Source: Cryptosporangium arvum DSM 44712
Lineage (GTDB): Bacteria; Actinomycetota; Actinomycetes; Mycobacteriales; Cryptosporangiaceae
Direction of reading: 5' to 3'
NCBI RefSeq assembly: GCF_000585375.1
Contig: NZ_KK073874.1
Location: 1,364,001-1,428,000, forward strand
DNA length: 64,000 bases
Shown: one piece after another, positions 1 to 64,000 of the stretch
Position numbering within the stretch: the first letter of the stretch is position 1
Layout: the number at the start of each line of letters is the position of its first letter
Translations under genes and position numbers: made by a program
Notes under the pieces: generated by a model
The model's database searches: none
What the model was told of the DNA's origin: nothing
Seen by the model: only the letters and a program-made list of their open reading frames with translations

Positions 1-1572
1 CTGGACTACTTGGCTCGACTCGGCATCACGTGCCTGTGGCTCAACCCGATCCACCCGACCCCCAACCGGGACGACGGGTACGACGTCGCGGACTTCTACA
101 CGGTCGATCCGCGCCTCGGCACGCTCGGTGACTTCGCCGAGCTCATCCACGAGGCCGGCAACCGCGGCATCCGGGTCATCATCGACCTGGTCGTGAACCA
201 CACCTCGAACCAGCACCCGTGGTTCAAGTCCGCCCGGGAAGACAAGGACTCGCCCTACCGCGACTGGTACATCTGGTCGGACACCGAGCCCGACGACCGT
301 CGCGAAGGCATGGTCTTCCCGGGTGAGCAGAAAGAGACCTGGACCTACGACCGCACCGCGAAGTCCTGGTTCTACCACCGCTTCTACGACTTCATGCCCG
401 ACCTCAACACCGCGAACCCCGAGGTCAGGGCCGAGATCAAGCGGATAGCCGCGTTCTGGTTGCAGCTCGGCGTCGCGGGGTTCCGGATGGACGCCGCGCC
501 GTTCGTCATCGAGTCCACTCCCGACGCCCCGAAGGACTTCGCGTTCCTCACCGACCTGCGCGCGCACCTGCAGTGGCGTCGCGGTGACGCGGTGATCCTG
601 GCCGAGGCCAACGTCGGCGCCGACGAGGTCGGGCAGTACTTCGGTGACTCCGGCGGCTCGGCCAACCGGCTGCACATGCTGTTCGACTTCGCGCTCAACG
701 CCCGGCTGATGCTGGCGCTGGCCCGCGGCGACGCCGAACCGGTGATCGACGCCCTGCGCGACACCCCGAAGCTCCCCGAGTCCGCGCAGTGGGCCACGTT
801 CCTGCGTAACCACGACGAGGTCGACCTCTCCAAACTCACCGCCGAGCAGCGCAGCGACGTCTTCGCCGAGTTCGGCCCGGACAAGGACATGCAGCTCTAC
901 GACCGGGGAATCCGTCGCCGGATGGCGCCGATGCTCGGCAACGACCGCCGCCGGATCGAACTGGCGTACGCGATGCAGTTCTCGCTCCGGGGCACGCCGG
1001 TGATCCGCTACGGCGAGGAACTCGGCATGGGAGAGGACCTGAGCCTCCACGGCCGCGACGCGATCCGCACCCCGATGCAGTGGTCGCCGAGCGTCAACGG
1101 TGGGTTCTCGGCCGGCCAGGAACTCGTCCGCCCGGTCATCACCGAGGGCGAGTACGGCATCGGGAAGATCAACGTCGTCACCCAGCAGCAGAACCCGAGG
1201 TCGCTGCTGAGCTGGTTCGAGCGCATGATCCGCACGCTGCGTCAGTGCCCGGAGGTCGGTCTCGGTGCGTGCAGCGTCATCGACGTCCCGATGCCCCGCC
1301 ACGTGCTCGCACACCAGGCCGACCAGCCCGAACGCGGCGCGATGGTGTTTCTCCACAACCTCTCTGATGAGGATGTGACGGTTGATCTGTCGGCATTGGG
1401 GAATCACGCGGAGCAACCGTACGAACTTCTCGCAGACAGGGACTACCCGTCCGTGGACGACACACTGAGCAAGATTCCGCTCGCCGGTTACGGCTACCGC
1501 TGGATCCGGCTCCGCGACAGCCGGGGTCGGCGCACCGGGGGCCAGGTCGTCACACGCGGAGGCACCGCGTGA
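1..1572 (+). CDS. GH13 trehalose synthase-like enzyme, 5' end outside window
   Basis: The frame is open from base 1, so 523 C-terminal codons are present and roughly 50 to 70 N-terminal residues are missing. All GH13 barrel signatures are visible: VVNHTS near codon 64, GFRMDAAPF with the nucleophile D164, ILAEANV with acid/base E202, and FLRNHDE with D272. The segments RGIRRRMAPML and RTPMQWS are typical of trehalose synthase, which interconverts maltose and trehalose in the cytoplasm; a beta-sandwich C-terminal domain follows. The assignment to trehalose synthase rather than an alpha-glucosidase is inference. The TGA stop overlaps the GTG start of the next gene (GTGA), which suggests translational coupling. 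Confidence 0.85.
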   Translation: MDYLARLGITCLWLNPIHPTPNRDDGYDVADFYTVDPRLGTLGDFAELIHEAGNRGIRVIIDLVVNHTSNQHPWFKSAREDKDSPYRDWYIWSDTEPDDRREGMVFPGEQKETWTYDRTAKSWFYHRFYDFMPDLNTANPEVRAEIKRIAAFWLQLGVAGFRMDAAPFVIESTPDAPKDFAFLTDLRAHLQWRRGDAVILAEANVGADEVGQYFGDSGGSANRLHMLFDFALNARLMLALARGDAEPVIDALRDTPKLPESAQWATFLRNHDEVDLSKLTAEQRSDVFAEFGPDKDMQLYDRGIRRRMAPMLGNDRRRIELAYAMQFSLRGTPVIRYGEELGMGEDLSLHGRDAIRTPMQWSPSVNGGFSAGQELVRPVITEGEYGIGKINVVTQQQNPRSLLSWFERMIRTLRQCPEVGLGACSVIDVPMPRHVLAHQADQPERGAMVFLHNLSDEDVTVDLSALGNHAEQPYELLADRDYPSVDDTLSKIPLAGYGYRWIRLRDSRGRRTGGQVVTRGGTA

Positions 1573-2747
1573 TCGGCGACACCGCGAGGGTCACCCGATC
1601 GGCCTCGGCCGACGAGTACCGCGACCCGGCCGACGACGCGAAGGTCGGCGCCACGATCGGCGTCGAGGAGGAGTTCCACGTCCTCGACCCGACGACCGGC
1701 GAACTCGTTCCCGAGGCGCTCACGCTGCTGGCCAACCCCACCCCGGGTGAACACGAGCCGGAAGCCGAGCTGCTGCGCTCGGCGATCGAGACCGCGACGC
1801 CGGTCTGCCGCAGTCTCACCGAGGTGCGTGCCGAGGTCGTGGCGGCCCGGCGCGCGCTGATCAAGGCCGCCGCCGAGCACGACGTCGCGGTGGCCACGGC
1901 CGGCACCGTGCCGGACTCCGGGGTCCGCCCGATGGGCGTCTTCCCCAAGGAGCGGTACCGGCAGATGGCCGCCGAGTACCAGCAGCTCGTCCGGGAACAG
2001 GCCGTCTGCGCGTTCCAGGTGCAGGTCGGCGTGCCGAACCGCGATCTCGCGGTCGCCGTGGTCTCGCACCTCCAGCCCTGGCTACCGGTGCTGCTCGCGC
2101 TCTCGGCCAGCTCGCCGTTCTTCGCGAACACCGACACCGGCTACGCGTCCTACCGGACGATCGTGTGGTCGCGCTGGCCCACCGCGGGCCCGGTGCACGG
2201 GTTCCGCTCGGCCGCCGAGTACGACCGGACGGTCGACACGCTCGTCGGCTCCGGGATCATCTCCGACCCCGGAATGGTCTACTTCGACGCCCGGCCCTCG
2301 GCCCGGTACCCCACGGTCGAGCTGCGGATCACCGACGGCTGCCCGCGGGTGGACGACGTCGTGCTGCTCACCGGCCTCGGCCGGGCGCTCGTCGTCACCG
2401 CGGCGAACGAGATCGAGAGCGGGGTCGCACCGGTCTCGGCGCGGCCCGAGCTGCTGCGCGCCGCCGACTGGCGTGCCGCCCGGTCCGGCCTGCACGGTGA
2501 GCTGTTCGACCCGGTCGTGGGCACGGCGGTGCCGGCCTCGGACGCGGTCCGGGCGCTCGTCGAGTACGTCGGCCCGGCGCTCGACGCCAACGGCGACACC
2601 GACGAGGTGCGGATCCTGCTCGCGGATCTGCTCGCCCGGGGCACCTCGGCCGACCGGCAGCGCGAGGCGTTGGGGCGCCGCGGCACGTTCGGTGACGTCG
2701 CGACTCTGCTGATCGAGGAAACCCGCGGAGGAGTTGACGAATCGTAG
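1569..2747 (+). CDS. GCS2-family carboxylate-amine ligase (YbdK-like)
   Basis: This 392-residue protein matches the YbdK/GCS2 group of ATP-dependent carboxylate-amine ligases. The N-terminal signature IGVEEEFHVLDPTTGEL starts near residue 30, and the family segments ELLRSAIETATPV and RTIVWSRWPTAGP are visible. YbdK has weak glutamate-cysteine ligase activity; the true substrates of most relatives are unknown, so a gamma-glutamyl-cysteine role is only a family inference. The GTG start overlaps the stop of the GH13 gene by four bases and no other start competes. The length is normal (about 370-400). Confidence 0.85.
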   Translation: MIGDTARVTRSASADEYRDPADDAKVGATIGVEEEFHVLDPTTGELVPEALTLLANPTPGEHEPEAELLRSAIETATPVCRSLTEVRAEVVAARRALIKAAAEHDVAVATAGTVPDSGVRPMGVFPKERYRQMAAEYQQLVREQAVCAFQVQVGVPNRDLAVAVVSHLQPWLPVLLALSASSPFFANTDTGYASYRTIVWSRWPTAGPVHGFRSAAEYDRTVDTLVGSGIISDPGMVYFDARPSARYPTVELRITDGCPRVDDVVLLTGLGRALVVTAANEIESGVAPVSARPELLRAADWRAARSGLHGELFDPVVGTAVPASDAVRALVEYVGPALDANGDTDEVRILLADLLARGTSADRQREALGRRGTFGDVATLLIEETRGGVDES

Positions 2748-2817
2748 CGGCGAGGCTTGTGCGTCGCCTGATCATTTCCGAGGTCAACTGACCGAAGTGG
2801 TCGGTAAGGTAGGCCGC

Positions 2818-3615
2818 GTGGAACAGCACACCGCGTCGGACGTCGAGCCGGAACGGCCCAGCGCGGCGCGGGTCTACGACTACTACCTGGGCGGATCGCA
2901 CAATTTCGCGGTCGACCGCGCGATGGCGGAACAGGCCATTCGCATTCTCCCGGAATTACCGGGAAACATGCGTGCCAATAGAGCCTTTCTGCGTCGCGCG
3001 GTCCGCTACCTGATCGCACAGGGCGTTCGGCAATTCCTCGATCTCGGGTCGGGGATCCCCACCGTGGGCAACGTCCACGAGGTGGCGCTCGGCGAGGCCC
3101 CGGACTGCCGGGTGGTGTACGTCGACAACGATCCGGTCGCCGTCGCACACAGTCAGTCCATTCTGGAGGATGTGCGGGCGGCGACGATCGTGCAGGCCGA
3201 CGTCACCGACCCGGGCGCCGTCCTCGCCGAGGCCCGGCGCCACCTCGACTTCGAGCGGCCGGTCGGCGTGCTGATGGTCGCGCTGCTGCACTTCGTGCCC
3301 GATTCGGCGGCGCCGGCGTCGGTGATCGCGCGCTACCGCGACGCCGTCGCGCCCGGGAGTTTCCTGGCGATCTCGCACGGCACGGCCGACCAGCAGGGTG
3401 ACCGCGGGCCCGCGATGGAGGCCCTCTACTCGCGGAGCGCGAACCCGCTGGTCTCCCGGGACCGGGCGACGGTCGAGAGCTTCTTCGAGGGCTACGAGCT
3501 GGTCGACCCCGGCGTCGTGTTCGTGCCGCTGTGGCGTCCCGAGCCGGGTGCGCTGCCCGCGGCGACGCCGCCCGAGCGCACCGCGACGTACGCCGGCGTG
3601 GGGCGCCTGCGGTGA
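2818..3615 (+). CDS. DUF574 / Methyltransf_19 SAM-dependent methyltransferase
   Basis: The protein of 265 residues opens with the family motif RPSAARVYDYYLGGSHNFAVD and carries a SAM-binding segment QFLDLGSGIPT near residue 75, followed by VVYVDNDPVAVAHS (acidic end of beta 2). These are typical of the actinobacterial DUF574 group, whose substrates are mostly unknown. I chose the GTG at 2818 because the family motif begins shortly after it; the frame stays open upstream to 2734 but that part does not resemble the family. The gene ends in a GTGA overlap with the following GGDEF-EAL gene, so the two are probably co-translated. Confidence 0.85.
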   Translation: MEQHTASDVEPERPSAARVYDYYLGGSHNFAVDRAMAEQAIRILPELPGNMRANRAFLRRAVRYLIAQGVRQFLDLGSGIPTVGNVHEVALGEAPDCRVVYVDNDPVAVAHSQSILEDVRAATIVQADVTDPGAVLAEARRHLDFERPVGVLMVALLHFVPDSAAPASVIARYRDAVAPGSFLAISHGTADQQGDRGPAMEALYSRSANPLVSRDRATVESFFEGYELVDPGVVFVPLWRPEPGALPAATPPERTATYAGVGRLR

Positions 3616-5714
3616 CCGCGCTACGGGATCCGGGTCAATCCGATTCCGGGTCTTTACTCGGCCGCCGCTGGGCCGCGGTGATCGGTGACACGTCCTACGT
3701 CACGGTCAGCGACGCCCAGCTGGCCCAGCTCCTGCAGGACCTGGTCGACCGGCTCCGCACCGCGGTGCGTGCCGAGCCCCCCGACACGGACGTCGCCGAG
3801 GAAGCCGGGGCCGCGCTCGTCGGAGCGCACTTCACCGGCGTCGACGCCCTGCAGCGCTCGATCGCGATGCTGGCCGCCGAACTCGACCGCGAGTCGCGGC
3901 CGCGCACCGCCACCTGGACGGTCATCGGCGCCTTCGCGGCCGGGTACACCCGGGCGCTGCGCGAGGTCACGCTCACCGAGCAGGAGTCGATCCGCCGCGC
4001 CGACCTGATCGCCCGCACCCGCACCGAACAGGCTCTCCGCGCCAGCGACGCCCGCTTCCGGGCGGTGTTCTCCGGCGCCGCGGTCGCGATCGGCATCGGC
4101 GACGTCCAGGGCGCGCTCATCGACGTCAACCCGGCGCTCTCGGAGATGCTCGGCTACTCCTCGGACGAGCTGCGCGGCCGGTCGGTGCTGAGCCTCGTGC
4201 ACCCCGACGACGTGGCCGACGTCGCCGCCGAGGTGTACCGCGCGCTCACCGAAGGCGGACGGGAGCACGTGCGGGTCGAGAAACGTTTCGTGCGCCGCGA
4301 CGGCGAGGCGATCTGGGGCCTGCTCACGGTCTCGATGGTGCCCGGCGAGGACGGCGAACCGGGATACGTCGTCGCGGTCGGCGAGGACGTCACCGACCTG
4401 CACCGCCTCCAGACGACCCTGCGCTACCAGGCGATGCACGATCCGCTGACCGGGCTGCCCAACCGGGTGATGTTCTCCGAGCGGATGGACCAGGCATTCG
4501 AGACCGCCGCCGACGACGCCCGGCTCGGCGTCCTGTTCATCGACCTCGACGGCTTCAAGATCATCAACGACACGCTCGGCCACGACATCGGCGACCGGCT
4601 CCTGGTCATGGCGGCCGAGCGGCTGGACCGCGGGGTGAGCAGCAGCGGTCACCTGGTGGCCCGGATGGGCGGCGACGAGTTCGTCGTGCTGGTCGAGCAG
4701 TCCGGCGGTGAGGGCGAGGTCACCGCGCTGGCCGAGAAGCTGCTGACCGAGCTGTGCCGGCCGTGCCAGATCGACGAGCACCTGCTCACGGTTTCGGCGA
4801 GCATCGGCGTGGTCGAACGGCCGGTGGCCGCCACCGACCGCAGCGAGCTGATGCGCCACGTCGACGCCGCGCTGTACTGGGCGAAGGCCGACGGCCGGAA
4901 CCAGTGGTCGGTCTTCGACAGCGCCCGCAGCGAGGCCGAGGCGATGCGCTACGCGGTCTCCGCGTCGATGCCCGCCGGCCTCCAGCGGCGGGAGTTCTAC
5001 CTGGAGTACCAGCCGATCACCGACCTCGACGACGGCCGGTTGCGCGGACTGGAGGCCCTGGTCCGGTGGCGGCACCCGTACTTCGGCGCGATGCGGCCCG
5101 ACGACTTCATCGGGATCGCCGAGGACACCGGGCTGATCGTGCCGCTCGGGCGCTGGGTACTGGAGGAGGCCTGCCGGGAAGCGTGTTCCTGGGCCGAGCT
5201 GATGCCCGACCCGCCGTTCGTCAGCGTCAACGTCGCCGCGCGCCAGGCCGCCGACCCGGCCCTGGTCGACGAGGTGCGCGCGGTGCTCGAGCAGACCGGC
5301 CTGCCGCCGGAGCGGCTCCAGCTCGAGCTCACCGAGAGCGCCGCGATGGGCCCGGCACCGATCGACACCCTGCACGCGCTGGCCGCGCTCGGCTGCCGGA
5401 TCGCGATCGACGACTTCGGCACCGGATACTCCAACCTCGCCTACCTGCGGTCGCTGCCGGTGACCAGCTTGAAGCTCGCGTCGCTGTTCGTGGCCGGTCT
5501 GCAGCCGGTACCGGGGCTGGACGGCGACGTCGACGCGGCGATCGTCGCCACGCTCGTGTCGCTGGCCCGGACCCTGCGCCTCACCGTCACCGCCGAGGGC
5601 ATCGAGACCCAGACGCAGGTCGAGCGGCTCCGCGCGCTGGGCTGCCACCTCGGCCAGGGTTACCTGTTCGGTACCCCGATGCCGGCCGGCGAGGTGCGGA
5701 AACTACTGCACTGA
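3612..5714 (+). CDS. PAS-GGDEF-EAL cyclic-di-GMP turnover protein
   Basis: A cytoplasmic 700-residue protein with an N-terminal helical region (about 1-130), one PAS domain (about 140-260), a GGDEF domain with an intact GGDEF motif at residues 353-357, and an EAL domain starting near 450 with E481 in LEALVRW, TESAAMG and IDDFGTGYSNL. Both catalytic signatures look complete, so it could make and degrade cyclic di-GMP, with the PAS domain sensing a signal. No membrane segment is seen. The GTG start sits in a 4-base overlap with the methyltransferase stop. The 3' end overlaps the convergent gene by 12 bases. Confidence 0.92.
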   Translation: MTALRDPGQSDSGSLLGRRWAAVIGDTSYVTVSDAQLAQLLQDLVDRLRTAVRAEPPDTDVAEEAGAALVGAHFTGVDALQRSIAMLAAELDRESRPRTATWTVIGAFAAGYTRALREVTLTEQESIRRADLIARTRTEQALRASDARFRAVFSGAAVAIGIGDVQGALIDVNPALSEMLGYSSDELRGRSVLSLVHPDDVADVAAEVYRALTEGGREHVRVEKRFVRRDGEAIWGLLTVSMVPGEDGEPGYVVAVGEDVTDLHRLQTTLRYQAMHDPLTGLPNRVMFSERMDQAFETAADDARLGVLFIDLDGFKIINDTLGHDIGDRLLVMAAERLDRGVSSSGHLVARMGGDEFVVLVEQSGGEGEVTALAEKLLTELCRPCQIDEHLLTVSASIGVVERPVAATDRSELMRHVDAALYWAKADGRNQWSVFDSARSEAEAMRYAVSASMPAGLQRREFYLEYQPITDLDDGRLRGLEALVRWRHPYFGAMRPDDFIGIAEDTGLIVPLGRWVLEEACREACSWAELMPDPPFVSVNVAARQAADPALVDEVRAVLEQTGLPPERLQLELTESAAMGPAPIDTLHALAALGCRIAIDDFGTGYSNLAYLRSLPVTSLKLASLFVAGLQPVPGLDGDVDAAIVATLVSLARTLRLTVTAEGIETQTQVERLRALGCHLGQGYLFGTPMPAGEVRKLLH

Positions 5715-6716
5715 GATGTGCACGTGGTTGGTGTGGTCCCCCGAGGGGGTCCCGTCACCGCTGTAGGACTTCCAGCCACTACCCGGTAGCCAGATCTGCC
5801 GGAACCAGATCACGTACAGGACGCCGAGCCGGTCGGCGTTGTCGACGCCCCAGGCCGCCAGGCGGTCGCCGTAGGCCTTCGAGTCGCCGGACGCGACGCC
5901 GCCGAAACCACCGCTGTCGGCCGCGAAGTCACACGCGCGCCCCTTCGGGTGCTCACCGAACGACGCCTGCCGGAAGCAGTGCGTGTAGTGGGTGAAGCCG
6001 TCGGACCGGGCCTCGTTGTACGTGTGCAGCATCCGGGGCGTGAGGCAGCCGCCGGACGTCGGGTCGTCGATGCTGCAGCTCTCGCCCGGCCAGCTGCCGT
6101 CGGAGTTGCGCGGCGCGGGCTTGGCGGCCGCCGACGTGCCGCTCAGGAAGCCGGCCGACGAGTCACCGCCACCGGCCTCGACGAGCGCCTGCTCGGCGTC
6201 GGCGCGGCGCTTGGCCATCGTCTTCTCTTGCTGACGCTGGAGCTTGAGCTCCTTGTCGACCTGCTCGCGCTGCGCCTTGAGCTTCTTCTGGGTGCTCCGC
6301 AGCTCGGTGAGCGTGCCGTTGGTCTTGCGCGAGATCGTCTCCATGTACCCGGCGCGCTCCACCAGCTCGCCGGCCGAACCGGAGTTCGCCAGCACGGTGA
6401 GCGGATCGGGCATCCCGCCCTTGTACGCCTCGGCGCCGAGCAGCTGGGCCTCGCTGGTGAGCGCGGTCAGCCGCTTCTCGGTGGCGGCGATCTGGCTGAC
6501 GAGCGACTTCTGGCGCTTCTGCGAGGAGGCGACCTTCGCTTTGGCGTTGTTGTAGCCGCTGGCCGCCTGGTCGAGCTTCTTGCGGAGCGAGGCCGTGCCG
6601 CCCTCGTCGTCCTCCGCGGCGGAGGCCGAGTGCGGTAAGCCCACCAGGAGGGCGCAGAGCACAGCGAAGACCGAGACGGCTGTCACGAGGAATCGCCGCC
6701 GAGGCGCGAGCGTCAC
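5703..6716 (-). CDS. Secreted coiled-coil protein with M15-like C-terminal domain
   Basis: The 337-residue product has a Sec signal peptide (residues 1-33, cleavage near SASAAE), a long coiled coil at about 40-185 rich in Lys, Gln and Glu, a linker, and a C-terminal domain from about 205. That domain has HPKGRACDF and a terminal DHTNHVHISVQ, a His-Asp and His-x-His pattern like the M15/ARB_07466-type fold found on actinobacterial coiled-coil wall proteins. A peptidoglycan-binding or hydrolase role is inferred; the metal ligands are not proven. The layout resembles PcsB/RipA-like division proteins. It converges with the GGDEF-EAL gene and overlaps its last 12 bases. Confidence 0.8.
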   Translation of the reverse strand: MTLAPRRRFLVTAVSVFAVLCALLVGLPHSASAAEDDEGGTASLRKKLDQAASGYNNAKAKVASSQKRQKSLVSQIAATEKRLTALTSEAQLLGAEAYKGGMPDPLTVLANSGSAGELVERAGYMETISRKTNGTLTELRSTQKKLKAQREQVDKELKLQRQQEKTMAKRRADAEQALVEAGGGDSSAGFLSGTSAAAKPAPRNSDGSWPGESCSIDDPTSGGCLTPRMLHTYNEARSDGFTHYTHCFRQASFGEHPKGRACDFAADSGGFGGVASGDSKAYGDRLAAWGVDNADRLGVLYVIWFRQIWLPGSGWKSYSGDGTPSGDHTNHVHISVQ

Positions 6717-6987
6717 TGTGCGTATCCTCCCGAGATCGAGCCGTCGGCGTTCGTGGCCGGAGTCCGCCGGAACTGTACCGAAGGAACCTGGGAGTTCGGA
6801 GCGGCGGTCACAAAGCTGTGGATAGCGCAGACGGCTCGATAGGGCTCGGGAATCGGAAGAAATACGCAGGTCGGAGCGGTGGCCCCCGGGTGCGGGCCCG
6901 ACTGGCTGCGCCAGGTGTACCCGTTATCACGGAGAGTGAGTTGAACGACTCTTAAGCTACCGAGCCGACCCGGTTAACCCCGCTCGC

Positions 6988-7311
6988 TCAGAACGGTTGA
7001 AAGCCGTCGCGCCGGTTCGGCCGGCCCACCGCCGACGTCGAGCCGTGCCGCCGGCGTGCCCGCATCTGGTCCGCGACCGCGGCGGCGCACGCGATCACGG
7101 CCCCGAGCACCAGGCCGAGCGGTTTCCCGGCCACGAGCGAGAACAGGGCGAACCCGGTCGCCAGCGCGACCACCATCTGCAGCGGCCAGCGGCGGTCGCG
7201 CCGGGGGGCGCGGGGCCGCCCCTTCGCGAGACCGGCGGCGAAGGCCGGGTCGTCGGCCGAGATCCACGCTTCGATCGCCGACAGCTGTCGACGCTCCTCA
7301 CTGCTCAGCAC
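6988..7311 (-). CDS. DUF3040 small membrane protein
   Basis: The 107-residue protein begins MLSSEERRQLSAIEAWIS, the characteristic N-terminal helix of DUF3040, and has two transmembrane helices at about 45-62 and 66-85 followed by a basic tail. The family is common in actinobacteria and has no known biochemical function. I chose the GTG at 7311 because the family motif starts there, although the frame is open upstream to 7404. It stands alone on the minus strand. The 271 bases between it and the next gene upstream of 6716 hold no gene that I can support. Confidence 0.8.
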   Translation of the reverse strand: MLSSEERRQLSAIEAWISADDPAFAAGLAKGRPRAPRRDRRWPLQMVVALATGFALFSLVAGKPLGLVLGAVIACAAAVADQMRARRRHGSTSAVGRPNRRDGFQPF

Positions 7312-7476
7312 CGTGGCGCTCCTTCCAGACCGCAGACGGCCGGCGAGGGTGGCTGCCACGCCGTGACCGCTTTGAGATCTTCCCCGCTGTAGCGCCGCGC
7401 ACACGCGTAATTACGACTGCCCTCACATCTTCTTAGGGCCGCATTCGGAAAGAGGCCCAACCACTACGGTTGCGCC

Positions 7477-8658
7477 ATGACAGCGAGCGCCGAGTACGAC
7501 GTCGCGGTGATCGGCGCCGGGCCGGCCGGGGCCTCGGCCGCTCGGGTCGCCGCCGAGGCCGGCGCGCGCGTGCTGATGCTCGAGCGCGGGGCGCTGCCCC
7601 GGTACAAGACCTGCGGCGGCGGCCTGATCGGCCTGTCCCGGGCCGCGCTCCCGGCCGGCTTCACCCCGCCGGTCCGCGACCGGATCGACCGGCTGACGTT
7701 CACGCTCCGCGGCCGGCTGCGCCGCACCTGGCGCGCCGACGCGCCGTTCATCGATCTCGTCTACCGCGACGAGTTCGACGCCGCGCTCACCGCGGCTGCG
7801 GTCGACGCCGGGGCGAAGCTGCAGGAGGGCGTCACCGTCACCGGCCTGGAACCGGCGCCGGGCCTCGTCCGCATCCGTACCGCCGAGGGCGAGGTCACGG
7901 CCGGGGCGGTGGTCGGGGCCGACGGCACCTCGGGTCGCTCCGGCGGCTACGTCGGCGTGCGGCTCGCGCAGGTCGACCTCGGGCTGGAGACCGAGTTCGC
8001 CTGGCCCGACGCTTCGGCCGGCGACTGGGCCGGCCGGGTGCTCATCGACTGGGGCCCGCTGCCCGGCTCCTACGGATGGGTGTTCCCCAAGGGCGACGCG
8101 CTGACCGTCGGCGTGATCGCCGAGCGGGGCCAGGGCGCGGCCACGAAGGAGTACCTGGCGGCGCTCGTCGACCGGGCCGGCGTCGGCGGTGCGCCGGAGA
8201 TCCGCTCGTCCGGTCACCTGACCCGGTGCCGCACCGACGACTCGCCGCTGTACCGCGACCGGGTGCTGGTGGCCGGAGACGCGGCCGGCCTGCTCGAGCC
8301 GTGGACCCGCGAGGGCATCTCGTACGCGCTGCGGTCCGGTCGGCTGGCCGGTGCGGCGGCCGTCGCGGTGGCCCGTTCCGATGCCGACGCCTTACCGCTG
8401 GCCACCGCCGGGTACGCGGCCGCGGTGGAGGCCGAGTTCGGGGCCGAGATGCGCGCCGGACGGCGGTTCCACACCGCGTTCAGCCGCCGGCCGACGTTGT
8501 TCCACGCCGCGATCGGGTGCGCCCCGCCGGCCTGGCGCCTCTTCCGCCGCCTGGTCGGCGGCGAGACGACCCTGGAACACGTCGCCGCCCACAAGTCGGT
8601 CGACCTGGCCCTCCGGGTGCTCTCAGCGGACCGCAGCCTCCGGAGCGGTCAAGCGTAG
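7477..8658 (+). CDS. Geranylgeranyl reductase-family FAD oxidoreductase
   Basis: A 393-residue flavoprotein with the dinucleotide-binding motif GAGPAGASAARVAAEAG at residues 12-28, followed by RYKTCGGGLIG, which is diagnostic of the geranylgeranyl reductase group. The second FAD signature VLVAGDAAGLLEPWTREGI lies near residue 265. Family members saturate isoprenoid chains of menaquinone, phospholipids or pigments; which chain is used here cannot be told. The ATG start is the natural one. The 3' end overlaps the 3' end of cvnD on the other strand by 36 bases. Confidence 0.87.
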   Translation: MTASAEYDVAVIGAGPAGASAARVAAEAGARVLMLERGALPRYKTCGGGLIGLSRAALPAGFTPPVRDRIDRLTFTLRGRLRRTWRADAPFIDLVYRDEFDAALTAAAVDAGAKLQEGVTVTGLEPAPGLVRIRTAEGEVTAGAVVGADGTSGRSGGYVGVRLAQVDLGLETEFAWPDASAGDWAGRVLIDWGPLPGSYGWVFPKGDALTVGVIAERGQGAATKEYLAALVDRAGVGGAPEIRSSGHLTRCRTDDSPLYRDRVLVAGDAAGLLEPWTREGISYALRSGRLAGAAAVAVARSDADALPLATAGYAAAVEAEFGAEMRAGRRFHTAFSRRPTLFHAAIGCAPPAWRLFRRLVGGETTLEHVAAHKSVDLALRVLSADRSLRSGQA

Positions 8659-9222
8659 GACGTGCTGGACGAGGCGGACCAGCGCGTCGCGGCTCGAGCG
8701 GCGGTCGCGGGCGTCGACGAGCACGACCGGTACGCCGGGGTCCAGGTCGAGCGCGGCCGCGATGTCGCCGACGCCGTGCGTCTGCTCGTTGTGGAAGCAG
8801 TTGACCGCGACGATGAACGGGGTGCCCTGCCGCTCGAAGTAGTCGATCGACGGGAAGCAGTCGGTGAGCCGGCGCGTGTCGGCGAGCACCACGGCCCCGA
8901 GCGCCCCGCTGGCCAACTCGTCCCACAGGAACCAGAACCGGTCCTGGCCGGGTGTCCCGAACAGGTAGACGACCAGATCGTCCTGGAGCGTGATCCGCCC
9001 GAAGTCCATCGCGACCGTCGTGGTCTCTTTGCGGTCGGTCGACGAGACGTCGTCGATGCCGATCCCGACGTCGCTGAGCACCTCCTCGGTGGAGAGCGTC
9101 GGGATCTCGCTCAGCGCCCCCACCATCGTGGTCTTCCCGGCGCCGAACCCACCGGCGATCAGGATCTTGAGGGCGAGCGGAACTTCGATCCCCCCGGGCG
9201 CGTCAGATCGCGCGAAGTCCAT
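8623..9222 (-). CDS. cvnD: Conservon GTP-binding protein CvnD
   Basis: The 199-residue protein is the small GTPase-like member of a conservon. The P-loop GGFGAGKT spans residues 24-31, the switch II equivalent is FGTPGQDRFWFLWDE, and the guanine-recognition loop is VAVNCFHNE in place of the classical NKxD, as is usual for CvnD proteins. In the known conservon model it works downstream of a histidine-kinase-like CvnA with CvnB and CvnC as a membrane-associated relay resembling a eukaryotic G-protein system. Its start overlaps the end of cvnC by 20 bases. Confidence 0.93.
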   Translation of the reverse strand: MDFARSDAPGGIEVPLALKILIAGGFGAGKTTMVGALSEIPTLSTEEVLSDVGIGIDDVSSTDRKETTTVAMDFGRITLQDDLVVYLFGTPGQDRFWFLWDELASGALGAVVLADTRRLTDCFPSIDYFERQGTPFIVAVNCFHNEQTHGVGDIAAALDLDPGVPVVLVDARDRRSSRDALVRLVQHVLRLTAPEAAVR

Positions 9223-9568
9223 CGATCACTGCCTCCAGTAGCCGGCGGCTCTGCAGCTCGGCCGTCGTCGGTGCCGGTCTGACGACCACGCAGCCCGCGC
9301 CCACCAGGTCGTCGATGAGAACGCGGACCACGCCCAGCGGGAGGTCGAGGTGAGCCGCCAGCTCGGCGATCGAGATCGGACGCCGGGCGGACTCGAGGAT
9401 GTGCAGGTGCTCCGGTTCGAAGCCGGCCCCCACCGGCACGGTGTCCTGCACGCTCAGAACGAGGGCGACGACGTCCAGATCCTGCGCCGGGCGGGTGCGG
9501 CCACGGGTCATCGCGTACGGACGGACGACCGGGCCGGCCTCGTCGTCGTACCACGTTCGATTAGGCAT
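9203..9568 (-). CDS. cvnC: Conservon DUF742 protein CvnC
   Basis: This 121-residue protein matches DUF742. The conserved segments VRPYAMTRGRT (about 15-25) and a winged-helix-like stretch ISIAELAAHLDLPLGVVRVL (about 65-84) are present. CvnC proteins occur only in the conserved order between the roadblock protein and the GTPase, and their biochemical role is unresolved; the winged helix may mediate protein contact rather than DNA binding. It lies 29 bases after cvnB and overlaps cvnD by 20 bases, so the four genes form one operon. Confidence 0.92.
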   Translation of the reverse strand: MPNRTWYDDEAGPVVRPYAMTRGRTRPAQDLDVVALVLSVQDTVPVGAGFEPEHLHILESARRPISIAELAAHLDLPLGVVRVLIDDLVGAGCVVVRPAPTTAELQSRRLLEAVIDGLRAI

Positions 9569-9597
9569 CGCCCGACCACCGCCTCACATCGAATCCC

Positions 9598-10032
9598 TCA
9601 CATCGGGCCCCGGTCATCCGGCCTCGGCGTCGCCGCGCTGCGCGGAGACGTGGAGAGATAGGTGCCGACCCGGGTGACGAGCATGGCCATCTCGTACGCG
9701 ATGAGGCCCACGTCGGCGTCGGCGTCGCCCAGCACGGCGAGGCACGCGCCGCGCCCGGCCGCGGTGACGAACAGGAACGCCTGCTCCATCTCGATGATCG
9801 TCTGGCGGACGGCGCCGCCGCCGAAGTAGCGCCCGGCGCCACGGGCCAGGCTCTGGAACCCCGACGCGACGGCCGCGAGGTGCTCGCCGTCCTCGCGGCT
9901 CAGCCCGCGCGAGCCGCCGATCATCAGACCGTCGGACGACAGCAGAACCGCCCGTTGGGCGTGCGGAACCCGGTCGACGAGGTCGTCCAGGAGCCAGTTC
10001 AGTTCGCCGGTGGCTCTCGCCGTCTGCGTCAT
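9598..10032 (-). CDS. cvnB: Conservon roadblock/LC7 protein CvnB
   Basis: A 144-residue roadblock/LC7 domain protein: LNWLLDDLVDRVPHAQRAVLLSSDGL near the start, then MIEMEQ-like and FLFVTAAGRGACLAVL in the middle (ETIIEMEQAFLF), are typical of actinobacterial MglB-like proteins. In conservons CvnB binds the kinase-like CvnA and the GTPase CvnD, possibly as a regulator of nucleotide hydrolysis. Its ATG overlaps the TGA of cvnA (ATGA), which indicates translational coupling. Confidence 0.92.
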   Translation of the reverse strand: MTQTARATGELNWLLDDLVDRVPHAQRAVLLSSDGLMIGGSRGLSREDGEHLAAVASGFQSLARGAGRYFGGGAVRQTIIEMEQAFLFVTAAGRGACLAVLGDADADVGLIAYEMAMLVTRVGTYLSTSPRSAATPRPDDRGPM

Positions 10033-12944
10033 CGTTCACCCTCCAACGCGCCGGTGTTCGACCCTTGGCCGGCTGGTACCCCGTCCGGCTCGGATGCACT
10101 GTCTTGCGCCGCTGGGCCCGCCGGGTCGGACTCGGGGGCGATCGTACGCTCGGCATCCGACCGTCCTCGGACGGAGCCGCGCTGGTAGGACCCCATCACC
10201 GCGCGGATCTCCTCGGGCGAGCGCATCGTCGTCGGCTCGACCGGAGCCGGCGGAATCCCGGAGCCGGCTCGCAGCGGAGCCGCCAAACTTGCTTGACGGA
10301 CGCGACGCGGGAGGCCGCCCGGGGTCGTCACGGCGGGCTCCGGGTCCGTCGGCTCCGGGCTCGGCGGGTCCGACGTGTCCGCCGGCTCGTCGGCGGGCCG
10401 GGCGCGGCTGGCGATCGGCGCTCGGGCCACGCCCCGCGGCCGCTGATCAGCCTGGTCGGGACCGAGGTCATCGGCGTCGGGTTCGACGCTCTCGGTCCGG
10501 GCGGGTGGCGCGTCCGGCGCGGACGGGCGGAGGCGCTCACGGCGGGGGAGCGGGCCCTGGGCCGTGAGGTGCTCCCAGCCGACACCCGGGTCACGCCGGG
10601 TCAACGGCGGCAACCCACCCGCCCCGGCCTCGGCCGGAGCGGCGTCGACCGGAGCGGCGTCGACCGGAGCGGCGTCGACCGGAGCCGGTTCGGCCCGGGC
10701 CGGTTCGACCGGATCGGGACCGGCCGGGGTGAAGTCGGCCTGGGTGAAGTCGGACGGGGCGAAAGCGGACGGGGCGAACGCGGACGGCCCGGATCCCGCG
10801 GGGGCGCGCAGCTCGTCGGCCGGTCGCAGCACGGTGTCGTCGGACAGCACGCTCCAGTCCGTGCCCCCGGACCACACGCTGGGGTCGAACACCGGCGGCG
10901 GTTCCACCGGAGCGTTCCCGTTCACCGCCTCCTCCGGCGCGCGATGCGCCCCACCCGGCTCCGCCGCGACCGTGAGCACCGGCGGCCCGACGGGCAGCTC
11001 CACCGCCTCCGCGGCGAGCGCCTCCGCCCGCATCGGTTCGCGCCGCTGCGTCGGGATCGCGCCTTCCGGCGCGACGATCATCGCGCCCGGCAGCAGCACG
11101 ATCGCGGTCGTGCCGCCGAACGGCGACCCGCGCAGCACCACCCGGATGTCGTGCCGCCGCGCCAGCTGCCCGACCACGAACAGGCCGAGCCGCTCGCTCT
11201 GCAGCAGGTCGAACTCGGGTGGTTCGGCGAGCCGCTGGTTCACCGCCTCGAGCTGTTCGGGCGGCATGCCCAGCCCGCGGTCCTCGATCTCGATCGCGAA
11301 CCCGGCCGGCACCAGCTCACCGGTCACGTGCACGGTGGTGTGCGGCGGCGAGAACGACGTCGCGTTCTCGATCAGCTCGGCCAGCAGGTGGATGACGTCG
11401 CTGACGCCCCGCCCGGCCAGCGATGCCCGCGGCGACCCCACCACCCGCACCCGCGCGTAGTCCTCGACCTCGGCGATCGCGCCGCGCATGACGTCGATGA
11501 GCGGCACCGGGTTGCGCCAGCCCCGGCCCGGCGTGGAGCCGGACAGGACGATGAGGTCCTCGGCGTGGCGGCGCATGCGGGTCGCGAGATGGTCGAGCGT
11601 GAACAGGTCCTCGAGCTCGTCGGGGTCCTTCTCCCGGCGCTCCATCGCGTCCAGCAGCGTCAGCTGGCGGTGGATGAGCGCCTGGCTGCGTCGGGCCAGG
11701 TTGAGGAACACCTCGCGCACACCGCGCCGGAGCTGGGCCTCCTCGATCGCGACCTCGACCGCGGTGGACCGCGCGGCGTCCATCGCCGACGCCACCCCTT
11801 CGATCTCCTTGATCGTGAAGCCGGTCATCGGCTGCACCTCGGCGTCGACGTCGACGCTCTCCCCGGAGCGGAGCCGCCGAACGACCGCGGGCAGCTCGTA
11901 CGTCGCCAGGCTCTGCGCCGACCGCTGGACGCCGACCAGCTCACGCACCAGCGAACGTCCGATCCGGAGCGCCACGACGATCGACACGATCACCGCCACC
12001 AGGCCGAGGACACCGCCGACGGCGATCCGGATCAGCACCCAGGCCGCGGTCGGGATGAAGTCGTCGAAGAGCCGGTCGCTGACCTCGAGGCTGTAGTCGA
12101 CCATCTGGCCCGACAGTGCGCGCGAGTTGTCGATCCAGTCGTCGGCGTCGATCGGCGGCGGGGCGTCGCCTGCTCCCGACCGCACGACCGAGTCCTCCGC
12201 CGCGGTGATCAGCCGGGCCGCAGAACCGCCGGTGACGTCGCGGTAGGCCTGCTGGTCGACCGGCTCGAGCTGGGGCAGGACGTCGGTGTAGAAGTGGCGC
12301 TGGGCGCCGATGAGCTGGACCGCCCGGGTGTACTCGTCGGCCTCGAAGCGGCCGCCGGCCGTCGCGCCGGCCAGCACCGCCATCTCCTCGCTCTGGGTCT
12401 CGATCGCGCTGGCCAGCTCCAGCGTGGCGTTCGCCCGGAGCGCGAAGTCGGAGACCGGCAGATGCGGGATCGTGGTGACGATCGGGAGCGTGAGGTCGAG
12501 TGCTCCGGTGAAGTAGTCGACGACGGCCAGCCGCGAGAGCGTGCGCCGATCGATCGCCGAGCGCCGGTCTTCGAGGTCGTCGAGCGCGTCGAGGAACGTG
12601 GTGACGCGGCTGCGCACGGCGTCGGTGTTGGCGCCGTCCACCGCCCGGTCGCGGAACCGGTTGAGGGCGCGGTCGGTGCGCGCCCGCTGCTCCCGCAGCG
12701 CCTCGGCGTTGCGTTCCGGCGCGGCCACCGCGATCACCGACTCCAGCCGCTCGGCCCGCAGCTCCCGGCCCAGCTCCTGCAGCGGGTCGACGACGTCCGA
12801 GACCTCGTCGTTGATCTTGAGCAGGTCGATGCCCTGGCCCAGGGTCGCGCTCGCGGCGATCGCCCAGAGCACCACGAGGGAGACGAACGGTAACGCGAGA
12901 AGCGTGATGAGTTTCGCCAGAACAGACCGGCTGCGGGACTTCAT
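10029..12944 (-). CDS. cvnA: Conservon sensor kinase-like protein CvnA
   Basis: The 971-residue protein has a transmembrane helix near 12-32, an extracytoplasmic nitrate/nitrite-sensing-like helical domain to about 290, a second helix at about 300-325, a HAMP-like linker, and a HATPase_c domain with the N box ELIENATSFSPP and G box EIEDRGLGMPPEQ. The last 330 residues are Pro/Ala-rich and probably disordered, with a tandem APVDA repeat. I chose the ATG at 12944 because GAGGTG lies six bases upstream; a GTG at 12995 is less likely. It heads the cvnABCD operon and is divergent from the sugar importer. Confidence 0.93.
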   Translation of the reverse strand: MKSRSRSVLAKLITLLALPFVSLVVLWAIAASATLGQGIDLLKINDEVSDVVDPLQELGRELRAERLESVIAVAAPERNAEALREQRARTDRALNRFRDRAVDGANTDAVRSRVTTFLDALDDLEDRRSAIDRRTLSRLAVVDYFTGALDLTLPIVTTIPHLPVSDFALRANATLELASAIETQSEEMAVLAGATAGGRFEADEYTRAVQLIGAQRHFYTDVLPQLEPVDQQAYRDVTGGSAARLITAAEDSVVRSGAGDAPPPIDADDWIDNSRALSGQMVDYSLEVSDRLFDDFIPTAAWVLIRIAVGGVLGLVAVIVSIVVALRIGRSLVRELVGVQRSAQSLATYELPAVVRRLRSGESVDVDAEVQPMTGFTIKEIEGVASAMDAARSTAVEVAIEEAQLRRGVREVFLNLARRSQALIHRQLTLLDAMERREKDPDELEDLFTLDHLATRMRRHAEDLIVLSGSTPGRGWRNPVPLIDVMRGAIAEVEDYARVRVVGSPRASLAGRGVSDVIHLLAELIENATSFSPPHTTVHVTGELVPAGFAIEIEDRGLGMPPEQLEAVNQRLAEPPEFDLLQSERLGLFVVGQLARRHDIRVVLRGSPFGGTTAIVLLPGAMIVAPEGAIPTQRREPMRAEALAAEAVELPVGPPVLTVAAEPGGAHRAPEEAVNGNAPVEPPPVFDPSVWSGGTDWSVLSDDTVLRPADELRAPAGSGPSAFAPSAFAPSDFTQADFTPAGPDPVEPARAEPAPVDAAPVDAAPVDAAPAEAGAGGLPPLTRRDPGVGWEHLTAQGPLPRRERLRPSAPDAPPARTESVEPDADDLGPDQADQRPRGVARAPIASRARPADEPADTSDPPSPEPTDPEPAVTTPGGLPRRVRQASLAAPLRAGSGIPPAPVEPTTMRSPEEIRAVMGSYQRGSVRGRSDAERTIAPESDPAGPAAQDSASEPDGVPAGQGSNTGALEGER
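10641..10685. repeat. 15-bp tandem repeat in the cvnA tail
   Basis: Three perfect copies of the unit GGCGTCGACCGGAGC lie in frame and encode a repeated Ala-Pro-Val-Asp-Ala segment in the disordered C-terminal region of CvnA. Slipped-strand copy-number variation between strains would be expected. Confidence 0.9.
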
Positions 12945-13170
12945 CGCACCTCGCACGGACGGGAGTGACCGCTCTGCCCGCCGTTCGGGGGCCACGGAAT
13001 GGTCGTCCGGGAGGCGGTGCCGGGGAGGGCCGCGCCATTGCGTTGTTGCAGGACTTACCCGGAATGATCCTTCGGGCGGACGCTAGCAAAGTGACGGTTG
13101 GGGCGACAAGGATGTCTCCTATCAGGACCGTCAATACCCGTGGGGTGGAACGTCGAATATCCCCCGGTAA

Positions 13171-13186
13171 CCCATCGATCGGTGGG
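13171..13186. promoter_or_regulatory. Near-palindrome upstream of the MalE-like gene
   Basis: The 16 bases CCCATCGATCGGTGGG form a palindrome with one mismatched pair and a CG-centred core, the kind of site LacI-family regulators use. It ends 35 bases before the start of the sugar-binding protein gene, in the 277-base divergent region shared with cvnA. No LacI gene is in the window, so the regulator is unknown. Confidence 0.35.
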
Positions 13187-13221
13187 ATTCTGGGGTTAAT
13201 CGCTCCCGGAAGGAGTCTTTA

Positions 13222-14610
13222 GTGACCCGTCCCGGTTTGATCGCCGCACTACTCGCCGCTGTGCTCACCACTACCGTCCTGGCCGGTTGCTCCGGTGACA
13301 ATTCCTCCGACGACGACGGCACGCTCACCGTGTGGAGCCTGGAGAACCAGGCCGACCGCGTGGCCGCGACCCAGAAAGTGATCGCCGACTTCACCCGTAG
13401 CACCGGCATCGAGGTGAAGTACGTCGGCGTCGACGAGAACCAGTTCTCCAAGCTCGTCACCGCTGCGGCCGCCGGCGGTGACCTGCCCGACGTGATGGGC
13501 GCGCTCCCGCTCGCGGCGCTCTGGTCGTTGGACGCCAACGAGTTGCTCGACACCGGATCGGCCGGCGAGATCGTGGAATCGCTCGGCGCCGACACGTTCA
13601 ACCGGCGGGCGCTCGCGCTCGCCAAGGACGGTGGCAAGGTGCTCGGCGTCCCCAGCGACGCCTGGGCGCAGTTGCTCTTCTACCGGACCGACCTGTTCAC
13701 GAAGGCGGGCCTGACCGCGCCCACCACGTACGACGCCATCGCCGCCGCGGCGAAGAAGCTCACCAGCGGCAGCCAGGTCGGCATCACCGCGGCCACCGTC
13801 GCCAACGACGGTTTCACCGCCCAGACGTTCGAGCACATCGCGCTCGGCAACGGCTGCGAACTCGTCGACGACGGCGGGAAGATCACCGTCGGCAGCGACG
13901 AGTGCGTCGGCGCGTTCGAGTTCTACGACGACCTGATCAAGAACGCCTCGGTGAAGGGCGCGCAGAGCGTCGACTCGACCCGCGCCACCTACTTCTCCGG
14001 CCGCGCCGCGATGGTGATCTGGTCGTCGTTCCTGCTCGACGAACTGGCCGGGCTGCGGTCCGACGCGCTCCCGAACTGCCCGCAGTGCAAGAGCGACCCG
14101 GCCTACCTGGCCAAGAACACCGGCGTGGTCACCGCGATCAAGGGCCCCGACGGCCGGCAGCCGGCCCAGTTCGGCGAGGTCGTGTCGTGGGCGGTCAGCG
14201 CCACCGCGCAGACCGCGAACGCGAAGAAGTTCGTCGAGTTCATGATGGGCGACGGCTACACGCGCTGGCTCGGGCAGGCCCCCGAGGGCAAGGTGCCGGT
14301 CCGCACCGGCGACCCCACGAACAAGACCGCCTATGTGGATGCCTGGCGCAAGCTGCCGGCCGGCGTCGACAAGAAGGCACCGCTGGACACCGTCTATCCG
14401 GCGGCGCTCGTCGACCAGCTCGCCTCCTCGGTCGACACGTTCGGGCGCTGGGGCATCGAGCAGGGTGAGGGGCGGCTGGTCGGCGCCACGCTCGGTGAGC
14501 TGCCGGTGGCCAAGGCGGTGAACTCGATGACCAGCGGCCAACTCGACCCGGCCGCCGCCGCCGAGCAGTGCCAGGAACAGGTCGACGACATCAAGAAGAG
14601 CCTGGAGTGA
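13222..14610 (+). CDS. Sugar ABC transporter substrate-binding lipoprotein (MalE type)
   Basis: This 462-residue extracellular solute-binding protein has a lipoprotein signal peptide ending in the lipobox LAGC, with C23 as the predicted acylated residue. The fold is the family 1 sugar-binding type (TLTVWSLENQAD near residue 35, then a typical YRTDLFTKAGL segment near 155). The GTG start follows GGAAGGAG at suitable spacing. It is the first gene of a three-gene import operon with overlapping starts; the bound sugar cannot be named. Confidence 0.9.
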   Translation: MTRPGLIAALLAAVLTTTVLAGCSGDNSSDDDGTLTVWSLENQADRVAATQKVIADFTRSTGIEVKYVGVDENQFSKLVTAAAAGGDLPDVMGALPLAALWSLDANELLDTGSAGEIVESLGADTFNRRALALAKDGGKVLGVPSDAWAQLLFYRTDLFTKAGLTAPTTYDAIAAAAKKLTSGSQVGITAATVANDGFTAQTFEHIALGNGCELVDDGGKITVGSDECVGAFEFYDDLIKNASVKGAQSVDSTRATYFSGRAAMVIWSSFLLDELAGLRSDALPNCPQCKSDPAYLAKNTGVVTAIKGPDGRQPAQFGEVVSWAVSATAQTANAKKFVEFMMGDGYTRWLGQAPEGKVPVRTGDPTNKTAYVDAWRKLPAGVDKKAPLDTVYPAALVDQLASSVDTFGRWGIEQGEGRLVGATLGELPVAKAVNSMTSGQLDPAAAAEQCQEQVDDIKKSLE

Positions 14611-15518
14611 GCGGCAGCCGGCAGCGCGGCGAGGCCCGCACGGGTTGGGCTCTGCTGACCCCGACGCTGCTCATCGTGCTGGTGGTGGTCGTCGCCCCGA
14701 TCCTCTGGACGATCCTGCTGGCCTTCCAGCGGGTGCGGGTCATCGATCTGCGCCGCCGCGGGCTCATCGGCGAGTTCACGTTCCAGAACATCGAGCGGGT
14801 CTTCGGCAGCCCCGGGTTCTGGGACACGCTGTGGACGACGGTGGCCTACACCGTGTTCGGCGTCGCGATCTCGGTCGGGCTCGGGCTCGCCGCGGCGCTC
14901 GCGGTACGCCGTCCGTTCCGGGGCCGGACGTTCGTCCGCGCGTCGTTCCTGCTGCCGTACATCGCGCCGGTCGTCGGGGCCACGTTCGTCTGGCAGACGA
15001 TGCTCAACCCCGAGTACGGCGTCCTCAACGCCTGGGGAACCCGGTTCCTCGGCTGGGACCGGCCGGTCGACTTCCTCAACGAGGTGTCCGGTTCACTGTT
15101 CGGGATCCCGGTGCCGACCGCTCTGGTCACCGTGATCCTGTTCGAGGGCTGGCGGTACTTCCCGTTCGCGTTCCTGTTCCTGCTCGCCCGGATGCAGGCG
15201 CTGCCGAGCGACCTCGAGGAGGCCGCGCTCGTCGACGGGGCGACGCCGACCCAGCGGTTCCGGCACGTCGTGCTGCCGCAGCTGCTGCCGGTGATCGCGG
15301 TGCTCACCGTGCTGCGCTTCGTCCTCACGTTCACCAAGTTCGACGACGTGTACCTGCTGACCGGCGGTGGCTCCGGCACCGAGGTCGTCAGCGTCCGGGT
15401 CTACGACTTCCTGACCAGCCGCGGTGACATCGGCGCCGCGTCCGCCGAGGCGCTGGTACTGGCCATCGCCCTGGCTGTCTTCGTCGGCATCTACCTGCGG
15501 CTGGTGAGGCGATCGTGA
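14607..15518 (+). CDS. Sugar ABC transporter permease (MalF type)
   Basis: A 303-residue permease with six predicted membrane helices and the EAA loop EEAALVDGATPTQRFRHVVLP near residue 205, which contacts the ATPase. The GTG at 14607 overlaps the TGA of the binding-protein gene, and the protein then starts with a short basic segment before helix 1 (WALLTPTLLIVLVVVV). It forms a heterodimeric pore with the following MalG-type protein. No ATPase gene follows, so a shared MsiK-type ATPase encoded elsewhere is likely, as in Streptomyces. Confidence 0.92.
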   Translation: MSGSRQRGEARTGWALLTPTLLIVLVVVVAPILWTILLAFQRVRVIDLRRRGLIGEFTFQNIERVFGSPGFWDTLWTTVAYTVFGVAISVGLGLAAALAVRRPFRGRTFVRASFLLPYIAPVVGATFVWQTMLNPEYGVLNAWGTRFLGWDRPVDFLNEVSGSLFGIPVPTALVTVILFEGWRYFPFAFLFLLARMQALPSDLEEAALVDGATPTQRFRHVVLPQLLPVIAVLTVLRFVLTFTKFDDVYLLTGGGSGTEVVSVRVYDFLTSRGDIGAASAEALVLAIALAVFVGIYLRLVRRS

Positions 15519-16381
15519 CCCGGGACCGGATCGAGAACGTCGTGCTCGGCGTCGCGCGCTGGGTGACGATCGTCGTGCTGACCGTCGTCAGCCTGTTCCC
15601 GTTCTATTACATGGTGCTGCTCTCGGTGCGGCTCATCCAGGACGTGCAGCTCTCGCCGGCCTCGATCGTCATCAGCCCCGGTGAGATCGTCTTCGACACC
15701 TATCAGGAGGTGCTGCGGTCGGTCGACGCCGGTGGCCAGGGCTTCGTGCGGCTGATCGGGGTGAGCGCCGCGGTCTCGATCGCCACCGTGATCGTGACGC
15801 TCGCGGTGTCGGTCCCGGGTGCCTACGCGGTCACCCGGCTGCGGTTCGCCGGGCGTCGTCAGGTGGACGCGTTGTTCCTGGCGATCTACCTGTTCCCGGC
15901 GATCGTGCTGGCTATTCCGCTGTACGTGGTGCTGAGCCGGCTGGGGCTGCGCGGCTCGCTCGTCGCGTTGGTGCTGGTCTACGTCGCCCAGACCGTGCCG
16001 GTGACGCTCTACATGCTGCGCGGCTACTTCGAGACGATCCCGGTGAGCCTGGAGGAGGCGGCGCAGCTCGACGGGTGCGGGCGGCTCGGCGTGATCTGGC
16101 GGGTGAGCCTTCCGCTGTCCCGGCCGGCGCTGGCCGCCACCGCGCTCTACGTGTTCATGATCGCCTGGAACGAGTACCTGTTCGCGCTGCTGTTCCTGGT
16201 CGAGCGGCGGGACCGGTGGACGGTGTCGCTTGGCCTGTCGCAGCTCGCCGGCACGATCGAGATCCCGACGACCGTGCTGATGGCCGGGTCCGTGCTGCTC
16301 ACCGCGCCGATCGTGGCGCTGTTCTTCGCCGGTGAGCGGCTGTTGGTCGAGGGCCTCACGGGTGGAGCCGAGAAAGGGTAG
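15515..16381 (+). CDS. Sugar ABC transporter permease (MalG type)
   Basis: The 288-residue protein has six membrane helices and an EAA loop reading EEAAQLDGCGRLGVIWRVSLP near residue 175. Its GTG start overlaps the previous stop (GTGA). It is the second permease of the importer; the two permeases plus the lipoprotein lack a dedicated ATP-binding subunit in this locus. The following phosphotransferase gene starts 16 bases later and may be co-transcribed. Confidence 0.92.
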   Translation: MTRDRIENVVLGVARWVTIVVLTVVSLFPFYYMVLLSVRLIQDVQLSPASIVISPGEIVFDTYQEVLRSVDAGGQGFVRLIGVSAAVSIATVIVTLAVSVPGAYAVTRLRFAGRRQVDALFLAIYLFPAIVLAIPLYVVLSRLGLRGSLVALVLVYVAQTVPVTLYMLRGYFETIPVSLEEAAQLDGCGRLGVIWRVSLPLSRPALAATALYVFMIAWNEYLFALLFLVERRDRWTVSLGLSQLAGTIEIPTTVLMAGSVLLTAPIVALFFAGERLLVEGLTGGAEKG

Positions 16382-16396
16382 GTACTGTCCCGTACC

Positions 16397-17440
16397 GTGG
16401 CAGGCGATACAGCGGTACGCAGCGAAGACGCGTTCGACGTCGGCACCGTGCACGAGTGGCTGGCCGGACGCGTGGACGGCCTCGACGCCCCGCCGGAGGT
16501 GCGGCAGTTCTCCGGCGGTGCGTCGAACCTCACGTACCTGCTGCGCTACCCCGACCGGGAACTGATCCTGCGCCGCCCTCCGGCGGGCCGGAAAGCGTCG
16601 TCGGCGCACGACATGAGCCGCGAGTACCGCGTGCAGAAGCACCTGAAGCCGGTGTTCCGGTACGTGCCGGAGATGGTGGCGTTCTGCGACGACCACGACG
16701 TTCTCGGCGCCGACTTCTACGTCATGGAGCGGATCGTCGGCACGATCCCGCGCAAGGACTTCCCGCCGGAGGTCCAGCTGGACCCGGTGCAGGCACGCAC
16801 GCTGGCCTTCACGGTCGTCGACACGCTCGTCGAACTGCACGACGTCGACCCGGCCGCGGCCGGCCTCTCCGACCTGGGACGCGGTGCCGGCTACGTCGAG
16901 CGTCAGGTCCGGGGCTGGTCCGACCGGTACCGCAAGGCGCGCACCTGGAACGTGCCGAAGGCCGAGAGCGTGATGGCCTGGCTCGACGAGCACCGGCCCG
17001 ACGACGTCAAGTCGTGCCTCATCCACAACGACTACCGCCTCGACAACGTCGTGCTGGCGCCGGACGACCCACTGCGCGTGGTCGGCGTCCTCGACTGGGA
17101 GATGGCCACGATCGGGGATCCGCTGATGGACCTCGGCGGGGCGCTCGCCTACTGGATCCAGTCCGACGACCCTTACCTCTCCCAGCGCGCCCGGCGCCAG
17201 CCCACCCACCTGCCCGGGATGCCGACCCGGCGCGAGGTCGTCGAGTACTACTGCGACCGCGCCGGGCTCAGCTCGGCGAACTGGGCGTTCTACGAGGTCT
17301 TCGGGCTGTTCCGGCTGGCCGCCATCGCCCAGCAGATCTACTACCGCTACCACCACAAGCAGACCCGGAACCCGGCGTTCCGGCAGTTCTGGCTCAACGT
17401 CAACTACCTGGTGTGGCGTGCGCACAAGGCGATGCGCTGA
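16397..17440 (+). CDS. APH-like phosphotransferase family protein
   Basis: The 347-residue protein has the kinase-like fold of the aminoglycoside phosphotransferase/ACAD10 group. Visible are an N-lobe segment FSGGASNLTYLL (residues 38-49), the catalytic loop CLIHNDYRLDNVVL near 205-218 and the metal-binding LDWEMATIGDP near 233. Relatives are annotated with acyl-CoA or hydroxyacid metabolism more often than with drug resistance, so antibiotic modification should not be assumed. The GTG start is the first in frame and the end overlaps the next gene by one base (ATGA context). Confidence 0.82.
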   Translation: MAGDTAVRSEDAFDVGTVHEWLAGRVDGLDAPPEVRQFSGGASNLTYLLRYPDRELILRRPPAGRKASSAHDMSREYRVQKHLKPVFRYVPEMVAFCDDHDVLGADFYVMERIVGTIPRKDFPPEVQLDPVQARTLAFTVVDTLVELHDVDPAAAGLSDLGRGAGYVERQVRGWSDRYRKARTWNVPKAESVMAWLDEHRPDDVKSCLIHNDYRLDNVVLAPDDPLRVVGVLDWEMATIGDPLMDLGGALAYWIQSDDPYLSQRARRQPTHLPGMPTRREVVEYYCDRAGLSSANWAFYEVFGLFRLAAIAQQIYYRYHHKQTRNPAFRQFWLNVNYLVWRAHKAMR

Positions 17441-18087
17441 TGGCGGTCGTGTTGCTGGTGCGGCACGGCCAGGCGTCGTTCGGGGCCGCGGAGTACGACG
17501 AGCTCTCGGAGCTGGGCCGGGAGCAGTCCCGGATCGTCGGCGTGAACCTGGCGGCGCAGGACGTCCGGGTCGACCGGGCGGTCTCGGGCGGGTTGCGTCG
17601 CCAGCGTGACACCGCGGAGCTGTGCCTGACGGCGGCCGGCCGGGCGACCGACGTCCGCGTCGACCCGCGATTCGACGAGTACGACCACCTCGGCCTGGCC
17701 GCGCAACTGCACGACGGCCCGGTCCCGACGTCGTCACGCGACTTCCAGGCCGTGCTCGACGTCGCGCTCGAGCAGTGGGTCTCCGGAGCGATCGTCCCCG
17801 AGGGCATGCCGGCCTGGGGCGAGTTCTCGGACCGGGCGTGGGCCGGGCTGGACGAGTTCGTCACGGCGCTCGGCCGGGGCGGCTCGGGCGTGGTGTTCAC
17901 GTCCGGAGGCGTCATCGCGGCGATCTGTGCCCGTCTGCTGGGACTCACGCCCGCCGGGTTCGTCGCGCTGCACCGCGTGGTGATCAACGGCGGCATCACC
18001 AAGGTCGTCGCCGGTCGGGGTGGAACCGCGCTGATCTCGTTCAACGAGCACTCCCACCTGCCCGCGGCGCAGGTCACCTATCGATGA
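17440..18087 (+). CDS. Histidine phosphatase family protein
   Basis: A 215-residue phosphoglycerate mutase-like protein. The catalytic histidine is in LLVRHGQASFG at residues 5-15, a second arginine is in SGGLRRQRDTAE near 47, and the late histidine-containing motif appears as VVFTSGGVIAAI. The substrate is unknown. The ATG overlaps the stop of the phosphotransferase gene, so the pair is probably co-translated and may act in one pathway. Confidence 0.85.
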   Translation: MAVVLLVRHGQASFGAAEYDELSELGREQSRIVGVNLAAQDVRVDRAVSGGLRRQRDTAELCLTAAGRATDVRVDPRFDEYDHLGLAAQLHDGPVPTSSRDFQAVLDVALEQWVSGAIVPEGMPAWGEFSDRAWAGLDEFVTALGRGGSGVVFTSGGVIAAICARLLGLTPAGFVALHRVVINGGITKVVAGRGGTALISFNEHSHLPAAQVTYR

Positions 18088-18132
18088 AGTTGCAGGGGGC
18101 AACGCTAGCTACTGTTGCTCCTGTGGGGCAGG

Positions 18133-19143
18133 ATGTCCGCCGGGGGAGAAGAGGGTTGGCTGGCAGTGGAAACCACGCACAAGGGAAAACGGCGCAAAGG
18201 GCGCGGCTGGCTCGCTTGGGGCTTACCGACGCTCATCGGTGCTGCGGTGCTCATCTCGGTGACCGCGCTGGTCCTCGGGCTCAAGGGCCTGTCCGACGCT
18301 GCCTGCGCGGCGGTCTTACCGCAGGCGTTGTCCGTGCCGGCCGCCGTGCCCCAACCCGGTGACAGCCGCTCCGGCCACACCACGTTCTTCGATCTCGCGG
18401 CCTCCGGCGGCTCCGGCTGCTCCTACGACGGCCCGCCCGCCGACGGCATGTACCTCGCGCTCGGGTTCGACGAGTTCGCCAACGGCGCCGCGTGCGGCAC
18501 CTACTTCAACGTCACCGGCCCGAACGGCAACACGGTCCGGGTCCAGGTCGTCGACTCGTGCGCCCCGTGCGCTCCCGGCCACATCGACATGAGCGAGAAG
18601 GCGTTCTCGCAGCTCGCCGACCCCGAGGCCGGTGACGTCCAGGTGACCTACCGCGCGGTGGCCAACCCGTCGCTGCCCGGTTCGCTGAAGTTCAAGGCGC
18701 AGGAAGTCAGCGAGTACTACGTCGCGGTGCTGCCGATCAACCACGGAAACCAGCTCACCCGGGTCGAGATCAACGGCGGCAACGGCTGGCAGACCGGCAC
18801 CCGCCGGGGTGACGGCTACTACACCGCCGACAACGCGGGCAGCGGGCCCTTCCAGATCCGGCTGACCGACATCCAGGGCCACACGACGACGGTCAGCGGC
18901 GTCGACCTCTCGGGTGGTTCGACCACGAGCACCGGCGTCTCGATGTACTCGGGCTCCGGCGGCGGACGCCAGACCACGACGACGAAGAAGTCGACGAAGT
19001 CCCCGTCGACGAGCGCCACGCCGAAGCCGTCGCACACGATCACCCTGCCCCCGGCGATCGGTGCCACCGACGCGCCGACGCCGTCGCAGCCGGCGGTCGG
19101 GCGTCCCGAGACCACGAACCTGGCCGACCCCAAGCAGTGCTGA
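18133..19143 (+). CDS. Membrane-anchored bacterial expansin (DPBB + CBM63-like)
   Basis: The 336-residue protein has a basic cytoplasmic N-terminus, one transmembrane segment at about 30-52, a double-psi beta-barrel domain (about 78-175) with four cysteines and HIDMS carrying the expansin-type aspartate, and a CBM63-like domain (about 180-265) with aromatic residues, followed by a Ser/Thr/Pro tail. Expansins loosen cellulose or wall networks without hydrolysis. The ATG at 18133 is preferred; GTG at 18166 is possible. The end overlaps the start of the next gene. Confidence 0.83.
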   Translation: MSAGGEEGWLAVETTHKGKRRKGRGWLAWGLPTLIGAAVLISVTALVLGLKGLSDAACAAVLPQALSVPAAVPQPGDSRSGHTTFFDLAASGGSGCSYDGPPADGMYLALGFDEFANGAACGTYFNVTGPNGNTVRVQVVDSCAPCAPGHIDMSEKAFSQLADPEAGDVQVTYRAVANPSLPGSLKFKAQEVSEYYVAVLPINHGNQLTRVEINGGNGWQTGTRRGDGYYTADNAGSGPFQIRLTDIQGHTTTVSGVDLSGGSTTSTGVSMYSGSGGGRQTTTTKKSTKSPSTSATPKPSHTITLPPAIGATDAPTPSQPAVGRPETTNLADPKQC

Positions 19144-19847
19144 ACGTCCCGGCGTTGGCGCCGGGAGAGTGTCAGGTGTGGTGGGCCCGGCCGCTGACCG
19201 GTGATGTCCCGGGCGGGCTCGCGGCGCTGCTCGACCCGCTCGAGCAGGGTCGTCGTGCCGCCTACCGGCGCGACGCCGATCGGGCCCGGTTCACGGTCGC
19301 GGCGAGCCTGCTCCGCGTCGTCGGCGGCGCTCACCTGGGGTTACCGCCCGCGCAGGTGGCGATCACCCGGACCTGCCCGGACTGCGACCGCCCGCACGGA
19401 CGTCCGGCGCTGCCGGTCGCCGGGTGGGAGTGCTCGGTGTCGCACTCCGGCGACCGGGTGGCGGTGGCCGTCGGGCGCACCGGCCCACTCGGGGTCGACG
19501 TGGAGGAAGCCGCGTCGCGCGCGAACGCCGGCCTCCGCGAGATGGTGCTCGCCGACGACGAACGCGGGGACGATTTCGTCACGTACTGGGTTCGCAAGGA
19601 GGCCGTCCTCAAGGCCACCGGCGAAGGGCTGCGTGTCGGCCTGACCGAGATCGTCGTCACCGCGCCCGACTCCGGCCCCGCGCTCGTGCGCGCCCACCGG
19701 GCCGATCTCCCCGCCCGCGCCACCCTCCGCACGCTCACGCCCGGTGACGGCTACCGCGCCTGCCTGGCCGCGCTGGACACCCCGGCGCTCACCGTGACCG
19801 AACTCGACGCGACGCCGCTCCTGATCGCGGCTGCGTCGGCGGGGTGA
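19137..19847 (+). CDS. 4'-phosphopantetheinyl transferase (Sfp type)
   Basis: This 236-residue enzyme attaches phosphopantetheine from CoA to carrier proteins. Typical segments are RFTVAASLLRVV near residue 43, WECSVSHSGDRVAVAVG near 97, GVDVEEA near 120 with the magnesium-binding Asp and Glu, and WVRKEAVLKATGEGLRVG near 150. The GTG start (19137) lies before the expansin stop, giving a seven-base overlap. No polyketide or peptide synthase is in the window, so its carrier proteins are encoded elsewhere. Confidence 0.9.
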   Translation: MLNVPALAPGECQVWWARPLTGDVPGGLAALLDPLEQGRRAAYRRDADRARFTVAASLLRVVGGAHLGLPPAQVAITRTCPDCDRPHGRPALPVAGWECSVSHSGDRVAVAVGRTGPLGVDVEEAASRANAGLREMVLADDERGDDFVTYWVRKEAVLKATGEGLRVGLTEIVVTAPDSGPALVRAHRADLPARATLRTLTPGDGYRACLAALDTPALTVTELDATPLLIAAASAG

Positions 19848-19947
19848 CAGTGGCTGCGTCGGCTCGGCGACGATCGGGGCTGCGCGGGACGGCTACCGTC
19901 GGCCGGGTCGGCGCCGGTGGTGCGCCGCTGGCTCGAGAAGAGGCTCG

Positions 19948-20466
19948 GTGCGTCGGCCACTGCTGTTCACGTTCGTCGCGATCGTCGGTCTGGGGATCGG
20001 CGCCGGACTGGCGCTGTTCGAACCCTGGCGGATCTTCACCAGCACGACGGTCGAGGAGACGATCCCATCCGCCCCGGCCGGCACCGCGGCCCCGGCCGGC
20101 CAGAGCACCGAGACCACTGTGCTCGCCCGCGGCACGCTGATCACGCACGAGCACGAGACCACCGGCACGGTGGCGATCCTGCGCCTGCCCGACGGCAAGC
20201 GGATCCTCCGCTTCGAGGACCTGAGCACGTCCGACGGCCCCGACCTGCGTGTCTGGCTGAGCAACGCGAAGGTCGTCGAGGGCACCGCGGGCTGGACGGT
20301 GTTCGACGACGACAAGTACCTCGAACTCGGCGAGCTCAAAGGCAACAAGGGCAGCCAGAACTACTCGATCCCCGCCGACGCCGACTTGGAGACGCTCACC
20401 AGCGTCTCGATCTGGTGTGCCCGCTTCCACGTCTCGTTCGGTGCCGCCGAGCTGGCCGCCGCCTGA
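19948..20466 (+). CDS. DM13 domain protein, membrane-anchored
   Basis: The 172-residue protein has one N-terminal membrane segment (residues 5-25), a Thr/Pro/Ala-rich linker, and a DM13 domain (about 60-168) with LRLPDGKRILRFEDLSTSDGPDLRVWLS and a conserved SVSIWCARFHVSFG end. DM13 resembles electron-transfer or cytochrome-like beta-sandwich modules outside the membrane; its activity is unproven. The last 106 bases overlap the 3' end of the convergent GGDEF gene. Confidence 0.85.
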   Translation: MRRPLLFTFVAIVGLGIGAGLALFEPWRIFTSTTVEETIPSAPAGTAAPAGQSTETTVLARGTLITHEHETTGTVAILRLPDGKRILRFEDLSTSDGPDLRVWLSNAKVVEGTAGWTVFDDDKYLELGELKGNKGSQNYSIPADADLETLTSVSIWCARFHVSFGAAELAAA

Positions 20467-22031
20467 TCGGGTGACCCGTCCTCCGAGGGTTCGGGCCGGG
20501 CGTGATCATCGCGCGCCGCAGGCGGAGACGTGGCCGCGGCCGCGGTGATCGCGGAACCGACGAGGGCGTAGCGGCCTTTGCCTTCGACCTTCGCGGCGTA
20601 CATCGCGAGGTCCGCGGCGCGGAGGAGTTCGCCGACGCCGCCGTCGGTCTGGTTCACCGCGATCCCGACGCTGGCGCCGACACGCACGCGGTGCCCGTCG
20701 ACCGTGGTGATCCCGGCGATCGTCGACACGATCCGTTCGGCCAGCTCGGTGCTGACCGACGGCGACGTCGTGCCCGGCAGCAGGACACCGAACTCGTCGC
20801 CGCCGAGCCGCGCGACGAGGTGGTCGTCGAGGCACTCACGCAGCCGGTCGGCGACCTTCGTCAACAGCGTGTCGCCGACGTCGTGCCCGTGCTGGTCGTT
20901 GACCGCCTTGAACCCGTCGAGGTCGACGTAGAGCACGGTGACCTCGTCGTCGTGCGCGGCGATCGCCTCCTCCACCCGCTGGTGGAACAGCACGCGGTTC
21001 GGCAGCTCGGTCAGCCCGTCGTGGAAGGCGCGGTGCCGGAGCTCCTCCTCGCGGCGGCGTAGCTTGGCGACGGTCGTGGCGAGCCGGGCGTTGAGCGTGA
21101 CGTTCTCGCGCACCATGGTCAGCTGGCGGCCGAGCACGAGCATGACCAGCGCCGAGCAGCCGACCACGAGCACCGGGCCGATCCCACCGGTCGCGAAGTA
21201 GACCGCCTGCGCGGTGAAGATCGACAGGCTGAACGGGATGTACGGCAGCAGGGTGTAGGGCGGAACGGTGACCTGCTGCGGCTCGGTCCGAGGGTCGGTG
21301 GCGACCCACACGCCGCCCAGCAGCATCAGCATGTAGGAGAAGAACCAGACCAGGTTGACGGCGCCGTTGCTGCTGTAGTTGCCGAGGTGGTCGAAGAGCG
21401 CGTACGCCACGTCGCCGACCGCGGTGAGCAGGAAGCCGGCGCTGAGCAGCGAGAGCGGGGTGCGGGTGCCGGGAGCGCCCGCGCTCAGCACGAGCAGCAC
21501 GACGGTGGCCATCATGACGTCGGTCACCGGGTAGGCGATCGAGATCGCCCAGTTGATCGGGGACTGCTGCTCGGCGGCGATCGGGCCGAGCACCATGCCC
21601 CAGCTGACCAGGAACAGCGAGCCGGCGATGATCACGCCGTCGAGGACCAGCCGCAGCGACACCGCCGGCAGCTGGGCGGCCAGCAGCGAGGTCAGGCCGA
21701 ACAGCAGGATGGGGATCGCGGTCAGGTAGATGGCGTCGGTCGTCCGCGAGTACTGGTCGATGCCGCTGAGGTACCAGAGGAAGCTCGACGTGTTGCCGGC
21801 CGCCCACAGCGCGAGGCCGGCGGCCACCGCCGTCCAGCCGCGCCGGGACGTGCGGCGGGTGTGCCGGGCGGCCCAGGTGGCTCCGCCCGCGGCGGCGAAG
21901 CAGGCCACCGCGCCGCCGACCGCGGCGACCGCGGTGAACGCGTCGCTGTCGGAGACGAAGAACAGTGCGATCGCGTAGTACGCGGTGGCGAACGCCACGG
22001 CGGTCACCGCGAGTCGGCGACGTCGTTCCAC
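20361..22031 (-). CDS. Polytopic membrane GGDEF diguanylate cyclase
   Basis: A 556-residue protein with about nine membrane helices in residues 8-310, a short coiled linker (RRREEELRHRAFHDGLTELP), and a GGDEF domain with VARLGGDEFGVLLPG near residue 408. The active-site motif is intact, so cyclic di-GMP synthesis is expected; no EAL domain follows. The C-terminal 60 residues are low complexity and lie antisense to the DM13 gene. A bicistronic partner is not obvious. Confidence 0.9.
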   Translation of the reverse strand: MERRRRLAVTAVAFATAYYAIALFFVSDSDAFTAVAAVGGAVACFAAAGGATWAARHTRRTSRRGWTAVAAGLALWAAGNTSSFLWYLSGIDQYSRTTDAIYLTAIPILLFGLTSLLAAQLPAVSLRLVLDGVIIAGSLFLVSWGMVLGPIAAEQQSPINWAISIAYPVTDVMMATVVLLVLSAGAPGTRTPLSLLSAGFLLTAVGDVAYALFDHLGNYSSNGAVNLVWFFSYMLMLLGGVWVATDPRTEPQQVTVPPYTLLPYIPFSLSIFTAQAVYFATGGIGPVLVVGCSALVMLVLGRQLTMVRENVTLNARLATTVAKLRRREEELRHRAFHDGLTELPNRVLFHQRVEEAIAAHDDEVTVLYVDLDGFKAVNDQHGHDVGDTLLTKVADRLRECLDDHLVARLGGDEFGVLLPGTTSPSVSTELAERIVSTIAGITTVDGHRVRVGASVGIAVNQTDGGVGELLRAADLAMYAAKVEGKGRYALVGSAITAAAATSPPAARDDHARPEPSEDGSPDQAAASSAAPNETWKRAHQIETLVSVSKSASAGIE

Positions 22032-22101
22032 TCGGCCTCCAGGAGTTCCGTCCGGTTCTCCTATCGGCGGTGGGGGGCGCCGCCTAAGGGCCGGTCGCGC
22101 C

Positions 22102-22767
22102 CTAGGAGCCGGGTGCGACCAGGCCGGTTTCGTACGCGAGTACGACGGCCTGGGCGCGGTCGCGGAGGTCGAGTTTGGCCAGGATGCGGCCGACGTGGGT
22201 CTTCACGGTCTGTTCGGCGACGACCAGGGTCGCGGAGATCTCGCCGTTCGAGAGGCCGCGGGCGATGAGCACGAGCACCTCGGTCTCCCGCGGGGTGAGC
22301 ACACGCAGGCGCTCCGGCCGGGCGCGGTGGGTGGCCGGGCGGCGGGCGAAGTCGGCGATCAGCCGCCGGGTGACGCTCGGCGCGAGCAGCGCTTCGCCGG
22401 CCGTGACCACCCGCACCGCCTGGACCAGGTCGGCCATCGGCGCGTCCTTGAGCAGGAAGCCGCTCGCACCGGCGCGGAGCGCGGCGTAGACGTAGTCGTC
22501 GAGATCGAACGTCGTGAGCATCAGGACGCGCGGGGTGTCGTCGGCACGCAGGATCCGGTGGGTGGCTTCCAGCCCGTCCATGACCGGCATGCGGACGTCC
22601 ATTAGCACCACGTCGGGCCGGACGCGACGCGTGAGCGACACCGCTTCGGCCCCGTCGGCGGCCTGACCGACGACCGTGAAGTCAGGCTGGGCGTCGAGCA
22701 GGGCCGCGAACCCCTGCCGGACCATGGCCTGGTCGTCGACGATCACTAGACGCACGGAGTCGCTCAT
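22102..22767 (-). CDS. NarL/LuxR-type response regulator
   Basis: The 221-residue regulator has a receiver domain with acidic pocket D11-D12 and the phosphoacceptor D57 in VVLMDVRMP, and a LuxR-type helix-turn-helix near 150-215 (LTPRETEVLVLIARGLSNGEI). Its start overlaps the stop of the upstream histidine kinase gene by four bases (ATGA), so the pair is a co-translated two-component system. The target genes are unknown; autoregulation is possible because an inverted repeat spans the kinase start. Confidence 0.94.
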   Translation of the reverse strand: MSDSVRLVIVDDQAMVRQGFAALLDAQPDFTVVGQAADGAEAVSLTRRVRPDVVLMDVRMPVMDGLEATHRILRADDTPRVLMLTTFDLDDYVYAALRAGASGFLLKDAPMADLVQAVRVVTAGEALLAPSVTRRLIADFARRPATHRARPERLRVLTPRETEVLVLIARGLSNGEISATLVVAEQTVKTHVGRILAKLDLRDRAQAVVLAYETGLVAPGS

Positions 22768-23957
22768 TTCTCGGACGGCTCCAGTGGCAGGCGGGCGCGG
22801 ACCGCGAAGCCGCCCTCGGGGGTGGGAGCCGCGCGGAGTTCGCCGCCGACGACGGTGGCGCGCTCGGTCATGCCGACGAGCCCGTGCCCGGCGGAGTGGG
22901 GTTCGGCCTGCTGGGCGCCCTTCCCGTTCACCACGGTGATCTCCAGCGCGTCGGCGGTATAGGCGAGCGTGACCCGCGCCGAGGCGCCGGGGGCGTGCCG
23001 AGCGGCGTTGGCCAGCGACTCCTGCACGATCCGGTAAGCCCCCACGTCGACGCCGGGGCGCGGCTTGCGCGGCTCACCGGTGCGGGTGAACTCGACGTCC
23101 GCGCCGGCCCGGACCGCCCCCGCGATCAGCTCGGGCAGGTCGTCGCACCCGGGCTGCGGCCGGAGATCGGCGGAGATCTCCTCGCTGCGCAGCACCCCCA
23201 GCAGCCCGCGGACCTCGTTCAGCGCCTCCCGCGCGGTGGTGCTGATCGCGGCGAAGTCCGCGGTGGCCTCGGGTGAGAGGCCGGCCAGCCGGTAGGGGGC
23301 CGTCTCGGCCTGCACCACCACCATCGACATGTGATGCGCGACGACGTCGTGCAGATCGCGGGCGATCCGAGCCCGTTCCTCCAGCACGGCGGTACGCGCC
23401 TTCTCGGCCTCGGTGAGCTCCCGCTCCCGCCCCAGCGCCGTCCGCGTGCGACGCAACGTCCGGCCCACGTCGGCCACGATCGGGATCGCGACGAGCAGCA
23501 CGATCCAGCCGGCGCGCGCGTCCGCGTTCGCGTACGCCCAGAACAGCCCGGGTGCGATGACCCAGGCCCAGGCTGCTTGTCGCCGCGGCGCGCGGGCACT
23601 GATGTTCGCGTACGCGGCGATCAGCGTGAAACCCAGCAGCGGCGGCCACTGCCACGGATCGTCGTCGAGCACCTCGAAGGTGTTGGGTAGTACCAGCGCG
23701 AGCGCCGCGGCCGTGTACCAGGCCGCGACCGGATGGCCGCGGAGCAGCCAGAAGGCCAGCGCCATGGCGCCCGCGACCCCGATCAACCAGACCGAGTCGA
23801 TCTTGAGCACGGTCGGGGCGCCGGCGAGGGCGAGCGGTAGGTACGCGCCGAGGGTGATCAGCACCCAGAGAGGGCTGCGGGCCCACCGGGGCAGCCGGGC
23901 CGGGTTCGGTAAGCGCACGGGGTGAGCGTAGGTGGGTGGGGGTGGCCGGGTCGTCAT
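22764..23957 (-). CDS. DesK/NarX-type sensor histidine kinase
   Basis: A 397-residue kinase with five or six membrane helices (about 28-165), a HisKA_3 dimerisation domain with H203 in ERARIARDLHDVVAHHMS, and a HATPase domain with QESLANAARHAPG and GHGLVGMTER. It lacks a large extracellular domain, so it probably senses a membrane or ligand signal directly. The start at 23957 is an ATG inside the left arm of an inverted repeat; an in-frame start slightly downstream cannot be excluded. Confidence 0.92.
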   Translation of the reverse strand: MTTRPPPPTYAHPVRLPNPARLPRWARSPLWVLITLGAYLPLALAGAPTVLKIDSVWLIGVAGAMALAFWLLRGHPVAAWYTAAALALVLPNTFEVLDDDPWQWPPLLGFTLIAAYANISARAPRRQAAWAWVIAPGLFWAYANADARAGWIVLLVAIPIVADVGRTLRRTRTALGRERELTEAEKARTAVLEERARIARDLHDVVAHHMSMVVVQAETAPYRLAGLSPEATADFAAISTTAREALNEVRGLLGVLRSEEISADLRPQPGCDDLPELIAGAVRAGADVEFTRTGEPRKPRPGVDVGAYRIVQESLANAARHAPGASARVTLAYTADALEITVVNGKGAQQAEPHSAGHGLVGMTERATVVGGELRAAPTPEGGFAVRARLPLEPSEK

Positions 23958-23996
23958 ACCGCCGACGGTGTTCCGAAGGGGTACTCCGGTATGACG
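23952..23996. promoter_or_regulatory. 10-bp inverted repeat at the histidine kinase start
   Basis: CGTCATACCG at 23952-23961 and CGGTATGACG at 23987-23996 are perfect reverse complements separated by 25 bases. The left arm covers the kinase start codon and the right arm lies upstream in the probable promoter. It could be an operator for the cognate LuxR-type regulator or a leader hairpin. Confidence 0.45.
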
Positions 23997-24186
23997 CCGG
24001 CTCTGTCGCCCGGGGTGGGCGCCGCGTCCGGGAGCTCACGGCGGGACCTACCAGCGGGTGACGTCCGCGCGATGTCGCTCCGGCGGACTACGCGCGAGAT
24101 CACGCCTCGGCCGGACGACCGCTCGGGTTCCCGCTTCTAGCGTCCTGACCAGCGGGGACACGCTGTTCCCGGAGGGGAAGGGCGAC

Positions 24187-25074
24187 ATGGGACGGCGAGT
24201 GTGGACGGTCCTGCTGGCGACTGGACTGACCGGCGTCCTCTGCGGCGACGCCACCCCGACGAACCCGCCCGACCACCGCGACTCCCCCGCCGGAATCGCC
24301 GTCCGCGTCTTGACCGCCGCCACCACCCCGGCGGACGGCGCTGCCCCGTCGGAGTCGCATTCGTCCGCGGCCGAGCCGGCTCGTGCGGTGACCACAGAAG
24401 CCCGCCGGGACTCCGCCGAGGGCGGCTCGAGCGTTCCGCCTCCGCACCAGGCCCGTCCCACCGAGGGAGCCCCCGCGAAGGAGCCCTCCGCGAGGAGGGT
24501 CGCTGTGGAGGAGGTCCCTGGGAAGTCGGCACCTGGGAAGTCGGCATCTGGGAAGTCGGCTCCTGGGAGGTCGGCTCCTGTTGGAGGAGCGGACGGCGTG
24601 CCTGGTGGGGCTCTGGTGCCGGGGGACTTCGGGGAGGTGATGGGGTACTGGCCGGTGCGGGAGCACGGAAACTGGGTGACGCCGGAGGGGGCTTGTTCGG
24701 CGCCAACCGGGGCCACGCGGTACGACTTCTCGGGGGCGTGCAAGGCACACGACCTGGGCTACGACCTGCTGCGCTACGCGGCACGGATCGGGGAGCCGCT
24801 CGGACCGTGGGCGCGCGAGGCGGTCGATGCGGCGTTCGGTCGGGCGATGGAGGCCCGATGCCGGGCGGTGGGCGGATCGGGCTCGTGCCGTGCTGCGGCG
24901 GCGGTGTACCACGGGGTGGTCGTCGCGAACTCCTGGCGACAGGATTGGCGGGAGCCCCGTCCGGAGCCGTGGGTGCCGTGGGTGTTCGTCGCGCTGGCGT
25001 TGACACTCGCGCCGGTGGCGGTGAACGCGGTGAGCGCCCATCTGGACCGTGTGTCGCAACGACGCGACGGTTAG
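24187..25074 (+). CDS. Secreted prokaryotic phospholipase A2-like protein
   Basis: The 295-residue protein has a signal peptide (1-22), a long disordered Pro/Ala/Ser segment with a GKSAPGKSA repeat (about 110-135), a catalytic domain (about 140-250) and a C-terminal membrane helix near 258-280. The domain has CKAHDLGYDLLRYA, the His-Asp dyad of actinobacterial secreted phospholipase A2 (PF09056 type), with paired cysteines before and after. The ATG at 24187 is preceded by GGAGGGGAAGG. Anchoring by a C-terminal helix is unusual for this family. Confidence 0.78.
   Translation: MGRRVWTVLLATGLTGVLCGDATPTNPPDHRDSPAGIAVRVLTAATTPADGAAPSESHSSAAEPARAVTTEARRDSAEGGSSVPPPHQARPTEGAPAKEPSARRVAVEEVPGKSAPGKSASGKSAPGRSAPVGGADGVPGGALVPGDFGEVMGYWPVREHGNWVTPEGACSAPTGATRYDFSGACKAHDLGYDLLRYAARIGEPLGPWAREAVDAAFGRAMEARCRAVGGSGSCRAAAAVYHGVVVANSWRQDWREPRPEPWVPWVFVALALTLAPVAVNAVSAHLDRVSQRRDG
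24520..24579. repeat. 15-bp tandem repeat in the phospholipase-like gene
   Basis: Four copies of a unit close to GGGAAGTCGGCACCT lie in frame, with changes at a few positions, and encode a repeated Gly-Lys-Ser-Ala-Pro segment in the linker before the catalytic domain. Confidence 0.9.
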
Positions 25075-25116
25075 GTGCGTACGTTTTGTGACTATTTGTG
25101 CAGTACCGTGGGGAAG

Positions 25117-26718
25117 ATGAGGAGGCTCGGAGCGGCGTGCGTGAGTGCCGGTATCGCCACGGTGTTGCTGTGTGGACCGGCGGCGCCGGCGATGGCCGAC
25201 GACGGGTGGGGACCGCGGTGGGACGCCCCGAGTGACTGGGAGGTGCCTCGGTACGGCACCGACTCGTGGCCGTACGACCAGGGCTGGCCGGGCGACTGGT
25301 CCGGACCCTGGGGAGAGGCGCCGCAGCCGCAGCAGGATTGGCGCCGGGCTCCTGGTGCGCCGGCCGGACAGTCGGGGCAGCGGCGGAGTGGCACCGCTCA
25401 GCAGTCCACCGAGCGCACCCGAGCCGCCGCCCAGCAACGAGCCGCCGCCCAGCAACGAGCCGCCGCCCAGCGCCGAGCGGCCGCCCGCGCCGCCGCCCAG
25501 CGGCAGGCCGCCGCTCGCACGGCGGCCCAGCAGCAGGCGGCCCAGCAGCAGGCGGCCCGACGGCAGGCGGCGCAGCGGCAGGCGGCGCAGCGGCAGGCGG
25601 CCGAGCAGCAGGCGGCCCGACGGCAAGCGGCGCAGCGGCAGGCGGCGCAGCAGCAGGCGGCCGCTCGCACTGCGGCCCAGCGGGAAGCCGACGCGCGGAC
25701 GGAAGCCCAGCAGGCCGCGGCCCAGCGGCAGGCGCAGCGGACCGCCGGGGAACGGACCGCCGGGGAACGGACCGCGGGGGAGCGGGCGGCGGGTCAGCGG
25801 CCCGGGCAGTGGAGCCAGCAGCGGGATGCGGCTCAGCGCTCGGCCGCTCGCCGGGCGGACGTGGAAGCCCAACGCGCCGAGACGCAGCGGGTGCGGGCTC
25901 AGCGCGCGGCTGCGCGTCGGGCCGAGGCCCAGCGTGCGGCGGCCGCTCGTCGGGTGGCCGAGCAACGCGCCGCCGAGATGCGCACCGACGAGGACAGCCC
26001 GGCCGCCGACACCGCGGTCCGCCTCCGCGAAGCCGCCGAACGCGCCGCCGCCCAGCGTGCGGCCGCCCAGCGCGCGGCCGCCCAGCGCGCCGCCGCCGAA
26101 CGCGCCTCGGCCCAGCGCGCCTCGGCCCAGCGCCAGGCCGAACAACGCGCCGCCGAACAACGAGCTTCCGCCCAGCGCGCTGCCGAACAACGCGCTGCCG
26201 CACGGCGCACACAAGAACAACGCGCCGCCGCCGAACACCGCGCCGCCGAACAGCGCGCCGCCGAACGAGTCGCTCAACAGACCGAAATAGCGCCCCCCGC
26301 CGGCCAAGCAGTCGTACCGCAGGACCAACAAGGCATAGCCCCCGCCGCCCCCGAACAACCAGCTCCGGGCGTCGAGGCCCCCACCCGCGCACCCAGCCTC
26401 GAAACAGCTCGCCCCATGGCGTCAGAATCCGGAACGGGAACCGACGGCGGGCCGGTCGCCGGGCGACCGGAGTACCCCGGCGGGCCGGTGGCCGAGAACA
26501 TTTTCCCGGTCGCGCCGGACCCGACGCCGGTCGCCACCCCGGTGACACCGGTCAGCCAGCGCCTACCGGTGGGGCTGCAGATCGGTGTCGCGCTGCTGTT
26601 CCTGTACCTGGTGCTCGTCTACTTCGACCGGCGCTTCCTGCTGGTGCGGCGCCGGCCCGAGGCCGAACCCCAGGACGTAGGGCTCGACCTGGTCCAGGAC
26701 CACGTGCACGACCGCTAG
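25117..26718 (+). CDS. Exported Ala/Gln/Arg-repeat protein with C-terminal anchor
   Basis: The 533-residue protein has a signal peptide (1-28, ending APAMA), a Trp/Tyr/Gly-rich segment (29-90), a repeat region of almost only Ala, Gln, Arg and Glu (about 105-390) and a membrane helix near 483-505 (VGLQIGVALLFLYLVLVYF) with a basic and acidic tail. The repeat is predicted to be one very long helix or coiled coil with high positive charge. The ATG at 25117 follows GGGGAAG. No family is recognised. It starts 42 bases after the phospholipase-like gene. Confidence 0.75.
   Translation: MRRLGAACVSAGIATVLLCGPAAPAMADDGWGPRWDAPSDWEVPRYGTDSWPYDQGWPGDWSGPWGEAPQPQQDWRRAPGAPAGQSGQRRSGTAQQSTERTRAAAQQRAAAQQRAAAQRRAAARAAAQRQAAARTAAQQQAAQQQAARRQAAQRQAAQRQAAEQQAARRQAAQRQAAQQQAAARTAAQREADARTEAQQAAAQRQAQRTAGERTAGERTAGERAAGQRPGQWSQQRDAAQRSAARRADVEAQRAETQRVRAQRAAARRAEAQRAAAARRVAEQRAAEMRTDEDSPAADTAVRLREAAERAAAQRAAAQRAAAQRAAAERASAQRASAQRQAEQRAAEQRASAQRAAEQRAAARRTQEQRAAAEHRAAEQRAAERVAQQTEIAPPAGQAVVPQDQQGIAPAAPEQPAPGVEAPTRAPSLETARPMASESGTGTDGGPVAGRPEYPGGPVAENIFPVAPDPTPVATPVTPVSQRLPVGLQIGVALLFLYLVLVYFDRRFLLVRRRPEAEPQDVGLDLVQDHVHDR
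25425..26280. repeat. Degenerate GCC-CAG-CGG codon repeat tract
   Basis: About 850 bases consist of imperfect tandem units built from Ala, Gln and Arg codons, for example GCGGCGCAGCGGCAG. All other frames stay open across it, which explains the long spurious frames on both strands. Confidence 0.9.
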
Positions 26719-27089
26719 GCCGCCTGCTGTCGGTGGCCCGCCGCCGCCTGGCGTCGGTGGCACGCCCTCAAGTGGCTGCCGACGAGCGCGGGGAGCCCGG
26801 AGCGGACGCACGCGTCGGCGCCGGCTTCGAGTACCTCGACCACCTGCTCGGCGGTGGCGTACGGGTCGACGACGCCGACGACCGGCGTGCCGGGGTGCTG
26901 CCGGACCGCGGCTCGGACGCGCGCGCCGCTGGCACCCCCGATCACGAGCAGGTCGGTGTGGTCGACGTCGGCGAGGTCAGCGCTCTCGACGCGCCAGTGC
27001 GGCGGCAGCTGATCGGCGAGTGACGCGGCGGTGCCCGGGGTGCCGACGACGGTTACGAGGACCGCGGTCTCGATGCTCGTGAGTGTCAT
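26715..27089 (-). CDS. Orphan pseudo-receiver-like protein
   Basis: The 124-residue protein has an alternating beta/alpha pattern like a receiver domain: AVLVTVVGT at strand 1, DLLVIGGASG at strand 3, PVVGVVDPYATAEQVVEVLEAGADACV covering strand 4 to strand 5. The phosphoacceptor aspartate expected at the end of strand 3 is replaced by glycine, so it is probably a non-phosphorylatable receiver relative without an output domain. The ATG at 27089 follows GGAA. Its stop overlaps the end of the repeat-protein gene. Confidence 0.6.
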   Translation of the reverse strand: MTLTSIETAVLVTVVGTPGTAASLADQLPPHWRVESADLADVDHTDLLVIGGASGARVRAAVRQHPGTPVVGVVDPYATAEQVVEVLEAGADACVRSGLPALVGSHLRACHRRQAAAGHRQQAA

Positions 27090-27173
27090 GTTTCCTTTTT
27101 CGGACCGGAGCCTGAGGCTGCGCTGAACGGAGCATGTGCGTGTTCTGTGAGACCCCGTCGTTACGGTGGCCCC

Positions 27174-28724
27174 GTGCGGAACGTGTTGATCGATCGGCTG
27201 CTGCGGCTTCCCGGGAAAACTCGCCGCTTCCGGGTGGAACGAAACCTCCGAATACCGATGTCCGACGGCGTGGAGCTCCTCGCCGACCGCTATGCGCCGG
27301 AAGTGGGCGGTCCGGCGCCGGTGGTGCTGGTCCGCACGCCCTACGGCCGCGGTCGGCAGCTGGCCCTGTTCTACGGTGCGCCGTTCGCCGCCCGTGGTCT
27401 CCAGGTGGTGGTGCAGGGTGTGCGGGGCACGTCCGGGTCCGGCGGGCTCTTCGAGCCCTTCCACCACGAGAAGGACGACGGGCTGGCGACGCTGAGCTGG
27501 CTGCGCGAACAGCCGTGGTGCGACGGGCGGGTCGCGATGATGGGGTCGAGCTACCTGGGTTTCACGCAGTGGGCGCTGGCGCCGTACGCCGATCCGCCGC
27601 TGGCCGCGCTGTGCCCGGCGATCACCGCGTCGGAGTTCACCAGCTCGACGTACCTCGGCGGTGGGGTGGGCCTGCGTGGCGCGTACGAGTGGGGGATGGG
27701 GGTGGCGCAGCCGGGCCGGTTCCGCGGGCGCCGCAACCGGCGGGCGATGAGCCGGTTGCCGCTGGCGAGCATCGGCACGGTCAGCTCCTACTGGCAGGAG
27801 GTCGTCGCGCACGACGATCCCGGCGACGACTTCTGGGCCCCGGTCGACCACTCGGCGGGCGTGTCCTCGGTGACGGCGCCGGTCTCGATGTACACGGTCT
27901 GGTGGGACATCTTCCTGCTCAACCAGCTGCGTGACGTCGTCGCCCAGCAGAAGGCCGGCCACTCACCCCGGCTCACGATCGGCCCCGGCGCCCACGCCGA
28001 GCTCCGGGGTGCGCTGGCCGCGAGCCGGGACGCCTTCGAACACCTCTCCACGGTGCTCCTCGGTGCACCGGCACCCGAGCGCGCGCCGGTGCGGCTCTGG
28101 CTCCAGAACGGCGACCGCTGGCTCGACGCCGAGCGGTGGCCACCGCCGAGCGCGCCGGTGACCTGGCACTTCGGGAGCGGCCAGCTGGCCGCCGACCCGG
28201 TGGACCAGGCGCCGCAGGTCACGTTCTACGACCCGGCCGATCCGACGCCCACCGTCGGCGGCCCGGTGATCGGCCGGGACGCCGGTGCGGCCGACAACCG
28301 GGCGGTCGAGGCCCGCGCCGACGTGCTCAGCTACACGAGCGCGCCGCTGAAGTCCGATCTGGACCTGGTCGGGGAGCTGAGCGCGATGGTGCGGGTGCGC
28401 AGCGAACCGGGCCACGCCGACGTCTTCGTCCGGCTCTGCGACGTCGAACCGTCGGGCCGATCGATGTCGATCTCCGACGGTTTCGTCCGGCTGCGTCCGG
28501 GCTCGCCGCTCGAGGTGCCGGTGGAGATGCGGCCCACCGCGTACCGGGTGCGAGCGGGGCACCGGCTGCGGATGTCGGTCGCGGGCGGGGCGTATCCGCG
28601 GTTCGCCCGCAACCTCGGCACGGGCGAACCGGCGGCCACCGCGACCCGCATGGTCAAAGCCCGCCGCGAAACCTTCGGCGGCTCGGTGACCCTCCCGGTG
28701 TACCAGCAGGCGCGCCCCGCCTAG
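27174..28724 (+). CDS. CocE/NonD-family alpha/beta hydrolase
   Basis: A 516-residue hydrolase of the X-Pro dipeptidyl peptidase/CocE type. The nucleophile motif GSSYLG is near residue 125, preceded by the typical VVVQGVRGTSGSGG and DGLATLSWLREQPW. A C-terminal jelly-roll domain of about 170 residues carries YTSAPLKSDLDLVG. The substrate (acyl ester or peptide) is unknown. GTG at 27174 was chosen because the RNLRIPMSDGVEL domain start follows; the frame is open slightly upstream. Confidence 0.85.
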   Translation: MRNVLIDRLLRLPGKTRRFRVERNLRIPMSDGVELLADRYAPEVGGPAPVVLVRTPYGRGRQLALFYGAPFAARGLQVVVQGVRGTSGSGGLFEPFHHEKDDGLATLSWLREQPWCDGRVAMMGSSYLGFTQWALAPYADPPLAALCPAITASEFTSSTYLGGGVGLRGAYEWGMGVAQPGRFRGRRNRRAMSRLPLASIGTVSSYWQEVVAHDDPGDDFWAPVDHSAGVSSVTAPVSMYTVWWDIFLLNQLRDVVAQQKAGHSPRLTIGPGAHAELRGALAASRDAFEHLSTVLLGAPAPERAPVRLWLQNGDRWLDAERWPPPSAPVTWHFGSGQLAADPVDQAPQVTFYDPADPTPTVGGPVIGRDAGAADNRAVEARADVLSYTSAPLKSDLDLVGELSAMVRVRSEPGHADVFVRLCDVEPSGRSMSISDGFVRLRPGSPLEVPVEMRPTAYRVRAGHRLRMSVAGGAYPRFARNLGTGEPAATATRMVKARRETFGGSVTLPVYQQARPA

Positions 28725-29200
28725 CCCCAGAACCCCGCGTGCACCGCGCGGGCTTCGGGGAGGTCCACCGGGCCGTCGACCGTGATCTCGCGCTGCCCGC
28801 GCGCGAACACCTCCCGGCACGGCAGCGACAGCGTCGGGTTCTCCGGGTCCGCGCCGGTCATCTCCCCGAGCGCGTCCTCGCCCAGCGCGTACACCACCCG
28901 GCCGATGCCGGCCCAGTAGATCGCTCCGGCGCACATCGCGCACGGCTCGGTGCTGGTGTAGAGCGTGAACTCGGCCAGTTCCGACGGCGCGAACCGCCCG
29001 GTCGCCTGGCGCACCAGGTTCGTTTCGGCGTGTCCGGTCGCGTCCCGGCCGGTCACCACGCTGTTCTCGGCGGCCAGCACCTGGAGGCCGCTCGCGTCGA
29101 CGAGCGTGGCTCCGAACGGGTGGTTGCCGTTCACCCGCGCGTTGCGCGCCACCGAGATCGCGGTGCGCAAGTGGTCGGTGTCGACGTCGGTGATCGTCAT
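28721..29200 (-). CDS. Nucleoside/guanine deaminase (CDA fold)
   Basis: This 159-residue zinc deaminase has the HAE motif in ATGHAETNLVRQ near residue 58 and PCAMCAG near residue 88, the ligands and proton shuttle of the cytidine deaminase fold. The overall form resembles guanine deaminase (GuaD) and related purine deaminases more than tRNA adenosine deaminase. It converges on the hydrolase gene with a four-base overlap. The exact base is inferred only from family resemblance. Confidence 0.85.
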   Translation of the reverse strand: MTITDVDTDHLRTAISVARNARVNGNHPFGATLVDASGLQVLAAENSVVTGRDATGHAETNLVRQATGRFAPSELAEFTLYTSTEPCAMCAGAIYWAGIGRVVYALGEDALGEMTGADPENPTLSLPCREVFARGQREITVDGPVDLPEARAVHAGFWG

Positions 29201-29277
29201 GGCGTCATTGTCCTCCTGCCACTAGGTGTCAGGAATTACCGCCAGGCTCACGGTCAACCAGTTCTAGGGAGCCGCTC

Positions 29278-29640
29278 ATGACCCGCGCCACCGCGTCGTT
29301 CACCGTCGACAGCTTCGACCCCGTCGGCGAGCCCGACGGCATCATCTCGTCGGTCGTCCTCACCAAGACGTTCACCGGCGACGTCGAGGCGACGAGCACG
29401 GTCCGGATGACCGCCGCCGCCCAGACCGCCTACGTCGCGCTCGAGCTGATCACCGGCACCCTGCACGGCCGGAAAGGCAGCTTCGTGCTGCTGCACGCGG
29501 CCACGCCCGAGGACACCCGCTGGGTGATCGTCACCGACTCCGGTACCGACGAGCTGACCGGCTTGTCCGGCACCGCGGTGCTCGTGCGTCACGACGACGG
29601 TTCCCACACGTTCACTGTGGATTACGACCTTCCGAAGTGA
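29278..29640 (+). CDS. DUF3224 domain protein
   Basis: A 120-residue protein consisting of one DUF3224 domain, an allene-oxide-cyclase-like beta barrel. The pattern TKTFTGDVEATSTVRMT, AYVALELITGTLHGRKGSFVLLH and VTDSGTDELTGLSGT is characteristic. It has no signal peptide. No catalytic function has been established for the family. The acyl-CoA synthetase gene begins 40 bases downstream. Confidence 0.85.
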   Translation: MTRATASFTVDSFDPVGEPDGIISSVVLTKTFTGDVEATSTVRMTAAAQTAYVALELITGTLHGRKGSFVLLHAATPEDTRWVIVTDSGTDELTGLSGTAVLVRHDDGSHTFTVDYDLPK

Positions 29641-29680
29641 GCGGGGGTTTACGGTGGGGAGGCCGCCGACGAGGAGGTCA

Positions 29681-31213
29681 ATGATGACCGTCACCGCCGC
29701 CACCGGAAGCACTCTCCCGCAGCTGGCCGAACGCTCCTGGGAGAGGCTCGGCCAGGAGAGCGTCCAGATCTTCGAGGGCCGTACCTGGACGGCCGCCGAG
29801 CTCGGGGCCCGGTCCCGCCGATTCGCGGCGGGCCTGCTCGCCGCCGGCCTGCGCCCGGGCGACCGGGTGGTCGTGTGCATGGCCAACTGCCCCGAGGTGG
29901 GCGTCGCCTATCACGGCATCTGGTGGGCCGGTGGCGTCACGACCCCGGTGTTGTTCCTGCTCAGCGACGCCGAGATCGCGCACATCCTGCGCGACAGCGA
30001 GGCCGCGTTCGTCATCACGACGCCGGAGTTCCTCCCCAAGATCCAGAACGCGGCGGCGGGCATCCCCACCGTGCGCGGCATCATCGTGGCGGGCGAGGGC
30101 TCGGGCGCCCTGGATTTCGCGGAGCTGGAAGCCGGAGACGAGGCACCCCAGGTCTCCCGCGTCCCCAGTGACCTCGCCGGCCTCCTCTACACCGGCGGTA
30201 CCACCGGCCGCTCGAAGGGCGTCATGCTCACGCACGACGCGATGTCGGCCGCCGCCTGGGCGATGGTGCACAACTCCGACGAGGACGACGATCTGCAGGT
30301 GGCGCTCCTCCCGCTGCCGCTCTCGCACGTCTACGGGCTCACGGTCAGCGTCACCGCGGTGCACGCCACCACCCCGCGGACCGGTGTGCTGATGCGGTGG
30401 TTCGATCCGGTCGGCTGGCTGCAGCTCGCCGAGCGGCACCGCGCGCAGCTCGGCGCGGTCGTTCCGAGCATGCTGCAGCTGGTCATGGCCCAGCCGATGG
30501 AGGATTACGACCTCTCGTCGCTGCGCCGGATCGCCAGCGGCGGCGCGCCCCTCCCCGCCCAGGTCGCGGCGGATTTCGTCAAGAGGCTGCCGCAGGTGGA
30601 GGTGTACGAGGGCTACGGCTGCTCGGAGCTCGCCGGTGGCATCACGGCCGGGAAGCCCGGCCGGCCCGTCCCGGTGGGCAGCGTCGGCGTCCCGATGCCG
30701 AACATCGAGATGAAGATCGTGCGCCCTGACGGCACACCCGTCGACCCGGGTGAGGACGGCGAGATCTGCGCCCGCGGCCCGATGATGATGTCCGCGTACT
30801 GGAACGCCACCGACGAGACCGCGCACGCGATCCAGGACGGCTGGTTCCACACCGGCGACATCGGTCACCAGGACGCCGAGGGCAACCTGTTCGTCGTCGA
30901 CCGGATCAAGGACCTGATCATCCGGGACGGCTTCAACGTCTACCCGCGGGACGTCGAGGAGGCCATGCTCACGCACCCCGACGTGGCGCTGTGCGCGGTG
31001 GTCGGCCGGCCCGACCCGCGTCGCGGCGAGGAGGTCGTGGCGTTCGTGCAGCTCGGTCCGGGTGCGACGGTCACCACCGAGGAGCTGATCGAGCACGGGA
31101 AAGCACGGCTCGCCGCCGTGAAGTACCCCCGTGACGTCCGGATCGTCGAGCAGATCCCGCTGACCAGCGTCGGCAAGCTCGACCGCAAGACGCTCCGGCG
31201 GAAGCTCAGCTGA
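29681..31213 (+). CDS. AMP-binding acyl-CoA synthetase
   Basis: The 510-residue adenylate-forming enzyme has the P-loop LLYTGGTTGRSKGVMLTH near residue 168, the A5-type GYGCSELAGG near 313, GWFHTGDIG near 387, the hinge DRIKDLIIRDGFNVYPRDVEE near 407, and the catalytic lysine in SVGKLDRKTL near 500. It should activate a carboxylic acid, probably a fatty acid, to its CoA thioester. GAGGAGGTCA directly before the ATG at 29681 fixes the start. Its end overlaps the convergent EboE-like gene by eight bases. Confidence 0.92.
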   Translation: MMTVTAATGSTLPQLAERSWERLGQESVQIFEGRTWTAAELGARSRRFAAGLLAAGLRPGDRVVVCMANCPEVGVAYHGIWWAGGVTTPVLFLLSDAEIAHILRDSEAAFVITTPEFLPKIQNAAAGIPTVRGIIVAGEGSGALDFAELEAGDEAPQVSRVPSDLAGLLYTGGTTGRSKGVMLTHDAMSAAAWAMVHNSDEDDDLQVALLPLPLSHVYGLTVSVTAVHATTPRTGVLMRWFDPVGWLQLAERHRAQLGAVVPSMLQLVMAQPMEDYDLSSLRRIASGGAPLPAQVAADFVKRLPQVEVYEGYGCSELAGGITAGKPGRPVPVGSVGVPMPNIEMKIVRPDGTPVDPGEDGEICARGPMMMSAYWNATDETAHAIQDGWFHTGDIGHQDAEGNLFVVDRIKDLIIRDGFNVYPRDVEEAMLTHPDVALCAVVGRPDPRRGEEVVAFVQLGPGATVTTEELIEHGKARLAAVKYPRDVRIVEQIPLTSVGKLDRKTLRRKLS

Positions 31214-32354
31214 CCCAGGCGCTGCCGACGCGGAGCATCGGACCGGCGAGGCTCCGCGCGGCCGGTTCGCTGCTGATGCCGACCTCGTCGAGCAGTTCGC
31301 TCACGCACGCCACGTCCGCGGCCACGCCGGCCACCAGCGACGCCACGTCGTCCATGCCCGCGGCGCGCGGGCACACGTCGATCTCGACGTGGGGGAAGTC
31401 GGCGAAGCCGGTCTCGGCCAGCACCGCGTCCACGGTCGCGCGCAGCACCCCGCTGGTGGGGCGCAGCGGGGAATCCGGGCGGGCGTGCAGCGGCAGGTGC
31501 CGGCTGATCCGCCACGGACCGGCGCCCGGCAACCACGTCAGCGCGTACGGCAGGTCGTCGGCGGCGCGGGTCAGGCCGTCCGCGCCGCGCTCACGCACCG
31601 GCTGCGCGACGTCCGAGGTCAGCGCGGTGAGCGCGCGGCGGGTGGCCGGATCACGCGGATCGTCGACCTGAAGCGCGGTGGCCGCCTGCACCTTCTGCAC
31701 GGTCAGGCCGGCCCGGTACACCGCGGAGATCGCCGCGGCCGGATCCACGAACGAGACCGCCAGCGCGCACGTGTCGACGCACACCCCGACGTACTCCGGA
31801 TCGACCCGCCCGGCCAGCCAGCGGACGGCGTCGAGCACGGTGTCGAACCGGAACCCCGGTGCGGGCTCGAACGCCAGCGTCACCGGCCGCCCGTTCTCCC
31901 CGTCGAGAGCCCGTAACCGCTCGACGAGCAACCCCAGGTACGCGGCCGCGGTCGCGTCGTCGGCGACCGACCACGGCGTCCGCCAGCCGAGCGGCACGGT
32001 GCCGATCGTGCCGTACGCGAACCGGTCGGGCAGCAGGTCGGCCAGGACCGTCGCGCAGTCGATCGAGTACCGCAGGCGCGCCGGGTCGTTCCAGCGCGGC
32101 GACTCGCTCCCGGTGTTCAGCGTGACGACTTCCAGACCCCGCGCGTCGAGTTCGAGCCGGAGCCGGCGGCGAGCCGACCGGTCCGACGCGAGGCCCGCGG
32201 CGACGAACGTCGGCAGCCGCAGCCCGAGTCCGAGCCGCTCCAGCGGCACGGATCGCCGGATCGGCTCCGCGTAACGGTCGAGCTGCGCGACGACATCACC
32301 GAGGTCGGAGGCCGGGTGAATATCGGCACAGTACGAGAGCGGCCCGTCGGTCAT
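31206..32354 (-). CDS. eboE: EboE-like TIM-barrel protein
   Basis: The 382-residue protein begins LSYCADIHPASDLGDVV, close to the YCxNxHP start of EboE proteins, and has a sugar isomerase-like TIM-barrel pattern with VTLAFEPAPG, VGVCVDTCALAVSF and VEIDVCPRAAG. EboE is part of the ebo cluster, which includes a prenyltransferase and a dehydroquinate-synthase-like enzyme and moves metabolites such as scytonemin or ranthipeptide precursors between compartments. No other ebo gene is seen nearby, so this copy is isolated within the window. Identification rests on recall of the N-terminal signature. Confidence 0.68.
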   Translation of the reverse strand: MTDGPLSYCADIHPASDLGDVVAQLDRYAEPIRRSVPLERLGLGLRLPTFVAAGLASDRSARRRLRLELDARGLEVVTLNTGSESPRWNDPARLRYSIDCATVLADLLPDRFAYGTIGTVPLGWRTPWSVADDATAAAYLGLLVERLRALDGENGRPVTLAFEPAPGFRFDTVLDAVRWLAGRVDPEYVGVCVDTCALAVSFVDPAAAISAVYRAGLTVQKVQAATALQVDDPRDPATRRALTALTSDVAQPVRERGADGLTRAADDLPYALTWLPGAGPWRISRHLPLHARPDSPLRPTSGVLRATVDAVLAETGFADFPHVEIDVCPRAAGMDDVASLVAGVAADVACVSELLDEVGISSEPAARSLAGPMLRVGSAWVS

Positions 32355-32418
32355 CAGCCGTCCGATCGACCGGCGCCGTTACTCAACGGTGCGCCGCCTA
32401 ACCACGACGTCATCGATG

Positions 32419-32443
32419 TCCTTTACAAAGAGTGAATAAAGGA
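32419..32443. promoter_or_regulatory. 7-bp inverted repeat TCCTTTA/TAAAGGA
   Basis: Perfect arms at 32419-32425 and 32437-32443 are separated by 11 bases in the AT-richer part of the divergent spacer between eboE and the SDR gene, a suitable place for a repressor site. Confidence 0.35.
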
Positions 32444-32497
32444 TCTTTCGTCACCTGGGAGCAGCACCATATCGGATCGGCGAGGGCGGTATCCATA

Positions 32498-32521
32498 CTC
32501 GGTGATCGATCAGTCACCGAG
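32498..32521. promoter_or_regulatory. 8-bp inverted repeat CTCGGTGA/TCACCGAG
   Basis: Perfect 8-base arms are separated by eight bases, forming a 24-base operator-like dyad of the size bound by TetR-type dimers. It lies 77 bases upstream of the SDR start in the divergent spacer; no adjacent regulator gene is present. Confidence 0.4.
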
Positions 32522-32597
32522 AGGGTGCCTAGTGGGGCCGGTGTGACAGGAGTCAGAATCGTGGTCTGCCGCCACCGCAGGACCGGGGGACCTTTCG

Positions 32598-33356
32598 ATG
32601 CCACGAACCGTCCGCGCCAACATCCTGATCACCGGAGCCAGTTCCGGGCTCGGCGCCGGTCTGGCGCGCGAGTTCGCCGCCCGGGGACGCAACCTCGCGC
32701 TCTGTGCCCGCCGCCTCGATCGCTTGGAAACTCTCCGTGAGGAACTGGTGAGCGCCAACCCCGGTATCCGGGTGGCGATCCACAGCCTCGACGTCACCGA
32801 CCACGACGCGATCTTCCGGACGTTCCGCTCGTTCGCCAGCGGGCTCGGCCAGATCGACCGGGTCGTCGTCAACGCCGGCTCGGGCCGCGGCGCGTCGATC
32901 GGCACTGGGCGCTTCGCCGCCAACCGGGAGACCGCCGAGACCAACTTCGTCGCCGCGCTGGCCCAGTGCGAGGCCGCGATGGAGCTGTTCCGCGAGCAGA
33001 ACTCCGGCCACCTCGTCGTGATCTCGTCGATCGCCGGGCTGCGCGGCGGGCGCCGGGGCGCCGGCGTCTACGCGGCCACCAAGGCCGGCCTGTCCACCCT
33101 CGCCGAGGGCATCCGCCTGGACGTCGCCGACACCCCGATCCGCGTCACCACGATCGAACCCGGCTACATCCGCACCGACCTCAACGCCGGCGCCACCACC
33201 CTGCCGTTCGCGGTCGACGTCGCCACCGGGTGCCGGGCGCTCGCGCGTGCGGTCGAGCGCGAGCCCGCCTCGGCGTACGTTCCCGGCTGGCCCTGGCGGG
33301 TGGTCGCCCCCCTCTACCGGATCGCTCCGGCACCACTTCTCCGTAAATTCCTGTAG
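32598..33356 (+). CDS. Short-chain dehydrogenase/reductase
   Basis: A classical SDR of 252 residues: TGASSGLG cofactor motif at residues 12-19, NAG near 92, a catalytic serine in LVVISSIAG near 138 and YAATKAG near 153. Arginines following the glycine motif (CARRLDRLE) suggest NADP(H). The C-terminal segment is hydrophobic (WRVVAPLYRIAPAPLLRKFL). The substrate is unknown. The ATG is preceded by a GGGGGA tract. It is divergent from eboE over a 243-base spacer. Confidence 0.9.
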   Translation: MPRTVRANILITGASSGLGAGLAREFAARGRNLALCARRLDRLETLREELVSANPGIRVAIHSLDVTDHDAIFRTFRSFASGLGQIDRVVVNAGSGRGASIGTGRFAANRETAETNFVAALAQCEAAMELFREQNSGHLVVISSIAGLRGGRRGAGVYAATKAGLSTLAEGIRLDVADTPIRVTTIEPGYIRTDLNAGATTLPFAVDVATGCRALARAVEREPASAYVPGWPWRVVAPLYRIAPAPLLRKFL

Positions 33357-33443
33357 ACGCCGCCCGGCGAACCACCGCCCGCAGCTCCGCACCTCCAGCG
33401 GTGGTCCCGACGCGCGCCTCGCGTCCCCCCGTCGGTGGGGGAG

Positions 33444-33908
33444 TCAGGCCAGATAGATCGCGTCGCCGGACACCGTCACGGTCTTGCTCGGCAGCGCGGT
33501 CTTCGCCGGGCCCGACACCACCGACCCGTCGGCCGCGGAGAAGTGGCTCTGGTGGCAGTTGCAGATGATCTCGCCGCTCTTCACCGAGGACACCGTGCAC
33601 CCCTGGTGCGTGCACACCGCGCTGAAGCCCTGGAAGGTGCCGGCGGTCGGCTGGGTGACGACGACCTTTTCGGTCGGGAAGATCTTGCCCCCTCCGACCG
33701 GGACGTCGCTGGTGGGCCCGAGTTCGGTGCCGGCAGGCGTCGCGTCGGCCGTGGTTCCTGTCGTCGTTTCGGTCGTGGCCGGCGTGGACGCGGTGGTGGC
33801 CTCGGTGTCCGATCCGTCGTCACCGTACGAACTGCACGCGGCGAGCATTCCGATCGCTCCCGCTCCGGCGACCACACTTCGTCGCCGAACCGCCCTGTTC
33901 TCACTCAT
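33444..33908 (-). CDS. Rieske [2Fe-2S] lipoprotein with Tat-like signal
   Basis: The 154-residue protein has a RRRSVVAG twin-arginine-like signal and a lipobox LAAC with C25, then an Asp/Thr-rich linker and a Rieske domain. Cluster ligands C99 and H101 lie in CTHQGC and C116 and H119 in CNCHQSHF; C104 and C118 would form the usual disulfide. Tat export fits insertion of the cluster before transport. It may take part in electron transfer at the outer membrane face; no redox partner is adjacent. The ATG follows GAGGGGGGA. Confidence 0.9.
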   Translation of the reverse strand: MSENRAVRRRSVVAGAGAIGMLAACSSYGDDGSDTEATTASTPATTETTTGTTADATPAGTELGPTSDVPVGGGKIFPTEKVVVTQPTAGTFQGFSAVCTHQGCTVSSVKSGEIICNCHQSHFSAADGSVVSGPAKTALPSKTVTVSGDAIYLA

Positions 33909-34109
33909 CTGTCCCCCCTCGTCCGGGCCAGTCTGTCGCACGCAGAGTGATCAGTGAACCCCGAAAAGTGATGAGGGTTGATCGGGGGTCACGCATACCA
34001 CCCGCCGGTGGGAACGTCGGGGCCCGACGCGGGGGAACGCAGCCCGTTGGGCTGGGTCGCGTCGAGGCGGGGACCAGGGGTGGGGCCCGCCGATTGTCGG
34101 GGGGCAATC

Positions 34110-34841
34110 ATGCTGTTATCCGTCGTGGCGGTACCACCGTCGTCGGGGCGAATCGAGCAGATCACCGAACAGATCGCCGAGCGCCAGTCGCCGACGCCGG
34201 GCTGGCTGGTGGTGTTCACCGGCCTGCTCGCGCTGATGTTCGTCGGTACCGGCGTGATCCGCCGCCTGGCGACCAGCAGCCACGAGGGCGCGCACGCGAT
34301 GGCGGCGAGCCTGACCGGCCGGGTCGGCGGGGTCACGTTGCCGCGGAAAGGCGACGCGGCCACCGAGGTCGTGGTCGCCGGCCTGGCGGATTTCGTCACC
34401 ACGTTCGTGGGATACCTGGGGCCTCCGCTGTTCGGCCTGCTGGGCGCGTGGCTGCTCTCCCGGCACCATCCAGTGGCCGTCCTGTGGCTGGCGATCGTCT
34501 TGCTCGTGGTGCTGTTCTGGCTGGTCAAGAACCCGTTCGGCCTGTTCTTCATCGGCGCGGTCGACGGCGTTCTCCTGCTGGTGGCCTGGAACACGACGAC
34601 CGGCGCCCAGACCGTCGTCGCGTACTTCCTGGTGTGGTCGCTGCTGTTGCGCGGGATGCGGCACATCAGCCCGTTCCTGAAGGCCGAGCACCGCAAGATC
34701 GACCGCAAGGCGAAGGGGAAGTCGGACTACCTGGTGCTGCGCGACCTGACCTACGTGCCGCAGATCGTTTTTGTGGTGGTGCATCTGGGCTTGTGCTGGG
34801 CCGCACTGGCGTTCGGAGCGTGGCTGCTGCTCATTGCCTGA
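34110..34841 (+). CDS. M50B-like zinc metallopeptidase family membrane protein
   Basis: The 243-residue protein has about six membrane helices. The motif HEGAHA near residue 60 matches HExxH, placed at the end of a membrane segment after RRLATSS as in the PF13398 (M50B-like) group. A second NP-containing motif (VKNPFGLFFIGAVDG) lies near residue 140, resembling the third-ligand region. Many members of this group have no shown peptidase activity. The ATG at 34110 follows a GGGGGG tract. It stands alone. Confidence 0.75.
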   Translation: MLLSVVAVPPSSGRIEQITEQIAERQSPTPGWLVVFTGLLALMFVGTGVIRRLATSSHEGAHAMAASLTGRVGGVTLPRKGDAATEVVVAGLADFVTTFVGYLGPPLFGLLGAWLLSRHHPVAVLWLAIVLLVVLFWLVKNPFGLFFIGAVDGVLLLVAWNTTTGAQTVVAYFLVWSLLLRGMRHISPFLKAEHRKIDRKAKGKSDYLVLRDLTYVPQIVFVVVHLGLCWAALAFGAWLLLIA

Positions 34842-35003
34842 GGGGTGGGGGCGTGCGGGCGCATGGGGCGCGGCGCGGGGCGGGATACGTGAGCGCGCGG
34901 TCGGATGTGTGGCGGTGGCGTGTGGCTCCGGTCACAGGCGTATCAGGGGGCGACTTCGGCGGTCTGTTCCGGTGAGTTTCGATACCGGAGGGGATGGAAC
35001 GTC

Positions 35004-35660
35004 ATGGGGTACCGAGTCAGTTTTGGGCTGCGGCTGTTGGGTGTCGCCGCGATCGTGGGCCTGGTGGTCTGGGCGGCGAACGCGGCCGAGGTCGCAGCGC
35101 CCAAGGGTCTGAAGACCGCCTTCAGCGCGTTGACAAGCGGGCCGGCCGCCGCGAAGGCCGCCACGCCCAGCACCACACCGACCGCGGCGCCCACCGCCGC
35201 GGCGACCACGTCCACCGGGGCGACCACCTCGACCGGGGCGACCACGTCCACCGCGACGACGGCGACCACCGGCGCGACGGCAGCGGCCACCGTCACCGCC
35301 ACCACCGCGCCCTTCATGGCCACGATGACGAACAAGTGCGTGCCGGACGCGTCCCTGCCGAAGACCTACTACGCGGGCAAGAACTGCGCCGACCCGGACC
35401 TGCGCTACAACAAGTACCTGGTCACCCTGTCCACCGAGGTCTACAAGGTCTTCGGCTACCAGCCGAAGATGGTGCAGCTCGGCGAGGAGACCTGCGGCGA
35501 GCTGAAGATCTACGACCAGACCCGCGTGGTCATGGACGTCACCCAGTGGCTGGTCGCCGAGCAGGCCCCGGCCAACCCCCGCAAGGCCGCCCTGAGCGTC
35601 TTGAACGCCGCCACCAAGAACCTGTGCCCCGACCTGCGCAGCAAGGTCACCATCGCCTGA
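35004..35660 (+). CDS. Exported Thr/Ala-rich protein, function unknown
   Basis: A 218-residue protein with a short N-terminal membrane segment (8-25, possibly a signal anchor), a low-complexity Ala/Thr stretch with ATTSTG repeats (about 50-108), and a C-terminal domain of about 105 residues with four cysteines (NKCVPDAS, KNCADPD, EETCGEL, KNLCPDL). The cysteine pattern suggests two disulfides outside the cell. I do not recognise the family. A strong terminator follows the stop by 13 bases, so the gene is monocistronic. Confidence 0.7.
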   Translation: MGYRVSFGLRLLGVAAIVGLVVWAANAAEVAAPKGLKTAFSALTSGPAAAKAATPSTTPTAAPTAAATTSTGATTSTGATTSTATTATTGATAAATVTATTAPFMATMTNKCVPDASLPKTYYAGKNCADPDLRYNKYLVTLSTEVYKVFGYQPKMVQLGEETCGELKIYDQTRVVMDVTQWLVAEQAPANPRKAALSVLNAATKNLCPDLRSKVTIA

Positions 35661-35673
35661 CCACCCCCGACCG

Positions 35674-35699
35674 AGGGCGCGCCAAGAGGCGCGCCCTCA
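35674..35699. terminator. Intrinsic-type hairpin, 11-bp perfect stem
   Basis: GAGGGCGCGCC and its reverse complement enclose an AAGA loop directly after the cysteine-rich exported protein. There is no long T tract. It lies between convergent genes and can act for both. Confidence 0.8.
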
Positions 35700-35795
35700 T
35701 CGGCGTTTCCCCCTTGCCCGCCGCCGTCTGCCCGCCACTGGCGCCGTTCGCACGCCCACGTTGTGCGTAGTCGTGTCCCGCCTCCTGGCGACGAA

Positions 35796-36452
35796 TCAGT
35801 CGGCACCGAGTGCGTCGACGGTGTGCGTCAGGTGCCGGGTCAGCAGCGCGGCCGCGGTCTCGGCGTCGCGGGCGAGCGTGGCCTCTTCGAGTTCGCGATG
35901 CTCGCCGAGATAGTCACGCTCGGGGGCGCGGCCCGACGACCAGCGGCGAGCCAGCTCGCCGGCCAGCCACATGCGATCGAAGGTCTCCAGCAGTACGGCG
36001 TTGCCGCTGCCCTCGAGCAGCGCGCGGTGGAAGTCGCGGTGGGCGCGTGACCACTCGGCCGTCACCCGGGTGCCCTCGAACGCGGGAGTGCCGGCCAGCC
36101 GGTGGTGCGACGCCCGGATCCGGGCCTCCCACTCCAGGTCGCCCCGCTCGATGGCCAGCCGCAGCGCGGCCACCTCGACGACGCACCGGGCCTCGGCCAG
36201 GTCCTGCCAGCGCCGGTCGGACTGCAGCGGAACGGCGAATCCGCGGTTCGTCCGGCGGTCGGCCAGACCGTCGCCGACCAACCGCACCAGGGCCTCGCGC
36301 ACCACGGCCAGGCTGACGCCGTGCTCACCCGCCAGCTCCTGTGGCTTGAGCGCGTCGCCGGGGGCGAAGTCGCCGCCGAGGATCGCGTCGCGCAACACGT
36401 CGTAGACGCGTCCGGACAGCATCTGCTTGGCATCGACCACGCAACTGATCAT
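35796..36452 (-). CDS. GntR/FadR-type (FCD) transcriptional regulator
   Basis: The 218-residue regulator has a winged helix-turn-helix (about 8-72) with LKPQELAGEHGVSLAVVREALVRL and TNRGFAV at the wing, and a C-terminal FCD effector domain with conserved VEVAALRLA and HRDFHRALLEG, whose histidines usually bind metal. It is divergent from the PEBP gene with only 45 bases between starts, so it probably controls that gene and itself. The ATG at 36452 has no clear ribosome site and the transcript may be leaderless. Confidence 0.85.
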   Translation of the reverse strand: MISCVVDAKQMLSGRVYDVLRDAILGGDFAPGDALKPQELAGEHGVSLAVVREALVRLVGDGLADRRTNRGFAVPLQSDRRWQDLAEARCVVEVAALRLAIERGDLEWEARIRASHHRLAGTPAFEGTRVTAEWSRAHRDFHRALLEGSGNAVLLETFDRMWLAGELARRWSSGRAPERDYLGEHRELEEATLARDAETAAALLTRHLTHTVDALGAD

Positions 36453-36497
36453 AGACCATGTGGCAGATAATCGATTTTCGGTGTTACTGTCGATTGC
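36453..36497. promoter_or_regulatory. Compact divergent promoter, GntR and PEBP genes
   Basis: The 45 bases between the two starts are AT-rich relative to the surroundings and contain two copies of TCGATT (near 36471 and 36490) on the same strand, spaced about two helical turns, which could be recognised by the GntR protein. Confidence 0.45.
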
Positions 36498-37010
36498 ATG
36501 AACGATCCTTTCGCTCGCCTCCCGGAGGCGGCCACCTTCACGGTCACCAGTTCGTCCGTCACCGACGGGGCGCCGTTCGCCGCCGAGCAACGCGCCGGGA
36601 AAGACCTGTCGCCGCAGCTGTCGTGGAGCGGCGCACCCGAGCACACCAAGAGCTACGCGGTCACCGTCTACGACCCCGACGCCCCGACCGGTTCCGGTTT
36701 CTGGCACTGGGCCGTGGCCGACCTCCCGGCGACGGTCACCTCGCTGCCCGAGGGGGCGGGTGACGACACCGGCTCCGGGTTACCGAACGGTGCGTACCAG
36801 CTGCCCAACGACGCACGGCTCGCGCGCTACATCGGCGCCGCCCCGCCGTCCGGGCACGGCGAGCACCGCTACGTGATCGTCGTGCACGCGCTCGACGTCG
36901 AGAACATCGGCGTTCCGGCCGACGCCACCCCGGCGTTGCTCGGCTTCACGATCTCCGGCCACGTCCTGGGCCGTGCGGTGCTGACCGCCACCGCGGAAAC
37001 GTCCGCCTGA
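36498..37010 (+). CDS. YbhB/YbcL PEBP-family protein
   Basis: A 170-residue phosphatidylethanolamine-binding (Raf kinase inhibitor-like) protein. The ligand-pocket signatures [21 protein letters not shown] and [14 protein letters not shown] are present, with the usual length. Bacterial members have no fixed role; kinase or protease inhibition is suggested for some. It faces the GntR regulator and is followed at once by a 17-bp terminator stem. Confidence 0.9.
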
Positions 37011-37051
37011 CGCGAAAGCGCCGCACGCCGAGGACGTGCGGCGCTTTCGCG
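37011..37051. terminator. 17-bp perfect terminator hairpin
   Basis: CGCGAAAGCGCCGCACG pairs perfectly with its complement across a seven-base loop. It starts on the base after the PEBP stop and ends five bases before the convergent CBS gene stop, so it should be bidirectional, with AAA/TTT inside the stem rather than a T tail. Confidence 0.88.
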
Positions 37052-37056
37052 ATCGG

Positions 37057-37491
37057 TCAGCTCGTGATGTAGCCGACCAGTTGTTCTTTCTCGGTCTCGA
37101 GCTCGGAGATCGTGCTCTTCACGACGTCACCGATGCTCACCAGGCCCACCAGGCGGCCCTCGTCCACCACCGGTAGGTGCCGGATACGGCGGTCGGTCAT
37201 CGTCCCTCGGACGTGCGCCACGTCGTCGGTGCTGTGACAGGTGTGGACGTCGACGGTCATGATCGACGACACGCTCTCGTCGAGCAGGCGCGCGCCGTGT
37301 TCGTGCAGACGTCGCACGATGTCGCGTTCGGACACGATCCCGGCGATCGTCTCGCCGTCGTTCGACACGATGAGTGCCCCGAAATTATGTTCGGCCAACC
37401 GGGCCAGGAGTGCGCGGACGGATTCGTCGGGCCGGACGGTCGCTACCTCGGAACCGCTGGACTTGCTGCGTAGGACATCGCTGATCAGCAT
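37057..37491 (-). CDS. Two-CBS-domain protein
   Basis: The 144-residue protein consists of a Bateman pair of CBS domains (about 8-65 and 75-132) with the typical GALIVSNDGETIAGIVSERDIV and HLPVVDEGRLVGLVSIGDVV. Stand-alone CBS proteins bind adenine nucleotides or SAM and are often stress-linked in actinobacteria. It is divergent from the RbsB-like gene. Confidence 0.92.
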   Translation of the reverse strand: MLISDVLRSKSSGSEVATVRPDESVRALLARLAEHNFGALIVSNDGETIAGIVSERDIVRRLHEHGARLLDESVSSIMTVDVHTCHSTDDVAHVRGTMTDRRIRHLPVVDEGRLVGLVSIGDVVKSTISELETEKEQLVGYITS

Positions 37492-37573
37492 CGGACATCG
37501 CTCCCAACGCAGGTCGGGGAGTGTTTTGTCCTGGGTACCGGTTCGGTCCGTCTCGCGTCAAGGGTCCGGACTC

Positions 37574-37629
37574 CTGGTGACTTCTGGTGATTGCCGGACA
37601 TCGACCGTTCCCGAGGCGCACTCTGGTGA
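37574..37629. repeat. Three direct repeats of CTGGTGA
   Basis: Copies at 37574, 37584 and 37623 lie in the 175-base divergent region upstream of the sugar-import operon. The first two are 10 bases apart, about one helical turn, which suits a regulator site but may be chance. Confidence 0.3.
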
Positions 37630-37666
37630 GACCTGGATCACAATGACGTGAGCCGCAGGAGGCCGC

Positions 37667-38707
37667 ATGGCGCGCACCCGGACGGTTTTCTCCCTCTCCT
37701 TCGTCGCGATCATCGCGTTGGTGGCCGTGGTCGCCGGGGTGGTGGTGGGCCGCGCGACCGGCAGTGGTTCGGGCGGCGGCGGGAGCGGTGACGGCGGGGC
37801 CGCGAGCGGCACCCGGATCGACGTCATCATCAAGGCCAGCGACTCGTCGTTCTGGCAGGTGATGCTGGCCGGCGCGGAGCAGGCCTCCGACGACTTCGGC
37901 ATCGAGGTCGACACGTTCGGCCCCACCTCGGAGACGAACATCGACGAGCAGGTCCAACTGGTCGAGAACTCGATCTCACGCGGCGTGGACGGCATCGTGA
38001 TCGCGCCGAACTCGTCCAGCGCGCTCGACTCTGTGATCGAGCGGGCGCGGAAGGCCGGGGTCAAGGTCATCACGGTCGACACCCGGGTCACCACGTCGTC
38101 CGAGGGTTTCATCGGCACCGACAACGTGAAAGCCGGGCAGCAGGCCGGGCGGCGGATGTGCGAGCTGCTCAAGGCCCAGGGACGGACGTCCGGCGCGATT
38201 CTGGTCGAGTCGTCGGTGGCGGGCATCCAGTCGCTCGTCGACCGGGACCGCGGGTTCCGGCAGGGGCTGGCGGAAGGCTGTCCCGGCGTCGACGCGAAGC
38301 TCCAGCGGTACAACAACAACGACATCAACACGGCCGCTTCGCAGGTCAACGACGCGTTGACCGCGAACAGGAACCTGCTCGGCGTGTTCGCGGACAACAA
38401 CACGTCCGGCGTGGGCGCCGCCCGGGCGGTGGCCGACAACAAGGCCGCCGACCGGATCCCGGTCGTGGCGTTCGACTCCGACCCGCAGGAGAACGCGGCC
38501 CTCGCGAACGGCACGATCGACGCGCTCATCGTCCAGAACCCGTATTTCTTCGGGTACCAGGGCGTGCTCGCGTCGGCGATGGCGGCGAGCGGCCGCACGC
38601 CGCCGCGCGAGATCGACCCCGGTGCGGTGGTCGCCGACCAGAAGAACCGCACCACTCCCGAGGTGAAGTCCCTGCTCGAACCGCCCACCGCCGAGCCCGG
38701 CTCATGA
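37667..38707 (+). CDS. Sugar ABC importer binding protein (RbsB type)
   Basis: A 346-residue periplasmic-binding-protein-like protein of the ribose/galactose type. An N-terminal membrane segment (8-28) is followed by a Gly/Ser linker and no lipobox cysteine, so it is probably tethered by an uncleaved helix. Ligand-domain motifs include IIKASDSSFWQVMLAGAEQA, VDGIVIAPNSSSALD and VIPV-like VVAFDSDPQENAAL. CAGGAGG precedes the ATG. It is the first gene of a complete RbsBAC-type operon. Confidence 0.9.
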   Translation: MARTRTVFSLSFVAIIALVAVVAGVVVGRATGSGSGGGGSGDGGAASGTRIDVIIKASDSSFWQVMLAGAEQASDDFGIEVDTFGPTSETNIDEQVQLVENSISRGVDGIVIAPNSSSALDSVIERARKAGVKVITVDTRVTTSSEGFIGTDNVKAGQQAGRRMCELLKAQGRTSGAILVESSVAGIQSLVDRDRGFRQGLAEGCPGVDAKLQRYNNNDINTAASQVNDALTANRNLLGVFADNNTSGVGAARAVADNKAADRIPVVAFDSDPQENAALANGTIDALIVQNPYFFGYQGVLASAMAASGRTPPREIDPGAVVADQKNRTTPEVKSLLEPPTAEPGS

Positions 38708-40467
38708 CCCGTCCCGCCGACCGCGACCCGCCCGCGCCGTCCGACCCGGCGGGTGATCCCGCGCCGATCGACCGGGTGACCGGTGAGCCGGTGCCCGCCG
38801 AGGACCCGGCCGCGGACGGTGGACCGATGCCGGTCGACGACCCCGCCGCCGACCGCCGCCCCGGCGCGGACGGGCCCGCGCCGATCGACCCGCCCGGTCT
38901 CGGTCCGGCCGTACTCGAGCTGGTGGGGGTGTCGAAGGCGTTCGGGCCGGTCCAAGCGTTGAGTGACGTCTCGCTGCGGCTGTTGCCGGGGCAGGTGCAC
39001 TGCCTGGCCGGCGAGAACGGCGCCGGGAAGTCGACGCTGATCCGCGTCCTGACCGGCGCGATCCGGCGCGACCGGGGCGACTACCGCATCGACGGCGCCG
39101 AGGTGGCGTCGGCGACCCCCGCCGCCCTGCGCGCGGCCGGTGTCCAGGCGGTCTATCAGGAGCTGAGCCTGCTCCCGCATCTCTCGGTCGCCGAGAACCT
39201 CTACATGGGACGCCTGCCTGCGCGCCGCGGGCTGCTGGACTCCCGCCGGCTCCGCCGCTCCGCCCGGCTGGCGCTGGCCGACGTGGGCCTCACCGACCTC
39301 CACCCGGACACCCCGGTCGAACGCCTCTCGGCGGCGACGAAGCAACTCGTCGAGATCGCCAAGGTGCTCACCGCGGAGGAGGTGAAGGTGATCGTGTTCG
39401 ACGAGCCGACGACCGCGCTCACCGAGAGCGAGTCGGCGCGCCTGCTCGACCACATCCGACGCCTCCGCGAGCAGGGCGTCGCCATGCTCTACGTCACCCA
39501 TCGCCTGGAGGAGATGTTCGAGATCGGCGACCAGGTCACGGTCCTGCGCGACGGCGGGCTCTCCGAGACCGGGCCGATGACCGACTACGACGAGAACCGG
39601 CTGATCGCCGCGATGGTCGGGCGCGAGGTGACGTCGCTGTACCCGGAGGAGGCCCGGGACGCGGGCACTCCGCTGCTCCGGGTACGCGGGCTGCGTCGGA
39701 CGGCGGACGGACCGTCGGTGGACCTCGACGTCCGCGCGGGCGAGATCGTCGGCATTGGCGGGCTGCTCGGGTCGGGGCGCAGCGAGCTGCTGCTGTCGAT
39801 CTTCGGCGCCGAACGCATCGTCGCGGGGGAGATCCAGGTCGACGGGCGCACCGTGCGCCCGACCGGGCCGCGGGCGATGATGAACGCGGGGCTCGGGCTG
39901 CTCACCGAGGACCGGAAAGTGCTCGGGTTGCTCCCCGAGCTCTCGATCCGGGAGAACGTGACGATCGCGAGCCTGCGCCGGGCGTCGCGAGGAGGGCTGC
40001 TGCCCGGGAAGGCCCAGGCCGCGGAGGCCGATCGGCTGCTCGACTCGTTGCGGCTGCGTGCCGGGTCGTACGACCAGCCGGTGTCGACGCTCTCCGGCGG
40101 GAACCAGCAGAAGGTGCTGCTCGCGCGGTGGCTGCTCACCGAGCCGAAGGTGCTCGTGTTCGACGAGCCGACGAAGGGGATCGACGTCGGCGCGAAGGGC
40201 GAGCTGTACGACGTCATCGGTGACCTGGCCCGGCGTGGGCTCGGCATCGTCGTCGTGTCGTCGTACCTGCCCGAGCTGATCGGGCTCGCGGACCGGATCG
40301 TCGTGCTCCGCGACGGCGCGATCGCCGGGGAGCTCCCGGCCGGCGCCTCCGAGGAAGAGGTGCTCCGCCTGGCGTCCGGCGGAGCCGCCCCCGAGTCAGC
40401 CCCCGGCGGCGGCCCGGCCGCCGGGGGCCGCGACGAAGGCCAGGAAGGGGACCGTGGTGGTGAATAA
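38704..40467 (+). CDS. Sugar ABC importer ATPase (RbsA type, two domains)
   Basis: A 587-residue tandem ATPase. The first domain has Walker A GENGAGKST near residue 106, a signature LSAATKQLVEIAK and Walker B VIVFDEPTTAL; the second has a degenerate P-loop (GGLLGSGRSEL), LSGGNQQKVLLARWL and VLVFDEPTKGIDVG, as usual for RbsA. An unusual N-terminal extension of about 65 residues is Pro/Asp/Ala-rich with repeated DPAAD segments. The ATG overlaps the previous stop. Confidence 0.93.
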   Translation: MTRPADRDPPAPSDPAGDPAPIDRVTGEPVPAEDPAADGGPMPVDDPAADRRPGADGPAPIDPPGLGPAVLELVGVSKAFGPVQALSDVSLRLLPGQVHCLAGENGAGKSTLIRVLTGAIRRDRGDYRIDGAEVASATPAALRAAGVQAVYQELSLLPHLSVAENLYMGRLPARRGLLDSRRLRRSARLALADVGLTDLHPDTPVERLSAATKQLVEIAKVLTAEEVKVIVFDEPTTALTESESARLLDHIRRLREQGVAMLYVTHRLEEMFEIGDQVTVLRDGGLSETGPMTDYDENRLIAAMVGREVTSLYPEEARDAGTPLLRVRGLRRTADGPSVDLDVRAGEIVGIGGLLGSGRSELLLSIFGAERIVAGEIQVDGRTVRPTGPRAMMNAGLGLLTEDRKVLGLLPELSIRENVTIASLRRASRGGLLPGKAQAAEADRLLDSLRLRAGSYDQPVSTLSGGNQQKVLLARWLLTEPKVLVFDEPTKGIDVGAKGELYDVIGDLARRGLGIVVVSSYLPELIGLADRIVVLRDGAIAGELPAGASEEEVLRLASGGAAPESAPGGGPAAGGRDEGQEGDRGGE

Positions 40468-41485
40468 GTTGATGTGGCGGGAGGAGGTGCCGACCACCAC
40501 GATCACCAGCGAGGCCGAGAAGCCGGCGGCGCCGTCGCACCGGGTGCTGACCCTGGGCGACATCGCCGGGCGGGAGAGCGGCGGGCTCGTGGTGCTGCTG
40601 GTCGCGGTCGGCGCGCTGACGCTCGCCAGCGACACGTTCCTCACCGGCGGCAACCTGGCGAACCTGGCCCGGCAGGTCGCGATCTTCGGCATCATCGCGG
40701 TCGGTCAGCTCCTCGTCATCCTCACCGCCGGTATCGACCTCTCGGTCGGCTCGGTGCTCGGCCTCTCCGGAGCGGTCACCGCGCAACTGCTCGTCGCGGG
40801 CTGGCCGGTGCTGGTGGCGATCGCCGTCGGCGTCGCGATCGGCGCCGCCCTGGGCCTGGCCAACGGTCTGCTCGTCACCCGGGCCAAACTGCCTCCGTTC
40901 ATCGCGACGCTGGGCATGCTCGGCATCGCTCGCGGCGTCGTGCTGGTGATCACCGACGCCAAGACGGTGCAGGGCCTGCCCGAGGGGTTCCAGGAGATCG
41001 CGAACGGCACCGTGCTCGGCGTCCCCAACCTGCTGCTGATCGCGGCGGCGGTCGTGCTGATCGTCTGGTTCGTGCTCACCCGCACGGTGTTCGGGCGCTA
41101 CATCTACGCGGTCGGATCGAACCCGGAGTCCGCCCGCCTGGCCGGGGTGCCGGTCACCGCGGTGACGATCTCCGTCTACGCGATCTCCGGGCTGCTCGCC
41201 GGCCTGGGTGGCGTCCTGCTCACGTCCCGGCTGGGCGCGGGTATCCCCACCGCGGGCACCGGGTTCGAACTCAACGCGATCGCCGCCTGCGTGATCGGCG
41301 GCGCGAGCCTGTTCGGCGCCAAAGGCGGGGCGCTCGGCGCGGCGACCGGAGCGCTGATCATGGGTGTCCTGAACAACGGCGGCAACCTGCTCGCGATCAA
41401 CGCGTTCTATCTGCAGATCGCGATAGGTGTTCTGATTCTGGTGGCTGTCGGCTTCGATCAATGGAACAGCCGAATGCGTCAATAA
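40454..41485 (+). CDS. Sugar ABC importer permease (RbsC type)
   Basis: The 343-residue permease has eight to ten membrane helices and typical BPD_transp_2 segments GQLLVILTAGIDLSVGSVLGLSG and FIATLGMLGIARG. Three GTG codons stand in a row at 40454-40462 after AGGAAGGGG, so the exact start is uncertain by two codons. It overlaps the ATPase gene by 14 bases. The exported histidine kinase gene starts 25 bases later and may be co-transcribed. Confidence 0.92.
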   Translation: MVVNKLMWREEVPTTTITSEAEKPAAPSHRVLTLGDIAGRESGGLVVLLVAVGALTLASDTFLTGGNLANLARQVAIFGIIAVGQLLVILTAGIDLSVGSVLGLSGAVTAQLLVAGWPVLVAIAVGVAIGAALGLANGLLVTRAKLPPFIATLGMLGIARGVVLVITDAKTVQGLPEGFQEIANGTVLGVPNLLLIAAAVVLIVWFVLTRTVFGRYIYAVGSNPESARLAGVPVTAVTISVYAISGLLAGLGGVLLTSRLGAGIPTAGTGFELNAIAACVIGGASLFGAKGGALGAATGALIMGVLNNGGNLLAINAFYLQIAIGVLILVAVGFDQWNSRMRQ

Positions 41486-44400
41486 CCCTTTTTATCGCTA
41501 TTGTGCAGAAATGAGGGAGGGTCGCGCCGGCATCGTCCGCTGGGGTGCCGCCGTGATTACCACCGCGACGGTGATCGCCGTCGCGGCCGTCGCGTCGTTG
41601 TTCGCCGCGCACGTCAGCGACCGCACCCGGGACCGGGAGGCGAAGGCGCAGACCGTCGCCGCGGCCACCCGCCTGGAACGGCAGGTGGACCACTACGTCG
41701 AGGCGCTCCGCGGGGTCGCCGCGTGGCTGCGTACCGAGGGATGGCCCAGCCGCGCGGAGTACCAGCGCTACGCCGACGCGCTGGCGGTACGGCCGCGCTA
41801 CCCGGGGATCCAGGTGGTCGGGGCCGCGCAGTTCGTGGACGGGTCCGCCCGCGCGGTGTTCAGCCGGCGGACGGCGACCGACCTGGCCGCGGCCCGCCAG
41901 GGCTACCCGGCGTTCCGGATCCGGCCGAGCGGCACCGGGGTGGCGCTGCCGATCACCTACGTCGACCCGGTCGGGGGCAACGAGGCCGCGGTCGGCTTCG
42001 ACCTGCTGAGCGAACCCCGGCGCCGCTCGGCCGCGTTGGCCGCGCGTGACCTGGGCGTACCGCGGCTCACCGCGCCCACGAAGCTCGTCCAGGAGACCGG
42101 GCGGCAGCACGGCGCGCTGGTGATGGTGCCGGTGTACCGCACGACGACGACCCCGGCCACCGCCGCGGCCCGGCGCGAGGCGTTCACCGGCGTCGTCTAC
42201 GCCGCGTTCCGGATGGGTGATCTGGCCGAGGGTGCGCTCGGCGCCGACGCCGACCGGCTCCAGCTGGACGACATCGGCGCTACCGCCGCCCCGGCGACGA
42301 GCCCCGACGCCCTGTACGCCCCGGCCGCGGCGGCCGGCGGAACCCCGGAGCGGGCCGAGCTGTCGATGCAGGGACGGCGGTGGCTGGTGCGGTTCGCCGC
42401 CGCCCCCAACCTCGGGCCGCTCACGCAGTACGGCCCGCTCGCGCTGGCTATCGGCGGCGCCGCCGTCGCCGTGCTGGCCGGTGCGCTGCTGCTCGCGCTG
42501 ACCTCGGCCCGCACCCGCGCGCGTGTCCTCGCGGTCTCGATGACCGCCGAGCTGCACTCGGTCACCGACACCGCCACCGACGCGATCGTCACCGTCGACC
42601 ACACCGGCAGCGTCACCGCGTGGAACCGCGGTGCAGCCAGGCTGTTCGGCGTCGAACCGGCCGGGATCCTCGGCGCGCCGGTCGACCGCGTCATCCCCGG
42701 CGGCCTTCCCGCGCTCACCGACGGGCCGGAGGCGGCGAGCCCGCACCCGGACCCGACCATCGAGCTGGACGCCACCAGCGCCGACGGCTCCGAGCTGCAC
42801 CTCGAGGCCTCGGTCTCCACCTGGAAGAGCCCGCGCGGCCTGTTCGCGACCGCGATCCTGCGCGACGTCACCGAGCGCCGACGCGCCGAGGCCGAGATCC
42901 GGCGGACCAACGACCTGCTCGAGGGCGTCCTCCGGGGCGCCACCGAGTGCGCGATCATCGGCTGCGACGCGACCGGGCAGATCACGGTCTTCAACGAGGG
43001 CGCCCACCGGATGCTCGGCTACCGGGCCGAGGAGGTCATCGGCACGTCCGTGCTCGACGCCCTGCACGACCCCGCCGAGATGGCCGCGGTCGCGCACGAG
43101 CTCGGCGTCGAGTCGGCGGCGGACATCTTTCCCGTACTGCTCCGCGACGGCCTGCCGAGCACGCGCGAGTGGACGTTCGTCCGCTCGGACGGGTACAAGC
43201 TCCCGGTTCTGCTCACGGTCACGTCGCTACGGAACGTCGACGGCACGGTCGAGGGACACATCGGCATCGCGTTCGACCTCACCGAGGCCCACCGGCTCGA
43301 GCGCGAGCGGGCGCGGCTCGCGAACCGGTTCGAGCAGCTCGTCGACTGCTCCGGCGAGGGCATCTACGGGCTCGATCAGGACGACCGGATCACGTTCGTC
43401 AACCGGCAGGCCGCCCGGTCGCTCGGCTGGGACGTCGAGGAACTCCTCGGGCGGGTCGCCCACGAGGTGCTCCACCACCATCTCCCGGACGGCTCGCCCT
43501 ACCCGGCCGAGGACTGCCCGATCGCCAGAACGATCGCCGGGGGCAGCACGAACCGTGTCGACAGCGAGGTGTTCTGGCGCCGCGACGGCACGCCGCTGGC
43601 CGTCGAGTACGTCGCCGCGCCGCTGCGTCGCGACGGGCAGATCGAGGGCGCGGTCGTCACGTTCGCCGACATCACCGACCGGAAACGCACCGAGCAGGCG
43701 CTCAAGGACGCGGTCGCGGGCCTGCGCGAGATCGACCAGGTGCGCACCGACCTCGTCTCGACCGTCTCGCACGAACTGCGGACGCCGCTGACCAGCATCT
43801 CCGGCTACCTCGAGCTGTTGCTCGACGGCGACGTCGGTCCGATCACCCCGGCGCAGGCCCAGATGGTGCAGGTGGCGCACCGCAGCTCGCAGCGCCTGCT
43901 GCTGCTGGTCGAGGACCTGCTGACGCTCTCCCGGATCGACGCCGGCGTGTTCCGGGTGCGCCAGGACGAGGTCGACCTCACCCCGCTGCTGGACGCCGCC
44001 GTCGGTGCGATCAGGCCGCTGGCGCTGAGCAAGAACATCACGCTGACCTGCGACGTCCCGGCCGACGTCGGGGTGGTGCGCGGGGACGCCGCTCACCTCG
44101 ACCGGGCGCTGCTCAACCTGCTGTCCAACGCGGTGAAGTTCACCCCGGGCGGCGGTGCGGTGACACTCGCCGGCCGGCGGGTGGGCGACGAGGTGGTGAT
44201 CACGGTGGCCGACACCGGGATCGGCATCCCGGCCGACGAGCAGAGCCGCCTGTTCGACCGGTTCTTCCGCTCGTCGAACGCGATGGACGAGGCGATTCAG
44301 GGCACCGGGCTGGGGCTGTCGATCGTGCGGACGATCGTCGAGCACCACGGGGGCCGGATCGGCGCCGAGTCCGAGCTCGGCACCGGAACGACGTTCACGC

Positions 44401-45195
<795 letters not shown>

Positions 45196-45251
45196 CTTTA
45201 GCCCCCATTCAGCAGTCGGATGTTCACCGCTCGCCTGGGTAGCACTTTCGC

Positions 45252-46088
45252 ATGGCTGACATCACCGCTCACCACGGCATCTTCAGGGACACCAAGCTCC
45301 ACGTGGACGACACGGGCGGTGCCGGGCGTCCGGTCGTGCTCGTGCACGGCTGGCCGCTGTCGGGAGAGTCGTTCAAGTACAACGTTCCGGCGCTCGAAGC
45401 GGCCGGCTACCGGGTGATCACCTACGACCGGCGTGGTTTCGGGCGCAGCGACAAGCCGCTGACCGGCTACTCCTACGACTCGCTGACGCAGGATCTGCAC
45501 ACGCTGCTCACCGAGCTCGAGCTGACCGACGTCACGGTCGTCGGGTTCTCGATGGGCGGCGGTGAGGTGGCCCGGTACTTCACCAGGTACGGGGCGGAGC
45601 GGCTGCGCAGCGTGGTGTTCGCGTCCGCCGTACCGCCGTATCTGGCGAAAACCCCGGACAACCCCGAGGGGCCGCTGGAGAAGTCCGCGATGGCGAAGAT
45701 GACCGCCGGTCTGACCGCGAACCAGCACAAGTTCTACGACCAGTTCATCACCGAGTTCTTCTCGGTGAACGGCGTGCCGGCGGTGACCGAGGCGCAGCGT
45801 CACGAGGCCCTGGAACTGGCCGGGCAGTCGTCGAAGGCCGCCGCGCTGGAAGCGATGACCGCGTTCGGCACCACGGACTTCCGCGACGACCTTCCGCGTG
45901 TGTCGGTTCCGGCCCTGGTGTTGCACGGCGACAGCGACGCGACCGTGCCGTTCGAGGGATCGGGGGCGCGGACGGTGAAGGCCGTGCCGCACGGCGAGCT
46001 GTATCTCGTCGCCGGTGGCCCGCACGGCTGCAACGTCAGTCACGCCGACGAGTGGAACGAGGCGTTGATCGCGTTCCTGGCCAAGTGA
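45252..46088 (+). CDS. Alpha/beta hydrolase (non-heme chloroperoxidase-like)
   Basis: A 278-residue hydrolase with oxyanion motif VLVHGWPLSGES near 30, YDRRGFGRSDKP near 58, the nucleophile in VVGFSMGGGEVARY near 98, catalytic aspartate in LHGDSDATVPF near 222 and histidine in GGPHGCNVSHADE near 255. This arrangement is typical of cofactor-free haloperoxidase/esterase enzymes; the natural substrate is unknown. A strong terminator follows. Confidence 0.9.
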   Translation: MADITAHHGIFRDTKLHVDDTGGAGRPVVLVHGWPLSGESFKYNVPALEAAGYRVITYDRRGFGRSDKPLTGYSYDSLTQDLHTLLTELELTDVTVVGFSMGGGEVARYFTRYGAERLRSVVFASAVPPYLAKTPDNPEGPLEKSAMAKMTAGLTANQHKFYDQFITEFFSVNGVPAVTEAQRHEALELAGQSSKAAALEAMTAFGTTDFRDDLPRVSVPALVLHGDSDATVPFEGSGARTVKAVPHGELYLVAGGPHGCNVSHADEWNEALIAFLAK

Positions 46089-46159
46089 GCGCGCCCGCGG
46101 CGCGTCGGAGAGGGCCGTTGGGGTTGCGGCCCGCTCCGGCGCATCGCGGGTAGGAGGGG

Positions 46160-46193
46160 GAGGGGCGGCCCGGCAGTTGCCGGGCCGCCCCTC
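46160..46193. terminator. 15-bp perfect terminator hairpin
   Basis: GAGGGGCGGCCCGGC and its complement enclose AGTT between the hydrolase stop and the convergent soxR stop, suitable for both directions. Confidence 0.85.
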
Positions 46194-46198
46194 GCGTT

Positions 46199-46663
46199 TC
46201 AGACCTCTTCGCCGACGGGGTCGCGGAGCAGGCGGGGGAGGTAGACCGCGCCGGGGCCGGCGCCGGCCGCGCGGTCGCCGGGGTTGGAGAGCCGGCAGCG
46301 CTGCAGCGAGAGACATCCGCAGCCGATGCAGGAGTCGAGCCCGTCGCGCAGGGCCATCAGCGCGCTGATCTGCTCGTCGAGGCGCGACCGCCAGCTGCGC
46401 GAGAGCCGCGTCCAGTCCTGACGCGTCGGGGTGCGCCCGGCAGGCAGCGTGGCGAGCGCGTCGCGAACGTCCTCCAGGCTCAGCCCGACGTGGCGCGCGG
46501 CCCGGATGAACGCCAGCCTGCGCAGCACCGACCGGTGGTATCGGCGCTGGTTGCCCGTCGTGCGGGTGGCTTCGATCAACCCCACCCGCTCGTAGTAGCG
46601 CAGTGCCGACGGCGCGTGCCCACTGCGGTGCGAGACGTCGCCCATCGTGAGCAGATCGTTCAT
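46199..46663 (-). CDS. soxR: SoxR redox-sensing MerR regulator
   Basis: The 154-residue regulator has a MerR winged helix (about 5-75, with SALRYYERVGLI) and the SoxR cluster-binding motif CIGCGCLSLQRC with C112, C115, C117 and C123 (CX2CXCX5C). In actinomycetes SoxR senses redox-active metabolites such as quinones or phenazines through a [2Fe-2S] cluster. It is divergent from an SDR gene whose promoter carries a palindromic SoxR-like box. Confidence 0.93.
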   Translation of the reverse strand: MNDLLTMGDVSHRSGHAPSALRYYERVGLIEATRTTGNQRRYHRSVLRRLAFIRAARHVGLSLEDVRDALATLPAGRTPTRQDWTRLSRSWRSRLDEQISALMALRDGLDSCIGCGCLSLQRCRLSNPGDRAAGAGPGAVYLPRLLRDPVGEEV

Positions 46664-46679
46664 CCCGGCCTCCGGAAGC

Positions 46680-46710
46680 TTGACCTGAAGTCAACTTCAC
46701 TTTTTACCGT
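46680..46710 (+). promoter_or_regulatory. SoxR-type promoter with palindromic box
   Basis: A -35 element TTGACC (46680-46685) and a weak -10 TACCGT (46705-46710) are separated by 19 bases, the overlong spacer that MerR-family activators correct. Inside the spacer the dyad TGAAGT-CA-ACTTCA occupies 46686-46699. It directs transcription to the SDR/QueA-like pair. The elements match known SoxR logic; the binding is inferred. Confidence 0.75.
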
Positions 46711-46741
46711 ACCGGCAGCGCATCGACGAACGGAGAACATC

Positions 46742-47431
46742 ATGCCTGTCGGAATCATCACCGGTGCTTCGCGTGGACTCGGCCGGGTCACCGCGCTCGC
46801 GCTCGCGGCCCGCGGCTGGGACCTCGTCGTGGACGGCCGGGACGCGGCCGCCCTCGATCGCGCGGTCGCCGAGTTCCGCAGCCGCGGGGGACCGGGAACA
46901 CAGGTGCTGGCGGTTCCCGGCGACGTCGGCGAACCGTCGCACCGCGCGACGCTGGCCCGCGTCGCCCGCACGCTCGGCCCGGTGGACCTGCTCGTCAACA
47001 ACGCGAGCACGCTCGGCCCGATGCCGCCGCTCGCGGACTACCCGCTGCACCGGCTGGCGTCGGTGCTCGCGGTGAACGTGCTCGCGCCGCTCGGCCTGAT
47101 CCAGCTGCTCGACTCCGTCGACACCGTGATCAACGTCAGTTCGGACGCCGCCGTCGAGGCCTACCCGAACTGGGGCGGCTACGGGGCCAGCAAGGCCGCG
47201 CTCGACCACCTGTCGGCCGTACTCGCGGTGGAGCGGGCCGACCTCCGGGTGTATGCGTTCGACCCGGGTGACATGCGGACCGCGATGCACCAGGAAGCGT
47301 TCCCGGGCGAGGACATCTCGGACCGGCCGGAACCGGAGACGGTCGTGCCTGCGTTGCTCCGGCTGGTGTCCGAGCGGCCGCCGAGCGGACGGTACCGGGC
47401 CTCCGACCTGCTGGCGGGGGTGACCGCGTGA
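46742..47431 (+). CDS. SDR oxidoreductase, likely SoxR target
   Basis: A 229-residue SDR with TGASRGLG at residues 7-14, NNAS near 83, a serine in VINVSSDAA near 126 and YGASKAALD near 142. A divergent Asp/Arg pair after the glycine motif (VVDGRDAAA) suggests NADP(H). Quinone-like or aldehyde substrates would fit SoxR control but this is inference. ATG 46742 follows the promoter by 32 bases. The stop overlaps the GTG of the QueA-like gene. Confidence 0.88.
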   Translation: MPVGIITGASRGLGRVTALALAARGWDLVVDGRDAAALDRAVAEFRSRGGPGTQVLAVPGDVGEPSHRATLARVARTLGPVDLLVNNASTLGPMPPLADYPLHRLASVLAVNVLAPLGLIQLLDSVDTVINVSSDAAVEAYPNWGGYGASKAALDHLSAVLAVERADLRVYAFDPGDMRTAMHQEAFPGEDISDRPEPETVVPALLRLVSERPPSGRYRASDLLAGVTA

Positions 47432-48459
47432 AACCCAGCACGGTGTTCACCCTGCCCGCCGACGCCGACGCCCACGAACCCCCGGAGGCGCGGGGATCGG
47501 CCCGGGACGAGGTCCGGCTGCTCGTCGCCTCGCCGTCCGGTCTGACGTCCACCCGGTTCGGGCGGCTGCCCGCCTACCTCGAGCCGGGCGACCTGGTGGT
47601 CGTCAACACCTCGGCGACGCTCCCGGCCGCCGTCGACGGCCACCGTCCCGACGGCACCCCGGTGGTGATCCACTTCTCGGCGCCCCGCGGGGCCGGCTGG
47701 GTGGTGGAGGTACGGGTTCCGGACGGGTCCGGCCCGGTGCTCGACGGGGTGAGCGGCGAACGGATCGCGGTTCCGGGCGGGGCCGGCCTGACGCTGCGCG
47801 AGCCGGCCGACGAGCGTGCGCACGGCGTGCGGCTCTGGACCGCGGACGTCGCGCTCGAAGGGCCCGTCGAGGCCTGGCTGAACCGTCACGGACGCCCGAT
47901 CACCTACAGCTACCTGCACGGACGCTGGCCACTCTCCGACTACCAGCCGGTCTTCGCCCGGGAGCCAGGCAGCGCCGAGATGGCCAGCGCCGGGCGCCCG
48001 TTCACCGACCGCCTGGTCACCGACCTGGTCACCCGGGGCGTCGCGGTGGCCCCGGTGCTCCTGCACACCGGCGTCTCGTCGCCGGAGGCCGGCGAGGGGC
48101 CGCAGACCGAGTGGTTCCGCGTGCCCGCCGCCACCGCGCGCCTGGTGCGGTCGACACGCGACGCCGGGGGTCGGGTGGTCGCGGTCGGCACGACCGTCAC
48201 CCGTGCGTTGGAGAGCGCGGTCGACGAGACCGGGCGGGTGCGCGCGGCCGAGGGCTGGACCGACCTCGTGATCGGCCCGGACCACCCGCCTCGCGTGGTG
48301 AACGGGCTGGTCACCGGCTGGCACACGCCCGAGGCCTCCCACCTGCTGCTCCTCGAAGCCGTCGCGGGCCCCGGCCTCGTGCAGGCCGCCTACCGCGCCG
48401 CCGTCGCCGAGCGGTACCGCTGGCACGAGTTCGGCGACAGCTGCCTACTGCTCCCCTGA
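47428..48459 (+). CDS. QueA-like SAM:tRNA ribosyltransferase-isomerase family protein
   Basis: The 343-residue protein belongs to the QueA family: LEPGDLVVVNTSATLPAA near 50, SYLHGRWPLSDYQPVFA near 156 and MASAGRPFTDRLVTDL near 180, together with GTTVTRALES near 254 are recognisable. True QueA makes epoxyqueuosine in tRNA; the changes around the SAGLHFT motif (here SAGRPFT) suggest a divergent actinobacterial paralogue whose substrate may differ. No queuosine pathway gene is nearby. It is coupled to the SDR gene and overlaps a convergent gene by 15 bases. Confidence 0.8.
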   Translation: MKPSTVFTLPADADAHEPPEARGSARDEVRLLVASPSGLTSTRFGRLPAYLEPGDLVVVNTSATLPAAVDGHRPDGTPVVIHFSAPRGAGWVVEVRVPDGSGPVLDGVSGERIAVPGGAGLTLREPADERAHGVRLWTADVALEGPVEAWLNRHGRPITYSYLHGRWPLSDYQPVFAREPGSAEMASAGRPFTDRLVTDLVTRGVAVAPVLLHTGVSSPEAGEGPQTEWFRVPAATARLVRSTRDAGGRVVAVGTTVTRALESAVDETGRVRAAEGWTDLVIGPDHPPRVVNGLVTGWHTPEASHLLLLEAVAGPGLVQAAYRAAVAERYRWHEFGDSCLLLP

Positions 48460-50322
48460 GCGCACCACCACCGGCTCCGCCGCCCGTCCGGCCCGCTTCA
48501 CCCGGTACATGGCCTGATCGGCGATGCTGAGCAGCGCCTCGGACCCCAACGCGGTCCCGACCCCGACGCCGACGCTCGCCCCGACCGCGAGCTCGTCACC
48601 GTCGGCCTCGATCGGCGCCCGCAGGAGCGTGCGGAAGCGCTCCGCGACCGCTTCCGCGTCGGCCGGCGTGGTCTCCGGCAGCACGACCGCGAACTCGTCC
48701 CCACCCAGGCGCGCCGGAGTGTCCCCGGGACGCGCGCACTCCCGGAGGCGCCCGGCGACCGCCACCAGCACGGCGTCGCCCGCCGGGTGCCCGTGCACGT
48801 CGTTGATGAGCTTGAAGTCGTCGAGGTCGACGAGCAGCAGCGCGCACGGCCCGGACGCGCCGGCCGCCAGCCGCTCGTTGAACAGGGCCCGGTTCGGCAA
48901 CCCGGTCAGCGGGTCGTGCGTGGCCTCGTGCTGCAGCTGGTCGCGGAACCGGCGCGCCTCGGTGACGTCCCTCGCGTTGCAGACGACCCCGCCGACGCCC
49001 GCCATCTCCAGCAGGTTCGTGCTCGCGCCGTCCAGCCAGCGCCAGCTGCCGTCGGCGTGCCGGTACCGCGCGGAGATCGTCATCGTGCCGCCCTGCCGGG
49101 CCCGCAGCTTGCGGAACGCGGCGTCGGTGGCCTCCCGGTCGTCGGGGTGGAGCAGGTCCGCCAGCCGGAGGCCGAGGGCCTCGTCGGGGGAGAGGCCGAG
49201 CACTCTCTTCACCGCGGGGCTGGTGAACGTCAGCACGCCGTCGGCGTCCACCACCAGCGTGATGTCGGTGGAGTGCTGGAGCAGCGACCGGTACCACCGC
49301 TCGTTCTGACCCAGGGCCGCCAGGCTCTTGTCCAGGCGCTGGATCAGGGCTTGGTTGTCGGCGAACGCGTCGATCTGCCGGATCGAGACCAGGACGCTGA
49401 TCACCACCACGGCCAGCAGCACACCCCAGGCCTTCGGCCCGGCACTGCGGGGCAGAACGGCGACGAGCGTCCCGGCCGCGGCCAGCGTCGCGACGTACGG
49501 CAGCTTGTTGTGCGAGCGCTGCAGCTTCCGCCGGCGCGGGTGCAGGCCGGCCGCGAACTCGAGTTCCTGGATGCGGAAACCGGTGCCGATCAGCATGGCC
49601 GCCAACACCTGGAGCGCCTGGGCGGCTCCGGCGTGTTCCTGCGCGCCGAGCGCGCTGCTCGCGAAGATGCCGACGCCCTGGGTGACGGCGGACGCGATGC
49701 ACGGGAGCACGGCGATCCTGGTCATCGGCGCCGCGTCGGCGTAGAGCAACTTCGTCGAGGCGAACGTGGCCACGAGCACCAGCCCGGCGGCGATCAGGCC
49801 GGAGACCCGGTCGACGCCGGGCTCCGCGGCCAGCGCCCAGGCCAGCGCGGCGCCGCCGAGCAGCACGGTCGCGGCGTCCAGCCAGAACCGCAGCCGCTCC
49901 CGGACGGTGCGTACCGCCGTCGGGTACAGCAGCACCCCCGCCACGGCCGCGGTCACACCCACCAGGAACGACGCGGTCTGGATCGGGCCCGCCGTCGCGG
50001 CGTCCGGGCCGGCGCGGGCGAACACGATGACGATCTGGCTGACGTCACCGACCGCGAAGCAGACGCCGGTGAACGTGATCGCGCGGTAGAACGGGCGCGC
50101 CTGGCGGGGGAGGTCGGGTCGGCGGGCGATCCGGAACGCGAAGACGGCCAGGCTCGTGTCCAGCACCAGCTGCGTGAGCCAGCTGACCCGCAGCTCGTAG
50201 GCCAGTTCGGCGCCGGCGACGAGCAGCCAGGTGGCCACGACGAGCGCGCCGCCGACATAGACGAGCAGGACCGGATCGCGGAACAGCGCTCCCCGGAACT
50301 TGAATCGCCTCACACCCGGCAC
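48445..50322 (-). CDS. Membrane PAS-GGDEF diguanylate cyclase
   Basis: A 625-residue protein with about nine membrane helices (20-300), a PAS/PAC domain (about 325-440) and a GGDEF domain with PARLGGDEFAVVLPE near residue 538. It should produce cyclic di-GMP in response to a membrane or PAS signal. GTG 50322 is preferred because the membrane region begins shortly after; the frame stays open far upstream but antisense to the next gene. The third GGDEF protein in the window. Confidence 0.88.
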   Translation of the reverse strand: MPGVRRFKFRGALFRDPVLLVYVGGALVVATWLLVAGAELAYELRVSWLTQLVLDTSLAVFAFRIARRPDLPRQARPFYRAITFTGVCFAVGDVSQIVIVFARAGPDAATAGPIQTASFLVGVTAAVAGVLLYPTAVRTVRERLRFWLDAATVLLGGAALAWALAAEPGVDRVSGLIAAGLVLVATFASTKLLYADAAPMTRIAVLPCIASAVTQGVGIFASSALGAQEHAGAAQALQVLAAMLIGTGFRIQELEFAAGLHPRRRKLQRSHNKLPYVATLAAAGTLVAVLPRSAGPKAWGVLLAVVVISVLVSIRQIDAFADNQALIQRLDKSLAALGQNERWYRSLLQHSTDITLVVDADGVLTFTSPAVKRVLGLSPDEALGLRLADLLHPDDREATDAAFRKLRARQGGTMTISARYRHADGSWRWLDGASTNLLEMAGVGGVVCNARDVTEARRFRDQLQHEATHDPLTGLPNRALFNERLAAGASGPCALLLVDLDDFKLINDVHGHPAGDAVLVAVAGRLRECARPGDTPARLGGDEFAVVLPETTPADAEAVAERFRTLLRAPIEADGDELAVGASVGVGVGTALGSEALLSIADQAMYRVKRAGRAAEPVVVRSGEQ

Positions 50323-50372
50323 ATCTGTACATCGGTCGGACGAGCGTGCGGTTGACGCGAACGGGCGTCGGT

Positions 50373-51545
50373 TCAGTGCGCCCGGGGTGCCTCGGTCTTT
50401 TCGAGCGCCGCGGTCGCGCCGTCCGCGGTGGTGTCGTCCGCGGTGGTGTCGTCCGCGGTGGTGTCGTCCGCGGTCGTGCCGTTCGCGGCGGGGGCGGAGC
50501 GGGCGTCGCGGCGGGCCTGGAGTAGCCACCACCAGCCGCTGAGGGCCGCGCCGAGGCTGAAGCCCAGAAGTGCGGTGGTGAGGAGGCGGGCGACGGGACC
50601 GGGCCACGGCACCGCCGGGACAGCGTGCGCGAATGTCTCGTAATCCGGCAGCCCGCCCAGCAGCGCGAGACACACCCCGGCGAAGGCCAGCGCGAACGGG
50701 CCCGCGTCCGTACCGCGGATCGTGACCACCGCCGCCGCCAGCGCGGCCAGCGACACCAGCAGGCCCACACCCTGCCCGGTCAGCACCCCGGTGACGACAC
50801 CGAACCCGGTCGAGCCCGCGACGATCGTGCGCCCCACCGCGTCGGCGAGTTCGGCCAGCGCCGCCACCCCGAGCGCGCCGGCGACGAGAAGGCGCGCGGC
50901 CGGACGTCGGCCCCAGAAGTAGGTGACCGCGAACAGGGCGGCCGCCGCCAGCACGACCGCGGCCCACCACAGCGTGGGCGTGGGTGGTGGCTCGTAGTCG
51001 AGGGTGCCGCTGACCGTGGTCGGGGTGCCGGCCACGACGAGCGCGACCGTCCAGGACGCGAGGCGATGCGACGACGCCGGGGCGGCGGTGACGGCCGGCG
51101 GCGGGCTGGTGCTCATCCAGTGCGAGCGATGGTCGTGCCAGCGCACCACCCGCTCCGAGCTGACCTTCTGCCACTGCGGCGCGGCGGCGGTGTCGACGCG
51201 GGCGCTCGCCGGGACCGGGCTCTTGCCGTCGGCGGTGGCGTTGATCCAGGTGGCGGGCGAGCGGGTGTTCGTCCAGACGCCGTCGGCCGAGATCTTGAGG
51301 TAGGGCTCGCCGGAGTAGCCCCGGACCTCGACGTCCTGGGTGGTGTCGCTGCGCAGCTCGAGGCGCGCGCCGTTCTCGATGACGTGCACCGTGACGTCGT
51401 CGGTCGACGGGGTGACCGCGGTGATCGCGGTGCGGTAGTCGGTCGCCTCGGGTTTCGCGTCGGCGCCGTGGGCCCGGGCCGGCGCCGCGGTTCCCAGCAG
51501 CAGCGCGACCACGACCGCGAGCAGGGTGACGACGGTTCGCTGCAT
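50373..51545 (-). CDS. Conserved exported membrane protein, unknown
   Basis: The 390-residue protein has a signal peptide (1-26, ending APARAHG), an extracellular beta-rich domain of about 170 residues with VTVHVIENGARLELRSDTT and GYSGEPYLKISADGVW, four to five membrane helices (about 205-345), and a Thr/Ala/Asp repeat tail (TTADD). No catalytic motif is visible. Similar actinobacterial proteins are annotated only as hypothetical. ATG 51545 was chosen because the signal peptide follows. Confidence 0.75.
   Translation of the reverse strand: MQRTVVTLLAVVVALLLGTAAPARAHGADAKPEATDYRTAITAVTPSTDDVTVHVIENGARLELRSDTTQDVEVRGYSGEPYLKISADGVWTNTRSPATWINATADGKSPVPASARVDTAAAPQWQKVSSERVVRWHDHRSHWMSTSPPPAVTAAPASSHRLASWTVALVVAGTPTTVSGTLDYEPPPTPTLWWAAVVLAAAALFAVTYFWGRRPAARLLVAGALGVAALAELADAVGRTIVAGSTGFGVVTGVLTGQGVGLLVSLAALAAAVVTIRGTDAGPFALAFAGVCLALLGGLPDYETFAHAVPAVPWPGPVARLLTTALLGFSLGAALSGWWWLLQARRDARSAPAANGTTADDTTADDTTADDTTADGATAALEKTEAPRAH
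50421..50480. repeat. 15-bp tandem repeat in the membrane-protein tail
   Basis: Four copies close to GTCCGCGGTGGTGTC run in frame and encode the repeated Thr-Thr-Ala-Asp-Asp tail; the last copy differs at two positions. Confidence 0.9.
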
Positions 51546-51684
51546 GGCCCCAGCATATCTGCCCTGTTCAGCGGCCTCTTCGACGAATTCCGGAAAGCTC
51601 GTGAACCACTCCCGTCGCATTTCCGTGTGATGGGCGTGGGCAAACTCCGAAGCTCATCCGGGTGCGCCGGACACAGGAGAAGCA

Positions 51685-52518
51685 ATGCGAGGAAAAGGTC
51701 GGTCAGGTTGGACTCTGGGCGTGGCGATCGGTGGAACCGCGCTCGCGCTGACCGGAGCGGCTTTGGTGGGTACGTCGTCCGCCAGCGAGGAGGCGTCATC
51801 GGCTTCTTCGGCTAGCGTCGGTACGATCTCCTGTCCAGACGTCGAAGGTAAGCTGCCTGCTGTTCCGGCGTCGGCCCAGGCCGAAGTCGACCGCAATCTG
51901 CAACTGTTGCAGACGCAGATTTCGGAGGCCCAGAACAGGCTCGAGACCACCGTCGGCCAGGGCGGTAAGAACTTCGTTCAGAACGCGATCCTCGGCCCGT
52001 TGGCCGACAAGCGGAAATCGACGATCGACCGGATCGAGATCTCGATCGGTCGCACCGCGGCCCGGCCGGATCTAGGCGCCGACGCATTGTCGGTGTGCTC
52101 CGTGCAGAACGGTGACGCCCCGTCGGCCGATCCCGCGAACGAGGCTCCGCCGGCCGAAGCGCCCGAGGCGCCCGAGACGTCCGCACCGCCTGCTGACGGT
52201 GGGGACAACGGGGGGAACTCTGCTGGTCAGCAGATCTCCTGCCCGGATGTGGAAAGTCAGCTGCCGGCGATCCCGGCTCAGGCCCAGGCGGAGGTGGAGC
52301 GCAATCTGGCGTTGCTCGATACGCAGATCAATGAAGCCGAAAACCGACTCGTCACGTCCGAAGGCGAAGGAGGCGCGAACTTCGTCCAGAACGCGATCCT
52401 CGGGCCGCTCGCTGACAAGCGAGTAGCCACCATCAACCGTATGCAAACCGCGATCGGCCGGAACGCGCCGCGTCCGAACCTGGACGTCGAGTCGTTGTCG
52501 GTCTGTTCACTCGCCTGA
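51685..52518 (+). CDS. Secreted two-domain cysteine protein, paralogue 1
   Basis: The 277-residue protein has a signal peptide (1-34) and two tandem copies of an unrecognised domain. Each begins with CPDV (C50, C186) and closes with VCS (C138, C274), exactly 88 residues later, and each contains the core FVQNAILGPLADKR preceded by a heptad-like helix with Gln, Asn and Arg. A Pro/Ala/Glu linker joins them. A disulfide between the paired cysteines and a helical hairpin are likely. AGGAGA precedes the ATG. No function can be named. Confidence 0.82.
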   Translation: MRGKGRSGWTLGVAIGGTALALTGAALVGTSSASEEASSASSASVGTISCPDVEGKLPAVPASAQAEVDRNLQLLQTQISEAQNRLETTVGQGGKNFVQNAILGPLADKRKSTIDRIEISIGRTAARPDLGADALSVCSVQNGDAPSADPANEAPPAEAPEAPETSAPPADGGDNGGNSAGQQISCPDVESQLPAIPAQAQAEVERNLALLDTQINEAENRLVTSEGEGGANFVQNAILGPLADKRVATINRMQTAIGRNAPRPNLDVESLSVCSLA

Positions 52519-52532
52519 ATCTGGAAGTGCGG

Positions 52533-52559
52533 TTACGCGGTCTGTGGCGGTCCGCGTAA
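52533..52559 (+). promoter_or_regulatory. 3' UTR stem-loop, copy 1 of a covarying element
   Basis: Arms TTACGCGG and CCGCGTAA enclose the 11-base loop TCTGTGGCGGT, 15 bases after the paralogue 1 stop. A second copy follows paralogue 2 with different arm bases that keep the pairing. Confidence 0.7.
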
Positions 52560-52593
52560 TACCGAATCCCGGTCACCGGGTTCAGGCTTTCCA

Positions 52594-52636
52594 GGGAGCA
52601 TCGCCGGTCACCCCACCGGCGGTGCTCCCTATTTTT
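52594..52636 (+). terminator. Intrinsic terminator of paralogue 1
   Basis: A 15-bp stem with one G-U pair (52594-52608 with 52615-52629), six-base loop, then TATTTTT. It is the clearest factor-independent terminator in the chromosome part. Confidence 0.92.
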
Positions 52637-52767
52637 GTGCCCTTTTTCGTGGTGCTGTTGACCCAGAAACAGTTAATTCGGATCAGTGAACCTGTCGTTG
52701 AATAGCGGCGTTCTTCAGTCTCGTGGGCGCAAGAGGCCCTTCCGGGTGCATCTATAGGGAGAGCGGA

Positions 52768-54018
52768 ATGCGGAAACGAGCAGGACGGTCGCGGTGGGCA
52801 ATCGGTGCCGCCGTCGGAGGAACCGCGGTCGCACTGACCGCAGCGGCGATGGTCGGGGTTTCTTCGGCGAGCATGGATTCGAATGCGGATCCCGCGGCTG
52901 CGAGCGCGGACAAGATCGTCTGTCCTGACGTCGCGAGCCAGTTGGCCGTGGTCCCCTCGGCCGCGCAGGCCGAAGTGGCGCAGAACGTGGTGCTGCTGGA
53001 GATGCAGATCTCCGAGGCGCAGACGCGGCTGGAGACGTCGAACGGTGAGGGTGGGGCGAACTTCGTCCAGAACGCGATCCTCGGGCCGCTGGCGGACAAG
53101 CGCCAGGCGACGATTCAGCGGATCGAGACGGCGATCGGCCGGAAGGCCGACAAGCCGGACCTGAACGCGGAGGAATTGGCGACGTGCGAGGTAGCGGCTG
53201 CGGACGCGGCCGACGCCCCGTCGGCCGACCCCGCGAACGATCCGGCGGCCGACGACGCCGCTGCGGACGACGCCGCTGCGGACGACGCTGCGGCGGACGG
53301 GAACGCTGCGGCGGACGGGAAGCACGAGAAGAAGGGCAAGCACGGCAAGGGCAAGGACGACGCTGCTGCGGCCGATGACGCTGCTGCCGCCGATGACGCT
53401 GCGGCTGCGGATGACGCCGCCGCCGAGGACGCTGCGGCTGCGGACGATGCTGCGGCTGCGGATGACGCGGCCGATGCGGCGGACGCCGGCGACGGTGGCG
53501 CTATTCAGTGCGGGGCGGCCGCGGACTACGTCGATGCGGCCGAGATCGACGCGGCGGATGTTCCCGACGAGGCGGCCGACGTCGTCGACGAGGGCCTCGA
53601 GGAGATCGCCGCGAAGGAAGCGGCGGCCGAGAAGGAAATGGCCAAGGCCAAGCACGCCGGCCGGAAGTACGTCCAGGAGAACATCCTCAACCCGCTGGAG
53701 GTCCAGCGTGTGGGGCTGCTCGCCCGGATGGGTCTCGCCGTCGACAAGTACAACGACGCCGCGGTGAAGGAAGGCGCCAAGGCCGACGCGGCTGACGACG
53801 CTGCTGCTGCTGATGACGCTGCTGCTGCGGATGACGCCGCTGCTGCTGCTGACGACGCCGCTGCTGCTGATGACGCGGCGGCCAAGGACGACGCTGCGGC
53901 CGAGGACGACGCCGCGGCTGACGACGCGGACGCCGCTGCCGACGATGACGCTGCGAACCAGGCGCTCGAGGACGCGCTGGAGCTGATCATCGCCGCTGCG
54001 GGTTGCAGCATTGCCTGA
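52768..54018 (+). CDS. Secreted cysteine protein, paralogue 2, Asp/Ala repeats
   Basis: The 416-residue protein has a signal peptide similar to paralogue 1, a first domain with C52-C140 (again 88 apart) and the same FVQNAILGPLADKR core, a long Asp/Ala repeat with a Lys/Gly/His insertion, and a divergent second domain from C248 with KYVQENILNPLEVQR and a closing C413, split by a second Asp/Ala repeat. The repeats make it very acidic, so metal or cationic polymer binding outside the cell is possible. AGGGAG precedes the ATG. The DNA similarity shows recent duplication. Confidence 0.82.
   Translation: MRKRAGRSRWAIGAAVGGTAVALTAAAMVGVSSASMDSNADPAAASADKIVCPDVASQLAVVPSAAQAEVAQNVVLLEMQISEAQTRLETSNGEGGANFVQNAILGPLADKRQATIQRIETAIGRKADKPDLNAEELATCEVAAADAADAPSADPANDPAADDAAADDAAADDAAADGNAAADGKHEKKGKHGKGKDDAAAADDAAAADDAAAADDAAAEDAAAADDAAAADDAADAADAGDGGAIQCGAAADYVDAAEIDAADVPDEAADVVDEGLEEIAAKEAAAEKEMAKAKHAGRKYVQENILNPLEVQRVGLLARMGLAVDKYNDAAVKEGAKADAADDAAAADDAAAADDAAAAADDAAAADDAAAKDDAAAEDDAAADDADAAADDDAANQALEDALELIIAAAGCSIA
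53230..53470. repeat. Asp-Asp-Ala-Ala codon repeat, first tract
   Basis: Imperfect tandem units such as GATGACGCTGCTGCG encode DDAAA runs between the two cysteine domains of paralogue 2, interrupted by a short Lys/Gly/His segment. Confidence 0.88.
53780..53960. repeat. Asp-Asp-Ala-Ala codon repeat, second tract
   Basis: A second set of GACGACGCTGCT-like units lies inside the second domain of paralogue 2, between its core motif and its last cysteine. Confidence 0.88.
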
Positions 54019-54104
54019 GTGAGGTAGCGCTCCCCGGATCCCGGCCCGAGTCTGATGGGCAACGTCGGGCCGGGATTCCCGGAGCCACCGGGGAGGCGAT
54101 CGGA

Positions 54105-54131
54105 ACGCGCGGTCTGTGGCGGCCCGCGCGT
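54105..54131 (+). promoter_or_regulatory. 3' UTR stem-loop, copy 2 of a covarying element
   Basis: Arms ACGCGCGG and CCGCGCGT enclose the loop TCTGTGGCGGC, nearly identical to copy 1, while the outer arm bases changed on both sides and kept pairing. Confidence 0.7.
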
Positions 54132-54163
54132 GACCGATCCCGGTAATCCACTCAGGTCGCCCA

Positions 54164-54200
54164 GGGCGCACCGCCGGCCGGGGAAGCCGGCGGTGCGCCC
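54164..54200 (+). terminator. Terminator of paralogue 2
   Basis: A 15-bp perfect stem (54164-54178 with 54186-54200) and seven-base loop aligned with the paralogue 1 terminator, followed by CCTTCT instead of a clean T tract. Confidence 0.8.
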
Positions 54201-54215
54201 CCTTCTACGCACGAC

Positions 54216-54251
54216 GAAGCGGGGACGGAGTCTTCACTCCGTCCCCGCTTC
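54216..54251. terminator. 16-bp perfect hairpin between convergent units
   Basis: GAAGCGGGGACGGAGT and its complement enclose CTTC. It probably stops transcripts from the minus-strand SMR operon. From 54252 to 54436 I see no gene or clear signal. Confidence 0.75.
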
Positions 54252-54436
54252 ACGTGGTGTGAGGCGCGACCCCGCCGGTTCCGGGCGGACGGGGCCGCGC
54301 GAATGAATAGTCGCCCGTCGGGACCCTCGGTTCTCATACCTGGCGGAGTAAGTCCTACTCGCGGTGGCGTCTCGGGGATTCCCACTCTGTGCGTCGAATC
54401 GCTTGTGGACATCGACGTCGAGAGTGGTCGGTCGCG

Positions 54437-54760
54437 TCACGAGTGGCTCGCGCCGAGCTCCACCAGGAGCACCCCGGTGGCGATCAGCGCGATGCCGGCG
54501 AGCATCACCCTCGTCAGCGGCTCCTTGAACAAGACCTTCGAGGCGACGGCGGCCAGCGCCACACCACTCGCGGTCCAGATGCCGTAGCCGACGCCGAGAT
54601 GCAGTCCGCGGTCGAGGGCGAGCGACAGCCCGACGAACGCACCGAGGTATCCGGCCACGACGGCGACGTACCACGCGGAGCGGCCCACGGACGCCATCCG
54701 CAGCGCCAGCGTGCCCCCGAGCTCCATCAGGATCGCGGCGGCCAGGAAGACGTACGTCAC
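54437..54760 (-). CDS. SMR-family multidrug efflux subunit
   Basis: A 107-residue four-helix protein of the EmrE/EbrA type. The essential membrane glutamate is in LAAAILMELGGTLAL (E13 or E14), and GYGIWTASGVAL and the last helix LAGIALIATGVLLVELG are typical. It lies three bases after a second SMR gene, so the two probably form a heterodimeric pump for cationic compounds. Confidence 0.9.
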   Translation of the reverse strand: MTYVFLAAAILMELGGTLALRMASVGRSAWYVAVVAGYLGAFVGLSLALDRGLHLGVGYGIWTASGVALAAVASKVLFKEPLTRVMLAGIALIATGVLLVELGASHS

Positions 54761-54763
54761 GCG

Positions 54764-55105
54764 TCAGCCCTCGCGCTCGGCCCGGGCGGCTTGCGAGCCG
54801 ATCTCGACCAGCAGCACCCCGGCGATGATCACCGCGATGCCGAGCCCCATCAGCAGCGTGAGCGGCTCGCCGTAGATGACCGCGGAGAGCACGGCCGTGC
54901 ACACGACGCCGAGCGCTCCCCAGATGCCGTAGGCGACCCCGAGGCCCATCCCGCGCCTCAGTACCGCCGCCAGGAGCACGAACGAGGCCACGTAGCCGGT
55001 GGCGACCACCACGTAGAGCGCCGGACGGTCGAGCGCGGCTTTGAGGGCCATCGTCGCGGTGACCTCACTGGCGATCGCCGCGCCCAGCAACAGCCACTTG
55101 TTCAT
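54764..55105 (-). CDS. SMR-family multidrug efflux subunit, partner
   Basis: The 113-residue protein has the four SMR helices, glutamate in LLGAAIASEVTATMALK near residue 14, and AYGIWGALGVVCTAVL. The C-terminus has a charged tail (AARAEREG) absent in the partner, which may fix the topology of one subunit. It is first of the pair, 28 bases after the YCII-like gene. Confidence 0.9.
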   Translation of the reverse strand: MNKWLLLGAAIASEVTATMALKAALDRPALYVVVATGYVASFVLLAAVLRRGMGLGVAYGIWGALGVVCTAVLSAVIYGEPLTLLMGLGIAVIIAGVLLVEIGSQAARAEREG

Positions 55106-55133
55106 CGGAGTCCGAGCGACACCGCGGCGAGGT

Positions 55134-55445
55134 TCACCGGCACTCCACCACGGCGATCGAGTTCCCTTCGAACAGCCGCAGGTGCGGGTGGCCCGCGAAG
55201 ATCCGGACCGCCTCGTCGTGCGAACCCGCCTCGTAGCCGGTCGTCGCGTCGACGAAGTCCTCCACCCCGCGCGCCGTCACCCGCTTTTTCGCGTTGAGCG
55301 GCGCACCCGGGTCGACGAGGGCTCCGTGGTCGGCCTGCGCCCACGCCGCCCACGCGTCCAGGAATTCGGCCTGCTGCTGCGCGCTGAGCTCGTCCTTGTC
55401 GGCCTCGTCGGCGGCGCCGTTGAACAATGCCAGGAACTTGCCCAT
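55134..55445 (-). CDS. YCII-like small protein
   Basis: A 103-residue protein with a dimeric alpha-beta barrel pattern resembling the YCII/DGPF families (KFLALFNGAADEAD at the start, GSHDEAVRIFAGHPHLRLFEGNSIAVVEC at the end). Such proteins are seen near sigma factors or transport genes; function is unknown. It heads a minus-strand unit with the two SMR genes. Confidence 0.6.
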   Translation of the reverse strand: MGKFLALFNGAADEADKDELSAQQQAEFLDAWAAWAQADHGALVDPGAPLNAKKRVTARGVEDFVDATTGYEAGSHDEAVRIFAGHPHLRLFEGNSIAVVECR

Positions 55446-55503
55446 TGTCGTCTCCCGTCGGACGTCTCGCTTACCCTGACCAGGGCCCTATCGATGAGGT
55501 GGC

Positions 55504-56292
55504 ATGGCGCAGCAGTCACGGTACAAGTCGGTCGACATGAACCCGATCCTGCTGCCGAGCCGCCTCTGGAGCCGGTCGCTCCCCGCCGACGCCTGGGAGG
55601 CCCCGGAGTCGTGGGGCGAGCGCCGAGCCCCGGTGCGTGCCGATCACTTCGCGAAGCAGGCCGCAGGCGTCTGCGAGCTCTACAGCGTCTGCCTGGCCCG
55701 AGCGACCCCGATACCGGCCGGGCACGGAACGATCGCGCTGCGTGCCGTGGAGCCCGATACCGAAGGCTTCCAGCCCGGCTACTCGGAGCCGTATCCCCGC
55801 ACCTCCGACATCGCCACCGCGCGTCTCGACCCCGCCCTGCTCGATCTGCCGCCCGAAACCCGCCCGAGCGCGTACCTGAACTGGCTCCAGCCCGTCCTCC
55901 TGGGCCTGGCCGCCACCCGCGGCGTGTCCGCCGCCGGCTTCCACGAGGCTTACGACGCCACCCTGGCCGAGGGTTGCCTGATGAGCTGGGAGGGTCCGGG
56001 CCGAAGCAGCCCCGACCGCCGCCACCGAGCGACCCCGCACTACGCCATCGACGCCCAGGGCGACGCGTGGCTCCGCGTGGTGATCCGCAGCCGGGACGGC
56101 ACGCCGGTCGCCGAGGGCGGCCCCTGGGAAAGCGACCTGAGGCCGTACCGCTGGCGCCGCCACGCGAGAACCCTGACATGGCCGACCCCGGCCGAGGTGT
56201 CCATAGAGGCTTTCCTCACCACCACCGCCGACGCCTGGGGCGTGGAACAGCGCCACACGCTGACAGTTCACCCCCATGGGGTTGACCGCTGA
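55504..56292 (+). CDS. Conserved hypothetical protein
   Basis: A soluble 262-residue protein with no signal peptide or membrane helix. It is rich in Trp, Pro and Arg (SRLWSRSLPADAWEAPESWG near 20), with a beta-rich C-terminal half (AWLRVVIRSRDG, TLTVHPHG). I do not recognise the family. Codon use (high third-position G+C) matches its neighbours, and it is divergent from the YCII-like gene by 58 bases. Confidence 0.65.
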   Translation: MAQQSRYKSVDMNPILLPSRLWSRSLPADAWEAPESWGERRAPVRADHFAKQAAGVCELYSVCLARATPIPAGHGTIALRAVEPDTEGFQPGYSEPYPRTSDIATARLDPALLDLPPETRPSAYLNWLQPVLLGLAATRGVSAAGFHEAYDATLAEGCLMSWEGPGRSSPDRRHRATPHYAIDAQGDAWLRVVIRSRDGTPVAEGGPWESDLRPYRWRRHARTLTWPTPAEVSIEAFLTTTADAWGVEQRHTLTVHPHGVDR

Positions 56293-56395
56293 GCCCGTGA
56301 TCGCGGTTGTGGGGCGGAGCTCGCCGCTTCGCTCGTCGACGACGGTGGCGTGGCCTTCGCCGGCCGTAGCGGTCGGTGATCAGCGGTAAGCGGAC

Positions 56396-56857
56396 TCAGG
56401 TGCTGTACGTGCCGTCCCACGGCTCGGTGAACCCCAGCCGATCTGGATACAGCTCGGCCCAGGCGTCCCGTTCGGCATCTGACTCGTCGATGAGGCCGAA
56501 CGTGACGCCGTCGTACAAGACCCGGAACGGCCGGATCGCGATGTCGCCGTAGTCCCGGTCGACAAGGTCATCGAGTAGTTCCCGCAGGCGTTGCTCGGCC
56601 CGACGGCGGAATTCGCCGCGTACGTAAGGGGCGACGCCGATCAGTGAGATCTCCGAGCGGACGTGGTTGCCCGCGTGATCGAACCGGTGGAGGTAGGCGT
56701 ACCAGCGGATGCGCTCGCGACGCAGATCGAGCTCTTCGTCGTCATCTCGGTGCGCGCCGTGGATCACGGCGTAGAACTGGCCCTCGGCGAACCGGCCGAT
56801 GGTGTCGGTTCGGTAGCCCGGCTCGCGAGCGATGGGGATGAGGGCTGGCACTGGCAC
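56396..56857 (-). CDS. Conserved hypothetical protein
   Basis: A 153-residue soluble acidic protein with IRWYAYLHRFDHAGNH near 50, an amphipathic helix FRRRAEQRLRELLDDLVDR near 82 and a hydrophobic FRVLYDGVTFGLID near 110. No family is recognised. It is the last clear chromosomal gene before the integrated element. Confidence 0.6.
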   Translation of the reverse strand: MPVPALIPIAREPGYRTDTIGRFAEGQFYAVIHGAHRDDDEELDLRRERIRWYAYLHRFDHAGNHVRSEISLIGVAPYVRGEFRRRAEQRLRELLDDLVDRDYGDIAIRPFRVLYDGVTFGLIDESDAERDAWAELYPDRLGFTEPWDGTYST

Positions 56858-56861
56858 CGAG

Positions 56862-57377
56862 TCAGGCTACTGGCGGCGACAATCTACGACCTCCGCGCAG
56901 ACATCCGGCCGCCCGCCGTCCGCGTGATACGGCACCACGGCGTTCGCAGCGTAGTGCGATAGCCCCGGTTGCTACCGCGGCAATCGAGCACAGCCCCAAC
57001 CCGGAACGCACCGGCGGTCGATGATTCGAGGAAAGGGGTGTCATCCCGTACATCGGGAGGCATGGCGCGCCGCCGAAGAAGCCCAGAATCCCGAGCGCCA
57101 CTGCCACGAGCGTCAACCGATCACGTCCCGTACCCGACGACGTCAGTGTGGACGCGTCTGTCAGGTAAGACCGAACCCGATCGGCCAACGGGCTAGCGAC
57201 CCGACACTCGTCCCATCTGCCGTCGACCCACCCCCCGGGTAACGGCCCGGCGGCGGCGCCGCTCCATGCCGCCACGTCGGACAGCGGCCCAAGGGAGGAT
57301 GGCTGTCCCGCTGGTGGACGGCTCGCTCGTCTGGGCCATGCCTCATCCCTGGCGCCCAAGCGCCCCGGCGGAGTCAA
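56862..57377 (-). pseudogene. Possible decayed small membrane-protein gene
   Basis: The frame holds two hydrophobic segments (LTLVAVALGILGFFGG and GLCSIAAVATGAIAL) linked by a proline-rich loop, like small actinobacterial two-helix proteins, but there is no convincing start and the flanks look random. It may be a remnant near the attachment site. The rest of 56858-57451 shows no gene that I can support. Confidence 0.25.
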
Positions 57378-57451
57378 AGCATGGGCTGACCGCGGGGTTC
57401 GCCGCAGTCAGGGGCCGCGGCCCACTGAACTGCGGAAGCAAGAAGAAAAAG

Positions 57452-57493
57452 TGCGCCAACAGGGACTTGAACCCCGAACCCGCTGATTTCAAA
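57452..57493 (-). other. attL: displaced 3' end of a tRNA gene
   Basis: On the minus strand the bases read as a tRNA 3' half: T stem CGGGG, T loop TTCAAGT, stem CCCTG, acceptor strand TTGGCGC and discriminator A, followed by a T-rich tail and no encoded CCA. A 5' acceptor GCGCCAA is absent to the right, so the gene is broken here. This is the expected left junction of an element that integrates into a tRNA 3' end. The tRNA identity is not resolved. Confidence 0.75.
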
Positions 57494-57624
57494 ATTGCAG
57501 TTTTCGACGTTATTCACTAACCATCGTGCGTGTGCTCTGAGCTGCTAGGACACTATTCGGTGTCGTGCGCTCCTGTTCACTAGAATTCAGCGTTTCCGTG
57601 GGGTAAGTGCGGTATCTTTGTGGA

Positions 57625-58773
57625 ATGGGACGGCCGACTCTTCCATTAGGAACGCATGGCGCAATCAGCATAGAGAAGTTCGGTGCGGGCTATCGGGCGC
57701 GTACGCGGTACCGGGACTACGACGGTGTGACCCGGCAGATCGATAAGCACGGACCCACGAAAGGTGCGGCGACCAACGCGCTCCTGGAGGCGGTCCGTGA
57801 CCGTGGCCGGCGGAGCGGCATCAACGAGATCAACCGGCTGACGCTCATGCAGGTCGTCATCGACGCGTGGTGGGACAAGATCGAGGCGGGCACACTGAGC
57901 CCCGGAACCAAGGAGGCGTACCGGTACCGGCTCGACGGTCAGGTGATCCCGGCGCTGGGGAAGCTCCGCGTCCACGAGGTCACCGTGTCGGTCGTCTACC
58001 GACACCTGCGGAAGGTCCTGGAGAAGCACGGTCCGGCCATCGCCAAGATGACGAGGACAGTGCTGTCGGGCGTGCTCACTCTCGCTGTGCAGCACGACGC
58101 GCTCGACCGGAACCCGGTGCGGGAGATGGGTCCGCTGACCGACCGGAAGCCTCGCCGGAAGGCGCGGGCACTGACGGTCGACGAAGCGCGAAAGCTCCGG
58201 GCGTCGCTGGCGGCAAACAAGAAGGCAGTCGATCGGGACTTGCCCGACTTCGTCGACATGATGCTGGCAACCGGTCTTCGGATCAGCGAGTGCAGCGCGA
58301 TCGTCTGGGACGCACTCGACCTCGACGCCGCGACGGTGGAAGTCCGCGGCACGGTGATCCGGATCAAGGGCGTCGGCCTGGCGATTAAGCCTGAGCCGAA
58401 GTCCGAGGCTGGCTACCGGACCCTCGTGCTTCCCCGGTGGGCGGTCGAGATGCTGCGGCGTCGGCATTCGGCGGCCGGCGGTTCGCCTCGCGGGGATGAC
58501 CCGGTGTTCCCGGCGCCGCTGGGTGGACTCCGGGACCGCTCGAACACGTCAGCGGACCTCGCTGATGCCTTCGAGGATGCCGGGATGGGCTGGGTGACGT
58601 CCCACGTGTTCCGGAAGACCGTGGCGACGTTGATGGATCGCGCCGGCCTGACCGCTCGGGCCGCGGCCGACCAGCTCGGCCACGCCAAGCCATCAATGAC
58701 CCAGGACGTCTACATGGGACGGGACGTTGCCGATACGGGCGCGGCCGTCGTCCTGGAGCAGCTAGCGGGGTGA
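57625..58773 (+). CDS. int: AICE tyrosine site-specific integrase
   Basis: The 382-residue recombinase begins MGRPTLPLGTHG, the usual AICE integrase start, so ATG 57625 is preferred over GTG 57607. An AP2-like arm-binding region and SAM-like core-binding domain (about 60-150) precede the catalytic domain with R219 (TGLRIS), H327 and R330 (SHVFRKT), H353 (LGHAK) and the nucleophile Y363 (DVYMG). All active-site residues are present, so it should be functional. It lies 131 bases from the tRNA fragment. Confidence 0.95.
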   Translation: MGRPTLPLGTHGAISIEKFGAGYRARTRYRDYDGVTRQIDKHGPTKGAATNALLEAVRDRGRRSGINEINRLTLMQVVIDAWWDKIEAGTLSPGTKEAYRYRLDGQVIPALGKLRVHEVTVSVVYRHLRKVLEKHGPAIAKMTRTVLSGVLTLAVQHDALDRNPVREMGPLTDRKPRRKARALTVDEARKLRASLAANKKAVDRDLPDFVDMMLATGLRISECSAIVWDALDLDAATVEVRGTVIRIKGVGLAIKPEPKSEAGYRTLVLPRWAVEMLRRRHSAAGGSPRGDDPVFPAPLGGLRDRSNTSADLADAFEDAGMGWVTSHVFRKTVATLMDRAGLTARAAADQLGHAKPSMTQDVYMGRDVADTGAAVVLEQLAG

Positions 58774-58936
58774 CCTATCCGTTTGCCCTGCTGGCTACCT
58801 TTGGTAGTAGCTGGATGACAGCTTGATCGTCTGACTCCAACTCTGCGGCTGGGCCGCATCGACGTGACGTGTGCGTGGCGCTGTCGATGCGGGTCGCTCA
58901 TCCGGGGGCGGCTCCCTGAGCCGAGAGGAGGCGGCG

Positions 58937-59125
58937 ATGGCGGCTACGGAGTGGCTGACGGTGGATGAGCTGGCGGCCGAGTTGAAGGTTCCGAAGGCCA
59001 CGATCTACAAGTGGCGTGCGAACCGCGAGGGTCCACGGGCGGCCCAGATCGGCCGGCACCTCCGCTTCCGGCGTGGAGATGTCGACGCCTGGCTGGAAGC
59101 CGTATGCCTGGAGACTCCGCGCTGA
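58937..59125 (+). CDS. xis: Excisionase (helix-turn-helix Xis)
   Basis: A 62-residue MerR-like winged-helix protein: WLTVDELAAELKVPKATIYKWR recognition region, then IGRHLRFRRGDVDAWLE wing, the standard excisionase pattern. GAGAGGAGG precedes the ATG at 58937. It lies 163 bases downstream of int, an int-xis order opposite to pSAM2, where xis precedes int. Confidence 0.9.
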   Translation: MAATEWLTVDELAAELKVPKATIYKWRANREGPRAAQIGRHLRFRRGDVDAWLEAVCLETPR

Positions 59126-59312
59126 CCGTGAAGACTGAAGGTGCCCAGTCGTTTCTGACATCACAAACTATGCATGGACTCGTGTCCGTGGCTAAGTCTG
59201 TGCGGGTATCATCATCACGAACGATATGGCATATCGGCTGTGCGTTCATGCAGGTGAGAGAAGCAGGGCTCGGCCGCACAAGCGACCGAGCCCCACAGGA
59301 CAAGTCTCGGAA

Positions 59313-59510
59313 CTAGTTGGGTCGCTCCGTCCAAAGAGAATCCCAAACAGCTTCGGTCAGCGTCCAAAGTGCCGCCGCGAACATCGCGGCGGTGCTTCTT
59401 CCTGTCGCGATCAGGACGATCTGCCAAATTGCGAAGATAGCTCGCAAGATCGGCCTAAGGCGCCAGTCTGGTTCCTTGGAAAGACGGGCAAAATTAGCAG
59501 AACCAGACAC
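59313..59510 (-). CDS. Small hydrophobic protein of the element
   Basis: A 65-residue frame on the minus strand starts with GTG after AGGAGATTAG, a good ribosome site. It has a basic N-terminus and one or two hydrophobic helices (AIFAIWQIVLIATG, AAMFAAALWTLTEAVW) rich in Trp. No family is recognised. The opposite strand has an equally long frame without such a site, which makes this one the better candidate. Confidence 0.45.
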   Translation of the reverse strand: MSGSANFARLSKEPDWRLRPILRAIFAIWQIVLIATGRSTAAMFAAALWTLTEAVWDSLWTERPN

Positions 59511-60056
59511 CTAATCTCCTCTCTCCTCCGCGGGCTAGCCGGAAGGCTCGGCGTTAACTGCGGCACGAGAGTACCAATGTGATGCGCCTGGCGAGCTAGC
59601 GGAGGCGTGCATCGATGCAGGGTGAGGGTGGCTATTAGGGCTACTAGACCCACTAGTAGCCCTGTCGGCAAACCTACGTTGGGGGAATTCGGAATGCGTC
59701 AGCAGTAACGACCTGCATAAGTGCCGAACGGCTCTCCGGATTGCGCCCAATGGGTCCGATAAAAATAGCCGTGACACAGATCACAAAGCTGCTAGGAGGG
59801 TCGTAGTCGGCCCGCTGGCGACGTGGGTCCGTGCGGTGGGGTGGCGCGTCAGCGCCGGGCCCCCGTCCGCGCGGAGACGCGGCGGCGGCCGGTAGGCCGC
59901 CCTTGATCTAAGTAAGGGGACTTTGAACACAAGGGGGCATAGAGGAGCGCCGGTATGAGGTCGCATCCCAGCGGTCAGGATGGAGCCGCTCCAGCCGAAG
60001 GGTTACGAGGGCGCCCGCAAATCCCGCAGAGGGCGACTGAGCGGCGGGGGCTAGCT
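59511..60056. other. 546-base non-coding stretch inside the element
   Basis: No convincing gene is seen. It holds an 11-bp perfect inverted repeat at 59637-59663 and a G-rich tract before the PH-domain gene. Its higher A+T content from 59590 to 59780 differs from the flanks. It could hold a replication or transfer site. Confidence 0.5.
59637..59663. repeat. 11-bp perfect inverted repeat, AICE spacer
   Basis: AGGGCTACTAG and CTAGTAGCCCT flank ACCCA. There is no T tract after either arm, so it is not a normal terminator. It is a candidate nick site, protein-binding dyad or transfer locus. Confidence 0.8.
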
Positions 60057-60530
60057 ATGCAGGGCCAGCGGACGCTACGGGGCTGGATGTATGTGCTGGT
60101 GACGCTCGCCTGCTACCTGGCGTTCTGCCTTGTGGGTCTCCTGATGGTGCTTCCGGTCGACTATGGCGGCGGCGAGGCCTCAATCGGTCTGACCGGGCAG
60201 ATTCTTGGCGCCTGCATCCTCGTAGTCTTCGCTGGCCCTTTGATTCGCACCCCGTTCCTCCGGGTCGTTCTGAGTGACGAGGGCATCGTGGTGCACAACC
60301 CGGTCCGAACCCGCCGGTACACCTGGGGTCAAATCGCGCGGTGTGAGGTCGGCGAGATAGGCGGCAACCTTGTTCCGCTCGTCGCGCCGATTCTGACCCT
60401 CGCGGACTCTGATGAGTCCTTCGGCATCCGCTTCCTGGAGTCGTTCTGGCTATTCCGCAAGCCAGAACAGACGAGGGCCGGCAGGCTCGCAGCGACTATC
60501 GAGGCGCGCAGGTTGTCCGCGATCGGCTGA
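60057..60530 (+). CDS. PH-domain membrane protein of the element
   Basis: The 157-residue protein has two membrane helices (about 10-33 and 48-68) and a bacterial PH-like domain with LRVVLSDEGIVVHNPVRTRRYTW and QIARCEVGE. Similar proteins are common on actinobacterial elements and chromosomes, function unknown. ATG 60057 was chosen because the helix region follows it; the frame continues upstream to 59955 without helices. Confidence 0.7.
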   Translation: MQGQRTLRGWMYVLVTLACYLAFCLVGLLMVLPVDYGGGEASIGLTGQILGACILVVFAGPLIRTPFLRVVLSDEGIVVHNPVRTRRYTWGQIARCEVGEIGGNLVPLVAPILTLADSDESFGIRFLESFWLFRKPEQTRAGRLAATIEARRLSAIG

Positions 60531-60708
60531 GTTGATCACTGGGGTGACACGGAGCTAGGCGACCCGCTGCGCAGGCCGTGGCAGTCGCGGTCGACGAGCG
60601 CGACGAGCGCACAGCCGTAATGGATGGTTCACGGAACGTGCTGCTGTTGCTACTCTGGCTCGGTGAGGTGGACGCGCATAGTCGAGTGTGAGAGGAGCGG
60701 AAATCCGA

Positions 60709-60812
60709 TGCTGTCCGTTCCTTTGGCACTTGTGGCGCAGTGTGTCTTCTCGCCCGATTATCGGGCTGGATGCCGTGGTCGCGGCAGTAACGGGTTCGTC
60801 GCCGCGACCTAG
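60709..60812 (+). CDS. Possible 34-residue small protein
   Basis: An ATG follows GAGAGGAGCGG and opens a 34-codon frame (MLSVPLALVAQ at the start, two cysteines). A terminator follows 40 bases later, so a discrete short transcript is likely. It may instead be an untranslated RNA or leader; no family is recognised. Confidence 0.3.
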
Positions 60813-60852
60813 GCTCTGTGGTTCGTTCGCCCCGGTGTGGGGTGTCTGGGTT

Positions 60853-60895
60853 GGCCGCGTCCGGCGGATCGTTGCTGCCGGGTCGCGGCCTTTTT
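60853..60895 (+). terminator. Intrinsic terminator inside the element
   Basis: GGCCGCG pairs with CGCGGCC, with an inner CCGGC/GCCGG pair, followed by TTTTT. It closes a short transcription unit that starts after the PH-domain gene. Confidence 0.85.
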
Positions 60896-61205
60896 CGTGT
60901 GTGCTGAGCGCCGAAGAAGCGCTCCCGCCTGGGGCGGTGAGTAGCGCGTAGGCGTGAGCGTCCGATGGAGGCGCTGACCATGAGCATTCTCGAACATTTT
61001 TTCTCTGCCTTTTCGGGCTGTGTGTCGGATTTCGACGCACGGCGGGGGAGGTGCACGCCAATTCCGGGAACCGCTGGAATGGCCATTTCGTCGTACCCGA
61101 ATCCGCCTAGAATTAATGCTTGCGTCTAGATTGATGAGGGTCGTTTACTGATTCCGGGCCGCACGGACGTGGCCTGAGGAAAGGCCGGTCACGGATGACT
61201 GGTCG

Positions 61206-61246
61206 TAGACGCGGGTTCCCATTGCTGGGGTGCCCACCCGCGTCTA
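61206..61246 (+). promoter_or_regulatory. Leader hairpin upstream of the SCO3933-like gene
   Basis: TAGACGCGGGT and ACCCGCGTCTA form an 11-bp perfect stem with an inner CCCA/TGGG pair, 37 bases before the start codon. It could be an attenuator or an RNA stabiliser of the transfer operon. Confidence 0.5.
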
Positions 61247-61283
61247 TTCCTCTCGGGTTCTCCACGGATGGGGTTGGTTTGTC

Positions 61284-61658
61284 ATGGCTGTGAATGGTCT
61301 TCCGAACGTGCTGCATCTGGACTCGACCCAGGTCGGTTTCCTGGCTCTGTCGGCGCCGGAGGCGCGGGTGGATCAGGCGGGTCGGGCGGTGGTGGACAAG
61401 CAGACCGGTCTGCCGCTGTTCCGGGTTCAGATCGCGCTGCTGCACCCCAACGAGCCGGCGGGTCTGGTGTCGGTGACGGTGGCGGGCCAGCCCGAGGGCA
61501 TCGCTCCGGCAACGCCGGTCACCCTGACTCGGTTCACCGGCCGGCCGTGGATCGGCGATCAAGGCAACTGGGGTATCGCGTTCCGGGCCGAAACTCTTGC
61601 GCCGCTGGACGGCGAGACGCGGCGGCGGCATTCCTCGCCCTCTTCCGGTGCGGCCTGA
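61284..61658 (+). CDS. SCO3933-like regulatory protein of the element
   Basis: A 124-residue protein with the pattern seen in SCO3933-family AICE proteins: a beta-rich N-terminus (LPNVLHLDSTQVGFLAL), FRVQIALLHP, VSVTVAGQPEGI and a PW motif (FTGRPWIGDQGNWGIAF). The family is encoded upstream of the translocase in many elements and may bind nucleic acid in an OB-like fold; function unproven. It lies 31 bases before the FtsK-type gene. Confidence 0.6.
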   Translation: MAVNGLPNVLHLDSTQVGFLALSAPEARVDQAGRAVVDKQTGLPLFRVQIALLHPNEPAGLVSVTVAGQPEGIAPATPVTLTRFTGRPWIGDQGNWGIAFRAETLAPLDGETRRRHSSPSSGAA

Positions 61659-61689
61659 CGGGCGCGCGAGCGGAGGGAGGTGATCCGGC

Positions 61690-63027
61690 ATGTTCCTGCT
61701 CGCGCTGGTGATCCTGCTTCGGCGGGGTCCGTGGCCGGCGGTGCGGTTCCTCGTCAAAGCGTGGCTGTGGATCGTCGGCTCGATCGTCTGGCTGGTCCTG
61801 TTCTTCAGGCGGCCTACCGCTGCACTCCTGCTCCTCGTCGCTCTGCTGGTTGCGCTGGTTCTGTGGCGGCTCCGGGGCTGGCTGTGGGGCCAGTTGTGGC
61901 GGTGGAAAGGCGATCGGATCGCGGCGGTGATCCCGGACCGGGCGTGGGTGTGGGTGCGGCGCTTCCAATGGCCGCAACTCGCGTGGCGGACCGGTCTCAC
62001 CCGGCCTCAAGCGGTCGGCGCGGGCGCGTCGATGGAGTACCTGGGCGGTCGGTGGCGGCCGATCCCGAACGGCTTCGTCGTGGTCGGCCGGCTGCTGGAT
62101 GGTCAGACACCGGTCGACTACGCGAAGGTCTCCGAGCCACTCGCGGAGTCCTGGCAAGTGGCGCGGGTGGCGGTCGACTCTCCGGCGCGGGGATGGGTGC
62201 GGCTCAAAGCGTTGTGGTCCGATCCACTGGCCACACCGCTGCGGGCACCGCTACCGAATCCGCGGCCCGACCTGCGGGCGCTGTTGCTGGGCCAGCGGGA
62301 AGACGGGCTGGCCTGGACGGAGCGGCTAATCGGCCGTCACCTCTTGGTCGCGGGCGCCACGGGTGCGGGTAAGGGCTCGGTGCAGTGGTCGGTGATCCGG
62401 GCGCTGGCTCCGCTGATCCGGTGGCGGGTCGTGGAGGTGTGGACGCTCGATCCGAAACGAATCGAGTTCGCGTCGGGCGGCCGGCTGTTCGCCCGGTACG
62501 CGGCCGAACCTGTCGACATGGTCGAGCTGGTCGAGGCGGCGGCACAGTTGGTCGCTGATCGCGCACGGCGGATGGCTGGTCACGCCCGAACCCACGTGGC
62601 GCGGCGCGGTGATCCGTTCGTGCTCCTCAACATCGATGAGTTGGCGTTCCTGACCGCGTACCTGACCGATCGGAAGCTCAAGGACCGGTTCGCTGGCGCG
62701 CTGGCGACCGTGCTCACCCAGGGGCGGGCGCTCGGCGTGGCGGTACTGGCAGCAGTGCAGGATCCGCGCAAGGAGACCGTTCCGCTGCGGCAGCTGTTCA
62801 CCACCCGGATCGCGCTGCGGCTCGACGAACCGTCGCAAGTGGATCTGGTGCTCGGTGACGGCGCGGCCGATCGGGGTGCAGCGGCGCACCTGATCCCACG
62901 GGACGAGGCGACCGGCGCCGGCATCGCCTACGTGATCACCGATGGCGACGCCACGCCTCGGCGGGTGCGTGCCGGCTACCTCTCCGACCGGGACATTGCT
63001 TGGACCGTCGCGACCTTCGCCCGATGA
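61690..63027 (+). CDS. FtsK/SpoIIIE-type DNA translocase (TraB-like)
   Basis: The 445-residue motor has two or three N-terminal membrane helices (about 15-60) and an FtsK domain with Walker A GATGAGKGS (K228), DPKRIEF, Walker B VLLNIDEL near 315 and sensor LTQGRALGVAVLAAVQDPR. In AICEs one such protein is enough to move the circular double-stranded element between mycelia. It is shorter than many TraB proteins and lacks a clear C-terminal winged helix, so DNA recognition may lie elsewhere. Confidence 0.9.
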   Translation: MFLLALVILLRRGPWPAVRFLVKAWLWIVGSIVWLVLFFRRPTAALLLLVALLVALVLWRLRGWLWGQLWRWKGDRIAAVIPDRAWVWVRRFQWPQLAWRTGLTRPQAVGAGASMEYLGGRWRPIPNGFVVVGRLLDGQTPVDYAKVSEPLAESWQVARVAVDSPARGWVRLKALWSDPLATPLRAPLPNPRPDLRALLLGQREDGLAWTERLIGRHLLVAGATGAGKGSVQWSVIRALAPLIRWRVVEVWTLDPKRIEFASGGRLFARYAAEPVDMVELVEAAAQLVADRARRMAGHARTHVARRGDPFVLLNIDELAFLTAYLTDRKLKDRFAGALATVLTQGRALGVAVLAAVQDPRKETVPLRQLFTTRIALRLDEPSQVDLVLGDGAADRGAAAHLIPRDEATGAGIAYVITDGDATPRRVRAGYLSDRDIAWTVATFAR

Positions 63028-63127
63028 ACGGCCGACCCAGGACCGGTCCGGGCTCCTGCGGACGGGCAGCTAATGCGGCGGCTGCCCGTCCGCGCTCCAT
63101 TCACCGCGCCTCGGAAAGGGGGCGAGC

Positions 63128-64000
63128 ATGACCAAAGACTCAGGTGCGTTGGCCGGGCTCCTCGACTCCGCTGGGCTCACTCCGGACGTCCTCGCCGGTC
63201 TGATTGACATCGTCGGCGCCGGCGACCTGTCGGAGTTGCGGCGGCAACTGCGGACCGTCGGTGGCTGCTCCCGGCCGATCCAGCTGTCCGGAACCGTCTT
63301 CCGCCTCGACCCGGCCTCCGGCGTAATTGCGCCGTCCTGGTATTCGACGGAGGAGGCGACCGGAACTCTGCTTGTTCCATGCGGCTCCCGGCACGGCGTG
63401 CTGTGCCAAGCCTGCGCCCGGCGATATGCCGGTGACACCTGGTTCCTGATCTATGCCGGACTCGCGGGCGGTAAAGGTCGGGCGCCGTCGGTGCGGACAC
63501 ATCCGCGGCTGTTCGTCACGCTGACCGCACCCGGCTTTGGTCCGGTCCATTCCTCGAACGTCGGCTCGGACGGGAATCCTGCGCTCTGTCGTCCTCGGCG
63601 GGACCGGCCGATCTGCCCGCACGGCCTTCCGGCCTGGTGCCCGGCTCGGCATCCGGCGACCGATCCGCTGGTCGGTGCTCCGCTGTGTCATGGCTGCTAC
63701 GACTGGCCCGGCCTCGTCCTGTTCAACGCGCACGCCTCGGCGCTCTGGCACCGCTGGCGTATCCAACTCGGCCGTGAAGTGGCTCGGCTCGCCGGTCGGA
63801 CCGTGCGGGACGTCGCTGCGTTGGTGCGGGTCGCCTGCATGCGAGTCGCCGAGATGCAAGCGAGGGGCGCGGTCCACCTGCACGCGATCATCCGGGCCGA
63901 CGCTGCGACCGATCCCGACCGGGCGCCTCCGGCCTGGCTGACTGCCGACCTGCTCGCAGAGGCGGCGATCGAGGCGGCCGGCCGCGTGTGGATGGCGGCT
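63128..64000 (+). CDS. repSA: RepSA-type HUH replication initiator, cut by window end
   Basis: The frame from ATG 63128 (after GGAAAGGGGGCG) stays open to the last base, giving 291 codons. CSRPIQLSG, PCGSRHGVLCQACARRY, LFVTLTAPGFGPVH, CPHGLPAWC and LCHGCYDWPGLVLFNAHA match pSAM2 RepSA in order, and the HUH pair H250/H252 lies in GAVHLHAIIRAD. The nicking tyrosine region would be downstream, outside the window. It should start rolling-circle replication of the excised element. Confidence 0.92.
   Translation, partial: MTKDSGALAGLLDSAGLTPDVLAGLIDIVGAGDLSELRRQLRTVGGCSRPIQLSGTVFRLDPASGVIAPSWYSTEEATGTLLVPCGSRHGVLCQACARRYAGDTWFLIYAGLAGGKGRAPSVRTHPRLFVTLTAPGFGPVHSSNVGSDGNPALCRPRRDRPICPHGLPAWCPARHPATDPLVGAPLCHGCYDWPGLVLFNAHASALWHRWRIQLGREVARLAGRTVRDVAALVRVACMRVAEMQARGAVHLHAIIRADAATDPDRAPPAWLTADLLAEAAIEAAGRVWMAA

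Follow-up and report, generated by a model that had tools for sequence, protein, structure and literature searches.

What reaction could a relative of the queuosine enzyme QueA carry out when its gene is joined to that of an SDR family oxidoreductase and placed behind a promoter of the SoxR type? The question is raised by a locus of Cryptosporangium arvum DSM 44712, situated in a window of 64,000 nucleotides, the whole stretch of DNA that was analysed, within a 9.2 Mb genome assembled as a single contig.

Layout of the locus and its promoter

The soxR gene (46199-46663, minus strand) encodes a redox-sensing MerR-family activator of 154 aa. On the opposite strand, a -35 hexamer, TTGACC (46680-46685), and a -10 hexamer, TACCGT (46705-46710), can be read in the sequence, oriented towards the SDR gene and separated by a 19-bp spacer (46686-46704) which holds the perfect SoxR-box dyad TGAAGT-CA-ACTTCA (TGAAGTCAACTTCA, 46686-46699). 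A Shine-Dalgarno-like GGAGA recognised by eye (46732-46736, plus strand) lies 5 nt ahead of the ATG at 46742 that opens the SDR gene (46742-47431, plus strand, 229 aa). The stop of this gene overlaps by 4 nt (47428-47431) the GTG start of the third gene (47428-48459, plus strand), which encodes a 343 aa protein of the PF02547 superfamily. Both the spacer with its dyad between soxR and the SDR gene and the coupling of the QueA-like gene to the latter, as described in an earlier note on this DNA, are present.

The dyad by itself is modestly unusual, with one exact match within the window, since 0.33 matches are expected when two mismatches are allowed; at least one match was obtained in 29 of 100 shuffles. 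Joined with the -35 hexamer, it stands out in the genome. The combined pattern TTGACYTSAAGTNNACTTSA, with up to two mismatches, has eight matches in 9.2 Mb, against none for the reversed control, and the sole mismatch-free match is the soxR-SDR intergenic site.

The regulator scores 198.1 bits against the SoxR profile TIGR01950 (cut-off 116.9) and is the only one of 23 matches to this profile in the genome to exceed the cut-off. It carries CIGCGCLSLQRC, which corresponds to the CX2CXCX5C iron-sulphur cluster ligands, and the four cysteines are kept in 65 of 66 linked SoxR rows. Its closest solved structure is that of Escherichia coli SoxR (2zhg, E 5.9e-42). The SDR matches PF00106 with 112.2 bits (cut-off 26.6), and TGASRGLG and S..YGASK motifs, the latter supplying the Ser-Tyr-Lys motif, were found in it by eye.

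Additional features were recorded around the operon. An alpha/beta hydrolase gene separates soxR from a SAM hydroxide adenosyltransferase-like gene in the window (genes at 44401-45195, minus strand, and 45252-46088, plus strand), and a gene of the latter kind directly follows soxR in two other genomes, G026 and G036 (loci L002 and L043). It was considered as a part of the module and rejected, its cluster being present in only 3 of 42 loci. A 15-bp tandem array of 5.4 copies (50408-50488) lies inside a minus-strand ORF (50373-51620).

The gene pair and its regulators across genomes

The SDR gene and the gene of the QueA paralogue constitute a real module, with near-universal pairing. Comparison within the order covered 50 loci, drawn from 49 of the 59 genomes that gave a match (the matches in G008, G013, G033, G035, G064, G069, G088, G104, G118 and G123 were left out, as was the second one in G146). 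In all 50, the SDR gene precedes the QueA-like gene on the same strand; the two are adjacent in 49, with an overlap of exactly 4 nt in 46, the exception being L053, where a gap of 970 bases lies between them. A wider scan, restricted to one genome per species, found at least 591 relatives, of which 80 were retained; at least five of these 80 loci near-duplicate order loci (zero-length pairs). An SDR gene was found on the same strand no more than 900 bases upstream in 79 of them, the 80th beginning at a contig end, and a start of the QueA-like gene is readable at the SDR stop -3 in 61 of the 79. Genes in these neighbourhoods were called from codon composition rather than with a gene finder. The wider relatives belong mostly to Actinomycetota, with others in Chloroflexota, Gemmatimonadota, Acidobacteriota, Deinococcota, Bacteroidota and Dormibacterota. 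Two genomes of the order hold the QueA-like gene in pieces (G033:C20:104268-105298 and G035:C9:496485-497511), and it may be decaying or misassembled there, because one piece in each has an in-frame stop.

A divergent soxR gene accompanies the pair in 38 of 50 order loci and 28 of 80 wider loci, one further soxR being truncated. None was seen in 12 order loci and 51 wider loci (five of these 51 have less than 700 bases upstream), so the pair does not require SoxR. At the level of genomes, SoxR is present in 52 of the 57 with the paralogue, compared with 81 of the 143 others of the order. The strict box pattern has been detected in 51 of the 67 soxR-linked upstream regions, as against 7 of 51 regions without soxR or a strong kinase match and none of 11 kinase-linked regions. 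The complete layout of -35, dyad, 19-bp spacer and -10 can be laid on all 67 soxR-linked regions, directed towards the SDR gene. In each of these rows the -10 hexamer has A at position 2 and T at position 6, both letters being counted in the anchor score, and the 8-bp arms match at 6.2 of 8 positions against 0.6-2.2 when slid, on an anchor chosen for these features. The layout columns are therefore inflated, as the TTGA anchor is present by construction and the arms and -10 letters also entered the score, and the strict-box count is the stricter measure. The predicted control of the operon by SoxR, which the earlier note had proposed, is well supported by this comparison across loci.

The linked actinobacterial SoxRs form one clade, both in a tree with 66 of these rows (96/91) and in one with 22 (100/97), the latter comprising every third linked SoxR, with two long canonical rows left out. 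All actinobacterial soxR-linked rows lie within one fork of 93 rows, 67 linked and 26 without soxR, so these loci are not independent of each other. The same triad of soxR, SDR and QueA-like genes, in the same order, occurs in all three Rhizobium plasmid records examined, and the box, read in two of them, has TTGACT with a 19-bp spacer. The rhizobial SoxR groups with proteobacterial SoxRs (100/99), near which no QueA-like gene was found within the 5.4 kb fetched. A second recruitment is suggested by this SoxR of another lineage; the triad was probably recruited twice, in Actinobacteria and, separately, in Rhizobium. The place of the rhizobial paralogue in its own tree is unsure because of a branch length of 3.7. 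A sister relationship between the rhizobial and the actinobacterial linked SoxRs, obtained with few outgroups, was overturned on adding ten SoxRs, nine proteobacterial and one from Streptomyces.

SoxR/MerR-like boxes were also seen by eye before the SDR gene in soxR-less loci of Amycolatopsis, Nocardia and Skermania (boxed loci L100, L106, L111, L123, L124, L130, L131, L145, L149, L151 and L159), so a regulator encoded elsewhere may control these pairs. A dioxygenase cluster lies behind soxR in five Geodermatophilus loci; the one scanned, from Geodermatophilus africanus (L126, 3841-4644, minus strand), matches 4,5-DOPA-extradiol-dioxygenase with 315.1 bits (cut-off 233).

A different type of partner, a GAF kinase of more than 100 bits with a response regulator, adjoins the pair in 11 of the 80 wider loci. 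A DevS-like GAF kinase with a response regulator was recorded beside the pair in L057 (5737-7480), L134, L153, L155, L158, L162, L163, L167, L174, L175 and L177, and most of these have the palindrome described below upstream of the SDR gene. Among the 12 order loci that lack soxR, a cluster c4 response regulator is encoded nearby in seven, that of L054 looking OmpR-like, and a cluster c5 kinase in four; c4 or c5 is also present, at a greater distance, in four order loci with soxR. The L057 kinase matches GAF structures of DevS/DosT (2vzw, E 2.6e-31), and its regulator matches NarL-type regulators, among them DevR (3c3w). A GGTCCTAGGACC-like palindrome, matching at 10 or more of 12 positions, is found upstream in 15 of 18 kinase/regulator loci and in none of the 67 soxR-linked ones, with 4 of 44 other loci and 4 of 360 shuffles as controls, a post hoc count in which the palindrome was picked from the same loci. 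We take the DevS type of partner, partly from a PDB title, to be a redox or gas sensor. That both SoxR and the DevS-like partners are sensors of this kind is in our view the best clue to the role of the pair. Against the redox-response module proposed below, hypoxia or NO would suit a DevS-like partner no less well than quinones.

Other genes behind the same box have been found as well. An extended pattern gave 19 matches over 20 genomes and none when reversed; 15 were at the SDR-QueA operon, whose own box it missed in 5 of the 20. As the pattern was derived from these operons, the four remaining matches are the informative part: two ABC transporters, 75.7% identical, in G000 and G107, a PPOX-like protein (G107) and a methyltransferase-like protein (G036), named by eye or by homology. 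Their homologues in the window genome (53.6% and 53.4%) likewise follow weaker boxes. The family scan of the window genome placed boxes before genes for an ABC exporter, a flavin reductase, a PPOX/F420 protein and an SgcJ/EcaC-family protein. Boxes with two mismatches in this genome were not counted as SoxR sites, because they may serve regulators of the MerR family other than SoxR; at L066 a divergent MerR gene is present. The SgcJ/EcaC gene is not equated with ecaC, since ecaC is called an epimerase/dehydratase in PMC4146615.

The QueA paralogue and the queuosine pathway

The third gene encodes a QueA paralogue, not QueA. Its product belongs to the PF02547 superfamily (243.6 bits, gathering cut-off 25) and falls short of both QueA equivalog cut-offs, with 132.8 of 267.45 bits for TIGR00113 and 173.8 of 324 for NF001140, which bears out its description in the earlier note as a divergent QueA-family protein. 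In an AlphaFold2 model (pLDDT 89.5), the top Foldseek matches are the solved QueA structures 1vky, 1yy3 and 1wdi (E 1e-22 to 1e-23). Superposition on these three gives TM values of 0.53-0.66 and an rmsd of 8.6-10.1 over the whole chain; the domain arrangement or gaps therefore differ from those of QueA.

When 130 paralogues were aligned with 8 true QueA proteins, a common core could be told from residues specific to either group. R26, R30, D55, N60, H213, E228, R259, E262, H299, D337 and others (window numbering) are common to both, and the paralogues alone have H82, E94, R135, Y160, E184, R190, S218, H305, H333 and E334 as invariant or almost invariant residues. The core aside, many positions identical in all 8 true QueA proteins are replaced in the 130 paralogues. 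The two rhizobial paralogues in the alignment keep Y160, E184, H305, H333 and E334 and have lost core residues, for example G181 and H213, so their chemistry may differ. In a quick tree of PF02547 proteins (SH-aLRT only, midpoint root), the neighbours of the window paralogue are actinobacterial, and the 8 true QueA together with two plasmid homologues are set apart on a branch of 1.52 with support 100. These homologues, on Geobacillus and Streptococcus salivarius plasmids (L094, 2932-3966, and L180, 4995-6041), adjoin thymidylate synthase and PqqD-family genes; they share E184, R190 and E334 with the paralogues and form a third group with an intermediate motif.

The earlier note had remarked that no queuosine genes lie nearby. 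For TGT and QueC, this holds genome-wide, neither being found in a search of the whole window genome for these two genes. The role of QueA after TGT, on preQ1-tRNA, is accordingly not matched in this genome, and an assay of tRNA queuosine, once suggested as a test, is unsuited to it because both genes are absent. Relatives in Rhizobium are annotated as tRNA ribosyltransferase-isomerase, which contrasts with a window genome without TGT and QueC. Among 200 genomes of the order, PF02547 proteins occur in 57 and TGT in 43, with 42 above the cut-off. Twelve genomes of the wider scan were checked, and eight have two PF02547 proteins, one scoring 394-458 bits (true QueA by score) and the other 247-274 bits; TGT matches are present in all eight, full-length in seven and in pieces in one. 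In the other four the paralogue is the lone PF02547 protein, and three of these genomes have no TGT.

Proposed function and known systems

That the pair sits behind a SoxR-like promoter and stays together across many bacteria suggests that the response to redox-active compounds includes a chemical step not described before. We consider it an even chance that the locus is a two-enzyme redox-response module switched by SoxR, in which the paralogue moves a SAM-derived group to an acceptor other than preQ1-tRNA. Redox-active small molecules would oxidise SoxR, the 19-bp spacer would be remodelled, and the SDR and the paralogue would be switched on, the overlap of their genes coupling their translation. 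The paralogue would bind SAM through the conserved QueA core and transfer a SAM-derived ribosyl or rearranged cyclopentyl group to its acceptor, while the SDR may reduce a carbonyl or quinone to furnish that acceptor, or may finish the product. The ABC exporter with the same box could then remove the product, completing a route of reduction, capping and export. We infer SoxR activation, the use of SAM, the acceptor and the order of the steps; SAM-dependent ribosyl transfer is what the kept core residues lead us to expect. More tentatively, since we rate this below the module itself, the paralogue may represent a new class of SAM-dependent enzyme, which caps a redox-active small molecule or builds a protective one with the rearranged ribose of SAM, and which would have been recruited repeatedly with its SDR under redox sensors: SoxR in Actinobacteria and separately in Rhizobium, DevS-like kinases elsewhere.

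It is also conceivable, if unlikely, that the pair modifies RNA, with the paralogue acting on another tRNA or rRNA nucleoside during redox stress and the SDR completing the modification. The QueA fold is kept in the model, to our knowledge every characterised homologue acts on tRNA, and four genomes (G041, G107, G134 and G209) have TGT with the paralogue as their only PF02547 protein, which also counts against the preferred reading. Against this, the window genome has neither TGT nor QueC, and within the order the paralogue and TGT avoid each other, TGT being present in 3 of 57 paralogue genomes and in 40 of 143 without it (Fisher p = 2e-4, phylogeny ignored). The paralogues have other residues where QueA has H223, M225, N299 and S336 (E. 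coli numbering), and we know of no SDR that belongs to the queuosine pathway. Similarly improbable is a role of the pair in making a protective compound of the cell itself, a metabolite or cofactor such as a SAM-derived cyclopentitol or ribosyl compound, rather than in acting on a foreign redox-active compound. The gene is usually present in one copy per genome and kept over many families and several phyla, and DevS-like control elsewhere would fit an internal redox or oxygen state; however, genes for an exporter, a flavin reductase and PPOX-type proteins also stand behind the box, which a response to redox-active metabolites would lead one to expect.

Much less probable is that the box serves soxR itself and that its link to the pair is inherited synteny without regulatory meaning. 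All linked rows of Actinobacteria do come from one fork, and autoregulation may apply to about 13% of the soxR genes in Streptomyces (PMC4146615), yet the -35 and -10 hexamers can be laid towards the SDR gene in every soxR-linked row and Rhizobium has the same arrangement with another SoxR lineage. An ordinary queuosine QueA is hardly credible despite the PF02547 match, and this identity was rejected on the cut-off scores, the absence of TGT and QueC, the higher-scoring PF02547 protein coexisting in 8 of 12 genomes and the split in the quick tree.

With two defined genes behind the promoter of a redox sensor, the locus, which we prefer to read as a SoxR-switched module, is a practical starting point for identifying the reaction. 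Should the acceptor prove to be a small molecule, the chemistry of QueA would reach beyond tRNA, and a SoxR response would gain a conjugation step alongside reductases and exporters. The earlier note regarded a QueA relative in a redox-metabolite response as new, and no such SoxR target was found in the available text of the open-licence PMC subset. The available parts of three rhizobial papers (PMC8552645, PMC10315480, PMC13295618) and a MerR paper (PMC5045206) do not mention the SDR-QueA pair; QueA and SoxR, or ribosyltransferase-isomerase, are treated apart in those of PMC9508795, PMC7118207, PMC8144621 and PMC3759002. PMC1282579, as far as available, names no QueA relative as a SoxR target, in a search that did not exhaust the literature on the QueA active site.

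Set beside known systems, the locus combines familiar parts in a different way. The paralogue shares its best fold matches and conserved core residues with QueA (TIGR00113, NF001140), from which it differs in having an SDR partner, a genome without TGT or QueC and invariant residues of its own. The enterobacterial SoxR box, CTCAAGT/ACTTGAG, compares with TGAAGT/ACTTCA in the window dyad. The L057 kinase and regulator resemble DevS/DosT and DevR of the DevS/DevR (DosS/DosR) system, which is a partner of other loci and not of the window, and the palindrome found there is unlike the OsdR consensus AGGGCCGATCGGCCCT given in PMC5069765. An ABC transporter and a flavoprotein reductase are among the genes that SoxR controls in Streptomyces coelicolor (PMC4146615), and the window genome resembles this regulon in its MerR-type box spacing and in its boxed ABC transporter and flavin reductase genes; the six genes of that regulon, as given in the available part of the paper, include no SDR-QueA pair, and the window soxR, unlike that of S. 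coelicolor, is divergent from its target. In Vibrio cholerae, queuosine has been reported to tune the SoxR regulon through translation of the SoxR-repressing Rsx complex (PMC12503941). Queuosine enzymes are connected with SoxR in both cases, whereas the QueA paralogue of the window is probably itself a target of SoxR, and TGT is missing from its genome.
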